This document shows, one piece after another, positions 1-64,000 of a stretch of 64,000 nucleotides of DNA; positions within the stretch are counted from its first letter, which is position 1, and the number at the start of each line of letters is the position of its first letter. The stretch comes from Wenyingzhuangia aestuarii. Its GTDB lineage: Bacteria > Bacteroidota > Bacteroidia > Flavobacteriales > Flavobacteriaceae. The notes beneath the pieces are model-generated. The model searched no databases and was not told where the DNA came from. It saw only the letters and a program-made list of their open reading frames with translations. The stretch is taken from the NCBI RefSeq assembly GCF_011927765.1, contig NZ_JAATJG010000003.1:186001-250000 (forward strand), written 5' to 3'. Both the position numbers and the translations under genes were made by a program.

Positions 1-63
1 TGAATTAATATCTGAGGTAGTAGACTCATTATAATATTTTATGGCTAATAGCCATAGCAACTG

Positions 64-103
64 GCTATTAGTGTTTTTATGCAAACACTAATAGCTTTTT
101 TAT
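64..103 (+). terminator. Rho-independent terminator upstream of obg
   Basis: A 13-bp perfect stem (GCTATTAGTGTTT with AAACACTAATAGC, loop TTATGC) is followed by TTTTTTAT. It probably ends the gene to the left of the window. A second small self-complementary stretch (TGGCTAATAGCCA, about 42-54) lies just before it and could form a competing hairpin. Confidence 0.75.
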
Positions 104-119
104 TTTATTACTCATTTGC

Positions 120-147
120 TAACGGCAAAAGCCAATAGCCAACAGCT
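120..147. repeat. Degenerate heptamer tract
   Basis: Four consecutive 7-mers read TAACGGC, AAAAGCC, AATAGCC and AACAGCT, just ahead of the obg start codon. The words GGCTAAT and GGCTATT occur again in the hairpins at 42-95. Two other intergenic tracts in the window (31499 and 45689) share the 7-bp phase but not the sequence. Confidence 0.5.
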
Positions 148-153
148 ACAATC

Positions 154-1155
154 ATGACGGACGGAAATTTTATTGACTATATTAAAATATACGCTGCTTC
201 TGGAAAAGGAGGACAGGGTTCTATGCACTTACATAGAGAAAAATTTGTTGAAAAAGGAGGACCCGATGGAGGTGATGGTGGACGTGGTGGTCACGTAATT
301 TTACGTGGAAACAAAGAAATGTGGACCCTGCATCATTTGCGTTTTTTAAAACACTCTAGAGCAGGTCACGGTGGTTCTGGTAGCGCTAGTAGAAGTACCG
401 GTGCAGATGGTGAAGACAAATATTTAGAAGTTCCTTTAGGTACTATTGTACGTGATGCGGATACTCAAGAAATTTTGTTTGAAATTACAGATCATGGAGA
501 AGAGGTTATTTTATGTGAAGGTGGTAAAGGTGGTTTAGGAAACTGGCACTTTAAAAGCTCAACCAATCAAACTCCAAGGTATGCACAACCAGGAATGCCT
601 ATTGTTGATGGATGGTTTCAAATTGAGTTAAAAATATTAGCCGATGTTGGTTTGGTTGGATTTCCTAACGCAGGAAAATCTACTTTGCTATCTGTAGTTA
701 CAGCAGCAAAACCAAAAATTGCTGATTATGCATTTACAACTCTAAAGCCAAATGTTGGAATTGTAGATTACAGAAACTACCAAAGTTTTGTAATGGCAGA
801 TATTCCAGGAATTATTGAAGGAGCTAACGAAGGTAAAGGATTAGGGCATTATTTTTTACGTCATATAGAACGTAACTCTACCCTATTGTTTATGATTCCT
901 GCAGATTCTGATGATATTAGAACTGATTATAAAATTCTTTTAAACGAATTAGAATTACACAATCCTGAATTACTACATAAAGACCGATTGCTTGCAATTA
1001 CAAAGTCTGACATGTTAGACGATGAATTAAAAGAAGAAATGGAACAGGAGCTTCCTGAAGGAATTAAAACCTTGTTTATATCTTCTGTTGCTAACATAGG
1101 TATTACAGAGTTAAAAGATGAACTTTGGACTATGATTAACAAAGAAGTTAAATAA
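154..1155 (+). CDS. obg: GTPase Obg/CgtA
   Basis: Obg-family GTPase associated with the large ribosomal subunit, involved in ribosome assembly and stress signalling in the cytoplasm. The first ~158 residues are the glycine-rich Obg fold (motifs such as [12 protein letters not shown]). The G domain follows, with P-loop GFPNAGKS, switch region DIPG and base-specificity motif TKSD near the C-terminus. At 333 aa it lacks the C-terminal OCT extension of some Obg proteins, which is usual in Bacteroidota. The ATG at 154 starts the conserved N-terminus. The gene stands alone between two hairpin terminators. Confidence 0.97.
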
Positions 1156-1158
1156 AAC

Positions 1159-1193
1159 AAAAAGCCCGATGTTAAAACATCGGGCTTTTTTTA
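1159..1193. terminator. Bidirectional terminator between obg and the OM barrel gene
   Basis: AAGCCCGATG and CATCGGGCTT form a 10-bp stem around TTAAAA, flanked by A-run and T-run, so it can act on both converging genes. Confidence 0.85.
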
Positions 1194-1207
1194 TGTGTTG
1201 TTATTTC

Positions 1208-1768
1208 TTACAAATTAATTCCTACAAACACTTGATACAAGGTATTAAAAGCATCTGTATCTTCATAAGCTGATGTTAATCCGTGGTAATATCTTACCCC
1301 AACAGTAACACCAGGATTAATTGCCAATCCAATACCTCCATTTACTCCAAAATCAAAAGTATTAGGTGCTGATGTTTGTGTAGAAGTTCCAAAAATTAAA
1401 TCCGTTTCTTCTTTTTTGTTAATGTTTACACCAAACTGAGGCCCTACTTCTACATATAAAGGTTTTGCAATATATCCTTTAAACATTAAGGGTACTTGAA
1501 TGTAATCCATTTTTACAGTTTTAGAAGCACCATCTTTAAATCCTAACTGAGAATACACAATCTCTGGCTGAAAAGAAAAGTGATCTGTAATTTCATGCTC
1601 TCCATATACACCAATATGAAATCCATTTCTGTTATCAACATTATCATCTGCTCTTAATGATGATAAGTTATAACCTGCTTTAATTCCAAAAAATGATTTA
1701 CCTTCATCATCTTGCGCAAAAGCAAATACTCCAACAAACAAGGCCAATACTAAAACTTTAACTTTCAT
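1208..1768 (-). CDS. Small outer-membrane beta-barrel protein (PorT/OMP_b-brl_2 type)
   Basis: A 186-aa protein with a cleavable signal peptide ending at FAFA-Q. Alternating hydrophobic strands follow, with features seen in the Bacteroidota porin-family barrels: GIKAGYNLSSL near the N-terminus, FSFQPEIVYSQLGF, and VEVGPQFGVNI in mid-protein. It ends in YQVFVGINL, compatible with a final membrane strand. It should sit in the outer membrane; its cargo or function is unknown. It is a single gene sharing a terminator with convergent obg. Family confidence is high, specific role none. Confidence 0.8.
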   Translation of the reverse strand: MKVKVLVLALFVGVFAFAQDDEGKSFFGIKAGYNLSSLRADDNVDNRNGFHIGVYGEHEITDHFSFQPEIVYSQLGFKDGASKTVKMDYIQVPLMFKGYIAKPLYVEVGPQFGVNINKKEETDLIFGTSTQTSAPNTFDFGVNGGIGLAINPGVTVGVRYYHGLTSAYEDTDAFNTLYQVFVGINL

Positions 1769-1826
1769 AATTTCTAAATTTATAGGTTAGTACTCTCATT
1801 AATCCAAAAAACATACCAAATCAACC

Positions 1827-3239
1827 TTACTTGTCAATAGGCACAACAATATGTACGGTAGTTCCTTTATCTAATTCTGAAGAAATTCGCAACTCTCCAC
1901 CAATGTAATTTACACGTTCTTTCATAAAACGTAAACCATTTCCAGTACCCTCTATGGTACTTGTTGCATTTTTAGGATCAAACCCTACTCCATCATCCTC
2001 TACTTTAATTTTTAAGTATGAATCTGTATGATCTAATGTAATTAAAATATAATCGGATTCTGAGTACTTTAATGCATTGTTTACAGCCTCTTGCACTACT
2101 CTATAGATGTTTACCTCTACATTGTTTTCTAAACGCTTATCAAACTCAGATATGTTTTCGTACAATACTTTGTGTCCTGTAAAATTACCTACCATATTAC
2201 TCATTTTTCGAATGGCTGATGCCACTCCATGATCTGTTAATTCAGGCGGAGCTAAACTAAAAGTAACAGCTCTAACATCTTTAATTAACTGTCCAAAAAC
2301 CTCTTTTAAAGACGTTAAACTTTCATCTGCTTTTTCTTGATTGGTTAAATCTATTCCATCAATATTAAAACGCAAAGCTGTTAGCATTTGACCAATTCCA
2401 TCGTGTATATCTTTCGCAATACGTTTACGTTCGTCTTCCTGAGCAGTCATAATTTGTTGCGATAAATCTTTTTGAGATTGCACTTCTGCCACAAATTTAT
2501 TTCTACTAACACGTTGCATTTCTAAACCAGCGTGCTTACGCTTGGTAATATCATGACAAACAATTAACCTACGCTTAGAGTTTTTAAGATTATCCATATT
2601 AATAATAGACATTTCAATCCAAAAAATATCTCCTTTATGGTTGGTTAATCGCAACTCTTTGTTTACCAACTCACCAGTAGCTGTACTTAAAATTTTACGA
2701 ATTCTATGATGCTGATTGTGTTTATAGGTAAGTACTTCTTCAAACTTTCTAAACGTTAAATCTTCTTTGTGCCCTAAATACTCTTCAAACTTTTTACTGA
2801 TGTAAGCAATTCTATTCTCATCTGTGATAGTTGCATACAACACAGCATTATTCACTGCAAAATTTAATTCTCTAAAACGAAGTAAAGTGTTTTCTCTTGA
2901 TGACAAAGGTCTGTCCGTATTATGAACATTGTTTTTAATAGCTAATAAATCTGTAATTAAATCTAAATAGCTAATATATGTGGGTCTAATTAGTTTAAAC
3001 AAAATCCACCCTAAATATCCCATTACAAAAATGGAAATCAAAGCTAAATTTCGTTTTAAATCGCTTATATCCTCTTTAGTCATTAAGACCGTATTCTCCT
3101 CAGAAAGTTGATTTTGTATGACGTAACTCATTACCACCACCACCACAAACAACAGGAAAAATGCTCCTGATATTTTGGATCTTCTTCTTTGTAAGAGTGA
3201 TCGCTCCCTATCTGATAAATACGTATCTAATAAACCCAT
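1827..3239 (-). CDS. Membrane histidine kinase with PAS domain, HisKA_3 (NarX/DesK-like)
   Basis: Sensor kinase of 470 aa. Two membrane helices (about residues 24-41 and 64-85) enclose a very short periplasmic loop. A PAS-like domain follows at about 125-235. The HisKA_3 dimerisation box is at 272-290, with phospho-acceptor His279 in KDIHDGIGQ. The ATPase domain has N-box VVQEAVNNALKYS (381-393), DDGVGFDP (415-422) and GTGNGLRFMKERV (431-443). Kinases of this class pair with LuxR-type response regulators; one is encoded divergently at 4008. It lies 4 bp downstream of the DUF4202 gene on the same strand, so the two are probably co-transcribed. Confidence 0.92.
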   Translation of the reverse strand: MGLLDTYLSDRERSLLQRRRSKISGAFFLLFVVVVVMSYVIQNQLSEENTVLMTKEDISDLKRNLALISIFVMGYLGWILFKLIRPTYISYLDLITDLLAIKNNVHNTDRPLSSRENTLLRFRELNFAVNNAVLYATITDENRIAYISKKFEEYLGHKEDLTFRKFEEVLTYKHNQHHRIRKILSTATGELVNKELRLTNHKGDIFWIEMSIINMDNLKNSKRRLIVCHDITKRKHAGLEMQRVSRNKFVAEVQSQKDLSQQIMTAQEDERKRIAKDIHDGIGQMLTALRFNIDGIDLTNQEKADESLTSLKEVFGQLIKDVRAVTFSLAPPELTDHGVASAIRKMSNMVGNFTGHKVLYENISEFDKRLENNVEVNIYRVVQEAVNNALKYSESDYILITLDHTDSYLKIKVEDDGVGFDPKNATSTIEGTGNGLRFMKERVNYIGGELRISSELDKGTTVHIVVPIDK

Positions 3240-3243
3240 ATTA

Positions 3244-3819
3244 TTATGCTAATGCTTTTTGAACTATAGCTAAACCTGTAGCAGAAAATGGTAATTGCAT
3301 AGCTGCTTCGTGTCCTTTTTCAGACATTTTACCCCAAGTTTTCTGAACAATATCAACCATTTTTTCTTCGCTATGTTTGGCAGCAAATCCATCAAAATAA
3401 AACTCTAGAAAAACTAAACAAATTACATCTTCTAATGCCTGAGTTAATTCATTTTTCTTTAGTTGTTTCTTTAACAACATCATTTTTACTTCTTCTATTA
3501 CTTCTTGCTCATAACCTACAGAACTTAAAATTTCTTCAGCTTTTTGAGCGTGTAATTTTTTCAATTCGTTTCTCCAAGTTAAATAACCTGGTCTATCCAT
3601 AGGATATGAATCTCTAGGTATTTCCCATCTGCAAATATGCTGACATCTAGCGGCTAATTTTAAAGACTCTGGAGCATCTGGCATAAAAACCTCCAACCTA
3701 TCAGTCATTCTTACTCCATATATATATTCTTTAGCATAGGTTTCTCCGTTAAAGACCTCTTTGTTAGGGTCTTTTTTATTTGCCTCATCAAACTTTGCTA
3801 TTGCATTTTGGTATCTCAT
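3244..3819 (-). CDS. DUF4202 family protein
   Basis: A 191-aa soluble protein recognisable as DUF4202. It has the conserved segment RCQHICRWEIPRDSYPMDR around residues 58-76, followed by a helical region rich in Lys and Leu. The arrangement of His, Glu and Asp residues recalls HD-domain-like helical folds, but no function is established. It is the first gene of a probable two-gene operon with the histidine kinase at 1827. Its start codon faces the response regulator gene across a 188-bp intergenic region. Confidence 0.8.
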   Translation of the reverse strand: MRYQNAIAKFDEANKKDPNKEVFNGETYAKEYIYGVRMTDRLEVFMPDAPESLKLAARCQHICRWEIPRDSYPMDRPGYLTWRNELKKLHAQKAEEILSSVGYEQEVIEEVKMMLLKKQLKKNELTQALEDVICLVFLEFYFDGFAAKHSEEKMVDIVQKTWGKMSEKGHEAAMQLPFSATGLAIVQKALA

Positions 3820-3923
3820 ATCGTCCTATTTTACTAACTATTAAATAACTTATTTTAGCAAAGTTCGTTAAAAAGCAACAAACTATACTGCTAAAGTATA
3901 ACATATAGTAGTGATTCAAAAAA

Positions 3924-3972
3924 TTACGTAGTTTTTTTGTGTTTTTACGTATTTTCGTTGTAGTTTTACGTA
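3924..3972. promoter_or_regulatory. Three phased TTACGTA sites
   Basis: TTACGTA occurs at 3924-3930, 3945-3951 and 3966-3972, exactly 21 bp apart, each containing the palindrome TACGTA and flanked by T-rich DNA. Two helical turns of spacing puts all three on one face of the DNA. They lie between the divergent DUF4202-kinase operon and the response regulator gene, 36-84 bp before the latter. An imperfect inverted repeat TATACT/AGTATA (3884-3900) lies beside them. This looks like a cooperative operator; the binding protein is not known. Confidence 0.6.
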
Positions 3973-4007
3973 AAGTTTTATTAAGTATCTGATATTATAT
4001 TATTTAA

Positions 4008-4676
4008 ATGAATCAAATTAACATTCTACTGGTTGATGACCACTTGCTTGTAAGAAATGGATTACGATCTTTATTAGAAAGTGAGCCCAATTTTACTGTT
4101 GTAGGAGAAGGAACTAATGGGCAAGAAGGAGTTGATTTAACATTAGAATTAAACCCAGATATCTTAATTATTGATGTAAGAATGCCAATTATGAACGGAA
4201 TTGAAGCCGTTGCAAAACTTACAGAATTGGGTACATCTACAAGATCTATTATTCTATCTATGCACGACTCTGAGGAGTATATTTTAAAAGCTATTTCTGC
4301 AGGTGCTAGCGGATATTTATTAAAAGACACTAACAAAGACGAGTTTGTAAAAGCCATTACTAGTGTACATGGTGGAGGAAAATACTTTAGTGGAGACACT
4401 ACAGATGCTATTGTAAAAAGCTTAATTAATGGAGTTGGAAGTCAGACTAAACCTAGCCCAATTCATTCTTCAACTTCTGAAGTTTCTAAATTAACTAAAA
4501 AAGAATCTGAAATTCTAGAATTTATTCTAAACGGATTTACCAACTTAGAAATTGCAGAAAAACTAGGAAAAAGTAAACGTACTATTGAAACACATCGTTT
4601 TAACTTGATGAAAAAACTAGACGTTAAAAACTTAGTAGAGCTATCTAAAAAAGCTCAAGAATTAGGTTTCCAATAA
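4008..4676 (+). CDS. LuxR/NarL-family response regulator
   Basis: DNA-binding response regulator of 222 aa. The receiver domain (1-120) has acidic pocket Asp10/Asp11, phospho-acceptor Asp56 in LIIDVRMP and the conserved Lys in YLLKD. After a linker, the LuxR-type HTH occupies about 158-220, including LTKKESEILEFILNGFTNLEIAE and the recognition helix SKRTIETHRFNLMKKL. It is the likely partner of the HisKA_3 kinase encoded divergently at 1827. The three TTACGTA sites in its upstream region suggest autoregulation or shared control, which is inference. Confidence 0.93.
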   Translation: MNQINILLVDDHLLVRNGLRSLLESEPNFTVVGEGTNGQEGVDLTLELNPDILIIDVRMPIMNGIEAVAKLTELGTSTRSIILSMHDSEEYILKAISAGASGYLLKDTNKDEFVKAITSVHGGGKYFSGDTTDAIVKSLINGVGSQTKPSPIHSSTSEVSKLTKKESEILEFILNGFTNLEIAEKLGKSKRTIETHRFNLMKKLDVKNLVELSKKAQELGFQ

Positions 4677-4724
4677 ATCAGATTATTTTAATAACTTTAG
4701 TAAGAAAAAGAAATTTGACTTGCT

Positions 4725-6260
4725 ATGTTAGAAAAAGTTTACGCTGCTGCCTTTTTAGGAGTGGATGCCACTATTATTACCATTGAAGTAAATATAGACA
4801 AAGGAGTTGGCTATCATTTAGTAGGATTACCAGACAATGCTGTTAAAGAAAGTAATTTTAGAATTCACGCTGCATTAAAAAACAACAACCTTCATTTTCC
4901 GGGAAAAAAAATTACCATTAACATGGCTCCTGCCGATATGCGTAAAGAAGGTACTTCTTACGATATTTCTTTAGCTGTAGGAATATTAGCAGCATCTAAA
5001 CAAGTAAATTCAGAAAAGTTAAAAGAGTATATTATTATGGGTGAACTTTCTTTAGACGGAAGTTTACAATCTATAAAAGGAGTTTTACCCATTGCTATTG
5101 AAGCCAAAAAACAAGGCTTTAAAGGAATTATTCTGCCTGTAGAAAATGCTAAGGAAGCTGCTTTAATTGATGATTTTGAAGTTTACGGATTACAAAACCT
5201 AAAAGAAGTAACTGACTTTTTAGATGATACAGCCATTTTTACTCCTCTGTTATTTGATACTCAAAAATATCTAAACGAAATAGAAAACAAGTTTAGTTAT
5301 GATTTTATGGATGTGAAAGGACAAGAATCTGTAAAAAGAGCTTTGGAAATTGCAGCATCTGGCGGACATAATGTTTTATTAATTGGTCCTCCCGGATCTG
5401 GAAAAACTATGTTAGCTAAAAGACTTCCAAGCATATTACCCTCTATGTCTTTACACGAAGCTATAGAAACCACCAAAATACATTCCGTAGCTGGTAATAC
5501 TAAAAACAAAGAAGGTTTAATTTTAGAACGTCCTTTTAGAGCTCCACACCATACAGTTTCTGACGTTGCCTTAGTAGGCGGAGGACAATACCCACAACCA
5601 GGGGAAATATCTTTGGCACATAATGGAGTTTTGTTTTTAGATGAATTGCCTGAATTTAAAAGAAGTGTTTTAGAAGTAATGAGACAACCTTTAGAAGATA
5701 GAGAAGTTACTATTTCTAGAGCTAAATTTACCATTACCTATCCTAGTAGCTTTATGTTAATGGCTAGTATGAATCCATCACCTAGTGGAGATTTTATAAA
5801 CGATGACAATAAAATACAATCATCTTCATTGGAAGTGAAGAAATATCTAAATAAAATATCAGGTCCGCTATTAGATAGAATTGACTTACATATAGAAGTG
5901 AATCCGGTTCCTTTTGATAAGTTAAGCAATGAAATTCCTGCAGAATCAAGCAAATCTATCAAAGAAAGAGTGCAAAAAGCTAGAAATATTCAGACCAAAA
6001 GATATGCCGACAAAGACAACATTCACTACAATGCACAAATGGATGTAAAGCAAATAAAACAATATTGTAAATTAACTTCTGAAACTAAAAACCTATTAAA
6101 AAAGGCCATGGAATCTTTAAATCTATCTGCTAGAGCTTATGACAGAATTTTAAAAGTTAGTAGAACTATTGCCGATTTAGACAGCTCTGAAAACATACAA
6201 TCTCAACATATTGCAGAAGCTATTCAATACCGAAGTTTAGACAGAGAACATTGGATTTAA
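4725..6260 (+). CDS. YifB/ComM-type Mg-chelatase-like AAA ATPase
   Basis: A 511-aa YifB family protein related to ComM, the helicase that promotes branch migration during natural transformation in other bacteria. The N-terminal LonC-like domain (about 1-170) begins with the family hallmark MLEKVYAAAFLGVDA. The AAA core has Walker A GPPGSGKT (221-228) and Walker B VLFLDELPEF (about 302). A C-terminal Mg-chelatase domain follows, with LNLSARAYDRILKVSRTIADL. It follows the response regulator after 48 bp and overlaps the convergent transporter gene by 4 bp. Confidence 0.93.
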   Translation: MLEKVYAAAFLGVDATIITIEVNIDKGVGYHLVGLPDNAVKESNFRIHAALKNNNLHFPGKKITINMAPADMRKEGTSYDISLAVGILAASKQVNSEKLKEYIIMGELSLDGSLQSIKGVLPIAIEAKKQGFKGIILPVENAKEAALIDDFEVYGLQNLKEVTDFLDDTAIFTPLLFDTQKYLNEIENKFSYDFMDVKGQESVKRALEIAASGGHNVLLIGPPGSGKTMLAKRLPSILPSMSLHEAIETTKIHSVAGNTKNKEGLILERPFRAPHHTVSDVALVGGGQYPQPGEISLAHNGVLFLDELPEFKRSVLEVMRQPLEDREVTISRAKFTITYPSSFMLMASMNPSPSGDFINDDNKIQSSSLEVKKYLNKISGPLLDRIDLHIEVNPVPFDKLSNEIPAESSKSIKERVQKARNIQTKRYADKDNIHYNAQMDVKQIKQYCKLTSETKNLLKKAMESLNLSARAYDRILKVSRTIADLDSSENIQSQHIAEAIQYRSLDREHWI

Positions 6261-7105
6261 GACTCACTTTTTTTTCGTTTTAAATACACATTGTAAATTA
6301 AACTAATCATAATTAACAAAACACCTAAAAGAGTCCACAAATTATAGGTTTCTTTATACCAAAAGGCACCAATTAAAATCATAAAAACCACTTCTAAGTA
6401 CTTTAAAGGAGCAATTACATTGGTTTCATAAGACTGGAACGCTTTAGTTAAATACAATTGTCCCACATATCCAAAAACCCCCAAACTAAGCAACAACCAC
6501 CACTCTAGCATATTTGGATCTTTCCAATGATTGATTGACATTACTCCTCCAAAAACAAAGGCCATTACCATAAAGTAGTTAATAATAACAAGTGGATTTT
6601 CTGAATTTCCAATTTTTCGAATCAACACAAAAATTAACCTTAAAAAAATAGCAGAAAGTAGTATAAAAATTAACCCTAGAGAATTAACATCTACACCAAA
6701 ACCTTTAATAATTAAAACTCCAACAAAGGCCACTAAAAACAAAAACCATTGCATGGGTTTAATTTTTTCTTTCAAGAAAATATATGCTAAAATTGCCGCA
6801 AAAATAGGCGAGGTATATCTTAAAGTAACAGCAGTACCTAAAGCTAAATAATTTAAAGATTGAAAAAAACATGTTAACGAAATTACACCTGCTAAACCTC
6901 TAAGTAATAACCATTTTTTGTTGTTACCAAAAATTGGAATCTTCTGTTCTATAATTAATGGAACGGTAAAAAACAAAGTCCCTATAGACCTAAAAAACAC
7001 AATTTGATAGGCACTAAAATCGTTTAAATACTTTACTACAGTGTTCATTAATGAAAATGCAATTACACTAAAAATCATGTAAAAAATTGCTTTTGAGCTT
7101 TTCAT
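6257..7105 (-). CDS. DMT-superfamily (EamA) transporter
   Basis: Inner-membrane protein of 282 aa with about ten hydrophobic helices arranged as two EamA repeats of five, the layout of drug/metabolite exporters. The first repeat begins KAIFYMIFSVIAFSLMNTVVKYL and includes VFFRSIGTLFF. The end of the first repeat carries LRYTSPIFAAILAYIFLKE, a common EamA motif, and the second ends with VVFMILIGAFWYKE. The substrate cannot be told from sequence. The C-terminus is basic and probably cytoplasmic. It converges on yifB with a 4-bp overlap. Confidence 0.88.
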   Translation of the reverse strand: MKSSKAIFYMIFSVIAFSLMNTVVKYLNDFSAYQIVFFRSIGTLFFTVPLIIEQKIPIFGNNKKWLLLRGLAGVISLTCFFQSLNYLALGTAVTLRYTSPIFAAILAYIFLKEKIKPMQWFLFLVAFVGVLIIKGFGVDVNSLGLIFILLSAIFLRLIFVLIRKIGNSENPLVIINYFMVMAFVFGGVMSINHWKDPNMLEWWLLLSLGVFGYVGQLYLTKAFQSYETNVIAPLKYLEVVFMILIGAFWYKETYNLWTLLGVLLIMISLIYNVYLKRKKSES

Positions 7106-7306
7106 AAAAAAGTATTTTATTGTTTAAACTAATAAGAGTGTATAAAAATAGTATTTAAAAAAACTTTAAATGCTTAAATATTCATTTAATCTACTAGGTA
7201 TACACCTAAAAACTCAACAAAAAAAGTGAGGTTTCCACCCTTTTAAAACGTTATAAAAACACATAAACCAAAAAGACACTTTATAGAAAAGTTTAGACAA
7301 AGAACA

Positions 7307-9016
7307 TTGGTTTTCAATTTTATAAAATACTATCTTTATTTTAACATAATACCCCCTAAAGAACCCATTAAATTGAAATATATCAAACTGCAGTCATGCA
7401 CAATACTAACAACTGGTGTTATTAGCATACTTATAGGTTCTACTGTGCTACTTGGCTGGTTTTTAAAAAAAACCGAAATAGTACAAATAAATCCTGCATT
7501 TGCCCCAATGCAATTTAATACAGCACTAGGTTTTACACTAGCAGGAATAAGCATTTTAATGGTTTATTTTAACCAATGCACTAAAGCAAGAATATGTACC
7601 GCTCTTGTAGGACTTATTGGATTTATTACTCTTTTGGAATATCTATTTTCTATCAATTTGTTTTTGGATGAATTGTTTATGAAACATTATATCACCCTAA
7701 AAACATCAAATCCGGGGAGAATGGCTCCCAACACAGCTCTATGTTTTACACTTACAGCACTTTCTATATTTTACATAAATACACGTTCTAGAATAAATAT
7801 TAGCTCTTTAATTGGCTCTTTAATTTTTGGTTTAGGACTTACTGCTTTTGTTGGTTATTACATAAATACAGATCTTACTTATGCTTGGGGTTATTTTACA
7901 CAAATGGCCATTCACACAGCATTTGGCTTTATGTTTATTGGTATTGGGGTTTCTTTTTTAAGTTGGAAAGCTACTAACAGAATTCTAGGACAATCAAAAA
8001 CATCATCTTTACTAGGTTATTTAATAGCCATACCAATTACCATTCTATTAATTGACATAAACTCTCCTTTAGGTATTGGAGTTGGTACACTGTATGTAAT
8101 ATTAGTTTTATTAGGTTGGTTTATTGACCTGCAGAAAATTACAATTTATTTAGCCTTAGTTGCAACACTTTTAATACTTATAGGTTATAAAAATTCTCCT
8201 ACAGGTAACCAAGAATGGATGGCTATAATCAATAGAAGCCTCTCAATTATATCTGTATGGATTGTTGCTATATTACTTTACAACATTAAGAAAAACAGCA
8301 ATCTATTTAGAAAAAACACAGAAGATTACACTAAAACGTTAGAACTTAAAAACAAAGAATTAGAACAGTTTGTTTACATTTCGTCTCATGATTTACAAGA
8401 ACCCTTAAAAGTAATTAGTTCTTTTACATCTCTTTTAGAACTAGAGCACCAAAAAAAATTAGATGATGAAGCCAACTTTTATATTGCATCTATAAAGCAA
8501 TCTTGCACAAAAATGAGTAGCCTAATTAATGGTTTACTAAATTATGGAAGAATTGGAGCAAACCACGAAAGAACATTGGTAGACTGTAATCAAATTTTGA
8601 ATGATGTAACAGAGAGCATAACACCTCTTATTAAAGAAAAAAACGCTGAACTAATCGTAAAAAAACTACCTAGACTACACGCTAACCAAAATGATTTATT
8701 TCTATTGTTTCAGAATTTAATTACAAATGCAATTAAATTCCAAGCTCCCAACACAATACCTAAAATAAAAATTGATAGCAAAGAAGAATTAAGCCATTGG
8801 AGAATATCTGTTGAGGATAACGGAATAGGAATTGAAAAAGAGCATTTAAATAAAATTTTTCTTATCTTTAAAAGACTGCACAATGTTGACGAATACGAAG
8901 GCATTGGTGTAGGATTAGCTCAATGCTCAAAAATTGTAGAACAACATAACGGACAAATCTGGGCAACTTCAACCCCTCAAAAAGGAAGTGTTTTCCATTT
9001 TACCCTAAAAAAATAA
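7307..9016 (+). CDS. Multi-TM sensor histidine kinase
   Basis: Sensor kinase of about 569 aa with an N-terminal membrane region of eight or more helices (about 30-325). A HisKA box follows with His361 in YISSHDLQEPLK, then an ATPase domain with NLITNAIKF, DNGIGIEKEH and GIGVGLAQCSKIVE. The kinase core is of the type that partners with stand-alone receivers. Three membrane segments carry a repeated motif: FAPMQFNTALGFTLAG, MAPNTALCFTLTA and MAIHTAFGFMFIG. The next segment (NSPLGIGVGTLYVILVLLGW) is a recurring sensor module in kinases and cyclases. No ATG exists near the N-terminus; TTG at 7307 or a TTG at about 7373 must serve as start, so the exact N-terminus is uncertain. Confidence 0.88.
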   Translation: MVFNFIKYYLYFNIIPPKEPIKLKYIKLQSCTILTTGVISILIGSTVLLGWFLKKTEIVQINPAFAPMQFNTALGFTLAGISILMVYFNQCTKARICTALVGLIGFITLLEYLFSINLFLDELFMKHYITLKTSNPGRMAPNTALCFTLTALSIFYINTRSRINISSLIGSLIFGLGLTAFVGYYINTDLTYAWGYFTQMAIHTAFGFMFIGIGVSFLSWKATNRILGQSKTSSLLGYLIAIPITILLIDINSPLGIGVGTLYVILVLLGWFIDLQKITIYLALVATLLILIGYKNSPTGNQEWMAIINRSLSIISVWIVAILLYNIKKNSNLFRKNTEDYTKTLELKNKELEQFVYISSHDLQEPLKVISSFTSLLELEHQKKLDDEANFYIASIKQSCTKMSSLINGLLNYGRIGANHERTLVDCNQILNDVTESITPLIKEKNAELIVKKLPRLHANQNDLFLLFQNLITNAIKFQAPNTIPKIKIDSKEELSHWRISVEDNGIGIEKEHLNKIFLIFKRLHNVDEYEGIGVGLAQCSKIVEQHNGQIWATSTPQKGSVFHFTLKK

Positions 9017-9017
9017 C

Positions 9018-9410
9018 ATGAAAAAATTAAACAAAATCTTACTAATTGACGATGATGACCTCATCAACTTTATTCATAAAAAAATTATTTCGGTATCTGG
9101 TTGTGCCAACGAAATAGTTTATGTGAGAAGCGCTATGGATGGAATTGAACATTTAAAAACAACAGACACCATTCCCGATTTAATTTTATTGGATTTAAAT
9201 ATGCCAGCCATTGATGGATGGGGATTTCTTGAGCAAAGGAAAAAAATAAACATAAACCCTTCTCCTAAAATAATTATTCTAACCACATCTGTAAATCCAG
9301 ATGACAGAATTAAAGCTTCAAAAATTAAAGAAGTAGACGACTATTTAAACAAACCCCTTAATCCAGAAACAATTACAGAGGTTATAAACAAACATTTTGA
9401 GCACCTATAA
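9018..9410 (+). CDS. Single-domain response regulator (CheY/Rcp1-like)
   Basis: A 130-aa stand-alone receiver domain with acidic residues IDDDD at 11-15, phospho-acceptor Asp in LILLDLNMP, Thr in IIILTTS and the conserved Lys in YLNKPL. There is no output domain, so it should signal by protein interaction or act in a phosphorelay. It starts 1 bp after the stop of the histidine kinase at 7307, which makes them a clear pair. This kinase-receiver arrangement resembles phytochrome-Rcp1 pairs, although the kinase here has no bilin-binding domain. Confidence 0.92.
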   Translation: MKKLNKILLIDDDDLINFIHKKIISVSGCANEIVYVRSAMDGIEHLKTTDTIPDLILLDLNMPAIDGWGFLEQRKKININPSPKIIILTTSVNPDDRIKASKIKEVDDYLNKPLNPETITEVINKHFEHL

Positions 9411-9512
9411 CTAATAATAGTACACCTAGATGCTTTTATTACTTGATAAACCCATTCCTTTTTATTATTTTAGGAAGAGTCAAGTTGAAATAAAACCTTA
9501 AAACATATTATT

Positions 9513-9773
9513 ATGCTGCCATTTAGAACCGAAATTAGAAATAGTCCAAAACACCAAACCATTAAAGTTTACATTAATGACACGTCTTGTGATAAAGAGT
9601 GTAAAGACTTATTAGAAAAAATTAGTGGTATTGATTTTATTGAAATTCAAAAATCTTTAAGTAGAAATAGAGTAGAAGAAAATCTGACTATTTTTGTAAA
9701 AGACGATGCAGATGTAAACAGAGTACAAAAACTTGTAGAAAATAAACTAGATGAACATTTTGCTTTTGATTAG
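9513..9773 (+). CDS. Small protein, predicted beta-alpha-beta-beta-alpha fold, unknown function
   Basis: An 86-aa acidic protein without signal peptide or membrane helix. The predicted order of secondary structure is strand (TIKVYI), helix (KECKDLLEKI), strand (DFIEIQKS), strand (NLTIFVKD), helix (VNRVQKLVENKLDEHF). This is most of the ferredoxin-like fold of heavy-metal-associated (HMA) domains, and two cysteines sit as CDKEC at the first loop, near where HMA domains carry CxxC. The family is not recognised with confidence. It sits 102 bp after the receiver gene and has its own terminator. Confidence 0.6.
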   Translation: MLPFRTEIRNSPKHQTIKVYINDTSCDKECKDLLEKISGIDFIEIQKSLSRNRVEENLTIFVKDDADVNRVQKLVENKLDEHFAFD

Positions 9774-9802
9774 AACGGCAAACATTTAATTATAGCATAA
9801 CA

Positions 9803-9838
9803 AAAAAGCGTTTTCAAAATATTTTGAAAACGCTTTTT
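9803..9838. terminator. Perfect 36-bp palindromic bidirectional terminator
   Basis: AAAAAGCGTTTTCAAAAT is followed directly by its exact reverse complement. The AT-rich centre can open as a loop, leaving a strong stem with A- and T-runs on both sides. It lies between the small gene (plus) and trigger factor (minus) and should serve both. Confidence 0.85.
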
Positions 9839-9861
9839 ATATGTTTTTAGAATTTTAGTTC

Positions 9862-11181
9862 TTATTTGTAAACTTCTTTTACAAACTCTTCGTAAGAAAC
9901 TTCTTTTTCATCAAAAGAAATTTTCTCTTTAAACAAGTCTAACATTTTAGAACTAATTAATTGAGATTGTAATCTTTTAGCTTCGTCTTGGTTTTGTAAC
10001 ACGCGCATTGCAATGTCTTCTAACTCTTTATCTTCTGGATTTGTTTGTCCAAATTGAGCCATTTGTTGTCTAATGAAACCAATCGCATAATCTTTTAATT
10101 CTTGGAAATCAACTTTTACATCGTTGTCCGCCATTAATTTTCCTTCGATTAACTGGTAACGTAAACCTTTTTCAGATTTTTCGTATTCACTAGCTGCTTC
10201 TTCTTCAGATAAAGGCTTTTCTCCAGCTGTACCTAACCATTTAATTAAAAACTCTTTTGGTAAATCAAAAGAAGTAGTTTCAATTAAGTTTTCAGTAATT
10301 GCATTTAATAAGTGCTGATCTGCTTGTTGAGCAAACTGTCCTTCTGCATCTTCTTTAATCTTAGTTCTTAACTCTTCCTCAGAAGAAACAACTCCTTCTC
10401 CAAAGATTTTATCAAAAAACTCTTGATTAATTTCTGCAGGCTCAGTAATGTTAATTGCTTCAATAGTAAAAGTTAAAGGAATTTCTAATCCTTCTACCTC
10501 ATCAGCTTGTAATCCTAAAGATTGAGCTAATTTGCTAGCTTCGTTAAATAAATTCTTAGATTTTAATTCTAAAACATCACCTACTTTAGATCCTATGAAT
10601 TTTTTAGCGTTTAATTTTCCTTTAATATCTTCTAAAGTCACAGAAGCTTTCGCTTCAATTTCTTTTTCTTCGTTTTTAAAAGTACCTTCAATAGTAGAGT
10701 TTTCTGCAACCTCTTCTTGATCTATTTTGTTACCTAAACGAGTTTGTAAGTTTTCAACTTCTTTGTTAATCAACTCATCGTTTGCAACAATATTGTACTT
10801 AGCTACTTTTGCAGCACCTAAATCAACATTAAACTGAGGAGCTAATCCTAACTCAAATTCAAAAGAAAAGTTTTCAGCATCCCAGTTAAAATCTCCATCT
10901 ACCTTTGGTAATGGATTTCCTAAAATATCTAATTTTTCTTCAACTAAATAGTTGTTTAAAGACTCTTGTAATAATTTGTTTACTTCGTCAACCATTACAG
11001 ATTTTCCGTACTGCTTTTTCACCAATCCCATTGGCACTTGACCTGGTCTAAAACCTGGTATATTTGCCTTCTTACGGTAATCTTTTAATACAGAAGCAAC
11101 TTTTTCTTGATAATCTTCTGCTGTAATATCAACTTTAACTACTGCATTTAATGCATCGATATTCTCTTTAGTAATATTCAT
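9862..11181 (-). CDS. tig: Trigger factor
   Basis: Ribosome-associated chaperone of 439 aa that binds nascent chains at the exit tunnel. The N-terminal ribosome-binding domain contains the signature NIPGFRPGQVP (about 39-49) preceded by DYRKKA. The central region (about 150-245) is short and poorly like an FKBP prolyl isomerase, as in other Bacteroidota. The C-terminal helical arms follow (about 255-439). It is transcribed alone from a promoter at 11219-11226. Confidence 0.93.
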   Translation of the reverse strand: MNITKENIDALNAVVKVDITAEDYQEKVASVLKDYRKKANIPGFRPGQVPMGLVKKQYGKSVMVDEVNKLLQESLNNYLVEEKLDILGNPLPKVDGDFNWDAENFSFEFELGLAPQFNVDLGAAKVAKYNIVANDELINKEVENLQTRLGNKIDQEEVAENSTIEGTFKNEEKEIEAKASVTLEDIKGKLNAKKFIGSKVGDVLELKSKNLFNEASKLAQSLGLQADEVEGLEIPLTFTIEAINITEPAEINQEFFDKIFGEGVVSSEEELRTKIKEDAEGQFAQQADQHLLNAITENLIETTSFDLPKEFLIKWLGTAGEKPLSEEEAASEYEKSEKGLRYQLIEGKLMADNDVKVDFQELKDYAIGFIRQQMAQFGQTNPEDKELEDIAMRVLQNQDEAKRLQSQLISSKMLDLFKEKISFDEKEVSYEEFVKEVYK

Positions 11182-11218
11182 TTGACTATTTTATTTAAAA
11201 TCTCTAAAAAATTGGGTG

Positions 11219-11226
11219 CAAAAATA
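11219..11226 (-). promoter_or_regulatory. Promoter -7 element of tig
   Basis: On the minus strand TATTTTTG matches the Bacteroidota TAnnTTTG consensus. A TTTTG lies 19 bp upstream, consistent with the -33 element. It is 38 bp ahead of the tig start codon. Confidence 0.65.
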
Positions 11227-11293
11227 CGATTTTTTTGTTAAGCAACAAAAGGTATAATTAATTGTTGCTCAACTGCTTTAATTCTTTTCTTAC

Positions 11294-12058
11294 TTATTTT
11301 AGAAAGTGAATCAACTTATTGTGAAATTCTGTTGGGTTTTCTGCATGCAACCAATGCCCTGCATTTGATATTGTTTCAATTTTTGAATTTTCAAAATGTG
11401 CTTGAATCAATCCAAAATCATCATCTAAAATATAATTAGATTTTTGACCTCTTAAAAACAAAGTAGCTCCATCATAAGTAGTAAAAGAAGGCAAAGCCTC
11501 TCCTACTTCAGCGTTGTTTTCTGTTAAACTAGCCAAATTAAAACGAAAATCCATTTCTGTTTTGGTTTTTCTATACACGTTTTTTAACAAGAACTGACGA
11601 ACTCCTTCCTCGGGAATGGTTTGTTTTAAAATAGCATCTACCTCTGTTCTTAATTTTAGCTGAGAAAAATCGACACTATTTAAAGCATCAATAATTGCAT
11701 GATGGTGCGGTGCGTAGTATTTAGGTGCAATATCTGCCACAACCAATTTTTCTACCATTTCTGGATATTCCACAGCAAACAACATGGCTGTTTTTCCACC
11801 CATAGAGTGACCTAAAATAATAGCTTTGTCTATCTTTTTAACATCAAAATAATGCTTTAAATCTTCCACCATCAACTCATAGTTAAATTCATCAGCATGA
11901 AAACTACGACCATGATTACGTTGATCTATCATATGCACTTCAAAATCTGTAGCCAATTTGTTTGCTTGAGATTTCCAATTGTCTCCCATTCCAAAATATC
12001 CGTGAAGAATAAGCAATGGAAAACCCGATCCTACAATGTTTGAGTGTAATAATTCCAT
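11294..12058 (-). CDS. Alpha/beta hydrolase (YbfF-like)
   Basis: Cytoplasmic alpha/beta-hydrolase fold protein of 254 aa. The oxyanion region reads LILHGYFGMGDNW, the nucleophile elbow GHSMGG, and the C-terminal catalytic histidine lies in SNAGHWLHAENP. The motif DQRNHGRS is typical of the YbfF/PHA-esterase-like branch. The substrate is unknown. Its ATG overlaps the TAA of pdxJ by one base (TAATG), so it is translationally linked to pdxJ on the minus strand. Confidence 0.88.
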   Translation of the reverse strand: MELLHSNIVGSGFPLLILHGYFGMGDNWKSQANKLATDFEVHMIDQRNHGRSFHADEFNYELMVEDLKHYFDVKKIDKAIILGHSMGGKTAMLFAVEYPEMVEKLVVADIAPKYYAPHHHAIIDALNSVDFSQLKLRTEVDAILKQTIPEEGVRQFLLKNVYRKTKTEMDFRFNLASLTENNAEVGEALPSFTTYDGATLFLRGQKSNYILDDDFGLIQAHFENSKIETISNAGHWLHAENPTEFHNKLIHFLK

Positions 12059-12783
12059 TATAATACGTCTTGTAATTTATACAAATACATACTTACTACA
12101 TTTTGCAATCCGTAGTACAATGCTTCTGATATTAAGGCATGTCCTATAGAAACCTCGTCTAGCTCAGGAATATTTTTAGCAAAAAAATTAATATTCTTTA
12201 AACTTAAATCGTGCCCTGCGTTTACTCCCATTCCTAATTGCTTGGCTAATTTTGCAGCCTCAGCATATTCGGTAATTACGCCCGTATTTCCTTTTCCATA
12301 CTCTACAGCAAACTTTTCGGTATACAATTCTACTCTATCTGCACCTGTAGTTGCTGCAGCTTCTATTAAAGCAGGATTTCCTGTATCTATAAAAATAGAA
12401 GTTCTTATTCCAGCCGCTTTAAACTCTGCAATCACATCTGTTAAAAAAGATTGATGTTTAATAGTATCCCAACCTGCATCCGAAGTAATATTATCATCAC
12501 CATCGGGCACCAAAGTTACCTGAGCGGGCATGGTATCTAAAACTAGCTGTTTAAATTTAGGAATTGGATTTCCTTCTATATTTAACTCTGTTGTTACAGA
12601 TTTTTTTAAATCAAAAGCATCTTGATAACGAATATGTCGTTCATCCGGTCTAGGATGAATGGTAATTCCCTGTGCACCAAACTCCTCTATATCTTTTGCA
12701 ACTTGTACTAAATTAGGCACATCTCCTCCTCTAGAATTTCTTAATGTTGCTATTTTATTAACATTTACGCTTAATACCGCCAT
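12058..12783 (-). CDS. pdxJ: Pyridoxine 5'-phosphate synthase
   Basis: Catalyses the last step of the DXP-dependent vitamin B6 pathway, condensing 1-deoxyxylulose 5-phosphate with 3-amino-2-oxopropyl phosphate. It is a TIM-barrel protein of 241 aa beginning MAVLSVNVNKIATLRNSRGG, with the phosphate and catalytic motifs ITIHPRPDERHI, VTLVPDG, DRVELYTE and VNAGHDLSLKN. The frame extends 11 codons upstream, but ATG at 12783 begins the conserved sequence and the promoter element at 12804-12811 would lie inside the longer version. Confidence 0.95.
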   Translation of the reverse strand: MAVLSVNVNKIATLRNSRGGDVPNLVQVAKDIEEFGAQGITIHPRPDERHIRYQDAFDLKKSVTTELNIEGNPIPKFKQLVLDTMPAQVTLVPDGDDNITSDAGWDTIKHQSFLTDVIAEFKAAGIRTSIFIDTGNPALIEAAATTGADRVELYTEKFAVEYGKGNTGVITEYAEAAKLAKQLGMGVNAGHDLSLKNINFFAKNIPELDEVSIGHALISEALYYGLQNVVSMYLYKLQDVL

Positions 12784-12803
12784 ATTCTGTATTTTTATGA
12801 CTG

Positions 12804-12811
12804 CAAAAATA
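12804..12811 (-). promoter_or_regulatory. Promoter -7 element of pdxJ
   Basis: The minus strand reads TATTTTTG, matching TAnnTTTG, 20 bp upstream of the chosen pdxJ start. Confidence 0.6.
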
Positions 12812-12857
12812 TTCAAAATAGCAGGAACAACTAATAAATTTCATTAATTTGAACATT

Positions 12858-13517
12858 ATGGAACTAACAGATTACATTTCTACAGATAAAATTACAGTCA
12901 GCAACCAGAAAACAATACAGCAAATACTGGAACTGTTTAACGATATTAGCTACTCTCACATTCCTGTAACTCATCAAAAAAAACTATTAGGAAACGTAGC
13001 CAAGGAAGATTTAATGTGTATTGATGACAAATCTCAAAAACTGGCTGAATTAGAATATTTGTATGAATTTTTCTTTGCAAAACTTTCAGATTCTTTGCTA
13101 GAACTTTTTTCTAATTTTGCGGTAAACAATACAAGCATACTTCCTATTGTAGATGATGATAATAATTATGCAGGTTATTTAGATATTAATGATTTGTTAG
13201 ATTGTTTTGCAGATACTCCTTTTTTAAGCACCGAAGGAAATATTATTCTACTACAAAAAAACACAAAGGAATATTCTATGTCCGAAATTTGTCAAATTGT
13301 AGAATCTAACTCCAATACCGTTTTAGGATGCTTTCTATTTGACCAAACCGAAGAAACCACCAAAATTACCTTAAAAGTACAATCTTTAAACATCAACGAA
13401 TTAATTCAATCTTTTAGAAGGTACGATTATTATATTTTAAACGATTTAACCGAAGATTCTTACTTAGAAAGTTTAAAAAAACGCTCAGAATACTTTATTA
13501 AATATTTAAACATTTAA
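12858..13517 (+). CDS. CBS domain protein
   Basis: A 219-aa protein with a tandem CBS (Bateman) module. The first CBS covers about residues 5-60 (YISTDKITVSNQKTIQQILELFNDISYSHIPVT) and the second about 75-125 (NNTSILPIVDDDNNYAGYLDINDLLD). A C-terminal ACT-like regulatory stretch follows. Such modules bind adenosyl nucleotides. The gene always precedes nadK in flavobacterial genomes of this type, which suggests nucleotide sensing, but no role is proven. ATG at 12858 is chosen over an upstream in-frame TTG at 12849. Confidence 0.85.
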   Translation: MELTDYISTDKITVSNQKTIQQILELFNDISYSHIPVTHQKKLLGNVAKEDLMCIDDKSQKLAELEYLYEFFFAKLSDSLLELFSNFAVNNTSILPIVDDDNNYAGYLDINDLLDCFADTPFLSTEGNIILLQKNTKEYSMSEICQIVESNSNTVLGCFLFDQTEETTKITLKVQSLNINELIQSFRRYDYYILNDLTEDSYLESLKKRSEYFIKYLNI

Positions 13518-13542
13518 ATTCGCAGTATTAAAGTTAATCGGA

Positions 13543-14454
13543 ATGAAAAAAGTAGCCATTTTTGGACAAGTATATAAAGATTCTCATGAGAAATATTTAT
13601 CTACACTTATCAACACTCTTAACAAAGCAAAAGCCTCTATTCATATATTTAAAGACTACGCTGCTTCTGTACAAAAAACAGGACTTACTTTTGTTGATAA
13701 TCTTGACTTTTTTGATGGAGATACTCAACTAGATGAATCTTTTGATGCTTTAATTACCCTAGGCGGTGATGGAACTATTCTAAGAGCTTTTAATTTAATT
13801 AACAGATTAAACATTCCTATTTTAGGAATTAACTTAGGCCGATTAGGTTTTTTAGCCACAGTTCAAAAAAACGAGATTCCACAAGCCATTACAGCTTTTT
13901 TAAAAAGTGAGTATACAGTAGATGAGCGTGTAATGCTAAAAGTAACAAGCAACCAAAATAAAAAAGAATTTACCACGCTTGGGTTTGCCTTAAATGATTT
14001 AACCATTGCTAAAAAAGACACCACCTCTATGATTGGGGTTGATGCCTACTTAAACGATGAATATTTAACAACCTATTGGGCAGATGGATTAATCATATCT
14101 ACCCCAACAGGATCTACCGGATATTCTTTAAGTTGCCAAGGACCTGTAATTATGCCTAACACTAATAATTTTTTAATTACACCGGTAGCTCCTCACAACT
14201 TAAACGCAAGACCTATTGTAATATCAGACAACACCATTGTTAAATTAAAAGTATTAAGAAGAGAAGATCAATTTTTAGCCTCTTTAGATTCAACAGTAAC
14301 CGCTATAGATGTAGAAACTGAGTTAATTGTTTCTAAAGCAGATTTTTTAGCAAAAATAATCACTTTAAAAGACCACACATTCATCAACACCCTTAGAGAT
14401 AAACTTTTATGGGGTCAAGACACTAGAAATAAATTTTACAACAAAGAATATTAA
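13543..14454 (+). CDS. nadK: NAD kinase
   Basis: ATP-dependent kinase that makes NADP from NAD in the cytoplasm. The 303-aa protein carries the diagnostic GGDGT motif (LGGDGTILRAF), the NE/D-type segment ALNDLTIAKKD, and the conserved STPTGSTGYSLSCQGP loop. It ends near the normal family length. It follows the CBS protein by 25 bp and leads into the envelope-biogenesis cluster. Confidence 0.96.
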   Translation: MKKVAIFGQVYKDSHEKYLSTLINTLNKAKASIHIFKDYAASVQKTGLTFVDNLDFFDGDTQLDESFDALITLGGDGTILRAFNLINRLNIPILGINLGRLGFLATVQKNEIPQAITAFLKSEYTVDERVMLKVTSNQNKKEFTTLGFALNDLTIAKKDTTSMIGVDAYLNDEYLTTYWADGLIISTPTGSTGYSLSCQGPVIMPNTNNFLITPVAPHNLNARPIVISDNTIVKLKVLRREDQFLASLDSTVTAIDVETELIVSKADFLAKIITLKDHTFINTLRDKLLWGQDTRNKFYNKEY

Positions 14455-14475
14455 AAAGGTTTATACGTTATTAAT

Positions 14476-14483
14476 TATATTTG
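14476..14483 (+). promoter_or_regulatory. Internal promoter -7 element before the DUF6089 gene
   Basis: TATATTTG matches TAnnTTTG, 13 bp upstream of the ATG at 14497. It would let DUF6089-uppS-bamA-ompH be transcribed separately from nadK. Confidence 0.6.
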
Positions 14484-14496
14484 CCTCGTTTTTACA

Positions 14497-15084
14497 ATGA
14501 TTATGAGAAAGTTAGTCTACTTACTTCCTTTATTTTTTATCCAAATAGGATTTTCCCAGGTATACGAAGCAGGTCTTACGTACAACCTAGGAAATGTTAT
14601 TGGTGAAAACGACGAGGTTTTTCCTATTGGAGGCTCCAATAAAAACTTTGGAGTTATATTTAAAAAAAATATGAACCCCAGAATTGCCTATAGACTTGGA
14701 GTAAACCTAATAGAAAGTGACATTACCCAACTAGCAGAAGTATCTGCAGGTATAGATTTTAACTTTACAGATTACAACCTAATTAGAACCAATTCTAACA
14801 AAAAACAAACTGCTTACCTTATATTCGAGGTAGCTTCTATATTTTACAACACCCAAACAGAAACAAAATTTGCTGTTGCATTGCCTCTGGGTATTGGGTA
14901 CAAACAAGCCATAACAAAAAGGCTAACTAGCTCAATAGAAGCTAAAGTTAGAGCAACCTTTACAGATGATTTAGATAATATCAAAACAAATAAGAGCACT
15001 TTAGATGCTTATTACTATATTGGGGCCTCTATTTATTATACTTTTGGCTGGCCCAAGGGTAGTAAAAACCAAATTAGATTCTAA
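14497..15084 (+). CDS. DUF6089 family outer-membrane protein
   Basis: A 195-aa protein with a signal peptide ending IGFS-Q and alternating strands typical of a small beta-barrel (YEAGLTYNLGN, RIAYRLGVNLIE, YYIGASIYYTFGW). Gene order between nadK and uppS identifies it as the DUF6089 protein found at this locus in Flavobacteriia. Its function is unknown. Its TAA is followed immediately by the uppS ATG. Either ATG 14497 or ATG 14503 could start it. Confidence 0.8.
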   Translation: MIMRKLVYLLPLFFIQIGFSQVYEAGLTYNLGNVIGENDEVFPIGGSNKNFGVIFKKNMNPRIAYRLGVNLIESDITQLAEVSAGIDFNFTDYNLIRTNSNKKQTAYLIFEVASIFYNTQTETKFAVALPLGIGYKQAITKRLTSSIEAKVRATFTDDLDNIKTNKSTLDAYYYIGASIYYTFGWPKGSKNQIRF

Positions 15085-15846
15085 ATGAGTTTATTAGAAC
15101 AAATTAAAAACAATAAAATTCCTAAGCACATTGCAATTATCATGGATGGTAATGGTAGATGGGCTAAAAACCAAGGAATGGCTAGAATTTTTGGCCACAG
15201 AAATGCCTTAACCGCAGTAAGAGAAGCTGTAATTGGGGCATCTGAAATAGGAACAGAAGCAATTACTTTATATGCATTTTCTACCGAAAACTGGAATCGT
15301 CCAAAATTGGAGGTAGATGCTTTAATGACATTATTAACCAAATCATTAAAAAAAGAAGTTCCTGATTTTCAAAAAAACGGAGTAAAAGTAAACGCTATTG
15401 GTCGATTATCTGATTTACCTAAAAAAGCGCAAGAAACTTTAAATTACGTAATAGATACCACTAAGAACAATACTAAAATTACATTAACGTTTTCTTTAAG
15501 CTACGGGAGTAGAGAAGAAATTACAACGTGTATTCAAAAAATTGCAACAAAAGTAAAAGAAGGAACTCTAGAAATTGATGCTATTAATGATGAAATTGTT
15601 CAAGAAAACTTATATACTTACAACCTACCTGATGTGGATTTAATGATTCGCACAAGTGGAGAACAAAGACTAAGTAATTACTTGCTATGGCAAATGGCCT
15701 ATGCCGAATTGTACTTTACAGAGGTACTTTGGCCTGATTTTAGAAGAGAGGATTTGTATAAAGCCATTTATACATATCAAAATAGAGAAAGAAGGTTTGG
15801 AAAAACCAGCGAACAATTAGAAGGAGAACATGAACAAACTACTTAA
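15085..15846 (+). CDS. uppS: Isoprenyl transferase (undecaprenyl diphosphate synthase)
   Basis: Cis-prenyltransferase that builds undecaprenyl diphosphate, the lipid carrier for peptidoglycan and polysaccharide assembly. The 253-aa protein shows the catalytic motif IIMDGNGRWA, FGHRNAL, LYAFSTENWNRP, and the C-terminal LMIRTSGEQRLSNYLLWQ and ELYFTEVLWPDF. It abuts the DUF6089 gene and overlaps bamA by 17 bp, so translation is likely coupled. Confidence 0.97.
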   Translation: MSLLEQIKNNKIPKHIAIIMDGNGRWAKNQGMARIFGHRNALTAVREAVIGASEIGTEAITLYAFSTENWNRPKLEVDALMTLLTKSLKKEVPDFQKNGVKVNAIGRLSDLPKKAQETLNYVIDTTKNNTKITLTFSLSYGSREEITTCIQKIATKVKEGTLEIDAINDEIVQENLYTYNLPDVDLMIRTSGEQRLSNYLLWQMAYAELYFTEVLWPDFRREDLYKAIYTYQNRERRFGKTSEQLEGEHEQTT

Positions 15847-18343
15847 GAATTACTTATTTACACTTATTTTATTCGTTACAAATCTAGTATTCTCTCAAGA
15901 CGGTCAGCCAGATTTATCAACCCCTAAAAGATATCTTTTAGGAGGAGTTACAGTTACAGGAACAAATGAGTTTTCTGAAGAGTCTGTAATTTCATATTCT
16001 GGATTAAAAACAGGACAAGAGATTAAAATACCCGGAGACAAACTAACAAGTGCCATTAAAAAACTTCACAAATCTAACAAGTTTAGCGATGTTGAAGTGT
16101 TTGCCACCAAACTAGACGGAAACACTATTTACCTAGAAATAGCTATTAAGGAGCTTCCACAAATAAACAAAATCACCTTTTTAGGAGTTAGTAAATCAAA
16201 AGCAAAAACATTTCAAAAAGACACAGAACTTGCTACTGGTAAAATGTTAACAGAAAATTTAATAACCTCTACAGAAAACTATATTAGACAGTTTTATGTA
16301 GACAAGGGTTACTTAAAAACTACCGTTAAAATTACCACCAAACCAAACGCTACCAATGCAAACCAAAGAGATGCTATTGTAAGAATAGACAAAGGGGAAT
16401 TGGTAAAAATTAAAGAAATTGTAATTACAGGTAACGAACAATTTACAGACAAAGATGTTCGTAAAGCCCTTAAAGACACTAAACGTAAGTTTTGGGGTAG
16501 ATTTTGGAAACGTTCTAAATATGTAGAAGATGCTTTTGAAGAAGACAAACAAAAATTAATTGATAAATACAGACGTAAAGGTTATAGAGATGCTAGAATC
16601 TTATCTGATAGTATTAGTTGGAACGAAGGTAAAAACACCATCAACCTACACTTAACAATAGAAGAAGGTATTAGATATTTTTACAAAGACATACTTTTCT
16701 TAGGAAACAAAACTTACCAAACAGACTTTTTACAAAGAATTCTAAAAATTCAAAAAGGAGATGTTTACGACTCTAAAGCTTTAGAAGAAAGAGTAAAAGG
16801 AGATGGAACTCCAGATTCTGAAGATATTTCTACGCTATACCAAAACAACGGATACTTATTTTCACAAATTAACTTGGTAGAAACCAAAGTAGAAAATGAC
16901 TCTATTACAGTAGAAATTAGAATTCACGAAGATGATCCCGCAACTATTAGTCACGTATCTGTTACAGGAAACGAAAGGACTAACGACCATGTAATTTTTA
17001 GAGAACTAAGAACTCGTCCGGGAGATCTATACAGTAAAGACAATATTATTCGTTCTATTCGTGAATTAGGTCAAATGGGATTCTTTGATGCAGAGAATAT
17101 TACTCCAGACTTACAGCCTAACTACGCAGATAAAACAGTAGCTATAGAATATAGTTTAGAAGAAAAAGGATCTAGTCAAATAGAACTACAAGGAGGTTAT
17201 GGTGGTGGATCTTTTATAGGTACATTAGGATTATCTTTTAACAATTTTTCTATCCGTAACATTTTTAATAAAGATGAGTACAAACCACTTCCTTTAGGTG
17301 ATGGTCAACAATTATCTTTAAGACTACAAGCAAGTAGATTCAACACTTCTAACAGTGTTTCTTTTACAGAGCCTTGGTTAGGAGGTAAAAAACCTAGATC
17401 TTTTACATTCTCTGTCTACAACCAAAAACAATATGGATACGGTAGTTCTTATTACGATGTTGATAAAGGACAACAATTAAATATTTTTGGAATTTCTGTA
17501 GGAATTGGAGAACGTTTAAAATGGCCTGATGATTACTTTACCATTTCTAATGCCATTAGTTATAGACGTTACAAAGTAGACAACTTTAACTTTGGATCTA
17601 TTATTGCTTTTGACAATAACCAAGGGGTATCTCACAACTTATCATACAACATAACTTTACAAAGAAACTCTGCAGGACCAAGTTTAATATTCCCAAGATA
17701 TGGTTCTACATTTAGTGTAGAGGGTAAATTTACACCTCCTTATTCTCTGTTTTCTGACAAAGAATATAGCTCTAACAACGAAAGATTTGAATTGTTAGAA
17801 TACTACAAAGTAAACTTAAAAGCTAAATGGTACACTGCCTTAATTGGTAAGTTTGTAATGATGACCAACGTACAGTTTGGTTATTTAGGAAGCTACAACA
17901 GTAAAAAAGGAGAAATTCCTTTTGAACGTTACTTTGTAGGAGGAGATGGACTAAACACAAACAGTTTTGACGGTAGAGAAGTAATTGGATTAAGAGGTTA
18001 TGAAAACTCATCTCTTTCAGGATTTGCTACAACTAGCGATGGAAATGTTACCTCTGGAGACAACGTTTACGATAAATTCTCTATGGAAGTACGTTACCCT
18101 ATTACTCTAAAACCATCCGCATCTATTTATGCTCTTGGATTTGTAGAAGCTGGTAATTCTTACAGTAGTTTTAGTAACTTTAACCCGTTTGATATTAAAA
18201 AGTCTGCTGGTTTAGGAATTCGTATTTTTATGCCTGCATTTGGATTACTAGGAATTGACTTTGGACATGGATTTGACAATGTTCCAGGAGCGGTAGAAAA
18301 ATCTGGTTGGCAAACGCATTTTATTATCGGACAACAATTCTAA
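15830..18343 (+). CDS. bamA: Outer-membrane protein assembly factor BamA
   Basis: Central component of the beta-barrel assembly machine. The 837-aa protein has a signal peptide (ending VFS-Q), five POTRA-like repeats over about residues 35-440 (for example ITGNEQFTDKDVRKALKDT and VTGNERTNDHVIFREL), and a 16-strand Omp85 barrel. The barrel includes the lid-lock-type motif VGGDGLNTNSFDGREVIGLRGY and ends HFIIGQQF with the expected terminal Phe. It is followed by two Skp/OmpH-like periplasmic chaperone genes. Confidence 0.96.
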   Translation: MNKLLKNYLFTLILFVTNLVFSQDGQPDLSTPKRYLLGGVTVTGTNEFSEESVISYSGLKTGQEIKIPGDKLTSAIKKLHKSNKFSDVEVFATKLDGNTIYLEIAIKELPQINKITFLGVSKSKAKTFQKDTELATGKMLTENLITSTENYIRQFYVDKGYLKTTVKITTKPNATNANQRDAIVRIDKGELVKIKEIVITGNEQFTDKDVRKALKDTKRKFWGRFWKRSKYVEDAFEEDKQKLIDKYRRKGYRDARILSDSISWNEGKNTINLHLTIEEGIRYFYKDILFLGNKTYQTDFLQRILKIQKGDVYDSKALEERVKGDGTPDSEDISTLYQNNGYLFSQINLVETKVENDSITVEIRIHEDDPATISHVSVTGNERTNDHVIFRELRTRPGDLYSKDNIIRSIRELGQMGFFDAENITPDLQPNYADKTVAIEYSLEEKGSSQIELQGGYGGGSFIGTLGLSFNNFSIRNIFNKDEYKPLPLGDGQQLSLRLQASRFNTSNSVSFTEPWLGGKKPRSFTFSVYNQKQYGYGSSYYDVDKGQQLNIFGISVGIGERLKWPDDYFTISNAISYRRYKVDNFNFGSIIAFDNNQGVSHNLSYNITLQRNSAGPSLIFPRYGSTFSVEGKFTPPYSLFSDKEYSSNNERFELLEYYKVNLKAKWYTALIGKFVMMTNVQFGYLGSYNSKKGEIPFERYFVGGDGLNTNSFDGREVIGLRGYENSSLSGFATTSDGNVTSGDNVYDKFSMEVRYPITLKPSASIYALGFVEAGNSYSSFSNFNPFDIKKSAGLGIRIFMPAFGLLGIDFGHGFDNVPGAVEKSGWQTHFIIGQQF

Positions 18344-18354
18344 AAAAAAATGGC

Positions 18355-19032
18355 ATGATTATTTCTAACTACATATATAAGTTCTTTAAAAAAATATTTT
18401 TATTTTCACTTTTTTGTGTGGCCTCTGTAAATGCACAACAACTACAAAGAATAGGTTTTGTTGATATAGAGTATGTTTTAGAAAAAATACCATCCTATGC
18501 AGAAGCACAGAAAAAATTAAATAACGAAACAACTACATGGAAAACAAATTTAGATAAGATGTATCTAAAGCTAGATACCATGCAAAAGGAATTTTTAAAC
18601 GAAAAACCGTTATTAACAGAAGATTTAATTAAAGAACGTGAAACTGAAATTAAAGCATACGAAAATGAGATTACTAAAGCAGAAAACACCTACTTTGGTG
18701 TAGAGGGTAAACTTTTTGAACTAAGAAAACAATTAGTTACTCCGTATCAAGATTTAGTATACAATGCAGTACAAACAATTGCTAAACTTCGTAAATATGA
18801 CATGATTTTTGAAAAATCTTCATCAATTGTTATGTTATATACAAATAACAATTACGATATTAGCGAACTAGTTTTAAGATATATTCAGAAATCTGAAAAA
18901 GAAATAGAACAAGAAGAAGCAGCTATTAAAAGAGAAGAAGCAAGAATAGCTAGAGAGAAAAGAATACAAGATCAAAGAAAAAAACGAGAAGAGGCTCTTA
19001 AAAAGAGGGAAGAAGAACGTAAAAAACGATAA
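18355..19032 (+). CDS. OmpH/Skp-family periplasmic chaperone (first copy)
   Basis: Skp-like chaperone of 225 aa for unfolded outer-membrane proteins. The signal peptide is MIISNYIYKFFKKIFLFSLF with cleavage near VNA-QQ, followed by the family start RIGFVDIEYVLEKIPSY and long coiled-coil helices. The C-terminus is an unusually long charged tail of Arg/Lys/Glu repeats (about residues 185-225). ATG at 18355 is chosen because an upstream TTG at 18307 overlaps bamA and would precede the signal peptide. It is 11 bp after bamA. Confidence 0.9.
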   Translation: MIISNYIYKFFKKIFLFSLFCVASVNAQQLQRIGFVDIEYVLEKIPSYAEAQKKLNNETTTWKTNLDKMYLKLDTMQKEFLNEKPLLTEDLIKERETEIKAYENEITKAENTYFGVEGKLFELRKQLVTPYQDLVYNAVQTIAKLRKYDMIFEKSSSIVMLYTNNNYDISELVLRYIQKSEKEIEQEEAAIKREEARIAREKRIQDQRKKREEALKKREEERKKR

Positions 19033-19044
19033 ACAAATAACCAA

Positions 19045-19548
19045 ATGAAAACAGTAAAAACTACATTATTAATTGCAATTATAGCTTTAGGGTTCACTCA
19101 CTTTACACAAGCACAAAAAATTGCTCACATTAACCTAGACGAAGTTGTTGCATCTATGCCAGAAGCTAAATCAATGCAAGCGGATATGGAAAAACTAGGT
19201 AAAACTTATGAGTCTGAAATTAAAGCTGCATCAACTGCTTTAAAAGCAAAATTTGATAGATATACTGCAGAAGAGAAATCTAAAACTCCAGAAGAAAATC
19301 AAAAAAGAGCTGTTGAAGTTCAACAAGAACAAGGTAAAATTGGTCAGTTACAACAAGCTGCTCAACAAGAATTACAAAAGAAACAAAACGAATTGTTAGA
19401 GCCAATTATTGAAAAAGCTCAAAACGCAATTAAAGCATACGCAAAAGAAAAAGGTATTCAGTATGTATTAGATGCTAGAACAATTATTTATGCAGAAGGT
19501 GGTGAAGATATTTCTTCAGCAATTAAAACAAAATTAGGAGTTAAATAG
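19045..19548 (+). CDS. OmpH/Skp-family periplasmic chaperone (second copy)
   Basis: A 167-aa Skp-like protein with signal peptide ending at THFTQA-Q, then KIAHINLDEVVASMPEAKSM and a Gln/Lys/Glu-rich coiled coil, and the C-terminal strand region IQYVLDARTIIYAEGGEDIS. It lies 12 bp after the first copy and shares the order seen across Flavobacteriia. It lacks the charged tail of its neighbour. Confidence 0.93.
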   Translation: MKTVKTTLLIAIIALGFTHFTQAQKIAHINLDEVVASMPEAKSMQADMEKLGKTYESEIKAASTALKAKFDRYTAEEKSKTPEENQKRAVEVQQEQGKIGQLQQAAQQELQKKQNELLEPIIEKAQNAIKAYAKEKGIQYVLDARTIIYAEGGEDISSAIKTKLGVK

Positions 19549-19571
19549 TTTTACCAAACTTTAAACTTATC

Positions 19572-19608
19572 AAAGCGCTATCATTATTAAATGATAGCGC
19601 TTTTGTTT
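19572..19608 (+). terminator. Terminator of the bamA-ompH cluster
   Basis: AAAGCGCTATCATT pairs with AATGATAGCGCTTT (14 bp, loop ATTA), followed by TGTTTTA. Confidence 0.8.
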
Positions 19609-19681
19609 TATAAAAAATAATATCAAAACTGATTCTATAGCTTCTTTTTTTTATCGAGATTTGTAAAAGAGATTAAAAAAG

Positions 19682-20467
19682 ATGAGCAACAACCCTATTG
19701 GTGTATTTGATTCTGGTGTAGGAGGCACTTCTATTTGGAAAGAAATTATCCAAAGGTTACCCTATGAAAACACCATTTATTTAGCAGATAGCAAAAATGC
19801 TCCTTATGGACAAAAATCAAAACAAGAAATAATAGACATCTGCATAAAAAACACAGAAATACTTATTTCTAGGGGAGCCAAAATTATTGTAATTGCTTGC
19901 AACACTGCCACCACCAATGCTATTGATGTACTTAGAACAAAATACAACATTCCTTTTATTGGTATAGAACCCGCTATAAAACCAGCAGCCTTAGCAACTA
20001 AAACTAAAGCCATAGGAATTTTAGCAACCAAAGGAACTTTAAGTAGTGATTTGTTTCATAAAACTACCAATCAATTTGCCTCAAACATATTGGTTATAGA
20101 ACAAGAAGGAACAGGCTTAGTCCCTTTAATTGAGCAAAACAAAATGGATAGTTTAGAAATGAAAACTTTGTTAAAACAATTTCTAAATCCTATGATCCAA
20201 AAAAACATAGACCATCTAGTCCTAGGATGCTCTCATTATCCATATTTAATTCCTCAAATAAGAACACTAGTAGGAAACAATGTGCATATTATAGATTCTG
20301 GATTTGCAGTTGCCAAACAAACCGAAAAAGTTCTTGCAGAACTTCAACTACTAAACAATAATACAAAGGCTGGCAAACACTACTTAATGAGTAATAGCAA
20401 CACTCAAACATTGGCTACATTAACTAACGGAATAAAAGAAACTACGGTTGAATATATTCCTTTTTAA
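19682..20467 (+). CDS. murI: Glutamate racemase
   Basis: Makes D-glutamate for peptidoglycan. The 261-aa protein shows FDSGVGGTSIWKEI at the N-terminus, the first catalytic cysteine in ACNTATTNA, and the second in LGCSHYPYL. It has its own leader after the preceding terminator. Confidence 0.96.
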   Translation: MSNNPIGVFDSGVGGTSIWKEIIQRLPYENTIYLADSKNAPYGQKSKQEIIDICIKNTEILISRGAKIIVIACNTATTNAIDVLRTKYNIPFIGIEPAIKPAALATKTKAIGILATKGTLSSDLFHKTTNQFASNILVIEQEGTGLVPLIEQNKMDSLEMKTLLKQFLNPMIQKNIDHLVLGCSHYPYLIPQIRTLVGNNVHIIDSGFAVAKQTEKVLAELQLLNNNTKAGKHYLMSNSNTQTLATLTNGIKETTVEYIPF

Positions 20468-20559
20468 GCAAGAGTCAATATTTAGCTAATTATTGTTAAT
20501 AGTGTACTTATTTTAACTTGCTTATTCTCGTATTTTTAAAAGTTCAATACATTTTAAAT

Positions 20560-21912
20560 ATGAAGAAATTAATCGCTGTTTTTATTTTCACCTTTATACT
20601 ATCTTGCTCTGCTACCAACGAACCTTTAGCAAGTTCAAAAAAAGTTAATGATCTTACAGAATTACAAAAAAACCAAACACTTGTAAATTCAGGAAACGTA
20701 TCAGACTTAAACAACTATCCATCTAAACCCTATACCAAAGAAGGAGCTGGCTACCAAGGAACAGATTTTAAAAACTTACCTAAAGAAAGAGTTATTACAT
20801 TTACTCATCGTAATCAACAAAATGTTACCAAAGAGCTAAACAACATAATTACAGATTTACATAACATTGGAGGTGGAATTATCTACATCACCAAAGGGAA
20901 TTACACTATTAAAGAAGTTACTTTAAAATCTAACATACACATTATAATAAATAGTAACGTTACCTTTCAAATGGATCATTCTAAAAGAGGTAAAAACTTT
21001 TTATTTAATGTAGGAATGAAAGAAAATCAACCCTTAGTAGAAAATGTAAAAATTATAGGCTTAGGTGATGTTACTTCTAGACCTAAATTAATTTTAGACA
21101 AACCCAAAAACACCTTTTACAGAGCCATAGCTTTAGGATATGCTAAAAACGTATTGATAGAAAATTTAACTATTCAAGACAATTTGACCAAGGGAGCAGC
21201 CATTGCTTTAAATCCTGTAAAAATTGATGATAACAATGCCAACATTCCAGAAAACATAACCATTACCAATGTAGAATTAACAGGAGGTTCTATTGGTTAC
21301 GGATTGGCTCAGACTAATGTGGGAAAAAATATTTTATTAAAAAACTTGTCTTGCCAAGGTGGAATGACTTGTAGAATTGAAGCTCACACAGGTAGACAAT
21401 ACAATTTAGGAGTTGATAATATTGTAATTTCCAATGTAGCTAGTATTAACGGAAAAGCTGCTGTACTACTACAACCACACTCAGTTCTTAACGGACGTAT
21501 TTTAGTAGATGGTGCCAAATCTGAAGGAAGTACATGGACTTTATTCCTAAAAGAAGGGTTTGTAGGTAAAGATTCTAAAAGAAGAGCCAAAGGTGTTTTT
21601 GCTCCCACCTCTTCTTTTAAAAACATTAGTCTACACGCTACAGATCATACAGCAACCCTATCTTATAAAAACTTTAAATTAGTTCCAGAAGATTTACATG
21701 CTTTTTATAAAACTCCAGACTTTACACCTATAACAGAAGATGCTAATTATGCTGTAACCAATGGTGTTTATGCTAATGAAAGTGCTGTAAAAGGAGCAAG
21801 TGTTGCTGCTATTTATACAGATGCAACCTATCCGTTACAACTACCCAAAGAGAATGAAATTCTAATTACAGGTAAAACAAAACACCGATTAAAAATTATA
21901 GACAACAAATAA
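20560..21912 (+). CDS. Lipoprotein beta-helix enzyme, GH82 (iota-carrageenase)-like
   Basis: A 450-aa surface or periplasmic lipoprotein with lipobox LSC (IFTFILSCSA). After a linker come GAGYQGTDFKNLPKERVITFT and a right-handed beta-helix with repeats such as VKIIGLGDVT and ITITNVELTGG. The arrangement GYGLAQ, then 23 residues on CRIEAH, then LLQPH is what I recall for GH82 iota-carrageenases (Gln222, Glu245 and His281 of the Alteromonas enzyme). The residue two after the Glu, Asp247 in that enzyme, is His here. The assignment rests on memory of the family and may extend only to the broader pectate-lyase-like fold. ATG at 20560 starts the signal peptide. It is not in a polysaccharide locus. 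Confidence 0.6.
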   Translation: MKKLIAVFIFTFILSCSATNEPLASSKKVNDLTELQKNQTLVNSGNVSDLNNYPSKPYTKEGAGYQGTDFKNLPKERVITFTHRNQQNVTKELNNIITDLHNIGGGIIYITKGNYTIKEVTLKSNIHIIINSNVTFQMDHSKRGKNFLFNVGMKENQPLVENVKIIGLGDVTSRPKLILDKPKNTFYRAIALGYAKNVLIENLTIQDNLTKGAAIALNPVKIDDNNANIPENITITNVELTGGSIGYGLAQTNVGKNILLKNLSCQGGMTCRIEAHTGRQYNLGVDNIVISNVASINGKAAVLLQPHSVLNGRILVDGAKSEGSTWTLFLKEGFVGKDSKRRAKGVFAPTSSFKNISLHATDHTATLSYKNFKLVPEDLHAFYKTPDFTPITEDANYAVTNGVYANESAVKGASVAAIYTDATYPLQLPKENEILITGKTKHRLKIIDNK

Positions 21913-21913
21913 C

Positions 21914-21950
21914 AAAACATAGGCTCCAATAAATTGGAGCCTATGTTTTA
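21914..21950. terminator. Bidirectional terminator
   Basis: AAAACATAGGCTCCAAT pairs with ATTGGAGCCTATGTTTT across a 3-nt centre. It overlaps the stop codon of the minus-strand carbonic anhydrase-like gene and serves both converging genes. Confidence 0.85.
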
Positions 21951-22460
21951 TTCCTTATACCAACCTGAATATTTTACATAAGCATCCGCAATTCTATTTA
22001 CTTCGCCTTTTAAAAGTTCTTCACTAAGATCTTTTATTTTTTTTGCCGGAGTTCCTGCATACACACTTCCAGACTTTACAATAGTCCCCTTAGTTACAAC
22101 TGCTCCAGCAGCAATAATACTATTAGACTCCAACACACAATCATCCATTACAATGGCTCCCATTCCTACAAGAACATTGTCGTGAATAGTACATCCATGT
22201 ACAATTGCATTGTGTCCCACAGAAACAGAGTTTCCAATAGTAGTTGGCGATTTTTTATACGTAGCATGTACTACAGCACCATCTTGAATATTCACCTTGT
22301 TTCCCATTGTAATACGATGTACATCTCCTCTAATAACCGCATTGTACCAAACACTACAATCATCTCCCATAGACACCTCTCCTATTACCACACAATTCTC
22401 CGCTAAAAAACAATTTTCCCCAAACTGAGGTTTATTTCCATTTAATTCTTTGATAATCAT
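21948..22460 (-). CDS. Gamma-carbonic anhydrase-like hexapeptide-repeat protein
   Basis: A 170-aa left-handed beta-helix protein of the gamma-carbonic anhydrase/YrdA family. Hexapeptide turns run through most of its length. The three zinc-ligand histidines are in place, in AVVHATYKK and VGHNAIVHG. Physiological activity in this branch is uncertain. It ends with an alpha helix (EELLKGEVNRIADAYVKYS) typical of the family. Confidence 0.9.
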   Translation of the reverse strand: MIIKELNGNKPQFGENCFLAENCVVIGEVSMGDDCSVWYNAVIRGDVHRITMGNKVNIQDGAVVHATYKKSPTTIGNSVSVGHNAIVHGCTIHDNVLVGMGAIVMDDCVLESNSIIAAGAVVTKGTIVKSGSVYAGTPAKKIKDLSEELLKGEVNRIADAYVKYSGWYKE

Positions 22461-22516
22461 CTTTAAAAGTTTTAATCAAAAGTAAATAATTGTAATATTG
22501 TAAAAAACAATATCTA

Positions 22517-22924
22517 GTGTCAATTCCAAATCATCAAACAATAATTGCTGTAGACTTTGATGGTACCATTGTAAAAGATGAGTATCCTAAAATTGGTCCT
22601 CCACAACTTTTTGCTTTTTCTACACTTAGAAAAATGCAAGAAAGAGGATATAGATTGATTCTATGGACTTTAAGAGACGGAAAAAAACTTGATGAAGCAG
22701 TAGCTTACTGTAAAGAAAACGGTGTTGAATTTTATGCTGTAAACAAAAATTATCCTGAAGAAATTGTAGACAATAACAGTATTCGTAAACTCCATGCTGA
22801 TTTGTTTATTGATGATAGAAATATTGGCGGTTTTCTTGGATGGGGAAAAATTCATCAACTCCTTTTTAGCGAAGATGCAATTGAAGAACCAAAGAAGAAA
22901 GGATTCTTCGGTTTCTTTAAATAA
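22517..22924 (+). CDS. HAD-family hydrolase (BT0820-like)
   Basis: A small HAD-superfamily protein of 135 aa. Motif I is AVDFDGTIV, motif II RLILWTLRDG, and the acidic motif near the C-terminus FIDDRNIGG. It lacks a large cap domain, like the Bacteroides BT0820-type phosphatases. The substrate is unknown. The start codon is GTG at 22517; no in-frame ATG occurs before motif I. It is 31 bp upstream of map but a promoter element lies between them. Confidence 0.85.
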   Translation: MSIPNHQTIIAVDFDGTIVKDEYPKIGPPQLFAFSTLRKMQERGYRLILWTLRDGKKLDEAVAYCKENGVEFYAVNKNYPEEIVDNNSIRKLHADLFIDDRNIGGFLGWGKIHQLLFSEDAIEEPKKKGFFGFFK

Positions 22925-22928
22925 ATAC

Positions 22929-22936
22929 TATCTTTG
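22929..22936 (+). promoter_or_regulatory. Promoter -7 element of map
   Basis: TATCTTTG matches TAnnTTTG, 19 bp upstream of the map ATG. Confidence 0.6.
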
Positions 22937-22955
22937 CAATCCATAAAACAGGATT

Positions 22956-23774
22956 ATGATTACCATTAAAACTCGTGAAGAAATAGAATTAATGCGTGAA
23001 AGTGCGCTAATTGTTTCTAAAACCTTAGGAATGCTTGCCAAAGAAGTAAAACCTGGAGTAACTACTCTAGCGTTAGACAAAATGGCCGAAACTTTTATTA
23101 GAGATCACGGGGCTATTCCTGGTTTTTTAGGTTTGTACGATTTTCCGAATACTTTATGCATGAGTCCTAACGAACAAGTTGTTCATGGAATTCCAAATAA
23201 ACAACCTTTACAAGAAGGAGATATTATTTCTATTGACTGTGGTGCTTTAAAAAATGGATTTTACGGAGATCATGCCTATACTTTTGAAGTAGGTGAAGTT
23301 GCTCCAGAAGTAAAACAACTATTAGAAATTACCAAACAAAGTTTATACGTAGGAATTGAGCAATTTAAAGCTGGTAACCGTGTAGGTGATGTTGGATATG
23401 CTATTCAAAAATTTACCGAAGATCACGGATACGGTGTCGTTAGAGAATTGGTAGGACACGGTTTAGGTAAAGAAATGCACGAAGATCCACAAATGCCAAA
23501 CTACGGAAAACGTGGTAGAGGTAAAAAATTTGTAGACGGAATGGTAGTAGCTCTTGAACCTATGACCAACATGGGAACTAAAGATATTGTACAATTAAAT
23601 GATGGTTGGACTATTTTAACCAAAGACAACAAACCATCTGCTCACTTTGAACATGATATTGCCATTATTAATGGGAAACCTGAAATTTTATCAACATTTA
23701 AATACGTAAACGATGCTTTAGGAATTGTTACTGATGTTGAAGATAAATTTAGAATAACACCTTATGGTGCTTAA
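22956..23774 (+). CDS. map: Type I methionine aminopeptidase
   Basis: Removes the N-terminal methionine of new proteins. The 272-aa pita-bread-fold enzyme shows the five metal ligands in context: Asp in SIDCGA, Asp in FYGDHAYTF, His in VGHGLGKEMHE, Glu in VALEPM and Glu in HFEHDIAI. It is directly followed by a methyltransferase gene (stop TAA, then ATG). Confidence 0.96.
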   Translation: MITIKTREEIELMRESALIVSKTLGMLAKEVKPGVTTLALDKMAETFIRDHGAIPGFLGLYDFPNTLCMSPNEQVVHGIPNKQPLQEGDIISIDCGALKNGFYGDHAYTFEVGEVAPEVKQLLEITKQSLYVGIEQFKAGNRVGDVGYAIQKFTEDHGYGVVRELVGHGLGKEMHEDPQMPNYGKRGRGKKFVDGMVVALEPMTNMGTKDIVQLNDGWTILTKDNKPSAHFEHDIAIINGKPEILSTFKYVNDALGIVTDVEDKFRITPYGA

Positions 23775-24542
23775 ATGGGCTTGTTTAAAACTATATTAAA
23801 CGTAATTCCAAGACCTTGGTTAATTAAGGCTAGCTATGCAGCTAAGCCTTTTTTAAATTTATACTATAAAGGAAGTAATTATACAGACCCTATTAACGGA
23901 AAATCGTATCGTAAATTTTTACCTTATGGTTATGAGCATCAGCGTGAAAACGTATTGGCTCCCGGAACATTGTCTTTAGAAAGACATAGATTGTTGTGGT
24001 TATATCTTACTAATCACTCTGATTTTTTTAAACAACCTAAAAAAGTATTACACGTTGCTCCTGAACAATGTTTTTACAAACTTTTTAGAAATCAAAAAAA
24101 CCTAGAGTACACTACTACTGATTTGTTTTCTCCCTTAGCAGATGTAAAAGCAGATATTTGTGATTTACCTTTTGCTGATAATTCTTACGATGTTATTTTC
24201 TGTAATCATGTTTTAGAACACATTACTGATGATACTAAAGCAATGAATGAATTGTTTAGAGTTTTAAAACCAGGAGGATGGGGAATATTTCAAATTCCTC
24301 AAGACGTAACCAAAGCAGACACCTACGAAGACTTTACTATTACAGATCCTAAAGAAAGACAAAAACACTTTGGTCAATATGATCATGTAAGAATTTATGG
24401 GTTAGATTATTTTAAAAGATTAGAAAATGTAGGTTTTCAAGTACATCAATTTAAAACAACCGAACACTTTTCATCAGCAGCTATTAAAAAATACGCTTTA
24501 ATGAAAAATGAAATTCTTCCCGTTTGTGCTAAGCCTTTCTAG
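23775..24542 (+). CDS. Class I SAM-dependent methyltransferase
   Basis: A 255-aa methyltransferase with the Rossmann core in the middle: motif I region VLHVAPEQCFYK, the acidic loop YTTTDLFSPLADVKADICDLPF, and motif IV/post motifs DVIFCNHVLEHITDD and RVLKPGGWGIFQIP. The unusual glycine-poor motif I (VAPE) is typical of this Bacteroidota branch. The substrate is unknown. It starts immediately after the map stop codon, so the two are co-transcribed. Confidence 0.88.
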   Translation: MGLFKTILNVIPRPWLIKASYAAKPFLNLYYKGSNYTDPINGKSYRKFLPYGYEHQRENVLAPGTLSLERHRLLWLYLTNHSDFFKQPKKVLHVAPEQCFYKLFRNQKNLEYTTTDLFSPLADVKADICDLPFADNSYDVIFCNHVLEHITDDTKAMNELFRVLKPGGWGIFQIPQDVTKADTYEDFTITDPKERQKHFGQYDHVRIYGLDYFKRLENVGFQVHQFKTTEHFSSAAIKKYALMKNEILPVCAKPF

Positions 24543-24544
24543 AT

Positions 24545-25567
24545 TTAATTCTTAAACTCTAAATTTGGGCTTGCATACGTTTTTAGCTCATTATGTTCTA
24601 AATAAATAAAGAATACTTTCATTTTAGGAAATTTACTAGCTATTTCTTTTGCCTTATCAAAACCCATTGCCATAAAAGCGGTTGCATAAGCATCTACCTC
24701 TGCACAACTAACTGGAGCAATTACCGATACACTTAACAAGTCCGTTTCTGCAGGGAATCCTGTTTTTGGATTTAAAGTGTGTGCAATTTTTTTACCAGTT
24801 GCCTCATCTATCCTAAATTTTCTGTAATTCCCAGAAGTAGCAATAGCTTCATTTGTTAAATGTGTAATCTTTTGTAAACTTCTAGTTCCATCAAAATTAG
24901 GTTCCTCTATTCCTACAGACCAATCATCTCCTTTCGCATTTTTACCTCTAGCTCTAATTTCTCCACCAATTTCCACCAAGTAATCTGTAATATGCTTACT
25001 TTCTAAAAACAAACCAACTACATCTACTCCATATCCCTTAGCAATGGCATTAAAATCTAAATAAACATCCGAATTTGTTTTGGTAATTGTACTAGCTAAT
25101 AAAGTAATTTTATCAAATCCAACATATTGCATTAAACTATCTACTTGGTAATTTGTAGGTTGTTTGTCTATTTTAATAGGACCAAACCCCCAAGCGTTTA
25201 CCATTTTACCCACAGTGGGGTCAAAATACCCATTTGTTTGTTGATAAACTTCTTTGGCTAGCAAAAAAACGTTCTTAAAATGATGATCTACCTCTGCATT
25301 TAGTAGACCTTGGTTGATTTTACTAATTTTTGAGTCTGCATGATAGGTAGATAAAGAATTATTTATGGTTTTAAACAAAGAGTCTATACTTTGGCCTAAA
25401 TTTTGATTATTATTATCTGAGTATTTAATATGGAAGGTGGTTCCGAAGACATTTCCTTGAAGTTTTAAATACTCAGCCTGTTTTTGTTCACAACTAATAA
25501 TGGAAAAAAAAATACATATTCTAAACAAATGTGTTTTTAATAGTTTAAAAGAATTAGTTACGTGCAT
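24545..25567 (-). CDS. apbE: FAD:protein FMN transferase (ApbE)
   Basis: Attaches FMN covalently to target flavoproteins such as Nqr/Rnf subunits outside the cytoplasmic membrane. The 340-aa lipoprotein has lipobox IISC, FGTTFHIKY, the segment SKISKINQG, NAWGFGP, the nucleotide-binding DFNAIAKGYGVD, YLVEIGGEIRARG and HTLNPKTGFP, and the metal-binding CAEVDAYATAFMAMG. It is an orphan here, without an Nqr operon in the window. It converges on the methyltransferase gene with 2 bp between stops. Confidence 0.93.
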   Translation of the reverse strand: MHVTNSFKLLKTHLFRICIFFSIISCEQKQAEYLKLQGNVFGTTFHIKYSDNNNQNLGQSIDSLFKTINNSLSTYHADSKISKINQGLLNAEVDHHFKNVFLLAKEVYQQTNGYFDPTVGKMVNAWGFGPIKIDKQPTNYQVDSLMQYVGFDKITLLASTITKTNSDVYLDFNAIAKGYGVDVVGLFLESKHITDYLVEIGGEIRARGKNAKGDDWSVGIEEPNFDGTRSLQKITHLTNEAIATSGNYRKFRIDEATGKKIAHTLNPKTGFPAETDLLSVSVIAPVSCAEVDAYATAFMAMGFDKAKEIASKFPKMKVFFIYLEHNELKTYASPNLEFKN

Positions 25568-25595
25568 ATAAAATAGGTTTTTAATAGAAAGTTAT

Positions 25596-25603
25596 TATAT
25601 TTG
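25596..25603 (+). promoter_or_regulatory. Promoter -7 element of the ompA-like gene
   Basis: TATATTTG matches TAnnTTTG, 27 bp upstream of the ATG at 25631. Confidence 0.6.
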
Positions 25604-25609
25604 TTTAAA

Positions 25610-25617
25610 CAAAAATA
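25610..25617 (-). promoter_or_regulatory. Promoter -7 element of apbE
   Basis: The minus strand reads TATTTTTG. It lies 6 bp from the plus-strand element of the ompA-like gene, so the two divergent promoters overlap face to face. Confidence 0.55.
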
Positions 25618-25630
25618 CAATTTATAGACC

Positions 25631-26479
25631 ATGAAAAAAGTTTTGATATTAATCGTTTCAGTTTCTTTAGTTGCAACATCATGTGTATCTAAGAAAAAGT
25701 ATACTGATTTACAAGCTGAACAAGCTGCATTACAAGACAAATTAGCTACTTCTCAAAAAGATTTATCTACATCTAAAGTAGATTTAGGGAAAGCTGACAA
25801 CCAAATCAGTTCTTTAGAAGACAGAATTAAATTCTTAGAAAAAGGAAATGAAAAATATTTAGAGAATGTTGATAACTTAATCGCAGTATCTAAATCAGCT
25901 ACTGAGAACATGAGAGAAACATTATCTCAGTTACAAAAGAAAGATGACTACATCAAGTACATCAAAGAAGCTAACTCTAAGAAAGATTCAATCAACTTAG
26001 CTGTTGCTTTCAACTTAAAGAAAATTTTACCTAACGGTTTAAATGACGAAGACATTTCTGTTAACATCGAAGGAACTAAAGTATTTATCTCTATTTCTGA
26101 TAAATTATTATTTAACTCTGGATCTTACAGAATTTCTAAGAGAGCTGAAGCTATCTTAAAGAAAGTTGGTACTGTTGTTAACGAATACCCTAACATGGAT
26201 GTTATGGTTGAAGGACACACTGATGACAAGTTAGTTAAAGAAGGTGCTGCTATTAAAGATAACTGGGACTTATCTGTACAACGTTCTGCTGCTGTAGTTC
26301 GTGAGTTACAAACTAAGTACGATGTTTTACCATCTAGATTAATTGCTGCTGGTAGATCTCAATACGCTCCTGTTGCAGAAAACACTACTGCTGCTAACAG
26401 ATCTAAAAACAGAAGAACAAAAATTATCATCATGCCTAAGTTAGATGAGTTCTTTGAATTATTAGATTCAGAAAAATAA
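25631..26479 (+). CDS. OmpA-family lipoprotein
   Basis: An abundant-looking envelope lipoprotein of 282 aa. The lipobox is ATSC, followed by a coiled coil (about 25-115) and a C-terminal OmpA domain that binds peptidoglycan: FNSGSYRISKRAEAILKKV, the MVEGHTDD motif, and AGRSQYAP with NRSKNRRTKII. Codon use differs from its neighbours, with many AAG, TTC, AAC and ATC codons, which suggests strong expression. It has a good promoter and a strong terminator, so it is monocistronic. Confidence 0.92.
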   Translation: MKKVLILIVSVSLVATSCVSKKKYTDLQAEQAALQDKLATSQKDLSTSKVDLGKADNQISSLEDRIKFLEKGNEKYLENVDNLIAVSKSATENMRETLSQLQKKDDYIKYIKEANSKKDSINLAVAFNLKKILPNGLNDEDISVNIEGTKVFISISDKLLFNSGSYRISKRAEAILKKVGTVVNEYPNMDVMVEGHTDDKLVKEGAAIKDNWDLSVQRSAAVVRELQTKYDVLPSRLIAAGRSQYAPVAENTTAANRSKNRRTKIIIMPKLDEFFELLDSEK

Positions 26480-26505
26480 GAAGTAAACATTTTTACATCA
26501 TATCA

Positions 26506-26535
26506 AAAACCTGCTTTAATTAGCAGGTTTTTTTT
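26506..26535 (+). terminator. Terminator of the ompA-like gene
   Basis: AAAACCTGCT pairs with AGCAGGTTTT around TTAATT, followed by a run of T. Confidence 0.88.
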
Positions 26536-26550
26536 GTTTATACGAAACCC

Positions 26551-26758
26551 ATGAGCACACCACCTACTAAAGAAGAAATTAAAGAAATAGCCAGTCATTT
26601 AAGGAAACCTGAAGGTACAAAAGGTATAGAGATAGCTAATATGATGAACGATGGCAATCAACCCATGAATCTTCATACACTAGCCGTAGTCAATCCACTA
26701 GCTATTGGCTGTTTTAGAAATAGGAATGGCCAATGGTTATTTTGTTAAAAGACTCTAA
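26551..26758 (+). pseudogene. Remnant of a SAM-dependent methyltransferase gene
   Basis: The first ~47 codons (MSTPPTKEEIKEIASHLRKP, then GTKGIEIANMMNDGNQPMNLHT) resemble the N-terminus of a methyltransferase family common in Flavobacteriia, in which the SAM-binding core follows directly. Here the frame runs into an unrelated tail and stops at 26748. In another frame a possible C-terminal scrap EIGMANGYFVKRL ends with TAA at 26756-26758. This fits an internal deletion of about 150 codons plus a frameshift. The region has no sign of translation as a functional enzyme. Confidence 0.55.
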
Positions 26759-26937
26759 GTTAGATTAGATACCACAAGAACAAATAAAACCTCATAATTT
26801 ACAACTTAGAACAGCTCTGGACACAAACACAACTATCAACATAACACGATGGAAAAAACAGCAATAAAAGAACATAAACAAAAACGATGGAAAAAAATTC
26901 CCAAAGAGAAAGTTAAATTCTTAAATATAGCTTACAA

Positions 26938-26970
26938 AAAAAGAGCCAACCTAAAAGGTTGACTCTTTTT
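26938..26970. terminator. Terminator between the methyltransferase remnant and asmA
   Basis: AAAAAGAGCCAACCT and AGGTTGACTCTTTTT form a stem with one mismatch and a 3-4 nt loop, with A- and T-runs on either side. It can end the minus-strand AsmA transcript. Confidence 0.7.
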
Positions 26971-26988
26971 TTACGTATACTATGTAAT

Positions 26989-29589
26989 CTATTTTCCAAA
27001 AAGTCCTTTTAAAAGCTTTTTCCCAGCTTCTTTTACTTGCTCTTTAGCAGAGTTTTGTTCTGTTTGAGTACTATCTGTACCTTGTTCGTTTTTAATTCCT
27101 AACAAGTCGTTAATTTTCTTTTTAGCTTCAGATTTTACTTTCTCTTTTGCCTTATCTTTTTCGTTGTCAATTGCTTTTTTAGCTAAAGACGAAACTGCAT
27201 CTTTTATCCCTGGTAAAACAGTTGGCTTAGTTACCATACCCCCAACTTTAACATCTAAAGGCACTGTGATTTTTTCTTGATCGGCACCACTAAGTTTACT
27301 TAAAATACTTTCTGCCTGATTTCCCAAATACTTAGCGGGTAAATCGAACTTTAAATCATAATTCATGGTGTTGTCAAAACCATGAGAACCTCCAATAGTA
27401 ACAGGCATTCCTTTTAGCTTTAAAGTAAACGGAGCTACATTTACCTTACCATCTTTAAAAGTAACTTTTGTTTTTAGATCTTTTAAATCTGTTTTGTCAA
27501 AATCTAAAAAGCTCATTTTGCTTTCTGCCAAACTTAGAAACTTGTTTTTACTAGCATCTACTTTATCTACTTGCAAATTTGCCAATGCCCCCCCCGTTAA
27601 CTGAGACAACACAGGCATAAAATCATTTCCTAAAATTCCATTTAAATCTAACTCCGTATCAAAACGACCATTAAAAGCTCCTACAATTGGAGCTATTTTT
27701 CTTAGCATTTCCATACTATTAAAAGCACTAGCAATATCAACTTGCTTTAACTTCATCTCAAAATCGTATGCAGTTGGGTTTGGTTTTGTATCTACAAATC
27801 CATCTATAGAAACAGTACCCTGAAACATATTAGCGTTGGCATTTACAAAGATAATTTTCTGATCTTTTACAATTGTTTTCCCTATAAAATTAGTCAAAAC
27901 AATATCATCATACATTACTTTTTTAGCATTTACAGTACCCGTAAATTCAATTTTTTCAGGAATTTTAAATTGTTCTAATGCAACACTATCTGTAGCAGTA
28001 GTTACAACAGCTGTGGTATCACTTTCATAAAAATCGCCTACTTTAAACAAAGTAGAAGCTACCGCTAATTTCCCTTTTAAAGTTCCATCAGAAAAAGCAT
28101 AAGCATATAGATTGTCTAAACCTCCATTTAACAATAAATCTGAATCACCAGAGTTAATTTTGGTATCAACAACATCTACATGATTTAAACTAAACAACAT
28201 TTTAGCTCTTTCTACCAATAAAGGTTTTGGTGTATAATCTGAACCAATAGAAACTCCTGACAAGGTAATAGTCCCTTTACTGTCTATTTTGTTGTACTGC
28301 TCTTTTTCAATAGCATTCATATCAAAAGAAGCAGAAACATCCGCCTTAACAATTCCTTTTAATTCGTAATCTAAAGGAGGTATTGGATACGCATTTTTAA
28401 GATTCCCTAAATTAACTTGTCCATTAATGTTAGAAACAACCGTTAAATTAGAAATTGGTTTTGTTACCGTTGCATTGGCTTTAAAAATATCTTTTGCTAT
28501 ACGGAATCCAAAGTTTTTAACATCTACTTTAATATCATCCATTACCCCTGTAGTATTGGTAATACGAGTATCTACATTTATGTTTTCGATCTTATTAGGT
28601 AAATCTGGATATTTTAAACTTGCATTTTCAGTTTTTAACACAATATCTAGCGTTGGAATACTAGTTTCAGAATACTTACCTTTAATAACACCTTGCAAAT
28701 CTAAAGCTCCCGTAGTTTCTACTTTAGGAAAATCTGCCGTGTAAGCATTGGGGATTAGTGATAACAAACTTTTAAATTCAGACTCTTTTGTGCTTACCGT
28801 AAAATCAAGATCATAAGCATCTTTTAACATGGTAAAAGCACCCTCAAAAGCCAAGTTTAAATGATTAATATGAGCAATACTATTCTTAAAAGTAAGTTTT
28901 AAATCACTTCCGTAATCTACTCCTACTTTGGCATCGTATTTTAATTGTAAATCTTTTAAGTAAGCAACCTCATCCATCATAAAAGTAATAGTATCTGCAG
29001 TAGTGTTAGTATCTAATTCCAATACGTTTTTAGACAAATCTCCACTCCCGTTATGATTAAAGTTGACCACTTTAGCGCTCATATTCCCCACTTCATCTAC
29101 ATAAGATAGATTGATGTTTTCTAAACTATAATTGGTAATTGCCAAAGAAAATGGAGCCGATTCTTCTACAACCACTTCTTGTTCTGTTTCTGATGGTAAA
29201 GCAATATCATAATTAGCAATACTATCTTTATTTACTTTTACATTTACAAAAACGTCTGCTAGCTTTACACTGTTAATTTTAGGAGTATCTCCCATTAAAC
29301 TACTCAAACTAACATCTACATAAGTATGAGCTATAGCCACTAACGTATCTCCTAAAAAAGGAGCTTTGTTAATTACCGATAGGTTTTGCAAGTCTACAGA
29401 CACATCTGGAAAACTTCTTAGTAAAGAAATAGACAAGTCTTGAAAATCTACAACTGCATTTACATTGTTATTGATTTGTTCTTTGGCTATTTTGGTTATT
29501 TTTCCTTTAAAAGCAAATGGAAGTATTAACAGTAACAGAAAAACAATTCCAATAAAAATTGCCAATCCTTTTAATATTTTTTTAAGCAT
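26989..29589 (-). CDS. AsmA-family protein
   Basis: A large envelope protein of 866 aa with one N-terminal membrane helix (LKGLAIFIGIVFLLLLILPF) and a long periplasmic region of beta-rich AsmA repeats. AsmA-like proteins are thought to form bridges moving phospholipid between inner and outer membranes. The N-terminal motif FPDVSVDLQNLSVIN and the C-terminal block LPAKYLGNQAESILSKLSGA followed by VGGMVTKPTVLPG are typical. The last 70 residues are Lys/Glu-rich and helical. It is alone between terminators. Confidence 0.88.
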   Translation of the reverse strand: MLKKILKGLAIFIGIVFLLLLILPFAFKGKITKIAKEQINNNVNAVVDFQDLSISLLRSFPDVSVDLQNLSVINKAPFLGDTLVAIAHTYVDVSLSSLMGDTPKINSVKLADVFVNVKVNKDSIANYDIALPSETEQEVVVEESAPFSLAITNYSLENINLSYVDEVGNMSAKVVNFNHNGSGDLSKNVLELDTNTTADTITFMMDEVAYLKDLQLKYDAKVGVDYGSDLKLTFKNSIAHINHLNLAFEGAFTMLKDAYDLDFTVSTKESEFKSLLSLIPNAYTADFPKVETTGALDLQGVIKGKYSETSIPTLDIVLKTENASLKYPDLPNKIENINVDTRITNTTGVMDDIKVDVKNFGFRIAKDIFKANATVTKPISNLTVVSNINGQVNLGNLKNAYPIPPLDYELKGIVKADVSASFDMNAIEKEQYNKIDSKGTITLSGVSIGSDYTPKPLLVERAKMLFSLNHVDVVDTKINSGDSDLLLNGGLDNLYAYAFSDGTLKGKLAVASTLFKVGDFYESDTTAVVTTATDSVALEQFKIPEKIEFTGTVNAKKVMYDDIVLTNFIGKTIVKDQKIIFVNANANMFQGTVSIDGFVDTKPNPTAYDFEMKLKQVDIASAFNSMEMLRKIAPIVGAFNGRFDTELDLNGILGNDFMPVLSQLTGGALANLQVDKVDASKNKFLSLAESKMSFLDFDKTDLKDLKTKVTFKDGKVNVAPFTLKLKGMPVTIGGSHGFDNTMNYDLKFDLPAKYLGNQAESILSKLSGADQEKITVPLDVKVGGMVTKPTVLPGIKDAVSSLAKKAIDNEKDKAKEKVKSEAKKKINDLLGIKNEQGTDSTQTEQNSAKEQVKEAGKKLLKGLFGK

Positions 29590-29646
29590 GATTTTCTTTT
29601 TAATAGACTAAAGATACTATAGTCTTAAATGTAGAACAAATTAAAC

Positions 29647-29666
29647 AGATTGACCTTAGTCAATCT
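29647..29666. repeat. Inverted repeat upstream of asmA
   Basis: AGATTGAC and GTCAATCT are exact inverted copies separated by CTTA. The site lies 58 bp before the asmA start and next to the lysS terminator. It may be an operator or a short hairpin. Confidence 0.4.
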
Positions 29667-29681
29667 TAACATTATTTAACA

Positions 29682-29714
29682 AAAAAAAGCCCTGTTACAA
29701 TTGCAACAGGGCTT
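29682..29714 (-). terminator. Terminator of lysS
   Basis: On the minus strand AAGCCCTGTT pairs with AACAGGGCTT, followed by TTTTTTT. It lies 24 bp past the lysS stop. Confidence 0.82.
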
Positions 29715-29737
29715 ATACACTATATTTACAACTAAGC

Positions 29738-31435
29738 TTAAGCTAACTCTACAAACAAACCTTCGTCTGTTTTATTTACAGCTGCTAAATCTTTACCTGT
29801 TAATCCTTTAATGGTTTTATCCCACTTTTTGTTAGACAATCCAGATTGTGCTTTTAAATCATTTAAAGCAATTTTCTCTGATTTTTCTATCAAAGCAAAC
29901 AATGCTTTTTCATCTTCGTTTAATTCTACAGAAGGAGCTTTTTTCTCTGGTCTCATTTGAGGAAAAAACAACACTTCTTGTATAGATTGATTATTGGTTA
30001 AATACATAATTAAACGATCCATTCCAATTCCTAAACCAGATGTTGGAGGCATTCCGTATTCTAAAGCACGTAAGAAATCTTCATCTATAAAGTTAGAAGC
30101 TTCATCATCTCCTCTTTCTGCTAATTTTAATTGTGCTTCAAAACGTTCTCTTTGGTCAATAGGGTCATTTAATTCAGAATAAGCATTTGCTACTTCTTTA
30201 CCACAAATCATCAACTCAAAACGCTCTGTTAATTCAGGATTATCTCTGTGTTCTTTGCACAATGGAGACATTTCTTTAGGATAATCTGTAATAAATGTTG
30301 GTTGAATGTAGTTTCCTTCACATTTTTCTCCAAACATTTCATCAATTAATTTTCCTTTCCCCATGGTACTGTCAACCTCAATACCCATTTCAACAGCAGC
30401 AGCTCTTAGTTCGTCTTCGTTTTTACCAGTAATGTCAAAACCTGTAAAGTGTTTAATAGAATCTGCCATGGTTACTCGTGCAAACGGAGCCTTAAAACTT
30501 ACTTGGTGTTCTCCAAAAACAACATCTGTTGTTCCGTTAACCGCCAAAGCACAATGCTCTAACAAGTTTTCGGTAAAGGTCATCATCCAGTTGTAATCTT
30601 TATAAGCTACATAAATTTCCATAGCCGTAAACTCTGGATTGTGGGTTCTATCCATTCCTTCGTTACGGAAGTTTTTAGAAAATTCATATACTCCATCAAA
30701 ACCACCAACAATTAAACGCTTTAAATACAATTCATTTGCAATACGCATGTATAATGGAATGTCTAATGAATTGTGATGTGTAATAAATGGTCTTGCCGAT
30801 GCTCCACCAGCAATAGGTTGTAACACGGGAGTTTCTACTTCAAAATATCCTGCTTCGTTAAAGAAATTACGCATAGCGTTAAATAACTTTGTACGCTTTA
30901 CAAATACTTCTTTTACGTGAGGATTTACTACTAAATCTGCATAACGCTGACGGTAACGTAATTCTGGATCGTTAAATTCATCGTACGTTTTTCCTTCTGC
31001 ATCTGTTTTAGGCAATGGCAAAGGCTTTAAAGCTTTACTTAGTAATTTAAAATTACGAACCATTACAGAAATTTCTCCTACTTGAGTTTTAAACAATTCT
31101 CCTTCTACTCCAATAAAGTCTCCTAAGTCTAATAATTTCTTAAAAACGTCGTTGTACAAGCTTTTATCTTCTCCTGTACAAATTTCATCACGATTAAAGT
31201 AGATTTGAATTCTACCTTCTGCATCTTGTAATTCAGCAAAAGAAGCTTTTCCTTGAATTTTCTTTCGCATTAAACGTCCAGCAATTACTACTTTCTTTCC
31301 TTCTTCATAAGCCTCCTTAATGTCTTTAGAATAGCTATCTACAGGAAATAAATCTGCAGGATATGGGTTAATTCCTAAAGCTCTTAATTTGTCAAGCTTT
31401 TCTCTTCTTACAATTTCTTGTTCTGATAATTGCAT
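29738..31435 (-). CDS. lysS: Lysine--tRNA ligase (class II)
   Basis: Charges tRNA-Lys. The 565-aa protein has the N-terminal OB-fold anticodon domain (RLMRKKIQGKASFAELQD) and the class II core with FEVETPVLQPIAGGASARPF, FRNEGMDRTHNPEFTAMEIY and GLGIGMDRLIMYLTN. It is longer than the usual ~505 aa because of a C-terminal helical extension of about 60 residues (from about 505), as in other Bacteroidota. It starts 42 bp downstream of a promoter element. Confidence 0.97.
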   Translation of the reverse strand: MQLSEQEIVRREKLDKLRALGINPYPADLFPVDSYSKDIKEAYEEGKKVVIAGRLMRKKIQGKASFAELQDAEGRIQIYFNRDEICTGEDKSLYNDVFKKLLDLGDFIGVEGELFKTQVGEISVMVRNFKLLSKALKPLPLPKTDAEGKTYDEFNDPELRYRQRYADLVVNPHVKEVFVKRTKLFNAMRNFFNEAGYFEVETPVLQPIAGGASARPFITHHNSLDIPLYMRIANELYLKRLIVGGFDGVYEFSKNFRNEGMDRTHNPEFTAMEIYVAYKDYNWMMTFTENLLEHCALAVNGTTDVVFGEHQVSFKAPFARVTMADSIKHFTGFDITGKNEDELRAAAVEMGIEVDSTMGKGKLIDEMFGEKCEGNYIQPTFITDYPKEMSPLCKEHRDNPELTERFELMICGKEVANAYSELNDPIDQRERFEAQLKLAERGDDEASNFIDEDFLRALEYGMPPTSGLGIGMDRLIMYLTNNQSIQEVLFFPQMRPEKKAPSVELNEDEKALFALIEKSEKIALNDLKAQSGLSNKKWDKTIKGLTGKDLAAVNKTDEGLFVELA

Positions 31436-31477
31436 GCTGGTACTTTTTTAATGTATAATGCGTTAATTCCTAGCCGG

Positions 31478-31485
31478 CAAAGATA
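31478..31485 (-). promoter_or_regulatory. Promoter -7 element of lysS
   Basis: The minus strand reads TATCTTTG, matching TAnnTTTG, 42 bp ahead of the lysS start. Confidence 0.6.
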
Positions 31486-31498
31486 ATGATTTAGGACC

Positions 31499-31519
31499 GA
31501 GTACTGAGTATTGAGTCTT
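31499..31519. repeat. Heptamer tract GAGTACT-GAGTATT-GAGTCTT
   Basis: Three adjacent 7-mers share GAGT and differ at the last three positions. They lie upstream of the lysS promoter in an otherwise non-coding 350-bp gap. Confidence 0.6.
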
Positions 31520-31613
31520 AAGAATTTAAAGCTGAATGTAAATTGAAAAAGAATTTTTAACCATTACACAGAAAATAAACAAGTTGAAAATATACATAAT
31601 CCATCAAAATAAG

Positions 31614-31702
31614 TACCTTTGTACTGTTGTTGTAGAACTACAATTGTAGTTTTTAGGTTTAATTACCAATGGAAAGCTTCCCTTTTATGGGTTGCTTTTT
31701 TT
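31614..31702 (+). ncRNA. Candidate short transcript (promoter plus terminator)
   Basis: A TACCTTTG promoter element (31614-31621) is followed about 75 bp later by a terminator-like hairpin. In it AAAGC-TT-CCC pairs with GGG-TT-GCTTT across a symmetric TT/TT internal loop, ending in seven Ts (31673-31702). Between them lies the palindrome AACTACAATTGTAGTT (31636-31651). No open reading frame of note is present. This could be a small RNA, or a leader/attenuator for the downstream RhuM-like gene. No known RNA family was recognised. Confidence 0.4.
31636..31651. promoter_or_regulatory. 16-bp perfect palindrome, possible operator
   Basis: AACTACAATTGTAGTT is identical to its reverse complement. 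It lies just downstream of the TACCTTTG element and 135 bp before the RhuM-like gene, where an autoregulatory site of a toxin-antitoxin-like module could be. Confidence 0.45.
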
Positions 31703-31772
31703 ATTTACAGCAATTTCTTCTTTAAACACATTACTTTTAAATGATGTTTAAATTTATCATTATAATATTCAT

Positions 31773-31780
31773 TAACTTTG
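31773..31780 (+). promoter_or_regulatory. Promoter -7 element of the RhuM-like gene
   Basis: TAACTTTG matches TAnnTTTG, 5 bp before the ATG pair at 31786/31789. The closeness implies a very short leader or use of the second ATG. Confidence 0.4.
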
Positions 31781-31785
31781 ATATT

Positions 31786-32865
31786 ATGATGAAAGATTTA
31801 ACAAAATCTGCTATTGACAGGCAAAACATATTAAACAATAGTAAGGCTATAGAACTAATTCAAAACAAAACAGGCCTAAGAGGTTTGTTCTACAAAGATG
31901 AATTTAAGTTCACAACCAAAATGGTTGCTGACTTTTATGATGTTGACACAAGGACAATCAAAAGATATGTAGATAAATATGAAGAAGAAATTATACATAA
32001 TGGCTATTGTGTATTAAAGGGTCAAAAACTTAAAGAGTTTAAAGAGATGTTTGGTCATCTTATATCTGCGAATGACGATGTCTCACAGAGGGACATGAAT
32101 GTCCCTCTGTCAAAAAAAGCGACTGAAAATCAGTCCTATAAAAAGATAAAGGCCTTAGCTGTTTTTAATTACAGAGCTGTTTTAAATATTGGAATGCTTC
32201 TGACTGAGAGTGAAAAAGCTAAACAAGTACGTAGCTTAATGTTAGACATTGTTATCGATATTATTAATAAAAAAATTGGCGGTTCTACTAAATATATTAA
32301 TCAAAGAGACGAAGAATTTTTACTTGCAATAACTAGAGAACCAGAATATCGAAAAGAATTTACTAGTGCATTAAACAACTACTTAGATATGGGTTTTGTA
32401 AAATATAGCATTTATACAGATGCTATATATAATGCCATCTTTAAAGAAAATGCAAAAGAATATAAAACCATTTTAAAATTAGAAGCAAAAGAAAGCCTTA
32501 GAAACACAATGTACTCCGAAGTGCTAAAGCTTATAGCTTCCTTTGAAATAGGTCTGGCTGATGAAATGCGTGAAAAATCTGAAGAACTTAAAAGAAAATT
32601 AAAACCTTCTGAATTAAATCTTCTTATTAATAATTTTGCTAATAAAAGGTTTTGGATTCCTCAAATTGAAGATGCACGTGCAAAAATGGCAACACGAGAT
32701 TATGGTTTACGTAATATTGTTCATGAACGTTTAGAAAACTATATAGGGTCTTTAAGTAAAGAAGATCATAATAAATTCTTAGGAGAAAAAAGTGACGATT
32801 TAATTAGTAGAGTATTGGATAACCCTCAATTAATTGATGTTTTCAAAAGGTTAAAAGATAGATGA
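31786..32865 (+). CDS. RhuM-like DNA-binding protein, partner of a Doc/Fic enzyme
   Basis: A soluble protein of 359 aa. An HTH-like segment lies at residues 42-62 (FTTKMVADFYDVDTRTIKRY). A RhuM-type block follows at about 118-175 (YKKIKALAVFNYRAVLNIGM, KAKQVRSLMLDIVIDIINKK, TKYINQRDEEFL), and then a long helical C-terminal region. It overlaps the Doc/Fic gene by 4 bp (ATGA), as expected for a toxin-antitoxin-like pair, yet it is far larger than the usual Phd antitoxin. A 26-bp palindrome lies inside its coding sequence (32085-32110). The start is placed at 31786 because the longer frame from 31741 encodes a hydrophobic tail containing the promoter element. The function is inference. Confidence 0.75.
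   Translation: MMKDLTKSAIDRQNILNNSKAIELIQNKTGLRGLFYKDEFKFTTKMVADFYDVDTRTIKRYVDKYEEEIIHNGYCVLKGQKLKEFKEMFGHLISANDDVSQRDMNVPLSKKATENQSYKKIKALAVFNYRAVLNIGMLLTESEKAKQVRSLMLDIVIDIINKKIGGSTKYINQRDEEFLLAITREPEYRKEFTSALNNYLDMGFVKYSIYTDAIYNAIFKENAKEYKTILKLEAKESLRNTMYSEVLKLIASFEIGLADEMREKSEELKRKLKPSELNLLINNFANKRFWIPQIEDARAKMATRDYGLRNIVHERLENYIGSLSKEDHNKFLGEKSDDLISRVLDNPQLIDVFKRLKDR
32085..32110. repeat. 26-bp palindrome inside the RhuM-like coding sequence
   Basis: ACAGAGGGACAT and ATGTCCCTCTGT are exact inverted copies of 12 bp separated by GA. The arms are GC-richer than the surroundings and encode part of the linker QRDMNVPLS. It could be an intragenic operator or a strong mRNA hairpin. Confidence 0.75.
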
Positions 32866-33311
32866 AAATTAAATTCCAATATTTTACTACAACTTACGCT
32901 ATTCAAGTACATGATAATATCATCAAAGAATCAGGTGGATTAATGGGGATAAAGGATACAGGCCTAATAGACAGTACTCTTTACCATATTCAGCACGAGT
33001 TATATTACCCAGATATAGAACATAAACTTACACATATATTATTTTCATTCAACAAAAACCATTGTTTTAATGATGGTAACAAAAGAGCTTCTTTAGCTCT
33101 TTCTGTGTACTTCTTAGCTATAAATGACTTAGATTTTTTAATAGATAAATTTATTATTAAAATGGAAAACATTGTTGTTGATGTGGCAGACAATAGAATC
33201 AATAAAGAACTGCTTTTTGACATTATATCGTCTATCTTATACGAAGATGATTATTCGGAATCTTTAAAGTTAAAAATTATTAATGCTAAAATTAATGGTG
33301 AACCTATATAA
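32862..33311 (+). CDS. Doc/Fic-family protein (death-on-curing type)
   Basis: A 149-aa Fic-fold protein with the active-site motif HCFNDGNKRAS at residues 67-77, matching HxFxxGNKR. The family start GLMGIKDTGLIDSTLYHIQ is typical of Doc. The second Arg of AMP-transferring Fic enzymes (GNGR) is Lys-Arg here, so a Doc-like phosphotransferase acting on a translation factor is the better guess. No inhibitory alpha helix motif is evident. It is translationally coupled to the upstream RhuM-like gene. Toxicity is not shown by sequence. Confidence 0.85.
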   Translation: MKIKFQYFTTTYAIQVHDNIIKESGGLMGIKDTGLIDSTLYHIQHELYYPDIEHKLTHILFSFNKNHCFNDGNKRASLALSVYFLAINDLDFLIDKFIIKMENIVVDVADNRINKELLFDIISSILYEDDYSESLKLKIINAKINGEPI

Positions 33312-33315
33312 CGTT

Positions 33316-33816
33316 TCACGTAAAAAATAAATATTTACTTTCCGATAAATACTTCATAAAATAGCCTAAAAAAACTACGCTTACCACAAACTTAATTCCT
33401 GTAGAAAAGAAAAAACCTAACACAGAACCTAAAGAAGCTTTTATTGCTTTTTTTACATCTTTTCCATCGTTGATTAACTCCCCTATAAAAGCACCTAAGA
33501 ACAATCCTAAAATCATTCCTATAGGTGTAAAAATTAATCCCACAATTAAACCAATAGTAGAACCCCAAACTCCATATTTACTACCTCCAAACTTTTTAGT
33601 ACTTAGCGCTGGAATAATATAATCTAACACAAAAACAAGTACCGCAACAACAAAAGTAATTCCTAAAAACGTCCAATCGGTTTCTACTTTATGAGTTAAA
33701 TGAAGCAACAGCAAACCCAACCAACCTGTAGGCGGACCCGGTATAACAGGCAAAAAAGAGCCAATAATACCTCCAACAACCAATAAAAAACCAAAAAACA
33801 GTAAGATATAATCCAT
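33316..33816 (-). CDS. DUF456 membrane protein
   Basis: A 166-aa inner-membrane protein with four or so hydrophobic segments. It carries the DUF456 N-terminal motif GGIIGSFLPVIPGPPTGWLG and two glycine-rich helices (FGGSKYGVWGSTIGLIVGLI and PIGMILGLFLGAFIGELIN). Function is unknown. It converges on the Doc/Fic gene with only 4 bp between stops. Confidence 0.88.
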   Translation of the reverse strand: MDYILLFFGFLLVVGGIIGSFLPVIPGPPTGWLGLLLLHLTHKVETDWTFLGITFVVAVLVFVLDYIIPALSTKKFGGSKYGVWGSTIGLIVGLIFTPIGMILGLFLGAFIGELINDGKDVKKAIKASLGSVLGFFFSTGIKFVVSVVFLGYFMKYLSESKYLFFT

Positions 33817-33864
33817 AAAAGCCTTTCTTTTAAAGCAATATACAGCAATCTTCTTAAAAAAATG

Positions 33865-33872
33865 TATTTTTG
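33865..33872 (+). promoter_or_regulatory. Promoter -7 element of the TonB-C-like lipoprotein gene
   Basis: TATTTTTG matches TAnnTTTG, 20 bp upstream of the ATG at 33893. Confidence 0.55.
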
Positions 33873-33892
33873 ACCTGACCTAGGTTGATACT

Positions 33893-34369
33893 ATGAACAA
33901 ACTGATTGCCATTCTTTTAGCACTATCTCTTTTCTCTTGTCAGAAAATATGCTCGGTGGCTTCTGTTTTATGCAAAGGAAAAGTAGAAAAACAAGAACCT
34001 ATTGACTTTACACAGGTAGATCAATTTCCTCAATTTAAGGATTGTGATGCCATGCTTAATTTTGAAGAAAGTAAGGCTTGTTTTCAAAGCACGTTGCACG
34101 CAAAAATTAGTGAACGTATTCAGAATCTAAAATTCAAAACAGACTCAAACCTTACAGATACTGTACTTATTCATTTTAGCATTACCAAAGAAGGACAATT
34201 TGTTTGTAACAACATAAAAGCAAACGATTCTCTAATTTTGGCTTTGCCCAATTTATCAGCCGAAATTCAAGAAATTATTTTAGGATTGGCCACCGTATCT
34301 CCCGCACAAAAAAGGGGAATTCCCGTAACTAGCACTTATACGCTTCCCTTGGTTGTAAATACCAAATAG
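33893..34369 (+). CDS. Lipoprotein with TonB C-terminal-like domain
   Basis: A 158-aa lipoprotein (lipobox LFSC). The mature part resembles a TonB C-terminal domain: VDQFPQFKDCD, the cysteine-containing EESKACFQSTLHAKISERI, a strand LIHFSITKEGQFVCNNI and the closing TYTLPLVVNTK. It has no membrane helix or proline-rich linker, so it cannot work as an energy transducer by itself. The resemblance is by pattern, and the function is unknown. The next genes on the same strand begin 80 bp later. Confidence 0.7.
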   Translation: MNKLIAILLALSLFSCQKICSVASVLCKGKVEKQEPIDFTQVDQFPQFKDCDAMLNFEESKACFQSTLHAKISERIQNLKFKTDSNLTDTVLIHFSITKEGQFVCNNIKANDSLILALPNLSAEIQEIILGLATVSPAQKRGIPVTSTYTLPLVVNTK

Positions 34370-34448
34370 TAATTTTAAAGTTTTTAAAACTTTTTACGCA
34401 ACCCTTTTTTATCATTTCCATCTACTTAACAGCTACTAATTAAAAAAG

Positions 34449-34580
34449 ATGATGATGGTATTAAAAACAACAGTACGATTTATTTTTACACTTAGTTTTA
34501 TTTACATTTTATACTTTTTAGATGTTTTAAACGCAACCTTTCGCAAAATGGTGCATCTATACAATAGAAACTTTAAATAA
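34449..34580 (+). CDS. Small single-TM protein, 43 aa
   Basis: Three consecutive ATGs at 34449, 34452 and 34455 open a 43-codon frame. It encodes a basic N-terminus (VLKTTVR), a hydrophobic helix (FIFTLSFIYILYFLDVL) and a basic, hydrophilic end (RKMVHLYNRNFK). The stop lies 6 bp before the next gene, which supports co-transcription. The family is unknown. Confidence 0.5.
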   Translation: MMMVLKTTVRFIFTLSFIYILYFLDVLNATFRKMVHLYNRNFK

Positions 34581-34586
34581 AGAATT

Positions 34587-35009
34587 ATGAAATACGCACT
34601 TTTATTATTTACGCTTACACTCGGACTTATTTCTTGTAGCAAACAACAAGATTTTCCAAAATTTCACTTAGAAGCTATTCAAGTTGATGATTTAATCATT
34701 CCCGACACAATAACCTATCAATCGGAACTTGATGTTACTTTTAAATACACCTTACCTAATAGCTGTTATTATTATAACGATCTTTATTATGTAGCTAATG
34801 ATTCTGTAAGAACCACAGCTATTATTGCCTATGTTGATGAGGAAGCTATATGTACTCAAGCAACCAAAGAAGAAGAGGTTACCATTCATTTTAAAGTTGA
34901 ACAAGAAGAAGATTACATTTTTAAACTTTACAAAGGAGTAGATGAAGACAACAAATCTATTTATGAAGAAAAAATTGTTAGAGTTATTGAAGAAGATGAA
35001 GTTCAATAA
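34587..35009 (+). CDS. Lipoprotein of unknown function
   Basis: A 140-aa lipoprotein (lipobox LISC) with an acidic, beta-rich mature part. A strand series (LDVTFKYTLPNSCYYYNDLY, EVTIHFKVEQEEDYIFKLYK) suggests an immunoglobulin-like sandwich. Two cysteines (in NSCYYY and AICTQ) could pair. It lies 38 bp upstream of the sigma factor gene and may belong to the same unit. Confidence 0.65.
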   Translation: MKYALLLFTLTLGLISCSKQQDFPKFHLEAIQVDDLIIPDTITYQSELDVTFKYTLPNSCYYYNDLYYVANDSVRTTAIIAYVDEEAICTQATKEEEVTIHFKVEQEEDYIFKLYKGVDEDNKSIYEEKIVRVIEEDEVQ

Positions 35010-35047
35010 GTAATTTAAGAGCTAGAAACCCAACGAGGTCATAAAAC

Positions 35048-35587
35048 ATGCATCTTAAAAAAATCATAAAGCAATGTCAGCAAAACAACTCAAAAGCGCA
35101 ATCTGCGTTGTACGAGTTGTTTGCTCCTAAACTTTATGCGGTTTCTTACAAATACTCAAACAATCAACAAGAAGCAGAAGATAATTTACACGATGGATTT
35201 TTAACCATTTTACAAAAAATAGATCAGTTTAAACACAAAGGATCTTTTGAAGGATGGATGAAACGGATTGTAATAAATACCGCTCTTGAAAAATATAGAA
35301 AAGACAAAATTTTCCCTTTAATAAACGAAGAAATTAAAGACGAAGTTGTTCTAGAAATTGAAGATGAAGATATAGATTTAGAAATACTTTTAAACAGCAT
35401 TCAAAAACTACCAAACAGATATAGACTTGTCTTTAATCTATATGTTTTAGATGGTTATTCTCATAAAGAAATAGCCAAGATGCTTGAAATTTCTGAAGGG
35501 ACTTCTAAATCTAACTTATCTAGAGCCAAAGCAATTCTAAAAAAAGAATTAGAAAATAAACCACAGCAAAACCAAAACAATTTTTAA
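35048..35587 (+). CDS. ECF-type RNA polymerase sigma factor
   Basis: A 179-aa sigma-70 family factor of the extracytoplasmic-function type. Region 2 includes LYELFAPKLYAVSYKYSNNQ, AEDNLHDGFLTILQKI and FEGWMKRIVINTALEKYRK. Region 4 includes LPNRYRLVFNLYVLDGYSH, KEIAKMLEISEGTSKSNLSR. It is followed 2 bp later by a membrane protein with a short N-terminal cytoplasmic segment, which is the likely anti-sigma or signalling partner. Confidence 0.92.
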   Translation: MHLKKIIKQCQQNNSKAQSALYELFAPKLYAVSYKYSNNQQEAEDNLHDGFLTILQKIDQFKHKGSFEGWMKRIVINTALEKYRKDKIFPLINEEIKDEVVLEIEDEDIDLEILLNSIQKLPNRYRLVFNLYVLDGYSHKEIAKMLEISEGTSKSNLSRAKAILKKELENKPQQNQNNF

Positions 35588-35589
35588 CC

Positions 35590-36867
35590 ATGGAACCTAA
35601 AAACTTAGAAAGGTTATACCAAGAAAAATTGAAGGATTTAGAAATGAATCCTAACCCTGTGGTATGGAATAAAATTGAAAGTTCTTTGCTAGCACAGCAA
35701 AACTCTACAAAAGGAATTCTTTGGTACTGGACCTCTGGAACCATTGCAGTAGTATTACTTCTTGGATTTTTTATCATCAAACAAAATGCTTTACAACCTA
35801 TTTACAGCCACGTATATTTAACACAAACAGATAGTGTTTTAACTCCAAAAACAACGGTAAAAGATTTAAATATTAATATTTCAGCCACCTCAACACCCTA
35901 CAAGAAAAAAGCTAAAAATCATCAGCTTAAAAAAGAAAAAACGCAAGCTGTTCATTCCAAAAACATAATTGCAGAAAAAACATTTGCTCCTTTACAAAAC
36001 AAAAAAACAAGTGCTACATTAAAAAAGCTATCAAAAGAAAAAACAATTGTAAGCACTAAAAAAGAACCTCTTTTAAACTTCCAAAAGGATAAGCCCTTTT
36101 TAGCTCAAAAAACTCTTGCAGATTCTAAAACCAATACAAAGATTGCGAATAACAAATCGTCTAAAAAGGAATGGAGTATTGCTCCAATTATTTCACAATA
36201 TTACTACGGTGCTTTTTCTAACAATTCCCCTGTAGACAACAGGTTAGACAATGCTAAAAAAACAGGACAACTATCTACTTCTTACGGTGTAAACGTTGCC
36301 TACCAAGCAACTAACAAAATAAAGATAAAAACAGGAATTCATAGAATTAGTTTGCTTCAAACTACAGATGGAAATTTAGTATCAGGAATACAAAGAACCT
36401 CTTCTTTTGCAAACGCAAGCAAACAAGCTCCAAGCAAAAGCGCATTAATGCTAGATAATACATCCGCTAATTTTGACAGTAAATCTGAACTTACTTTTAT
36501 TGATAATTCCAGCAGTCAACTAGAACAAAGTATAGGTTACATAGAAATTCCTGTAGAAGTTAATTTTAGCATTTACCAATCTAAAAAATTTAAAATGTTT
36601 GCCGTTGGCGGACTTAGCACCTTATTTTTAACAGAAAATAATTTGCAAATACAGAGCGGACAATTTTCTTTTTCAGAAGGAGAAGCTAACAATTTAAACA
36701 ACTTAAACTTTAGTTTTAACCTTGGGACAGATTTTGAATATCATTTTTCTAGCAAGTGGTTTTTAAACCTTGCTCCGTCTCTAAAAATTCAGACACAAAC
36801 ATTTAGTACCTCTAACAACAACCCATATTTAATTGGAGTTTCAACAGGTGTTAATTATAAATTCTAA
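35590..36867 (+). CDS. Sigma-factor partner: N-terminal TM helix plus C-terminal OM beta-barrel
   Basis: A 425-aa protein. Residues 1-42 are a short, charged cytoplasmic segment (NLERLYQEKLKDLEMNPNP). One membrane helix follows at about 43-63 (ILWYWTSGTIAVVLLLGFFI), then a Lys-rich linker at 95-190. Residues ~195-425 have strands typical of an outer-membrane barrel (SIAPIISQYYYGAF, YIEIPVEVNFSIYQSKKFKM, FNLGTDFEYHF) ending GVSTGVNYKF. It starts 2 bp after the sigma factor gene. It has no cleavable signal, so the helix probably stays. It may span the envelope and hold the sigma factor, which is inference. Confidence 0.7.
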   Translation: MEPKNLERLYQEKLKDLEMNPNPVVWNKIESSLLAQQNSTKGILWYWTSGTIAVVLLLGFFIIKQNALQPIYSHVYLTQTDSVLTPKTTVKDLNINISATSTPYKKKAKNHQLKKEKTQAVHSKNIIAEKTFAPLQNKKTSATLKKLSKEKTIVSTKKEPLLNFQKDKPFLAQKTLADSKTNTKIANNKSSKKEWSIAPIISQYYYGAFSNNSPVDNRLDNAKKTGQLSTSYGVNVAYQATNKIKIKTGIHRISLLQTTDGNLVSGIQRTSSFANASKQAPSKSALMLDNTSANFDSKSELTFIDNSSSQLEQSIGYIEIPVEVNFSIYQSKKFKMFAVGGLSTLFLTENNLQIQSGQFSFSEGEANNLNNLNFSFNLGTDFEYHFSSKWFLNLAPSLKIQTQTFSTSNNNPYLIGVSTGVNYKF

Positions 36868-36871
36868 ACTT

Positions 36872-37384
36872 ATGAAAAGTATTATTTTCCTGTTTACAGC
36901 TCTTTGTCTGCTTTCTTGTTCCCAAAAAGACGATCAAGAAAAAGAAATAAAAGAAGTTTACAACAACGGCACTGCCTTTAACACCTTTCTAAACAACAGC
37001 AAATTAGTAGTTACAGATAAAGAGGGTGTTTACACCAAAGAATCTGCCATTGAAACCGGAAACAATATTGTTTTTGAACACAAATTTGTTGCAGATGACG
37101 AAGAAGGTATAGCCGATGATGAGTATTATGAAATTATCCGTTTTGAGATTAATGCCAATCTTACCCAATTTTCTTATGCCAATAAAGCATTAACCAACAT
37201 AAACCCAGTGCTATCTAAATATTGTTATTGTTACTTTCCTACAAGTCCAGAAAAATCTGTAGCTCCTACAGGGAGTGTAACGGGAAAAAAACAATCTAAC
37301 AATAAATGGGAAATCAATCTAAATCTTGTTTTTTATGGAGATGAGGCAAGAAATATTACAGAAACGTTTACCTTAAAAAATTAG
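36872..37384 (+). CDS. Lipoprotein of unknown function
   Basis: A 170-aa lipoprotein starting MKSIIFLFTALCLLSC. The mature part is acidic and beta-rich, with a cysteine pair in SKYCYCYFPTSP. ATG at 36872 is chosen over an in-frame TTG at 36833 that lies inside the preceding gene. It follows the barrel protein by 4 bp, so it belongs to the sigma factor operon, and it overlaps the convergent methyltransferase gene by 4 bp. Confidence 0.7.
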   Translation: MKSIIFLFTALCLLSCSQKDDQEKEIKEVYNNGTAFNTFLNNSKLVVTDKEGVYTKESAIETGNNIVFEHKFVADDEEGIADDEYYEIIRFEINANLTQFSYANKALTNINPVLSKYCYCYFPTSPEKSVAPTGSVTGKKQSNNKWEINLNLVFYGDEARNITETFTLKN

Positions 37385-37911
37385 AATCTAAATTGTTTAC
37401 ACAAATCCCACAAAACAACTCCTGTGGTTACCGATATATTTAAAGAATGCTTGGTACCAAATTGAGGAATTTCTATACAGTAATCACAAGTATTTATAAC
37501 CTCTTGCTGTACTCCTTTTACTTCGTTACCCATTACAATAGCGTACTTTTCTGATGATTGAACACTAAAATCTTGCAACTTTACACTGTTTTCTGCTTGC
37601 TCAATAGCTGCGGTTACAATTCCATCTGCTTTTAACTTATCAATCAAGGTTAATGTATCTTCTACATATTCCCATTCCACAGATTCGGTAGCTCCTAAAG
37701 CCGTTTTATGAATTTCTTTGTTTGGAGGAACTGCTGTAATTCCACACAAATAAATTTTCTCAATGGCAAAAGCATCACTAGTTCTAAATACAGAACCAAT
37801 GTTATTTAAACTTCTAATATTGTCTAAAACAACAATCAAAGGTGTTTTTTCTGCCACTTTAAAAGCGGCCACATCTAATCTATTTAATTCGTTGTTTTTA
37901 AGTTTACGCAT
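37381..37911 (-). CDS. SpoU/TrmH-family RNA 2'-O-methyltransferase
   Basis: A 176-aa SPOUT-class methyltransferase with the three SpoU motifs: motif 1 IVVLDNIRSLNNIGSVFRTSDAF, motif 2 YAIVMGNEVKGV, and motif 3 IPQFGTKHSLNISVTTGVVL. The N-terminus is short, with no substrate-binding extension. The substrate RNA is unknown. ATG at 37911 is chosen because it begins a conserved MRKLKNNEL; the frame extends 21 codons further without homology. Confidence 0.9.
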   Translation of the reverse strand: MRKLKNNELNRLDVAAFKVAEKTPLIVVLDNIRSLNNIGSVFRTSDAFAIEKIYLCGITAVPPNKEIHKTALGATESVEWEYVEDTLTLIDKLKADGIVTAAIEQAENSVKLQDFSVQSSEKYAIVMGNEVKGVQQEVINTCDYCIEIPQFGTKHSLNISVTTGVVLWDLCKQFRF

Positions 37912-38059
37912 CTCTTTAAATTTAAGAAGTCTCAAAATTAGGTTAATTTCCGCTAAAAGTGCATAAATTGTCAATAGAACCTTAATAACTTTTGCTTGTA
38001 TCTTTCATCAGTTTCTTTAAAAAATTTAATTTCGCCTAGAATCCCAAAAAATCATCATT

Positions 38060-40672
38060 GTGGCTAAAACCAAAGTAAAAAAAGAAACTCCTTTAATGAA
38101 GCAGTACAACGGTATTAAAAAAAAATACCCAGATGCTATGTTGCTTTTTAGAGTTGGTGACTTTTACGAAACTTTTGGAACCGATGCCATTAAAGCTGCT
38201 CAGGTACTAAATATTACCTTAACCAAACGTGGTGCTGGTAGCGATTCTGAAACTGCCTTGGCAGGATTTCCACATCATTCCTTAAATACCTATTTGCCTA
38301 AATTGGTAAAATCTGGTTTGCGTGTGGCTATTTGCGATCAGTTAGAAGATCCTAAAATGACCAAAACCATTGTAAAACGAGGGGTTACAGAATTGGTTAC
38401 ACCGGGTGTTGCTTTAAATGATGAAGTACTACAATCTAAAAACAACAACTTTTTAGCGGCAGTACACTTTGGAAAAAAAGAATTAGGAGTTTCTTTTTTA
38501 GATATTTCTACTGGAGAATTTTTAGCAGCTCAGGGAGATGCTAGTTATGTAGATAAATTATTACAAAACTTTGCTCCAAGCGAAATTTTGGTAGAAAAGA
38601 AAAACAAAGTGTTTTTTAACGAAACCTTTGGAGATAGATTTCACACCTTTTATTTAGACGATTGGGTTTTTCAGATAGAATTTGCCACCGAAAATTTATT
38701 AAATCACTTTAAAGTAAATTCTTTAAAAGGATATGGAGTAGAAAACTTATCAGAAGGAATCATTTCTTCTGGAGCTATTTTGTATTATTTATCAGAAACG
38801 CAGCACAATCAACTAAATCATATTACAAGCATTCAGCGTGTACATGAAAACGACTATGTTTGGATGGATAGATTTACCATTCGTAACCTAGAATTGTATC
38901 ATTCTACCAACGAAAATGCCGTTACACTTTTAAGTATTATCGATCAAACCAACTCTCCTATGGGAGCTCGTTTGTTAAAAAGATGGTTGGCTTTACCTTT
39001 AAAAGAAGCTAGTCAAATTACCAAAAGACATGAAGTAGTAAACTACTTTATGAATCACGATGATTTTTACAAAACCACAGAATATCAAATTAAGCAAATT
39101 AGTGATATAGAACGTTTGATTTCTAAAGTGGCTACCGGAAAAATAAACCCTAGAGAAGTTACTTACTTAAAACAATCTTTAGATGCTATTATTCCTATAA
39201 AAACAGCAGCTCAAGAAAGTGATAACATCACCTTAAAAGCTATTGGAGAACAATTACAGGATTGTACTTTATTAAGAGAAAAAATTGCCACTACCCTAGT
39301 AGCGGATGCTCCCGTGAGTATTAATAAAGGAAATGCCATTGCTCCTGGAGTTTCTGCTGAATTAGATGATTTAAGAAACATTTCTAATTCTGGAAAAGAA
39401 TATTTAGAAAATCTTTTAAAACGAGAAACCGAACGCACAGGAATTACCTCTTTAAAAATAGCCTTTAACAACGTTTTTGGATATTATATAGAAGTTAGAA
39501 ACACCCATAAAGACAAGGTTCCAGAAGATTGGATTCGTAAACAAACCTTGGTAAATGCAGAACGTTATATTACCGAAGAATTAAAAGAATACGAAACCAA
39601 AATTTTAGGTGCCGAAGAAAAAATTGCCCAATTAGAACAACAATTATTCTCTGGATTAATTCAATTTTTAATTGATTACATTCAACCTATTCAGCTAAAC
39701 GCTAGCTTAATTGCTCAGTTAGATTGTTTGTGCGGTTTTGCAACCTTAGCTATTAACAACAGCTACGTAAGACCTAGTATTGATGAAACTACCGAAATTG
39801 AAATTAAAAACGGTCGTCATCCTGTTATTGAAAAACAATTAGGTTTTGGAGAAGAATACATTGCCAATGATATTGTTTTAAACAGAAATCAGCAACAAAT
39901 TATTATGATTACCGGACCCAACATGTCGGGTAAATCGGCCATATTAAGACAAACTGCCTTGATTGTTTTGTTAGCTCAAATGGGAAGTTATGTACCTGCA
40001 CAACAAGCCAGAATTGGTGTGGTAGATAAAATATTTACACGTGTTGGTGCTAGCGATAACATTTCTATGGGAGAGTCTACTTTTATGGTAGAAATGAATG
40101 AAACGGCTAGTATTCTAAACAACGTATCAGAACGCAGTTTAATTTTATTAGATGAAATTGGACGTGGAACCAGTACCTATGATGGTATTTCTATTGCTTG
40201 GGCTATTGCAGAATATTTACACGAACACCCAAGTCAGGCAAAAACATTATTTGCTACACATTATCACGAATTAAACGATATGTCTAGCACCTTTGCTAGA
40301 ATTAAAAACTTTAACGTTTCTGTAAAAGAATTAAAAGACAAGGTAATTTTCTTGCGTAAACTAACTGCTGGGGGTAGTGAGCACAGTTTTGGTATTCATG
40401 TAGCTAAATTAGCCGGAATGCCACAAGCCGTAATTCACAGAGCCAATAAAATGTTGACTCAGTTAGAAAACAGTCACGGATTAGAAAACAACAAAGCAAA
40501 AATTGAAAACGCAACTCAAGAAGACGATTTTCAATTAAGTTTTTTTCAGCTAGACGATCCTTTGTTAGAAGGTATTAAAGATGAAATTTTAGCAACTGAC
40601 ATTAACAACCTAACCCCTGTAGAAGCGTTAATGAAACTGAACGAAATTAAACGAATGCTAATAGGCAAGTAA
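38060..40672 (+). CDS. mutS: DNA mismatch repair protein MutS
   Basis: Mismatch recognition ATPase of 870 aa. The mismatch-contacting FYE motif is at 35-37 ([10 protein letters not shown]). The clamp and lever domains lie in the middle, and the ABC ATPase has Walker [17 protein letters not shown], the [13 protein letters not shown] signature and Walker [17 protein letters not shown]. The start is GTG at 38060. Its normal length, intact motifs and clean reading frame indicate a functional gene. It is followed 7 bp later by the TRIC-type gene. Confidence 0.97.
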
Positions 40673-40679
40673 CTATATT

Positions 40680-41297
40680 ATGATCACTATTATTGAATAC
40701 CTAAATATTTCTGGATCTTTTGTTTTTGCCATTTCAGGAGCATTAATTGCCATTAAGAAAAAACTAGATCCTTTTGGAGTTTTAATAGTTGCTTTTATTA
40801 CAGCTGTTGGCGGAGGAACTTTAAGAGATATTTTATTAGCCAAAGAAGTCTTTTGGCTCTATAACACCTCTATGCTTTATGCCGTTTTTACAGGAGCTGT
40901 ACTAGCCATGTTTTTAAAAAACAAATTAGATTTTTTCTCTAAACCCATGTTTTTTTACGATGCTTTAGGTCTTGGTTTATTTACCATTACTGGAGTACAA
41001 ATAGGTATACAAAACCAACTAGACAACTCCATTTGTATTTTACTAGGAACGGTAACAGGTGTTTTTGGTGGAGTTTTAAGAGATGTGGTTGTAAACAGAA
41101 TTCCTGTAATATTTAAAAAAGAAATTTATGCTACTGCTAGTGTATTAGGTGGTTGTTTGTATCTTTTATTACTAAAACTAAACGTACCCAATCCTTACTC
41201 ACAAATTATTCCTGTGCTATTTACTATTATAATTCGTTTAGCAGCTGTTTATTTTAAAGTTTCACTTCCAACTATTTACAAAAAACAACATGGTTAA
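40680..41297 (+). CDS. TRIC/UPF0126-family membrane protein
   Basis: A 205-aa inner-membrane protein made of two repeats of three helices, each with the GGGTLRD-type motif: FITAVGGGTLRDILLAKEV and TVTGVFGGVLRDVVVNRIP. This is the YicG/trimeric intracellular cation channel family. The physiological substrate in bacteria is unsettled. It lies 7 bp after mutS and overlaps the next gene by 8 bp. Confidence 0.9.
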   Translation: MITIIEYLNISGSFVFAISGALIAIKKKLDPFGVLIVAFITAVGGGTLRDILLAKEVFWLYNTSMLYAVFTGAVLAMFLKNKLDFFSKPMFFYDALGLGLFTITGVQIGIQNQLDNSICILLGTVTGVFGGVLRDVVVNRIPVIFKKEIYATASVLGGCLYLLLLKLNVPNPYSQIIPVLFTIIIRLAAVYFKVSLPTIYKKQHG

Positions 41298-41751
41298 CAA
41301 TTTAGAACAAGGTTATTTTGGTATTGGTATTTATAATGGTAAAACTCCTGAAAACCTAGGTGTTTTATGGAGATCTGCTCAAAACATGGGAGCAAGTTTT
41401 ATTTACACCATAGGAAACAGATATGCTAAACAAGCTTGCGACACACACAAAGCCGTAGGTGCTATGCCTTATTTTCATTACGATAGTTTTGAAGAGTTTT
41501 ACAAACATTTACCCAAAAGTGCTGTGTTGGTGGGAGTAGAATTAGATGATAAGTCAGTTCCGTTAGAAACGTTTCAACACCCAAAAAGATGTGTTTATTT
41601 GTTAGGAGCAGAAGACCACGGTTTATCTAAAGAAGCTATTGATAAATCACATTTTTTAGTTAAATTTAAATCAACCTTAAGCTTAAACGTAGCCGTTGCT
41701 GGTAGCATAGTAATGTACGACAGAGGAGCTAAAAAACCAATCAACTTATAA
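41290..41751 (+). CDS. SpoU-family RNA methyltransferase
   Basis: A compact 153-aa SPOUT methyltransferase with motif 1 GKTPENLGVLWRSAQNMGA, motif 2 VYLLGAEDHGLSKEAI and motif 3 LSLNVAVAGSIVMYDRG. It is shorter than the tRNA Gm18-type enzymes and close to TrmL-like proteins in size. The RNA target is unknown. It overlaps the flanking genes on both sides (8 bp and 1 bp), so all four genes from mutS probably form one operon. Confidence 0.88.
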   Translation: MVNNLEQGYFGIGIYNGKTPENLGVLWRSAQNMGASFIYTIGNRYAKQACDTHKAVGAMPYFHYDSFEEFYKHLPKSAVLVGVELDDKSVPLETFQHPKRCVYLLGAEDHGLSKEAIDKSHFLVKFKSTLSLNVAVAGSIVMYDRGAKKPINL

Positions 41752-42896
41752 TGAAGCCTTTCTTTCGTTTTCTAAAATCAAAACAAATGCTTTTGATTCT
41801 TGCTACCGGAATAGTAAGTATCATTTTATGGTATACCTATATCTTTTTTAATAGTTTTCAAAAACAAGAAGCTATTAAAATGGAAATACTAGCAGATGCT
41901 TATTTTCAATTTAACAAAGCCTCTAACAATGAAGACATTAGTTTATTGGTAAAAATTATAGAGAACAACAACTCTATTCCAATGATTGTTACAGATGCTA
42001 AAGACCATATTTTATTAGATCAAAACATTACATACAAAGAAGCCAACAAACAAAAGGTTCTTTCTAAAAGATTAGAGGAAATGAAAAAAGTTCATCCTCC
42101 TATTGTCATTAATATTTCAAAAGATAAAAATCAATACATCTACTACTCCAATTCCGAAATATTAAACAGATTACGATTTTATCCACTAGCACTTGCTGCC
42201 ATCTTTATTATTTTCCTTTGGATTATTTATACTGTTTTTAATGCCTCTTCTGTTTCTGATAAAAACAAATTATGGAGTGGAATGGCTAAAGAAACAGCAC
42301 ATCAAATAGGAACTCCACTATCCTCTTTATTAGGTTGGGTAGCCATTTTACGTTCCGAAAAAATAGACCAGAGCTATGTAGATGAAATTGAAAAAGATGT
42401 AGAACACTTAAATATTATAGCCAATCGTTTTTCTAAAATTGGTTCAGAACCTGTATTAGACTCCCACAATCCTTCTAAAATTATTGAAGACACTATTAGT
42501 TATTTTAAAACTAGAAGTTCTAAAAACGTGGTTTTTAACTACAACAAACCAGAAACCACACTTTCTGTAAAACTAAACAAAGACTTATTTGGGTGGGTAC
42601 TAGAAAACATTATTAAAAATGCTATTGATGCTATGTTAGGTAAAGGAAACATAGACATTCAACTACTAGATACTCCCAAAGAAATACAAATCTTAATTAC
42701 CGATACTGGAAAAGGAATTCCTAAAAACTTACATAGAAAAATATTTGAACCTGGCTTTACCACTAAAGAACGTGGTTGGGGCTTAGGACTCTCTTTAACT
42801 CGAAGGATTATTACCCAATACCACAACGGAAAAGTATTTGTAAAACAATCTCAAAAACACACTGGAAGTACTTTTCAGATTAATATTCCTAAATAA
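41751..42896 (+). CDS. Sensor histidine kinase with HQIGTPLSS H-box
   Basis: A 381-aa membrane kinase with two helices (about 13-33 and 143-165) and a small extracytoplasmic domain between. The dimerisation box has His184 in KETAHQIGTPLSSLLGW, a variant widespread in Bacteroidota. The ATPase domain has NIIKNAIDAM, DTGKGIPK and GWGLGLSLTRRI. No response regulator is adjacent. Its ATG overlaps the stop of the preceding methyltransferase gene by 1 bp (TAATG). Confidence 0.9.
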   Translation: MKPFFRFLKSKQMLLILATGIVSIILWYTYIFFNSFQKQEAIKMEILADAYFQFNKASNNEDISLLVKIIENNNSIPMIVTDAKDHILLDQNITYKEANKQKVLSKRLEEMKKVHPPIVINISKDKNQYIYYSNSEILNRLRFYPLALAAIFIIFLWIIYTVFNASSVSDKNKLWSGMAKETAHQIGTPLSSLLGWVAILRSEKIDQSYVDEIEKDVEHLNIIANRFSKIGSEPVLDSHNPSKIIEDTISYFKTRSSKNVVFNYNKPETTLSVKLNKDLFGWVLENIIKNAIDAMLGKGNIDIQLLDTPKEIQILITDTGKGIPKNLHRKIFEPGFTTKERGWGLGLSLTRRIITQYHNGKVFVKQSQKHTGSTFQINIPK

Positions 42897-42924
42897 AAAA
42901 GGAGCTCATAAGACCTCCTTTTTT
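42895..42924 (+). terminator. Terminator of the mutS operon
   Basis: AAAAAAGGAG pairs with CTCCTTTTTT around a 10-nt loop. It can also end the convergent HIT gene transcript. Confidence 0.8.
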
Positions 42925-42935
42925 ATTGTTTTCAT

Positions 42936-43322
42936 TTACAAATAACTTGCTATTTTTTCTGCCAAGGCTTTAAATTCAGCTTCGGTTAACTTTACTTTTT
43001 TTCCAAAAGTAGCATCTGCCATTTCGTTTAAAGGAACCAAATGCACATGTACATGTGGTACTTCTAAACCAATAACAGACAAACCAACTCTTTTACAAGG
43101 CACTGCTTTTTCTATAGCAGCCGCAATAGTTTTAGAGTACTGAAATAACTTTGTATATAAATCATCTTCCAAATCAAAAAGTTTATCTACCTCTTTTTTA
43201 GGAACTACTAACGTATGTCCTGCTGCATTAGGATTGATATCTAAGAACACAAAAAAATCTTCGTTTTCTGCTATTTTGTACGATGGAATTTCTCCTTTAA
43301 TTATTTTTGTAAAAATGCTCAT
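42936..43322 (-). CDS. HIT-family nucleotide-binding protein
   Basis: A 128-aa histidine-triad protein. The catalytic motif is HVHVHLVPL, preceded by LDINPNAAGHTLVVPKKEV. HIT proteins of this branch hydrolyse AMP-lysine-type or adenylyl phosphoramidate bonds. It is downstream of greA on the minus strand, separated by a 98-bp region that contains a hairpin-forming repeat. Confidence 0.93.
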   Translation of the reverse strand: MSIFTKIIKGEIPSYKIAENEDFFVFLDINPNAAGHTLVVPKKEVDKLFDLEDDLYTKLFQYSKTIAAAIEKAVPCKRVGLSVIGLEVPHVHVHLVPLNEMADATFGKKVKLTEAEFKALAEKIASYL

Positions 43323-43348
43323 GCTTGTAATCTTATTTTATTGGGTCA

Positions 43349-43413
43349 TCGAGCGAAGTCGAGATGTAATATCATTTAGAAAGTAAAAAGTTCTCGACTC
43401 CGCTCGAACACCT
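43349..43413. repeat. Intergenic hairpin repeat element
   Basis: TCGAGCGAAGTCGAGA (43349-43364) and TCTCGACTCCGCTCGA (43392-43407) are inverted copies with one mismatch, enclosing 27 nt. The right arm with its tail, GTTCTCGACT then CCGCTCGAACACCT, recurs in degraded form at 57397-57420 (GTTCTCAACTTTGCTCGAAC then ACCT). It is GC-rich compared with its surroundings. It lies between greA and the HIT gene and could attenuate read-through. Confidence 0.75.
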
Positions 43414-43420
43414 TAAAAAT

Positions 43421-43894
43421 TTATCTAGAAATCTCAACAATTTCAAACTTCATCACTCCATTTGGAGCCTGAATTTCAGCAATATCACCTTGCTTATGCC
43501 CTAACAATCCTTTTCCTATAGGAGAATTTACAGACAATTTTCCATTACGAATGTCTGTTTCAGAATCGGCAACCAACTGGTAATTAAACTCCATACCGTT
43601 AGCTACATTCTTTAATTTCACCTTAGAATGAATTAAAATTTTAGAAGTATCCAATTGAGATTCATCTAAAATACGAGCATTTGCTACAACATTCTTTAAT
43701 TTGGCTATTTTTAATTCCAACAAAGACTGCTCTTCTTTGGCTGCATGGTACTCTGCATTTTCACTTAAATCTCCTTTGTCTCTTGCCTCTGCAATTTCGT
43801 TCGTCACTCTAGGACGTTCTACTTGCTCTAAAAATTCTAACTCTCCTTTTAATTTCTTAAGTCCTTCTTCTGAATAATATGATACTTCACTCAT
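43421..43894 (-). CDS. greA: Transcription elongation factor GreA
   Basis: Rescues backtracked RNA polymerase by stimulating transcript cleavage. The 157-aa protein has the N-terminal coiled coil with the tip motif ARDKGDLSENAEYHAAKEEQ (Asp and Glu in place) and the C-terminal FKBP-like domain ending in LGHKQGDIAEIQAPNG. The frame extends 21 codons upstream of ATG 43894, but a promoter element at 43955-43962 puts the transcript start near 43947, so the shorter start is right. Confidence 0.95.
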   Translation of the reverse strand: MSEVSYYSEEGLKKLKGELEFLEQVERPRVTNEIAEARDKGDLSENAEYHAAKEEQSLLELKIAKLKNVVANARILDESQLDTSKILIHSKVKLKNVANGMEFNYQLVADSETDIRNGKLSVNSPIGKGLLGHKQGDIAEIQAPNGVMKFEIVEISR

Positions 43895-43923
43895 CTTCTC
43901 TAAATTTTTATAACACAAAAAAA

Positions 43924-43948
43924 TCTCATTACCACTTTGGAAATGAGA
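43924..43948 (-). promoter_or_regulatory. 5'-terminal stem-loop in the greA leader
   Basis: On the minus strand TCTCATT-T-CCA pairs with TGG-T-AATGAGA around a 3-nt loop, giving ten pairs with one T-T mismatch. The predicted transcript start (about 43947) falls at its base, so the mRNA would begin with this hairpin, 30 nt before the start codon. Confidence 0.45.
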
Positions 43949-43954
43949 CATACA

Positions 43955-43962
43955 CAAAGATA
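43955..43962 (-). promoter_or_regulatory. Promoter -7 element of greA
   Basis: The minus strand reads TATCTTTG, matching TAnnTTTG, 60 bp ahead of the greA start. Confidence 0.6.
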
Positions 43963-44027
43963 TAGAAATTATTGGAAGCTAAAAAATTCTGTATCTTTAC
44001 CTCATAAATTTTATACACAACTATCCC

Positions 44028-44477
44028 GTGATTAAAAAAATCATCTTATTTACCCTATTTATTGCACTAACAGCTTGTACCAAGCAAGGGTTTAACCAAC
44101 AAAACACCATGGTACCTAGAAAAGCTGTAAACATAAAAATTTTTGATCCAATTACTAACAGTGCTGGTGTTGGTGATTATACCATCATTAAAGATCAAGG
44201 CTACCAAGGAATCATTGTATTTAACCTAGGTAGTGATCTTTATACTGCTTTTGATTTAGGTTGTCCTTATATTAACCCTAATGAATGTCAAACTCCTATG
44301 ACTGTTGAAAACGGAACTGGCCAAATGTCTTGTGCCAATTGTAGCAATGATGATATTTCTTTTACTCAATACCAAACAGCAGTAACAATTGAAGAAGGTG
44401 GTGTTGAAAAAACATATGCACTAAGACAGTACTCTGCTTTTTTAGAAGGAGGAGGACTTAGAATCACTAATTTTTAA
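44028..44477 (+). CDS. Rieske-like lipoprotein with altered cluster motif
   Basis: A 149-aa lipoprotein (lipobox LTAC) with GTG start at 44028. The mature part follows the order of a Rieske domain: GIIVFNLGSDLYTAFDLGCP, then NECQTPMTV, then QMSCANCSNDDISF and the closing ALRQYSAFLEGGGLRITNF. In true Rieske proteins the ligands are CxH and CxxH. Here the first is CPY and the second CANC, so a normal 2Fe-2S cluster is unlikely. The related flavobacterial lipoproteins I recall also lack the full ligand set. Function is unknown. Confidence 0.65.
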   Translation: MIKKIILFTLFIALTACTKQGFNQQNTMVPRKAVNIKIFDPITNSAGVGDYTIIKDQGYQGIIVFNLGSDLYTAFDLGCPYINPNECQTPMTVENGTGQMSCANCSNDDISFTQYQTAVTIEEGGVEKTYALRQYSAFLEGGGLRITNF

Positions 44478-44502
44478 AAGTGTAGATTCCCTCATTTATT
44501 TG

Positions 44503-44510
44503 TACTTTTG
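44503..44510 (+). promoter_or_regulatory. Promoter -7 element of purK
   Basis: TACTTTTG matches TAnnTTTG, 17 bp before the ATG at 44528. It overlaps an in-frame GTG at 44510, which it rules out as the start. Confidence 0.6.
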
Positions 44511-44527
44511 TGCCCAAATATTACTCA

Positions 44528-45676
44528 ATGGAAAATTATTTTTCTTCTAGCTTTAAATTGGGAGTCCTTGGTGGAGGTCAATTAGGAAGAATGCTTTTAG
44601 CAGAAACTCAAAAATTTGATGTTCATACTTGTATTTTAGACAGCTCTAAAGATGCTCCTTGCGCACCTTATTGCAATGAATTCTTTTTAGGAAATTTATT
44701 AGACTATAACGATGTTTATAATTTTGGTAAAAAAGTAGATGTGCTTACTATAGAAATAGAGCACGTAAACATTAAAGCTTTATACAAATTAGAAAAAGAA
44801 GGTGTAAAAGTGTATCCGCAACCTCATGTAATTGAGACTATTCAACACAAAGGAAAACAAAAAGACTTTTACAAAAAAAATAACATTCCAACCTCACCAC
44901 ACCAAAGATTTAGTTCTTTAGCAGAGTTAAAAGCTGCCAACCTAACAGATTTTCCTTTTGTTTGGAAAGCTGCTCAGTTTGGTTACGATGGTATGGGGGT
45001 TAAAATAGTTCGCTCTATAGACGACCTTAATAATTTACCCGATGCAGACTGTATTGTAGAAGATTTAATTCCATTTAAAAACGAATTAGCAGTTATTGTT
45101 GCTAGAAATGCTGATGGAAAAGTAAAAACATATCCTGTAGTAGAAATGGAATTTCATCCAGAAGCTAACCAAGTAGAATACGTAATTTGTCCTGCTCGTA
45201 TTAGCGATGAAGTTGCTGCCAAGGCAAGAAGAATTGCTATGAATGTTGCCAATTCTTTTAAACATGTTGGTTTGTTAGCTGTAGAAATGTTTCAAACAGA
45301 AAATGACGACATTATTATTAACGAAGTAGCTCCAAGAACACACAACAGCGGACATTATAGTATAGAAGCATCTCACACCAGTCAGTTTGAACAACATTTA
45401 CGTACAGTATTAAATTTACCTTTAGGAAACACCGAAAGTAAATTAGCCGGTATTATGGTAAATTTAGTAGGTGCAGAAGGTTACGAAGGAGAAGTTATTT
45501 ATGAAAAAATTACCGACATATTAAAGATTGATGGAGTAACTCCACATTTATATGGTAAAAAAATAACCAAACCTTTCCGTAAAATGGGACACGTTACCAT
45601 AGTTAATAAAGACATTAACGTAGCTCGTAAAACAGCAGAATTGGTAAAGAATACCGTTAGAGTCATTAGTAAATAA
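44528..45676 (+). CDS. purK: 5-(carboxyamino)imidazole ribonucleotide synthase
   Basis: ATP-dependent carboxylation of AIR in purine biosynthesis. The 382-aa ATP-grasp protein begins with the nucleotide-binding LGVLGGGQLGRMLL and has FPFVWKAAQFGYDGMGVKIV, VEMFQTENDDIIINEVAPRTHNSGHYSIEA and the closing GHVTIVNKD. ATG 44528 is preferred over GTG 44510. purE follows after 113 bp. Confidence 0.96.
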   Translation: MENYFSSSFKLGVLGGGQLGRMLLAETQKFDVHTCILDSSKDAPCAPYCNEFFLGNLLDYNDVYNFGKKVDVLTIEIEHVNIKALYKLEKEGVKVYPQPHVIETIQHKGKQKDFYKKNNIPTSPHQRFSSLAELKAANLTDFPFVWKAAQFGYDGMGVKIVRSIDDLNNLPDADCIVEDLIPFKNELAVIVARNADGKVKTYPVVEMEFHPEANQVEYVICPARISDEVAAKARRIAMNVANSFKHVGLLAVEMFQTENDDIIINEVAPRTHNSGHYSIEASHTSQFEQHLRTVLNLPLGNTESKLAGIMVNLVGAEGYEGEVIYEKITDILKIDGVTPHLYGKKITKPFRKMGHVTIVNKDINVARKTAELVKNTVRVISK

Positions 45677-45688
45677 CAATTAAACATT

Positions 45689-45723
45689 AAGTCAAAAGAT
45701 TTAAAGATAAAAGTCAAAGATTT
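45689..45723. repeat. Degenerate heptamer tract between purK and purE
   Basis: AAGTCAA-AAGATTT-AAAGATA-AAAGTCA-AAGATTT reads in a 7-bp phase, and the block AAGTCAAAAGATTT recurs with one base missing 22 bp later. The rest of the 113-bp gap is T-rich with no clear promoter or hairpin. Confidence 0.5.
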
Positions 45724-45789
45724 TTTCATAACACACAAAATAATTTTACTTTTTACCTTTCCTCTTTTTACTCTTAAAAACACAATACA

Positions 45790-46281
45790 ATGAAAGTAGC
45801 CATCGTAATGGGATCTGATTCAGATTTACCAGTAATGCAACAAGCTATAGATATTTTAAAAGAATTTGAAATTGAAGTGGAAGTAGATATTGTATCTGCA
45901 CACCGTACTCCAGAAAAATTGGTAGACTTTTCTAACAACGCACACAAAAGAGGTGTTTCTGTAATTATTGCAGGTGCTGGAGGTGCAGCTCATTTACCAG
46001 GAATGGTAGCTTCTATGAGTCCGCTACCTGTAATTGGAGTTCCTGTTAAATCTAGCAATTCTATTGATGGTTGGGATTCTATCTTATCTATTTTACAAAT
46101 GCCAGGAGGTGTTCCTGTAGCAACTGTAGCTTTAAACGGAGCTAAAAATGCAGGAATTTTAGCAGCTCAAATTATTGGAGCTACAAACAGCACTGTATTA
46201 GATACTATTGTTGCTTATAAAGAAAGCTTAAAAACTAAAGTAATAGAAGCTGCAGAACGTGTAAAAGCTTCGCAAGAATAA
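45790..46281 (+). CDS. purE: 5-(carboxyamino)imidazole ribonucleotide mutase
   Basis: Converts N5-CAIR to CAIR, the step after PurK. The 163-aa class I PurE begins VAIVMGSDSDLPVM and has VDIVSAHRTPEKL, IAGAGGAAHLPGM and the loop GVPVATVALNGAKNAG. It is of ordinary length for the family. Confidence 0.97.
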   Translation: MKVAIVMGSDSDLPVMQQAIDILKEFEIEVEVDIVSAHRTPEKLVDFSNNAHKRGVSVIIAGAGGAAHLPGMVASMSPLPVIGVPVKSSNSIDGWDSILSILQMPGGVPVATVALNGAKNAGILAAQIIGATNSTVLDTIVAYKESLKTKVIEAAERVKASQE

Positions 46282-46327
46282 ACTTTTTTGATTAAGTTTA
46301 TAGCTCTAAAAAATCGATCCGCTAGGA

Positions 46328-47305
46328 ATGAAAATAACAGAACGAATTCAACAACCTATTTACCAAGAAATGGCGGCCTTTGAAAACAAATTCAAAGAAG
46401 CCATGGCAACTAAGGTGCCGTTGTTAAATCGTATTACGCATTATATTGTTCGCAGAAAAGGAAAACAAATGCGACCAATGTTTGTCTTTCTAGTGGCCAA
46501 AATGGTTTCTAACGGAGATTTTAACGAACGTACCTACCGTGGTGCGGCTATTATTGAATTGATTCACACCGCAACTTTGGTGCACGATGATGTGGTAGAT
46601 GATAGTAACAAACGTAGAGGTTTCTTTTCTATAAACGCACTTTGGAAAAACAAAATTGCTGTTTTAGTAGGTGATTTTTTATTATCTAAAGGATTGTTAT
46701 TAAGCATAGACAATGATGATTTTGACATCCTAAAACTAATTTCTATCGCTGTGCGAGAAATGAGCGAAGGGGAGTTGTTACAAATTGAAAAAGCAAGACG
46801 TTTAGATATTACCGAAGAAGTATACTTTGAAATTATCCGTCAAAAAACAGCTACACTAATTGCGGCTTGTTGTGGAATTGGTGCTGCTTCTGTTGGGGCA
46901 GAAAAAGAAGAGGTGGAAAAAATGAGACGATTTGGAGAATACATTGGTATTGCTTTCCAAATAAAAGATGATTTGTTTGATTATTCAGATGCTCAAATAG
47001 GGAAACCTACAGGAATTGACATTAAAGAACAAAAAATGACACTTCCTTTAATTTACACCTTAAACACTTGTACAGATAAAGAACGTAAATGGTTAATAAA
47101 CTCTGTTAAGAACCATAATACAGATAAAAAAAGAGTAAAAGAGGTTATTCAATTTGTAAAAGACAATAACGGATTAGAATACACAATTACCAAAATGCAC
47201 GAGTATAAAAACTTGGCTTTGGAAATTTTAAACACATATCCTCAATCTGAATACAAAGATTCTTTACAAACTATGATTGATTACGTGGTAGAACGTAAAA
47301 AATAA
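46328..47305 (+). CDS. Polyprenyl (octaprenyl/heptaprenyl-type) diphosphate synthase
   Basis: Trans-prenyltransferase of 325 aa that makes long-chain isoprenoid diphosphates, probably the menaquinone side chain. The first Asp-rich motif is LVHDDVVDDSNKRRG (about residues 85-99) and the second FQIKDDLFDYSD. GKQMRPMFVFL is the substrate-binding motif near the N-terminus. It follows purE by 46 bp. The chain length cannot be told without modelling. Confidence 0.92.
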   Translation: MKITERIQQPIYQEMAAFENKFKEAMATKVPLLNRITHYIVRRKGKQMRPMFVFLVAKMVSNGDFNERTYRGAAIIELIHTATLVHDDVVDDSNKRRGFFSINALWKNKIAVLVGDFLLSKGLLLSIDNDDFDILKLISIAVREMSEGELLQIEKARRLDITEEVYFEIIRQKTATLIAACCGIGAASVGAEKEEVEKMRRFGEYIGIAFQIKDDLFDYSDAQIGKPTGIDIKEQKMTLPLIYTLNTCTDKERKWLINSVKNHNTDKKRVKEVIQFVKDNNGLEYTITKMHEYKNLALEILNTYPQSEYKDSLQTMIDYVVERKK

Positions 47306-47376
47306 TCATTCTGCCAAAATCCTCTAACTTTTTAAAGGATAGTTCACTAAATTAGTTTTATACGGTTGGTTGACTA

Positions 47377-50300
47377 ATGAAAGTAATACACATCCTTCTT
47401 ACTTTTCTGTTTTTCTATAGTTCTTACGGGCAAATAGTGAATAAAAACCGTGTGTCTAAAATACTCACTACTAGTATAGATACCATCAACCTAGAAAAGG
47501 TAGCCATTAGCCCTGTTAACTTTAACATTAAAAACAAACAAGGTCAATTAATTTCACCTACCAAATACTTTGTCAATTTTCAGAAAGGACAATTGTATTT
47601 TTACACTCCAAAACCTCAGCAAATAAAGGTTAACTACTTTAAATACCCTGATTTTTTAACACAAAGCTATAGTCCTTTTGATAAAAAACTCATCATTGCT
47701 AAAGCAACTCCATCTGCTCAAACTTATTCTTTAAAAAAAGAATATAACAAGAGCGATTTTTTTGGAGGTATTAATACTTATGGAAATATTACTCGAGGAA
47801 TTACCGTAGGAAACAACCAAGGATCTGTGTTAAACTCTGGATTAGATTTACAGATTACCGGAAATTTATCAGAAAACTTAAAAATTAGAGCTAGTATTAA
47901 AGACTCCAATGTTCCGATTCAAGAAAACGGGGTTTCACAGAACATTAATGAGTTTGACAGAGTGTTTATTGAATTGTTTACAGATACATGGAACTTAAAG
48001 GCTGGAGATGTAGATTTAACCAATCAGGACAGTTATTTTTTAAACTTTACCAAAAAAATTAATGGAGCCAAGTTAGATGTTGTTTTAGACCATGGAGATC
48101 AAAAAACAACAGTTACTGCTTCTGGGGCTTTGGCCAAAGGACGATTTAACACCCAAAACATAACTGCACAAGAAGGAAATCAAGGTCCTTACAGATTATT
48201 AGGAGTTAACGGAGAACAAAACATTGTTATTATTTCTGGAAGTGAAGTGGTGTACGTAAATGGTGTACAACTAAAGAGAGGAGAACAGTACGATTACACT
48301 ATTGATTATAACATTTCTGAAATTACTTTTAATCCTACATTTCCCATTAACTCATCACAAAGAATTATTGTAGACTATCAATACAGCGATCAAAACTACA
48401 ACCGATTTGTAACCCACGATGGTGTAAAATATGAAACCGAAAAATTTAGCATTGGAACTTACTTTTACAATGAAAATGATGTAAAAAATCAGCCTATTCA
48501 GCAGAATTTAAGTAATGATCAAAAACTTATTTTACAACAAGCAGGAAATGACCCTAATCAAATGATTGCTCCTAGCGCACAAATAGCTGCTTACAATGAA
48601 AACAGAATTCAATACCTTATAAATAACGAAGGAAATTTTGAGCAAAGTAACAATGAAAACCAAACACTATACAATGTAACTTTTAGTTTTGTAGGTAACA
48701 ACAACGGAAATTACATTATTAGTGAAACCGTTGCCACAGGTACTATTTACGAATATATTGCTCCTATAAATGGAGTTCCACAAGGTAACTACGCTCCTAT
48801 TACCCAATTGTTTGCTCCAACTAAAACACAAATGGCCGTAGTAAATACTGCTTATAAAATTAGTGAACAATCTTTTGTAAATGCAGAATTAGCCTATAGT
48901 AATAATGACCAAAACTTGTTTTCTACCTTAGATGACCATCAAAATAAAGGACTAGCTACTACCCTAACCTGGCAGCAACAAATTAAAACGGGTACATGGA
49001 ATAGTTCTAACCTTTTTGAAGGTGATTTTGTTCAAAAAACATTTAATAACATTGAAGGTTTGTACAATGCTGAATTTAATAGAGACTGGAATATAGATGT
49101 AAATTTAACCCCCAATTTTTTGGGTAATCAAACCTATGTAAGAAATACATTTGTGTTGGAAAAAAACAACTCTCAAAAAATTTATTTAAACAGTGCTTAT
49201 CTAAATCTAGGAGAAGCATTTAAAGGAGTTAAAAATGGAATTACCACTTTAAACTCTGTAGGAAAAACTACTTTGGCTACAGAAACTAGTTATTTAAAAA
49301 GTACAAATAGTACCGAAAAAGGAACCTTTTTAAGACATGAATCTAATCTTAAATACAACTTAAAAAAAGCCTGGTTACAAGGACTACTAACCTATGAAAA
49401 CAATCAGCAACAAAATGAACAAACCCAAGTTTTTCACCAAAATAGTCAGAAATATATTGCTACCGGAATGCATGTAGGTTTAGGAGATTCTACCAAAGTA
49501 TATTCCAAATTTGGTTACACCATTACACAAATAGACAGTATTAAAAACAATCAACTAACAAGGGTACAAAACACCCAAAACTACACGGTAGAAAGCCAAT
49601 TAATTAAAACCAAACAAACCTCTTTAAATACATTTGTTAACTACAGAAAGGTACATCATTTATTTTCTGATGATGTAGATGTTGTGAATGCAAGAACACT
49701 CTACAACCAACAATTATTTCATGATATTATTCGTTTGTCAACGGCTTATGAAACAAGCTCTGGGAGTACCGCTCAACAAAACTTTACCTATATAGAAACA
49801 GAACCCGGACAAGGATATTATTATTATTTAGGAGATTTAAACAACAACGGTAAAAAAGATTTTGATGAATTTGAAGTGGCACAATTTACAGATCAGGCTA
49901 ATTATTTAAGAGTTGTTTTGCCCAATCTTAACAGAATTGCTACACAAAAGGCAAAACTGAGCCAATCTGTGTTTGTTAATTTTCTTCAATACAGTAATCA
50001 CAGTTCTAAATGGCTACAAACCTTGTCTCATTTCTCAAACCAGTCTAGTATTTTAATCAATAAAGATCAACTTAAAAAAGGAAAAAAATTTAACATTAAT
50101 CCTTTTAACACCACTGGTGATGATGTGGTAGGTTTGCAACAAAATATATTTACAAGTCTTTATTTTAATAGAGGTTTACAGCATTATAGTACCACCTATA
50201 CGTATCAAGACAATCAAAATACGCAAAACATTTCGTCAGACATTCAGGTGGCAACACAACAATCTCACGAAATAAATTTTCAGCACAACATTCAGAGTTC

Positions 50301-50775
50301 TTGGGTATTGGGAGCCATTGTAAATACAAAGAACAACAAAAACACTAGTAAAGAGTATGCTAGCAGAAATTTTAATATTGCATCACATAAAATAAATCCC
50401 TCTATCAACTTTTTAAAAGATGAGTTTTCTACACTTAAAACCAGTTATTCTTACAGAAATGAGAAAAATAAAATTGGAGAAGAAGCGTTAATAAGTCATG
50501 ATTTTGGAATTAACTACACCTATAACAACCTTGGAAAAGGATCTATTTTAGCAAGTCTAAACTTAATAGAGAACAAGTACACAGGACCCGTTAATACTCC
50601 GGCATCTTATAGAATTTTAGAAGGTTTGCAACCTGACAGAAACTATACTTGGTCTTTAATTGTACAAAGAAAATTAACCGAATTATTGGACTTAAGTATT
50701 AATTACAACGGAAGAAAAAACACAGCAACAAACACCATTCACGTTGGTAGTGTACAATTAAGAGCTAACTTTTAA
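47377..50775 (+). CDS. Very large outer-membrane beta-rich protein, unknown function
   Basis: An 1132-aa secreted protein with signal peptide ending SYG-Q. The segment GGINTYGNITRGITVGNNQG, followed by ENLKIRASIKDSNVPIQENG and then FDRVFIELFTDTWNLKAGDV, is a strongly conserved block I recognise from unnamed Bacteroidota proteins. The remainder alternates aromatic and polar residues in a pattern of many membrane strands, and it ends VGSVQLRANF with a terminal Phe. There is an acidic loop YYYYLGDLNNNGKKDFDEFE that resembles a calcium-binding dockerin-like motif (DLNNNGKKDFDE). The role is unknown. It stands alone. Confidence 0.75.
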   Translation: MKVIHILLTFLFFYSSYGQIVNKNRVSKILTTSIDTINLEKVAISPVNFNIKNKQGQLISPTKYFVNFQKGQLYFYTPKPQQIKVNYFKYPDFLTQSYSPFDKKLIIAKATPSAQTYSLKKEYNKSDFFGGINTYGNITRGITVGNNQGSVLNSGLDLQITGNLSENLKIRASIKDSNVPIQENGVSQNINEFDRVFIELFTDTWNLKAGDVDLTNQDSYFLNFTKKINGAKLDVVLDHGDQKTTVTASGALAKGRFNTQNITAQEGNQGPYRLLGVNGEQNIVIISGSEVVYVNGVQLKRGEQYDYTIDYNISEITFNPTFPINSSQRIIVDYQYSDQNYNRFVTHDGVKYETEKFSIGTYFYNENDVKNQPIQQNLSNDQKLILQQAGNDPNQMIAPSAQIAAYNENRIQYLINNEGNFEQSNNENQTLYNVTFSFVGNNNGNYIISETVATGTIYEYIAPINGVPQGNYAPITQLFAPTKTQMAVVNTAYKISEQSFVNAELAYSNNDQNLFSTLDDHQNKGLATTLTWQQQIKTGTWNSSNLFEGDFVQKTFNNIEGLYNAEFNRDWNIDVNLTPNFLGNQTYVRNTFVLEKNNSQKIYLNSAYLNLGEAFKGVKNGITTLNSVGKTTLATETSYLKSTNSTEKGTFLRHESNLKYNLKKAWLQGLLTYENNQQQNEQTQVFHQNSQKYIATGMHVGLGDSTKVYSKFGYTITQIDSIKNNQLTRVQNTQNYTVESQLIKTKQTSLNTFVNYRKVHHLFSDDVDVVNARTLYNQQLFHDIIRLSTAYETSSGSTAQQNFTYIETEPGQGYYYYLGDLNNNGKKDFDEFEVAQFTDQANYLRVVLPNLNRIATQKAKLSQSVFVNFLQYSNHSSKWLQTLSHFSNQSSILINKDQLKKGKKFNINPFNTTGDDVVGLQQNIFTSLYFNRGLQHYSTTYTYQDNQNTQNISSDIQVATQQSHEINFQHNIQSSWVLGAIVNTKNNKNTSKEYASRNFNIASHKINPSINFLKDEFSTLKTSYSYRNEKNKIGEEALISHDFGINYTYNNLGKGSILASLNLIENKYTGPVNTPASYRILEGLQPDRNYTWSLIVQRKLTELLDLSINYNGRKNTATNTIHVGSVQLRANF

Positions 50776-50805
50776 AAGCAATTAGGCAAGCTCATAGAAA
50801 TGCGC

Positions 50806-50813
50806 TATTTTTG
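50806..50813 (+). promoter_or_regulatory. Promoter -7 element of the small OM barrel gene
   Basis: TATTTTTG matches TAnnTTTG, 20 bp upstream of the ATG at 50834. Confidence 0.6.
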
Positions 50814-50833
50814 ACGTGTAAAAACAAAAAAGC

Positions 50834-51346
50834 ATGAAAAAAATACTTTTCTTATTTATCTTATTCATCACCTTGGGTGCAAACGCTCAAAACAACCAAA
50901 TAAAGGTAGATTTATTTGATATATTGGTTCTAAGAACCCTAGATGTATCGTACGAAAATCAATTAAATGATGAAGCTTCTATTGGTTTGTCTGTATTCAT
51001 CAATTTTGAAGATAAAGATGCTAAGTTTAGATATAACGAAGATTTTCAGATTACTCCATATTTCCGTCAATACATTACCAATAGTAATGGCTTTGACTTT
51101 TTTGGGGAATTATTTGGAACCTTAAACTTTGCGGAAACTGAAGAAAAAACAGAAAATGATGTAGTGGTAGAAGAATCTCAAAACTATTCAGACTTTGCCT
51201 TAGGATTAGGTGCAGGTGGAAAACATGTTTCTAAAAATGGTTATGTTTTTGAATTTAATGTAGGAGTGGGTAGAAACCTATTCAACTCTAAAATATCTCG
51301 CCAGTTTGTTCCTAGATTTGGAATTAGCGTAGGAAAACAATTCTAA
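50834..51346 (+). CDS. Small outer-membrane beta-barrel protein (DUF3575-like)
   Basis: A 170-aa protein with signal peptide ending GANA-Q. About eight strands can be read (KVDLFDILVLRTLDVSYENQ, ASIGLSVFINF, FQITPYFRQYI, FDFFGELFGTLNF, FALGLGAGGKHVSKNGYVFE) and it ends FGISVGKQF. It is 9 bp upstream of the CLC gene, so the two may share a transcript. The role is unknown. Confidence 0.75.
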   Translation: MKKILFLFILFITLGANAQNNQIKVDLFDILVLRTLDVSYENQLNDEASIGLSVFINFEDKDAKFRYNEDFQITPYFRQYITNSNGFDFFGELFGTLNFAETEEKTENDVVVEESQNYSDFALGLGAGGKHVSKNGYVFEFNVGVGRNLFNSKISRQFVPRFGISVGKQF

Positions 51347-51355
51347 AACCTAAAA

Positions 51356-52648
51356 ATGAACGCTATCCGTAAGCAATACTCACTATCAGAATACCCAACT
51401 ATTATAAAAGAGTTTTTAAAATGGCTGGTTTTATCTGTTGTTATTGGTACGTTGGTAGGTGTAGCTTCGGCTGCTTTGTTAGCCTCTTTAAACTGGTCTA
51501 CAAACTACAGAGAAGCTAATAAAGTTATTATTTGGTTATTACCAGTTGGAGGTTTGTTTGTGGGGCTTTTATACCACTACTACGGACAGTCCGTTGCTAA
51601 AGGAAATAATCAATTATTAGAGGAACTAAATACTCCCAAAGATATTATTCCTTTTAAAATGGCTCCTTTTATTTTTATAGGAACTGTTGTTTCTCATTTA
51701 TTTGGAGCTTCTGTAGGACGTGAAGGTACTGCTGTGCAAATTGGAGGAGCTATTGCCGATCAGTTTTCGGGTTGGCTAAAAATGAACAAATCCAATCGTA
51801 GAATTATTATACTAATGGGAATTAGTAGTGGTTTTGCAGGTTTGTTTGGAACTCCATTGGCTGGTGCTGTTTTTGCCTTAGAAGTTTTATTGATTGGTAA
51901 AATAAAATACAATGCTATTTTGCCTTGCTTGTTGGTTGCTGTGGTTGCTAACTTTGCGTCTAGAGAAGTAGCTCATTATTTACACGTACCCCACACAAAT
52001 TATGTTATAAACTTAGTTCCCAAATTAAGCATTAGCACTTTTTTTTGGTGTGTATTGGCTGGAATTATTTTTGGAATTGTAAGTACTTTTTTCTCTAAAG
52101 GAGTTCACTTTTTTAGTCAATTTTCTAAACTTATTAAATATCCTCCACTAAGACCTGTTGTAGGTGGAACTGCCATTGCTGTACTTGTTTATTTTATTGG
52201 AACCAAATACATAGGATTAGGAATTCCTACCATTTTAGATTCTTTTGTTACAAGTATGCACAGTTACGATTTTGCTATAAAATTAATTTTAACCACTTTT
52301 TGTATTGCCTTTGGTTTTAAAGGTGGAGAAGTAACTCCCTTGTTTTTTATTGGAGCTACTTTAGGGAGTGCTTTGGCCTTCTTTTTTCCTTTACCAATTG
52401 GTTTGCTTGCCGGAATGGGATTTGTAGCCGTATTTTCTGGTGCTACCAACACCCCTATTGCTTGTACGCTAATGGGAATTGAATTATTTGGTATGGATAG
52501 TGGAGTTTATATAGCCATTGCCTGTGTAACCGCTTATGTATTTTCGGGTCACACAGGAATTTATACTTCTCAAATTGTGGGTACTTCTAAAACTGACAAA
52601 TACACTACAGAAGAAGGAAATACTTTAGGAAAAATTGATCGAAAATAA
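51356..52648 (+). CDS. CLC-family antiporter, probable fluoride/proton type (CLC-F)
   Basis: An inner-membrane CLC protein of 430 aa with 12 or more hydrophobic segments. The gating glutamate is E123 in GASVGREGTAVQIGG. Chloride transporters have GREGP there. The N-terminal GSGIP motif is replaced by AKGNNQLLEEL. The later GGIFAP motif is replaced by GGEVTPLF, with Glu324-Val325-Thr326. These substitutions match what I recall of the CLC-F class, where Glu318, Val319 and Thr320 of the Enterobacter casseliflavus protein are key. No fluoride riboswitch was seen upstream. Confidence 0.8.
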   Translation: MNAIRKQYSLSEYPTIIKEFLKWLVLSVVIGTLVGVASAALLASLNWSTNYREANKVIIWLLPVGGLFVGLLYHYYGQSVAKGNNQLLEELNTPKDIIPFKMAPFIFIGTVVSHLFGASVGREGTAVQIGGAIADQFSGWLKMNKSNRRIIILMGISSGFAGLFGTPLAGAVFALEVLLIGKIKYNAILPCLLVAVVANFASREVAHYLHVPHTNYVINLVPKLSISTFFWCVLAGIIFGIVSTFFSKGVHFFSQFSKLIKYPPLRPVVGGTAIAVLVYFIGTKYIGLGIPTILDSFVTSMHSYDFAIKLILTTFCIAFGFKGGEVTPLFFIGATLGSALAFFFPLPIGLLAGMGFVAVFSGATNTPIACTLMGIELFGMDSGVYIAIACVTAYVFSGHTGIYTSQIVGTSKTDKYTTEEGNTLGKIDRK

Positions 52649-52650
52649 AT

Positions 52651-53637
52651 TTACCTAAATTGATTTTTAATAACATCTATCACTCTTTTTCCTTGTGGTG
52701 TAAACGTTTTTGATTTGTTTCTAAACGTGGTTTCTGTTAAATGCCACTTCCACAAAAAGCCTCCTGCAAACCAATTATGATTGTAAAATGTTTTGTACAA
52801 AGCTTTATAAGCATTGGCTTGAGCTTGTTCATTTACAGCATATATTCCATTGCTCCCCCAAGTATCTTTGGTATTAAAATCACAACTTTCAAAACCATAT
52901 TCTGTAAGCAAAATAGGCTTGTTATTCCTTTTGCTTAGTTCATGTAAATTCTGTTTTATAGGTTGCCAAGCTTTAATTAATTCATCAACACTAGGCTCTT
53001 TTTTATTGGACAGTGTGTAATAAGCATCTACCCCAATATAATCTAATTCTTGCCAAAAATTTACACCTTCTGCATTGTCCCAATTGGCTGCGTAAGTTAG
53101 TTTTCCTTTGTAGATTTGTTTTACTTTTTTAATTAATTCCTTAAAAAATAAAGGTCTTTTTAACACTACTTGTTTTAACTCTGTACCCACACAAAACAAT
53201 TCTACCTGTTGTTCTTGTGCTACTTTGGCATAGCTTAAAATATAATCCGTGTATTCTTTTTCCCACACCTCCCAATCTTGTTCTGTTTCTAGCGTAAAAT
53301 CTCCTATCCACCCTTTTCTATGCCATACATGGGGTTTTAAAAACACTTTTAATTGCTGTTTTTTTGCAAAATTAATCATAGCCACAACCCCTTCCGTTTT
53401 TTCTCCCCACCACTGACGGTCGTGATCAAAATAAACATTTGGAGCTGTATCTTTAGAAAAAGCAAACGGAATAATAGCTACCCAATTGGCATTAATTTGA
53501 TGTAAATCCACAAAAGGAACCTCATTTACAGATTTTGGAGGAGACACCAAACTAACTCCATTTATTTTTTTTTGAGAACAAGACACTACAGTTAACAAAC
53601 TAAAGACAATAAACAGATACTTTTTACAAAACTTCAT
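52651..53637 (-). CDS. GH113-like glycoside hydrolase lipoprotein
   Basis: A 328-aa lipoprotein (lipobox VVSC) with a TIM-barrel pattern. Candidate acid/base Glu153 lies in FCVGTELKQ and candidate nucleophile Glu246 in ILLTEYGFES, with FLKPHVWHRKGW and LDYIGVDAYYTLS between and before. This order is that of GH113 (beta-mannanase type) proteins. Specificity is not certain; it could act on another beta-linked glycan. It converges on the CLC gene with 2 bp between stops and stands divergent from tatD. Confidence 0.75.
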   Translation of the reverse strand: MKFCKKYLFIVFSLLTVVSCSQKKINGVSLVSPPKSVNEVPFVDLHQINANWVAIIPFAFSKDTAPNVYFDHDRQWWGEKTEGVVAMINFAKKQQLKVFLKPHVWHRKGWIGDFTLETEQDWEVWEKEYTDYILSYAKVAQEQQVELFCVGTELKQVVLKRPLFFKELIKKVKQIYKGKLTYAANWDNAEGVNFWQELDYIGVDAYYTLSNKKEPSVDELIKAWQPIKQNLHELSKRNNKPILLTEYGFESCDFNTKDTWGSNGIYAVNEQAQANAYKALYKTFYNHNWFAGGFLWKWHLTETTFRNKSKTFTPQGKRVIDVIKNQFR

Positions 53638-53687
53638 TTCTATGATTTTTAAATCGATTTAAAATTACTCAAAAACATATCGATACT

Positions 53688-53695
53688 TATCTTTG
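53688..53695 (+). promoter_or_regulatory. Promoter -7 element of tatD
   Basis: TATCTTTG matches TAnnTTTG, 17 bp upstream of the ATG at 53713. Confidence 0.6.
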
Positions 53696-53712
53696 CTACA
53701 AATTTTATACAA

Positions 53713-54480
53713 ATGATTTTTACAGACACCCATACCCACTTAAATAGCGAACAATTTGATGAAGACAGAAATGAGATGATTCAACGTGCTATAAACGCAG
53801 GTGTACAGCGTTTGTTTATTCCTTCTGTAGATTCTGAATACACTCAAAGTATGTTTAACGTTTCAGAGGCTTTCCCAAACAACGTACATTTAATGATGGG
53901 GGTTCATCCTACACATATTAAAGAAAATTATAAAGAAGAGCTTAACATAGCTCGTGAATGGCTAGAAACAGGAAAATTTGTGGCCGTGGGGGAAATTGGA
54001 ATGGATTTGTATTGGGACGATACGTATGTAACACAGCAAAAAGAAGCTTTTAAGATTCAGGTACAATGGGCTAAAGAATTGGGATTGCCAATTAACATAC
54101 ATTGTAGAAATGCTTTTAAAGAAGTTTTTGACGTTTTAGAAGAAGAAAAATCTAACAAACTATTCGGAATTTTTCACTGTTTTACAGGAACCTTAGAAGA
54201 TGCTAAAAAAGCGATTGGATACAACTTAAAATTAGGAATTGGTGGAGTTGCTACTTTTAAAAACGGAAAAATAGACAAATTCTTAGCCGAAATTCCTTTA
54301 GAGCATATTGTCTTAGAAACCGATGCTCCTTATTTAGCCCCTACTCCTTTTAGAGGAAAAAGAAATGAATCTGCCTATGTAATTAATGTAGCCGAAAAAC
54401 TAGCTACCATCTATCAGAAAAGCTTAGATGAAATTGCAGCAATTACCACACAAAACAGTATAGATGTTTTTGGAGTGTAA
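53713..54480 (+). CDS. TatD-family metal-dependent deoxyribonuclease
   Basis: A 255-aa TIM-barrel hydrolase. The metal-binding motifs are DTHTHLNS near the start, MMGVHPTHI, VAVGEIGMDLYWD, INIHCRNAF, IFHCFTG and LETDAPYLAP. The family cuts DNA with 3'-5' exonuclease activity in other bacteria. It stands alone. Confidence 0.93.
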   Translation: MIFTDTHTHLNSEQFDEDRNEMIQRAINAGVQRLFIPSVDSEYTQSMFNVSEAFPNNVHLMMGVHPTHIKENYKEELNIAREWLETGKFVAVGEIGMDLYWDDTYVTQQKEAFKIQVQWAKELGLPINIHCRNAFKEVFDVLEEEKSNKLFGIFHCFTGTLEDAKKAIGYNLKLGIGGVATFKNGKIDKFLAEIPLEHIVLETDAPYLAPTPFRGKRNESAYVINVAEKLATIYQKSLDEIAAITTQNSIDVFGV

Positions 54481-54592
54481 TATGTATCTACTCAAAAAAC
54501 ATCAAACAAATTCTGTAACAACAAAACTCTTATTTACTACCACAAATCTTTTAAAACGGGACTTGTCCTAATAATGTCCATCGTTATTTTTC

Positions 54593-54621
54593 TTGTTTTC
54601 TAATTTCTAAAATTACATTTG
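54593..54621 (+). promoter_or_regulatory. Promoter of the GH3 gene
   Basis: TTG (54593-54595) and TACATTTG (54614-54621) are 18 bp apart, a good match to the Bacteroidota -33/-7 promoter. The GH3 start is 29 bp further. The preceding 110 bp contain nothing recognisable. Confidence 0.6.
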
Positions 54622-54650
54622 AGAATAATCATTTTAAAACGTTTATTCTT

Positions 54651-57230
54651 ATGAAATACTTTAAAACAGCATTATTGACTGCGTTTTTATTCTTACTAAG
54701 TTTTGGCTCTTTTGCACAAACTTGGAAAAATCCGAATGCAAACATTAATGATAGAGTTCAGGACTTACTGTCCAAAATGACTCTAGAAGAAAAAATTAGC
54801 TATTGCGGATCTAGAATTCCAGAAATTAAAAGATTAGGAATTCCATCTTTTGAATGGTACGGTGAAGCTTTGCACGGAATTATTGGATGGAATTGTACTC
54901 AATTTCCACAAAACATTGCCATGGGTGCCACTTGGAATCCTGATTTAATGTTTGATGTTGCTACTGCTATTTCTAACGAAGCAAGAGCTTTAAAAAACAT
55001 GGGGGAAAAAGAAGTAATGATGTTTTCTCCTACTGTAAATATGGCCAGAGACCCTAGATGGGGTAGAAATGGTGAATGTTACAGTGAAGATCCTCACTTA
55101 ATGTCAGAAATTGCACGTATGTATGTTAGAGGAATGCAAGGAAACGACCCTAACTATGTAAAAACGGTTACCACTGTAAAACACTATGTAGCTAACAATG
55201 TAGAAACAAAAAGAGAGTGGATACATTCTAACATTGGCAAAAAAGATTTATACGAATACTACTTTCCTGCATACAAAACCTGTGTTGTAGATGAGAAAGC
55301 AACAGGAATTATGACCGCATTAAACGGTTTAAACGGAATTCCTTGTACAGCACACAATTGGTTGGTAAATGATGTATTAAGAGACGAATGGGGATTTAAA
55401 GGATATGTAATTGCAGATTGGGCTGCTGTGCAAGGTCTTGAAAAAAGAATGAAGTATGCAAAAACACAACCCGAAGCTGCTGCAATGGCTATAAAAGCAG
55501 GTGTTGATCAAGAATGTTTTAGACATAAAGAAAAACAAGCTCCAATGGTAAGTGCATTGCCTAAAGCACTAGAAAAAGGCTTGTTAACAGAAAAAAAATT
55601 AGACATTACAGTTGCCAGATTGCTTAGACTTCGTTTTATGACAGGTGATTTTGATGATCCTGCATTGAATCCATATTCTAAAATTCCTGCTAGTGTTTTA
55701 GAATCTGATTCGCACAAAGCTCTGGCATTAAAAGCTGCTGAACAATCTATTGTATTGTTAAAAAACAATCAAGTACTTCCTCTAAAAAAGGATTTAAAAA
55801 ACATTGCCATGATTGGTCCTTTTGCAGATAGATGTTGGATGGGAATATACTCTGGACATCCTAAAAGCAAAGTAAGTCCCTTAGACGGTATCAAAGCCCA
55901 TACCCATGCCAATGTAGCATTTGCAGAAGGTTGTAATGTAACTGCTAAAAACGATGATGACTCCAAAATAGCAGAAGCTGTAGCTTTGGCTAAAAAATCA
56001 GATCAAGTAATTTTAGTTGTAGGGAATGATGAAACTACTTCTACAGAAAACACCGATAGAAAATCGATAAAACTACCGGGGAATCAGCATAAATTAATCA
56101 AAGCCGTACAAGCTGTAAACAAAAATATCATATTGGTATTAGTTCCTAGCGGACCTACAGCTATTGCTTGGGAACAAAAAAACATTCCTGGTATTGTGTG
56201 TGCTTGGCCAAACGGACAAGAACAAGGTACTGCCTTGGCAAAAGTATTGTTTGGTGATGTAAACCCTGGAGGAAAATTAAACGCTACTTGGTATGCATCC
56301 GATAATGATTTGCCAGATTTTCACGATTACAAAATGGCAGGAGGAAACAGAACTTATATGTATTTTAAAGGAAAACCTTTGTATCCTTTCGGATTTGGTT
56401 TAAGCTATACTGATTTTAATATTAGTGATGTTCAGCTAGACAAAAAGAAATTAAAAGCCAATGAATTTGTAACAGTAACTGCTACTGTAAACAATACAGG
56501 AACTTTACATGGTGATGAAGTTGTTCAAGTATACATTCGCAATGTTAAATCTTCTAAAAACAGACCCATTAAAGCTTTAAAAGGATTTAAACGTGTGTCT
56601 GTAGCAGCAGGGAAACAAACCACTGTAGCTATTCAAATTCCTTACGAAGCTTTTTCTTATTACAACACTAAAAAAGGAAAGCTAATGGTTAAAAAAGGAA
56701 CTTTTGAAATTTTGGTGGGTAACTCTAGTGAAAACATTATAGCTACCAAAACTATTGATGTTAAAGGTGGTAATTTACCAGAAATTAAAGTCGGACAAAA
56801 AAGTGCTTACTATAATTTTGATGCCGAAAAACACGGTAAATCTTGGGATTATTTGTACCAAAATAATACAACAAAAAATACCGTTGTTAAAAACAAAGAA
56901 GACAACTCTAAGTGGATAGAATATGAAATTACGTTTGTAGATCCAGGATTTTATGTAAATACTTGGAATGCAGAATTAAACTTTAAATCGGCTAGTAAAG
57001 AATCTATTATAGAAACGTTTATGGCAGGCAACGCTATTAAAACCTATACCATTTTAAACAATCAACGCACATTGGCTATTAAAATTCCAATTCCACCAGA
57101 ATATGGTAAACCAGTACGTTTAAAAATTAAAACTAGAAGTGGAAACGTAGAACACGAGTCTATTAAAATTATTCCTCCTGGTGAAGAAAAGCCTTTTGTA
57201 GTTTCTAAAATTATTGATCAATCTAAGTAA
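54651..57230 (+). CDS. GH3-family glycosidase (beta-glucosidase/xylosidase type)
   Basis: A secreted 859-aa GH3 enzyme with signal peptide ending GSFA-Q. The N-terminal barrel includes SFEWYGEALHGI, MFSPTVNMARDPRWGRNGEC, substrate-binding VKHYVANN (Lys177/His178) and the nucleophile Asp256 in YVIADWAAV. The C-terminal sandwich domain includes VLVPSGPTAIAW and PLYPFGFGLSYTDF, followed by an FnIII-like domain. A further ~140 residues (from about 715) resemble a CBM-type sandwich and are an addition to the common architecture. The order at the barrel start resembles beta-xylosidases, but the substrate is not fixed. It is an orphan, without SusC/SusD genes. Confidence 0.9.
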   Translation: MKYFKTALLTAFLFLLSFGSFAQTWKNPNANINDRVQDLLSKMTLEEKISYCGSRIPEIKRLGIPSFEWYGEALHGIIGWNCTQFPQNIAMGATWNPDLMFDVATAISNEARALKNMGEKEVMMFSPTVNMARDPRWGRNGECYSEDPHLMSEIARMYVRGMQGNDPNYVKTVTTVKHYVANNVETKREWIHSNIGKKDLYEYYFPAYKTCVVDEKATGIMTALNGLNGIPCTAHNWLVNDVLRDEWGFKGYVIADWAAVQGLEKRMKYAKTQPEAAAMAIKAGVDQECFRHKEKQAPMVSALPKALEKGLLTEKKLDITVARLLRLRFMTGDFDDPALNPYSKIPASVLESDSHKALALKAAEQSIVLLKNNQVLPLKKDLKNIAMIGPFADRCWMGIYSGHPKSKVSPLDGIKAHTHANVAFAEGCNVTAKNDDDSKIAEAVALAKKSDQVILVVGNDETTSTENTDRKSIKLPGNQHKLIKAVQAVNKNIILVLVPSGPTAIAWEQKNIPGIVCAWPNGQEQGTALAKVLFGDVNPGGKLNATWYASDNDLPDFHDYKMAGGNRTYMYFKGKPLYPFGFGLSYTDFNISDVQLDKKKLKANEFVTVTATVNNTGTLHGDEVVQVYIRNVKSSKNRPIKALKGFKRVSVAAGKQTTVAIQIPYEAFSYYNTKKGKLMVKKGTFEILVGNSSENIIATKTIDVKGGNLPEIKVGQKSAYYNFDAEKHGKSWDYLYQNNTTKNTVVKNKEDNSKWIEYEITFVDPGFYVNTWNAELNFKSASKESIIETFMAGNAIKTYTILNNQRTLAIKIPIPPEYGKPVRLKIKTRSGNVEHESIKIIPPGEEKPFVVSKIIDQSK

Positions 57231-57268
57231 AATAGATTACAGTTTTTAGTGAACTTATAATAAGTACA

Positions 57269-57304
57269 AACCTCAGATGATTTTATATTGTCTGAGGTTT
57301 TTTT
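57269..57304 (+). terminator. Terminator of the GH3 gene
   Basis: AACCTCAGA pairs with TCTGAGGTT, followed by TTTTTT. Confidence 0.83.
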
Positions 57305-57396
57305 ATGCTGTTAGGGTTCTTGGGTGATTTCTACTTTTTGGAAGAAGTGTGACTATTATTATATGGCGAACATTTTCTGTATCAATAACTAGGTAG

Positions 57397-57420
57397 GTTC
57401 TCAACTTTGCTCGAACACCT
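57397..57420. repeat. Degraded copy of the greA-HIT repeat
   Basis: GTTCTCAACTTTGCTCGAAC then ACCT matches the right arm of the element at 43390-43413 at 21 of 24 positions. The left arm is missing. It sits between the GH3 terminator and the stop of the TPR regulator; the rest of this 222-bp gap shows nothing recognisable. Confidence 0.65.
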
Positions 57421-57452
57421 AAAAGTTAATACATTGAACAGAATCTAGATGC

Positions 57453-58925
57453 TTAAATACTATTAATATAGGCAACCAAATTATCATCTCTATTTAAAGC
57501 CAGTTTTTTTCTAAGTCTATATCGGGCTTTGTTAATACTGTCTGCAGAAACACCTAAAAGTTGAGCCATTTCTTTGGTAGAAAAGTTAAGTTTTATCAAT
57601 GCACAAAGTTTCAACTCATTTCTACTTAAATTAGGATGTTTGTGACTTAACGATTCATAAAAAGAACTATTTACTTGTACAAATCGGGTTTCAAATTCTT
57701 CCCAAGTTTTGGTTGCATTTACTTTAATGGTACTTTTTATTTGTTCTACAGAAACATCGTCTTTATCTTTTTTAACATTCTCTAATCCTTTCTTTATTTC
57801 CTCTAGCAATTTGTCTTTTTGCATTAATTGTAAGGCTGTAACTGCTAATTCCTTTTCTTTAATTTCAACCTCAGCACGAGCTCTTTCTCTGGCTAACTTT
57901 TTTTCTGTAGCATGTTTTTTACGAATTAATTTCATTCCAAAAAACGATACAATTACCGTAAGAATAAATAAAATAGTTGAGAAAATTAACTGTATGTTTA
58001 ACTTCTCTTTTTGAGTTTTGATGAGTTTTAACTCTTGTTCTTTTTGAATTCTTTTGTTTTGTAATATAGCTGTTCTATAAGAATCTTTAATTTCGAACAG
58101 CTCCTTGTTACGTTCACTTTGCCCGCCAAACAAACTATCGCCTAAAACTTTAGAACTTGTCATTTGTTGAAAAGCGATTTTATACATTCCTAATTTGCCA
58201 TTAATTTTGGCCGTTTTTTCTAATAAACCTACTTTTAAACCAACTCTGTTTTTTTTCTTAGATAAAATTTCTAAACTTCTATTGTAATACGTGAGTGCTT
58301 TTTTATTTTCTCCTTTTTGAGCATACAAATCACCCAACATTGAATTGATAATAGATGCATAATGATGCTGTTTAGAAACCTTTTGAACTATTTCTGTTAA
58401 AAGTTTTTCGGAAGCGCTGTAATTCTTAGTTAATGTGTACAAATGAGCTTTTTCTGTAAGGACATACAACTTATCGTTAAAAGAACTATGTAGTGAATCC
58501 AAAATATGTTCGCTAATAGCTAAATATTTAGTGGCCACATCATACTCATCATTCATTCTATACGTTAATGCAGCAGTGTAATATAAGTTAGATTTTACCT
58601 TGGGGTTTGTAAACACCTTTTGTTGTTTTGCATATACAAACATAGAATCTATAGCCATAAAGGCTTTTTCTTTTTCATGAAAAATAGAATATAACTGAGA
58701 TAAATTTTTATATGCTTTGTATTTAATTTTAGAATTGTGTAATGAATCTGATAGAATTAACACATTCCAAAGCTTGTCATAAGCCTCCGGATAATAGGCA
58801 TGTGTTGTTAAGTCTTTTGCTTTTTGTAAATCTTGTTCTATACTTTTTTGTAAGCTGTTTTGTGCCAACACACTACTGCTTATCAACCAACAACCAACCA
58901 CTAAAAAACGAAGAGAATTTAACAT
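57453..58925 (-). CDS. TPR-TM-LuxR membrane-bound transcription regulator
   Basis: A 490-aa one-component regulator. After a signal peptide (ending VLA-Q) come periplasmic tetratricopeptide-like helices (about 30-270), including ALTYYNRSLEIL. One membrane helix lies at about 300-322 (IQLIFSTILFILTVIVSFFG), then a coiled coil (EKELAVTALQLMQKDKLLEE). The C-terminus has a LuxR-type HTH (about 435-485) with LSRNELKLCALIKLNFSTKE and SADSINKARYRLRKKL. It could sense envelope or sugar signals and bind DNA from the membrane. It converges on the GH3 gene. Its target is inferred from proximity only. Confidence 0.85.
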   Translation of the reverse strand: MLNSLRFLVVGCWLISSSVLAQNSLQKSIEQDLQKAKDLTTHAYYPEAYDKLWNVLILSDSLHNSKIKYKAYKNLSQLYSIFHEKEKAFMAIDSMFVYAKQQKVFTNPKVKSNLYYTAALTYRMNDEYDVATKYLAISEHILDSLHSSFNDKLYVLTEKAHLYTLTKNYSASEKLLTEIVQKVSKQHHYASIINSMLGDLYAQKGENKKALTYYNRSLEILSKKKNRVGLKVGLLEKTAKINGKLGMYKIAFQQMTSSKVLGDSLFGGQSERNKELFEIKDSYRTAILQNKRIQKEQELKLIKTQKEKLNIQLIFSTILFILTVIVSFFGMKLIRKKHATEKKLARERARAEVEIKEKELAVTALQLMQKDKLLEEIKKGLENVKKDKDDVSVEQIKSTIKVNATKTWEEFETRFVQVNSSFYESLSHKHPNLSRNELKLCALIKLNFSTKEMAQLLGVSADSINKARYRLRKKLALNRDDNLVAYINSI

Positions 58926-59374
58926 GCTACAAAGTTAACTAAAAACAATACTCAACTTAATCAAATACTACCATATGAATAACGTTTGTGGTAATTATGG
59001 ATTTCTATTTTGTGTTTAAAAAAGACAGAGGAAAGAATTGATCCGACTAGATTCTTTTGAAATTTCTGTAAAAGAAATAATCTACTTAAAATAACAAATA
59101 ATTTATTTAACACTAACTTTTTTAACAAGTTTAACAATTACATAAACTACTACTAATATAATTATGAACACAAAACCCAAATCCCTTTTTTAAAACATAT
59201 AACATCATCTTTACACTACTGATATACAATACCAAATCAATAAGTTTTATTTATTCTTTTTACGAATACAAGATAATTAACGTATCAAACATATTATAGT
59301 TTTAATACTAAGCTAAGCTTCATCTAATATGCTATAAATAAATTACACCTCTTTTTAATTTATATAAAATAGAT
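58926..59374. other. 449-bp AT-rich intergenic region
   Basis: No gene is supported here. A short plus-strand stretch around 59033-59093 reads KELIRLDSFEISVKEIIYLK before a stop, vaguely like the start of a LytTR domain, and may be a decayed gene. A TAACTTTG on the minus strand (58930-58937) lies only 4 bp from the start codon of the TPR regulator. Nothing else is recognisable. Confidence 0.4.
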
Positions 59375-59989
59375 ATGATAAACCTACGTTCTGCCACTAT
59401 TAGAAAATTTTCTGATTTTAATGTTTTTGAACATTTAAAAGAAAACTATCCTGATATAGATTTATATGTAACCGAAACCATTAAACTAAAAGGAAATTAC
59501 GTTTATAAAGCTGTTTTTAAATCTAAAAAAATATATGAAATTGTAAGAGGTGCTGTAAAATTGGGAAGCTACAACCAAGAAGGAACTCCGTTTGTATATG
59601 ATATTATTGGAGATGGAGATTTTTTTGGAAATTTTGAATACCTCAACAACAATCAATTCTACGAATATTCCAAAACCATTGTAGACTGTAAAATTAGAGT
59701 TTACGATTTAGACTTTATTAAATCTGCTATTTTACAAGACCCTATACTTACCGATTGGTTTATTCGCTATTTGGTAAAACGCTGGTGTAATGCAGAAAAA
59801 AAGGTAAAAATGTCTAACGAAAAAGGAACTTTAGAAAAGCTCCGTTACCTTAAAAGTTATTTTAACAATCAAATTCATGACTATGTAGGTGATGAATATA
59901 TTCTATTTGATTTGTTAACTCAAAAAGATTTAGGAGATTTAATAGGAACCACTCGTCAAAGTATTTCTCAAGCTTTAGAAAAAGTTTAA
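59375..59989 (+). CDS. Crp/Fnr-family transcription regulator
   Basis: A 204-aa regulator. The N-terminal cNMP-binding-like jelly roll has KSKKIYEIVRGAVKLGS and DIIGDGDFFGNFEYL, but the canonical cAMP-binding Arg/Glu signature is not evident. The C-terminal HTH is LLTQKDLGDLIGTTRQSISQ. The protein stops directly after the recognition helix (ALEKV), lacking the wing. Several Bacteroidota Crp-like proteins also end early, so it may be intact. It is convergent with phoD and has a long upstream region. Confidence 0.88.
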   Translation: MINLRSATIRKFSDFNVFEHLKENYPDIDLYVTETIKLKGNYVYKAVFKSKKIYEIVRGAVKLGSYNQEGTPFVYDIIGDGDFFGNFEYLNNNQFYEYSKTIVDCKIRVYDLDFIKSAILQDPILTDWFIRYLVKRWCNAEKKVKMSNEKGTLEKLRYLKSYFNNQIHDYVGDEYILFDLLTQKDLGDLIGTTRQSISQALEKV

Positions 59990-59992
59990 AAA

Positions 59993-60020
59993 TAAAGGGA
60001 GCTTAATATAGCTCCCTTTA
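59993..60020. terminator. Terminator between the Crp/Fnr gene and phoD
   Basis: TAAAGGGAGCT pairs with AGCTCCCTTTA around a 6-nt loop. It is nearly symmetric and can serve both converging genes. Confidence 0.75.
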
Positions 60021-60067
60021 TACTTCTACAAAACTTAAAAACTAAACTTGTTTTTAGTACAATATAT

Positions 60068-61099
60068 TTAAGGATACACTTGTACTATTTCTTGTTGAAC
60101 CTTGTTATCATCACCACGCATTTGCATAGTTACTTTGTTCTCATCAAAATTAAATTGTAAAACACCAAAACTAAGCGTGTGAACTACTTCTCCTTTTCTT
60201 AAAGAGTTAGGTTCTCCTTTAAAGTTAAAACTTGCATGAGTTAATCCACTAGAGGTAAAATCTATTAACGGGTAAGCAATTCCTTCACGTTCTAACTTAG
60301 AAAATTCAGAAATATGACGATCTCCCGATAAAAGAATTACGTTATTAGCTTTAGATACTGCAATCATGTTTAACAGTTTTTCTCTTTCGTTCGGAAAATT
60401 TGCCCATTTTTCATAAGGATGATCTTGGGCAATTGTTTGAATACTACTTACAATTACATTAAAATTAGCTTTAGAATTGTACAACTCATTATTTAACCAT
60501 TCCCATTGTGCAGCTCCTAATATAGTTCTTCCTTCTTGTAGTCCATTAATTTCTGCCTTAGAAATTCCTGTTCTAAAATAACGAGTATCTAATAAAATTA
60601 CTTTAATACTTCCTTTATCGGTAGTAAACACTTCTGATGAATATACCCCTTCTTGAGTTCTTCTAGGAGAATCTTTAGGTACTCCAAAAAAATCTAACAT
60701 CAATTGTTGGCTTTCTTTCTTTTTAGGAAATTCTACTCCAGCATCGTTTTTTCCAAAATCATGATCGTCCCAAGTTCCAATTACTTTGGTGTTTTTAACC
60801 ACCTCAGCATATCCGTTTTGTTGGTGTTGCAACTCATAGTCCAATTTAATTTTATTCATGTCTTCAGAATCACCATAAATATTATCTCCTCCCCAAATCC
60901 ATACATTTGGATTTAATTTTAGTACATCATCCCATAAAACATTGGTTTTACTAGGTTTGTTACAAGAACCAAAGGTTAAGGTAAAATCGGAAGTAGCTTC
61001 CGTTTTATTTGTAGAACCAACAGGTGTTGTTGTATTACTTTTATTGTTCTTACAAGAGAATAGCAAAACCGTTGTAAGTATTAAAAATATATTTTTCAT
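60068..61099 (-). CDS. PhoD-like alkaline phosphatase lipoprotein
   Basis: A 343-aa lipoprotein (lipobox LFSC) of the PhoD/metallophosphatase family. Motifs are LTFGSCNKP, WIWGGDNIYGDSEDM, VIGTWDDHDFGKNDAG and VILLSGDRHISEFS. It lacks the N-terminal Tat signal of classical PhoD. It follows the TonB receptor gene by 29 bp on the same strand, so the two probably form an operon that handles a phosphate ester. Confidence 0.9.
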   Translation of the reverse strand: MKNIFLILTTVLLFSCKNNKSNTTTPVGSTNKTEATSDFTLTFGSCNKPSKTNVLWDDVLKLNPNVWIWGGDNIYGDSEDMNKIKLDYELQHQQNGYAEVVKNTKVIGTWDDHDFGKNDAGVEFPKKKESQQLMLDFFGVPKDSPRRTQEGVYSSEVFTTDKGSIKVILLDTRYFRTGISKAEINGLQEGRTILGAAQWEWLNNELYNSKANFNVIVSSIQTIAQDHPYEKWANFPNEREKLLNMIAVSKANNVILLSGDRHISEFSKLEREGIAYPLIDFTSSGLTHASFNFKGEPNSLRKGEVVHTLSFGVLQFNFDENKVTMQMRGDDNKVQQEIVQVYP

Positions 61100-61128
61100 G
61101 TTATTTGTCTTTTTTATTGATTAACGAT

Positions 61129-64000
61129 TTAAAACGAATACTTGGCACCAACTTGTAATCTCCAAGGAGTTCCTCCTATAGGTTCTGTTCCTGCTCCTGT
61201 TTGTACAGTATAGTTGTAAGATTTTGTTGCTTGATCAAATCCATTTACTTTCATTAATTCTCTGTTTCCATAGTTGTGATTTACTCCCCAATCTTTATTT
61301 AATAAATTGGCAAAATTGAACACATCTGCAGACAATTGTAAATTGTGTTTTTTATACAGTTTAATATCTTTTGTTAAACGCAGGTCTACTGTAAAATAGA
61401 ATGGATTTTTTCCTCCGTTTCTTTCCGCAAATCCTCCGTAGCTATTTTTTAAGTATTCTTTGTAACTCTCTGGAGTTTCAGGGTCGTTTAAAATTTGGTT
61501 GTAAGCTTCTACAATTTCTGCTGGAGTGTTTGGATCTTTAGGATCGTAGATATAAGCCATATCATTACTAAGGTTATAATCTCCGTTAACACTTGTGGTG
61601 TTATCTACTTTAAAAGAATATCTTGATCCTCCTGTACCAATAGCAGTAACTCCTAATTTAAACCCTTCCCATGTTGGTGTTGCTCCGTTTACAATTACTT
61701 TGGTATCAAAATGATTGTCAGAATATCCATAGTTTAAATCTCTAGGATCTCCTTTTACTGGTAAAAATGTAGATGTATTTGCTACACAACAGTTGTAAGA
61801 AGAATTGTCTTTGGTTTTGTTAAACGTTACACTTGCGTTTATGTAACCGTCTTTTCCTATTTCTGCTCCACCATTAATAATTAAAGCTGTTTGATCTAAA
61901 ATTCCATCAGACGTTAACAACAAAGCTCTACCTACTTTATCAGATTTTCTTGATTCTTTCCAGTCTACATTTCCGTTTACACCAATAGTATTTGCAGGTA
62001 CAAAAACCTCTCTTCCTTCTGGAGTAATAAACTCAGGTTGGTCTTTTAAGTTGGCTTCTTGATACGTATAGTTGTTTGTTGTGTGGCTTAACAAAGCATT
62101 TACTCCTAAAAACATTCCGTTATCAAAAAAGTGAGTATAGTTTAAATTGGCTTTGTACGTAGTTGGTACTTCAAAATCATCGCTCACTGCGTTAATGGTA
62201 GAAAAAGGTGTTTCACCATCTGGTACTCCAGGAACAGTTGATGGATCTTGTCTGTAAGCTTCAAAATCTGGTGTAGGTACATTGTTACCTGTTACATCTA
62301 TAGCTCCTAGTAACACTCCACTATTTTGAATGTTGTTTACTTGTGCATAATAATGTGGTTGAGAAGAAAACATTCCTCCTCCTAATTTTAAAATATCTTT
62401 ATCTTTTCCGTTGACATTCCAAGTCATTTGCAACCTTGGCTGAATGTTGTTAAAATCCATTGGTTGGTTGTCTGTACGGATTCCTAGTTCATTATATACC
62501 ACTGGGTTGAATGCTCCTGCTTTAGAGAAAATAGTTGCATCCCAACGTAAACCTGCAATTACATTAATGTCTTTATGAATGTTAAAATCAGCTTCGGCAA
62601 ATAAAGATAAATCGTATACGGTTTGTTCTACTATTGGAGCAACTCCATTTAAAGGTACTTCTCTTGCATATCTGCTTGCTACTCCGTTTTCAAAATCATC
62701 TAAAGAATCAAAAAAGAAACGTCCGTTTTGTTCGTTAGACAATAATGTTTCTAGGTAAGTAATAGTATTATCTGTACCAAATGTATAGTTTACTTTATCT
62801 AAGTTTAAGTATGTAGTATTGGCAATGTGTACTTGTTTTTCTAAGTTAGTTTCTGGAGAATAACGTTGTCCCCCTAACTGAACCGTTCTAGATCTTGTGT
62901 TACCGTTTGGCAAATCTGATGTAACATCTACAATAGCACGTGGAATGTTGGCATCTGGTAACTGAGAACTTGGTAAATATCCACGTTCTGCATGTTGGTA
63001 TTGTAATTTAAACTCATTAGTTACTTTTGATGATAATTTTGAACGTAAAGAAAGTAATGTACTATTTTCTTTTGATTCAAAATCTGACCAAGTTTCTGCA
63101 ATTTCAAAATCTGAATTATCGCTGGTATTCATTGGACTTTCATACTTATTAAATAAGTTTCTAAGTGTTAATGTGTGCTTGTCATTAATTTGCCAATCTA
63201 ATCTTACAAATAAATTATTTGCTGTTGTTTCTCTATCAAATTGCCCTACTTGTTTTGCATTGCTTACACCATATTGATTTCTAGCAATGTTTAAAAAACG
63301 ATCTAAGTTATCTTGAGTAATTCCATATCTATTTTCATCATCTTCAGACTGAATATCTGCAATAGTTACTGGGCTTCCTGCATCTTGTCTTTCGTAGGTT
63401 GCAAAAAAGTGTAATTTATCTTTAATAATAGGTCCTCCTAAACTAACACCTGTTTGTAGCGTATAAAAATCGGCTTCTCTTTTTTGTCCACTAATGTTAT
63501 ACTCACTTTGCAAAGCATCTGCTCTGTAAAAAGAAAAAGCGCTTCCGTGAAACTCATTTGTTCCAGATTTTGTTACGGCATTTAAAGACCCTCCACTTTG
63601 ACGACCTTGTGTTACGGTATAATCGTTGGTAGAAACTTCAAATTCACGAATTGCTTCTTGAGAAATGGTAAAAGGTCCACGTCCTACTTCACCAGCTGTT
63701 AACGTATTTCTTGCATTGGCACCATCAATGGTAACATTAGTAGATGTGCTTCTTTGTCCTCCTAAATTTAAAGACCCTCCTCCTTGTAATGGAGATAAAC
63801 TTGTTAATCGGGTAAAGTTTCTTCCTTCGGCAGGCAAACTTTTAATTTGTTGACTACTAATTTTAGTAGAAGCTCCTAATTGTTTAATACGTTTTACTAT
63901 ACCATTGCTTTTTAAGACCACAGCTTCTAAATCGTTTACGCTTTCTTCCATTTGAATTTTTAGCGTAATTTCATCGTTTTGATTTAGTGAAAGATTGTTT
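61129..64000 (-). CDS. TonB-dependent receptor (Oar-like), truncated by the window edge
   Basis: The frame runs unbroken to position 64000, so the 5' end lies outside. The visible ~957 codons start inside a carboxypeptidase-regulatory-like domain (DEITLKIQMEESVNDLEAVV). The plug follows (INxLPAEGRNFTRL-type, here IKSLPAEGRNFTRLTSLSP, and SNVTIDGANARNTL-like), then GGSLNAVTKSGTNEFHGSAF and the barrel, ending WRLQVGAKYSF. The length and plug motif are those of Oar-like receptors, not SusC. The next gene codes for a PhoD-like phosphatase. No SusD partner is seen. Confidence 0.9.
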   Translation of the reverse strand, partial: NNLSLNQNDEITLKIQMEESVNDLEAVVLKSNGIVKRIKQLGASTKISSQQIKSLPAEGRNFTRLTSLSPLQGGGSLNLGGQRSTSTNVTIDGANARNTLTAGEVGRGPFTISQEAIREFEVSTNDYTVTQGRQSGGSLNAVTKSGTNEFHGSAFSFYRADALQSEYNISGQKREADFYTLQTGVSLGGPIIKDKLHFFATYERQDAGSPVTIADIQSEDDENRYGITQDNLDRFLNIARNQYGVSNAKQVGQFDRETTANNLFVRLDWQINDKHTLTLRNLFNKYESPMNTSDNSDFEIAETWSDFESKENSTLLSLRSKLSSKVTNEFKLQYQHAERGYLPSSQLPDANIPRAIVDVTSDLPNGNTRSRTVQLGGQRYSPETNLEKQVHIANTTYLNLDKVNYTFGTDNTITYLETLLSNEQNGRFFFDSLDDFENGVASRYAREVPLNGVAPIVEQTVYDLSLFAEADFNIHKDINVIAGLRWDATIFSKAGAFNPVVYNELGIRTDNQPMDFNNIQPRLQMTWNVNGKDKDILKLGGGMFSSQPHYYAQVNNIQNSGVLLGAIDVTGNNVPTPDFEAYRQDPSTVPGVPDGETPFSTINAVSDDFEVPTTYKANLNYTHFFDNGMFLGVNALLSHTTNNYTYQEANLKDQPEFITPEGREVFVPANTIGVNGNVDWKESRKSDKVGRALLLTSDGILDQTALIINGGAEIGKDGYINASVTFNKTKDNSSYNCCVANTSTFLPVKGDPRDLNYGYSDNHFDTKVIVNGATPTWEGFKLGVTAIGTGGSRYSFKVDNTTSVNGDYNLSNDMAYIYDPKDPNTPAEIVEAYNQILNDPETPESYKEYLKNSYGGFAERNGGKNPFYFTVDLRLTKDIKLYKKHNLQLSADVFNFANLLNKDWGVNHNYGNRELMKVNGFDQATKSYNYTVQTGAGTEPIGGTPWRLQVGAKYSF

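Follow-up and report, generated by a model that had tools for sequence, protein, structure and literature searches.

The window, that is, the whole stretch of DNA analysed, comprises 64,000 nt of Wenyingzhuangia aestuarii (assembly GCF_011927765.1, contig NZ_JAATJG010000003.1, positions 186,001-250,000, forward strand). The genes and predicted promoters considered here are the following:

34396..34423, + strand: predicted promoter 1 of a tandem pair for the operon, ACGCAACC-N-CATCT
34531..34558, + strand: predicted promoter 2 of the tandem pair, ACGCAACCTTT-N-GCATCT(A), 28 bp before the lipoprotein start codon
34587..35009, + strand: conserved upstream lipoprotein that opens the operon, 140 aa, predicted beta sandwich
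35048..35587, + strand: ECF sigma factor, 179 aa, Das-like, with Pfam domains Sigma70_r2 and r4_2
35590..36867, + strand: Dma-type anti-sigma factor, 425 aa, with tip (1-42), transmembrane (TM) helix (45-65), linker (~66-194) and barrel (195-425)
36872..37384, + strand: downstream lipoprotein, ATG at 36872, no homologue at the other loci compared

The upstream lipoprotein gene lies 38 bp ahead of the sigma gene, which is separated from the anti-sigma gene by a gap of 2 bp. For the genes at 35048-37384, frames and coordinates agree with those of the initial annotation. The sigma factor has the plain ECF layout, Sigma70_r2 lying at residues 21-86 and r4_2 at 112-162 (Pfam). Elsewhere in the window, positions 31741-33311 hold an overlapping gene pair whose products, of 374 and 149 aa, we take to be RhuM-like and Fic/Doc-like, respectively, possibly a toxin-antitoxin-like pair.

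Predicted architecture and distribution of the anti-sigma protein

Pfam matched the anti-sigma protein to OMP_b-brl_2 (PF13568; best stretch 221-394, E 2.7e-7, 31.3 bits against a cut-off of 27). Searched at E up to 10, it returned two OMP barrel families and nothing else, with PF13568 above its cut-off. TM prediction gave a single hydrophobic helix at 45-63. AlphaFold, run with a 100-row alignment (mean pLDDT 73.2 for the whole model), placed two tip helices (6-15 and 23-37) ahead of a TM helix at 45-65, followed by a low-confidence stretch of about 120 residues (67-~190) and then an eight-strand OmpA-like barrel at 195-424, modelled with pLDDT mostly >90 except in the loop 261-308. The linker, ~129 aa long, is disordered and rich in lysine (27/129). 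The order proposed in the initial annotation, a short cytoplasmic segment, one TM helix, a long Lys-rich linker and a C-terminal barrel, is borne out by prediction.

A sequence search for solved relatives of the anti-sigma protein yielded none that was credible. Structural comparison of the predicted barrel with solved structures (VIA-align) gave a Legionella porin as the top match (Z 18.6, rmsd 3.5, 187 aligned) and also matched NspA (Z 18.1, rmsd 3.1, 154 aligned), the OprF barrel (Z 18.0, rmsd 2.0, 133 aligned), OmpW (Z 17.6, rmsd 2.8, 170 aligned) and OmpA (Z 16.7). Because the best solved matches are outer-membrane proteins, we read the barrel as being of the outer-membrane type, and it is predicted to lie in the outer membrane. 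AlphaFold and VIA-align together support the earlier suggestion that one polypeptide could run from the cytoplasm to such a barrel.

Relatives of the anti-sigma protein were found in 126/149 Flavobacteriaceae genomes when the window protein was used for the search (E up to 1e-3), and a profile search gave matches at E up to 1e-20 in 316/397 genomes. Two named matching loci, both from Wenyingzhuangia, showed 60 and 45% identity over the best segment. A sigma gene adjoins the anti-sigma gene on the same strand in 131 of the 132 family loci, the sole locus without one (L091) ending at a contig edge, and the gap between the two genes lies between -20 and +20 bp in 110/131. Exactly one TM helix was predicted in 129/132 anti-sigma proteins. 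In the 100-row alignment, W26 is the one tip position among nine that are invariant, the other eight lying in the barrel; P21, I29 and L33 come close to invariance.

Six second-copy loci (L122, L125, L129, L130, L131 and L132) form a divergent subfamily in which the tip begins KDIG- or similar. They carry no promoter within the 400 bases before the sigma gene and are perhaps an insulated parallel switch. Separately, several frames of ~240-265 aa (G255:C8:446133, G281:C1:1226787, G328:C1:1587532 and others) match the tip, the TM helix and part of the linker and look too short for a barrel; this tip may also be used by other sensors.

Co-evolution of the tip with the sigma factor

We aligned 240 different natural sigma/anti-sigma pairs, 71 of them added from further loci, and performed mean-field direct-coupling analysis. 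The top inter-protein coupling joined sigma residue 161 to tip residue 7 (score 6.88), and the next joined sigma 44 to tip 22. Maxima in the controls, each run four times, were 1.21-1.56 for random pairing, 1.88-1.93 when the partner was swapped with that of a close relative and 1.82-2.00 for 40 random barrel columns, so that the top coupling exceeded any control more than threefold. Tip columns supplied six of the top 10 inter-protein pairs (1.5 expected) and 22 of the top 50 (7.6 expected), while the remaining top pairs were spread over 205 barrel and 19 TM columns. Dropping the 24 rows without D or E at tip 7 left 161/7 and 44/22 in the lead (216 rows).

At 161/7, 191 of the 240 rows combine R with D, 20 carry K-E (the window's own pair), three R-E and one K-D; the other 25, mostly from Bacteroidaceae-like genomes or the divergent subfamily, have different residues or a gap. 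Independent row pairs were compared on a FastTree tree built without columns sigma 161 and tip 7. Eight to nine of the 11 independent pairs co-changed between R-D and K-E, none changed in the opposite way and two to three were unchanged (sign test p 0.004-0.008). For 44/22, with column 44 kept in the tree, about 7.6 of 19 pairs changed the same way and 0.2 the opposite way (median p 0.016, range 0.004-0.18). A simpler mutual-information score, calculated for 169 pairs, placed the tip in four of the top 20 pairs (2.2 expected) and five of the top 50 (5.6 expected). Apart from its few best pairs, the tip is not favoured by this score, which counts against the contact reading, although not decisively.

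The direct couplings, far above their controls, indicate that tip residues 1-42 contact the sigma factor, which is the part to which the initial annotation had assigned this role. Since the strongest couplings are 161/7 and 44/22, helix 1 would meet the sigma-4 end and helix 2 would meet sigma-2. Dual contact with sigma-2 and sigma-4 has been reported for anti-sigma factors, including the two-helix CnrY (PMC7406223).

The upstream lipoprotein and the predicted promoter

Comparison of loci identifies the conserved lipoprotein of the system as the upstream gene at 34587-35009, which lies outside the interval that the initial annotation had covered. A profile for it gave a hit in 94/131 loci, 88 of them directly upstream in a first pass and one downstream. 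Among the other 37, eight incomplete extracts have the gene directly upstream in the genome table, as read by hand, and in a second locus set it was directly upstream in 59/71. By-hand reading of the tables further gave hits (E below 1e-9) in 104/126 genomes with the anti-sigma factor and in 0/23 without it, many of the latter being small, which confounds this co-occurrence.

After the lipid-bearing Cys, the homologues carry Ser at +2 in 67/83 and Asp at +4, +5 and +6 in 53, 71 and 51 of about 85 (88-row alignment), a sequence pattern resembling the surface-export signals SDDDD and SDDFE described in PMC5080379. The window copy reads CSKQQD, without the Asp run, and fits these signals poorly.

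AlphaFold predicted a beta sandwich for the upstream lipoprotein (mean pLDDT 93.7), with which Foldseek found no match at E 0.001 or better. The highest VIA-align matches, 5bmt (Z 6.8) followed by complement and others, were set aside as common sandwiches. Further matches fell in the C-terminal halves of 4pqx (Z 5.2, 3.6 A, 94 aligned) and 3k6o (Z 5.2, 3.4 A, 88 aligned), both of which resemble NigD by sequence; at Z <8 these two matches may also reflect a common sandwich. We rejected an identification with NigD by sequence. The whole-protein hhalign probability of 91.8 against NigD covers the signal peptide and the N-terminal half, and it vanishes for the mature part (0.1 and 0.0 against the C- and N-terminal parts of NigD). 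Among 85 members, the NigD Pfam family gave no match at E 0.01, and two matched NCBIfam NigD1/NigD2 weakly. The top coupling between lipoprotein and barrel was 1.64 (156 rows; shuffles 1.28-1.43). It gives no sign of binding, because the couplings of the lipoprotein to sigma (1.97) and to the tip (2.61) were higher although neither should touch it.

A bipartite promoter, ACGCAACC(TTT)-N-CATCTA, is predicted to precede the operon. Of 156 different sequences lying upstream of the lipoprotein gene, 154 contained GCAACC (average in shuffles 2.6) and 143 contained CAACC-16-ATCT (at most 12 for any such pattern in five shuffles). The aligned consensus of these regions reads ACGCAACCTTT, then CATCTA. 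The spacing between GCAACC and CATCT was 15 bp in 128/154 and 14 bp in three, and 23 had no exact CATCT. Twenty-two of the 37 loci without a lipoprotein hit carry a looser site before the sigma gene itself; the remaining 15 consist of eight incomplete extracts, six members of the divergent subfamily and one locus with another gene inserted. Over 131 loci (671 kb) the strict pattern occurred on the operon strand in 71 and never on the opposite strand, and the reversed pattern was absent.

We then counted sites in whole genomes. GCAACC-N14-16-CATCT occurs eight times in this genome and its reversal not once. Apparent lipoprotein genes follow each of the four sites that have the full ACGCAACC: the first gene of this operon, with two sites in tandem, a 210-aa gene and a 150-aa gene. 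The other four of the eight are not ahead of a lipobox gene. This genome and 20 relatives together yielded 16 strict sites in nine genomes, with no control matches; ten of the 16 lie before a lipobox gene (nine by script, one being the tandem site of the same gene), one before a sigma gene and five before other or no ORFs. Across the order, hand counts found the site in 28/30 sampled genomes of the family versus 7/166 of other families. The reversed control gave 1/30 and 8/166, so the matches outside the family are at chance level. Such a distribution agrees with autoregulation of the sigma factor and with a small predicted regulon rich in lipoproteins, against which stand the four of eight lax and six of 16 strict sites that do not lie ahead of a lipobox gene.

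A second, divergent promoter copy lies ~1.1-1.4 kb from another in L334 and L337 (genomes G005 and G006), G125, G032, G001, G199 and G368. In G125, ACGCAACCGTGTTTCCTCTTGGGCATCT is repeated identically at eight places, and a repeated element therefore mimics the promoter there. In G005 and G006 the second copy is followed by a 30-aa ORF, or by none, and further on by a gene that is presumably YceA/TrhO-like. In a study of F. psychrophilum, a gene for a YceA rhodanese is listed as having an ECF-type promoter (PMC9723704). The six promoter motifs of this flavobacterial transcriptome are, in their text descriptions, unlike the GCAACC/CATCTA promoter (PMC9723704), and our literature search found no paper on this promoter or on a flavobacterial Dma.

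Proposed mechanism and relation to known systems

We consider it very probable that the locus encodes a sigma factor with its Dma-type anti-sigma factor and that the pair works along the following lines. Judging from the co-evolving residues, tip helix 1 would hold the sigma-4 end and helix 2 sigma-2, and the sigma factor would, as in relatives, be kept from RNA polymerase at the inner membrane. The disordered linker would cross the periplasm to the eight-strand barrel, predicted to sit in the outer membrane. Release of the sigma factor would follow some change there, most likely through proteolysis at or in the TM helix, which is a guess by analogy. Once free, the sigma factor is predicted to transcribe ACGCAACC-N-CATCTA promoters, those of its own operon and of a few further, mostly lipoprotein, genes. 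The lipoprotein products may remodel the cell surface, by analogy with NigD lipoproteins, which are thought to do so in Bacteroides. One objection is that proteins anchored in both membranes are unusual; a fraction of the copies might be left half-assembled.

What the barrel senses was considered from its conservation. In 219 rows, with predicted topology, three of the four outward loops carry 2.44-2.70 bits versus 2.68-3.15 bits for the strands, while loop 2 is variable (1.49 bits). The conserved outer loops hint at a fixed outward partner or ligand. Alternatively, the barrel may be a built-in reporter of outer-membrane protein assembly that needs no ligand, an idea that we hold tentatively; it is a rival to ligand sensing and leaves the Dma assignment untouched. 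On this view, an overloaded assembly machine would leave an unfolded barrel with its C-terminal signal in the periplasm, leading to cleavage of the same molecule. The C-terminal Phe present in 128/132 anti-sigma proteins would suit such an assembly sensor, Phe being the typical end of outer-membrane assembly substrates. The related Reo, too, has been proposed to sense outer-membrane stress, probably (PMC13114119). However, the near-equal conservation of three outer loops and the strands suggests a specific outward-facing or lumenal function that goes further than assembly. A broader reading, which we regard as doubtful, would make the system a general outer-membrane stress switch of Flavobacteriaceae: one autoregulated lipoprotein-sigma-Dma module behind a near-invariant promoter, with the barrel as both sensor and test substrate of outer-membrane assembly and surface lipoproteins as the output.

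It is improbable that the sigma factor depends on the anti-sigma protein as a positive co-factor or membrane anchor instead of being inhibited by it. Co-evolution shows contact and not its sign, but the predicted contacts touch both sigma-2 and sigma-4, a dual mode described for anti-sigma factors (PMC7406223), and the deletion phenotypes of Dma1 and Dma2 are reported to depend on their sigma factors (PMC13088901).

The linker bears on a further alternative. In 240 sequences it measures 106-352 residues and is never shorter than 106; overall it is rich in N, E, K, T and S, and the sequence itself is not conserved. Fully stretched at 0.35 nm per residue, the shortest linker would reach ~37 nm, more than the width of the periplasm, and the lower bound therefore fits a spanning tether. 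It is very unlikely that the C-terminal region forms a soluble domain in the periplasm, which would make the protein a single-pass inner-membrane anti-sigma factor. Insertion of both a TM helix and a barrel of the other membrane would be unusual, but structure prediction of barrel and linker gives a membrane barrel at high confidence, whose eight strands are mostly at pLDDT >90 and whose closest structural matches are outer-membrane barrels, and the minimum linker length also argues against a soluble domain. The downstream lipoprotein, which the initial annotation had suggested as a ligand sensor and whose gene starts 4 bases past the anti-sigma gene, is most unlikely to fill this role and was rejected as a conserved partner, because among 370 loci (phmmer, E up to 0.1) it matched two copies of the window's own locus alone and is hardly part of a common mechanism.

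Returning to the Dma-type reading, one paper puts the share of Bacteroidetes ECF sigma factors associated with a class I anti-sigma factor at only 6%, so that other modes may be the prevalent ones (PMC7406223). In the literature found, the Dma design had been studied in gut Bacteroides; a large family of environmental bacteria now proves to carry it commonly. Single charge swaps at the co-evolving residue pairs offer a test of how sigma and anti-sigma factors recognise each other. With the shared promoter the regulon can be read in many species, and signal, release step and output become accessible outside the gut. What is added here are the tip-sigma co-evolution, the flavobacterial distribution, the upstream conserved lipoprotein and the bipartite promoter.

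In FecA-FecR-FecI, the state of the outer membrane likewise controls a cytoplasmic ECF sigma factor, through a separate TonB-dependent transducer and FecR. The window system differs in using one protein with an eight-strand barrel; Pfam at E up to 10 found OMP families in it and no FecR domain, and the eight strands do not correspond to a TonB-dependent transducer. Nor does it have a class I anti-sigma domain, of which helices 1 and 4 contact sigma, since in the AlphaFold model two helices precede the TM helix. To our knowledge, CnrY has no such linker and barrel. The window tip is likened to CnrY-type (class II) factors by helix count and predicted contacts, these having two helices of which the first goes to sigma-4 and the second to sigma-2 (PMC7406223).

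Five loci in Bacteroidaceae-like genomes (L165, L176, L184, L185 and L192) encode Dma3-like fusions with a homologous barrel, in which a sigma domain is fused to TM helix, linker and barrel, whereas the window system consists of two separate genes. Between sigma and TM in these fusions we found no clear tip domain (best E 0.0098, in one of the five). Such a fusion would be a tethered sigma factor that needs cutting to act.

We assign the window protein, as a flavobacterial member, to the dual membrane-spanning anti-sigma (Dma) family of Bacteroides, reportedly the subject of a 2024 PNAS paper on Dma1. In Bacteroides thetaiotaomicron, Dma proteins are described as an N-terminal anti-sigma domain, a TM helix, a long disordered tether and a C-terminal barrel, encoded alongside an ECF21 sigma gene in the pairs Dma1/Das1 and Dma2/Das2, and loss of Dma1 or Dma2 leads to more vesicles, dependent on the cognate sigma factor (PMC13088901). 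The one-protein trans-envelope design proposed in the initial annotation was right, yet it is not new, since the Dma family has the same architecture and is already in print (PMC13088901). EcfO/Reo pairs occur in B. fragilis and Phocaeicola vulgatus. In the latter, Reo is described as reaching through every compartment, and expression of nigD and NigD-family surface lipoproteins requires EcfO (PMC13114119).

Our comparison was made with homologues from 41 genomes judged Bacteroidaceae-like from NigD. Homologues of the anti-sigma protein occurred in 27/41 (match at E up to 0.1) and NigD in 33/41, and nigD stood beside a sigma/anti-sigma pair at nine loci. In one hhalign comparison each, the probability was 99.6 for the barrel, 98.3 for tip plus TM and 88.9 for the tip alone. 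When a nigD-adjacent sigma factor from such a genome was compared with the present genome, the window sigma came first of 15 hits at 3.2e-30, followed by one at 3.3e-11; this best-match test agrees with ECF21 membership and a Das-like sigma factor. The window system thus shares with Dma/Reo an ECF sigma gene beside a tip-TM-disordered tether-barrel protein, homologous barrels and tips, and a lipoprotein gene beside the pair, which there is nigD at nine loci. It differs in belonging to another order, in a conserved adjacent lipoprotein that is not NigD by sequence, in its own promoter consensus and in a strongly Lys-rich linker.
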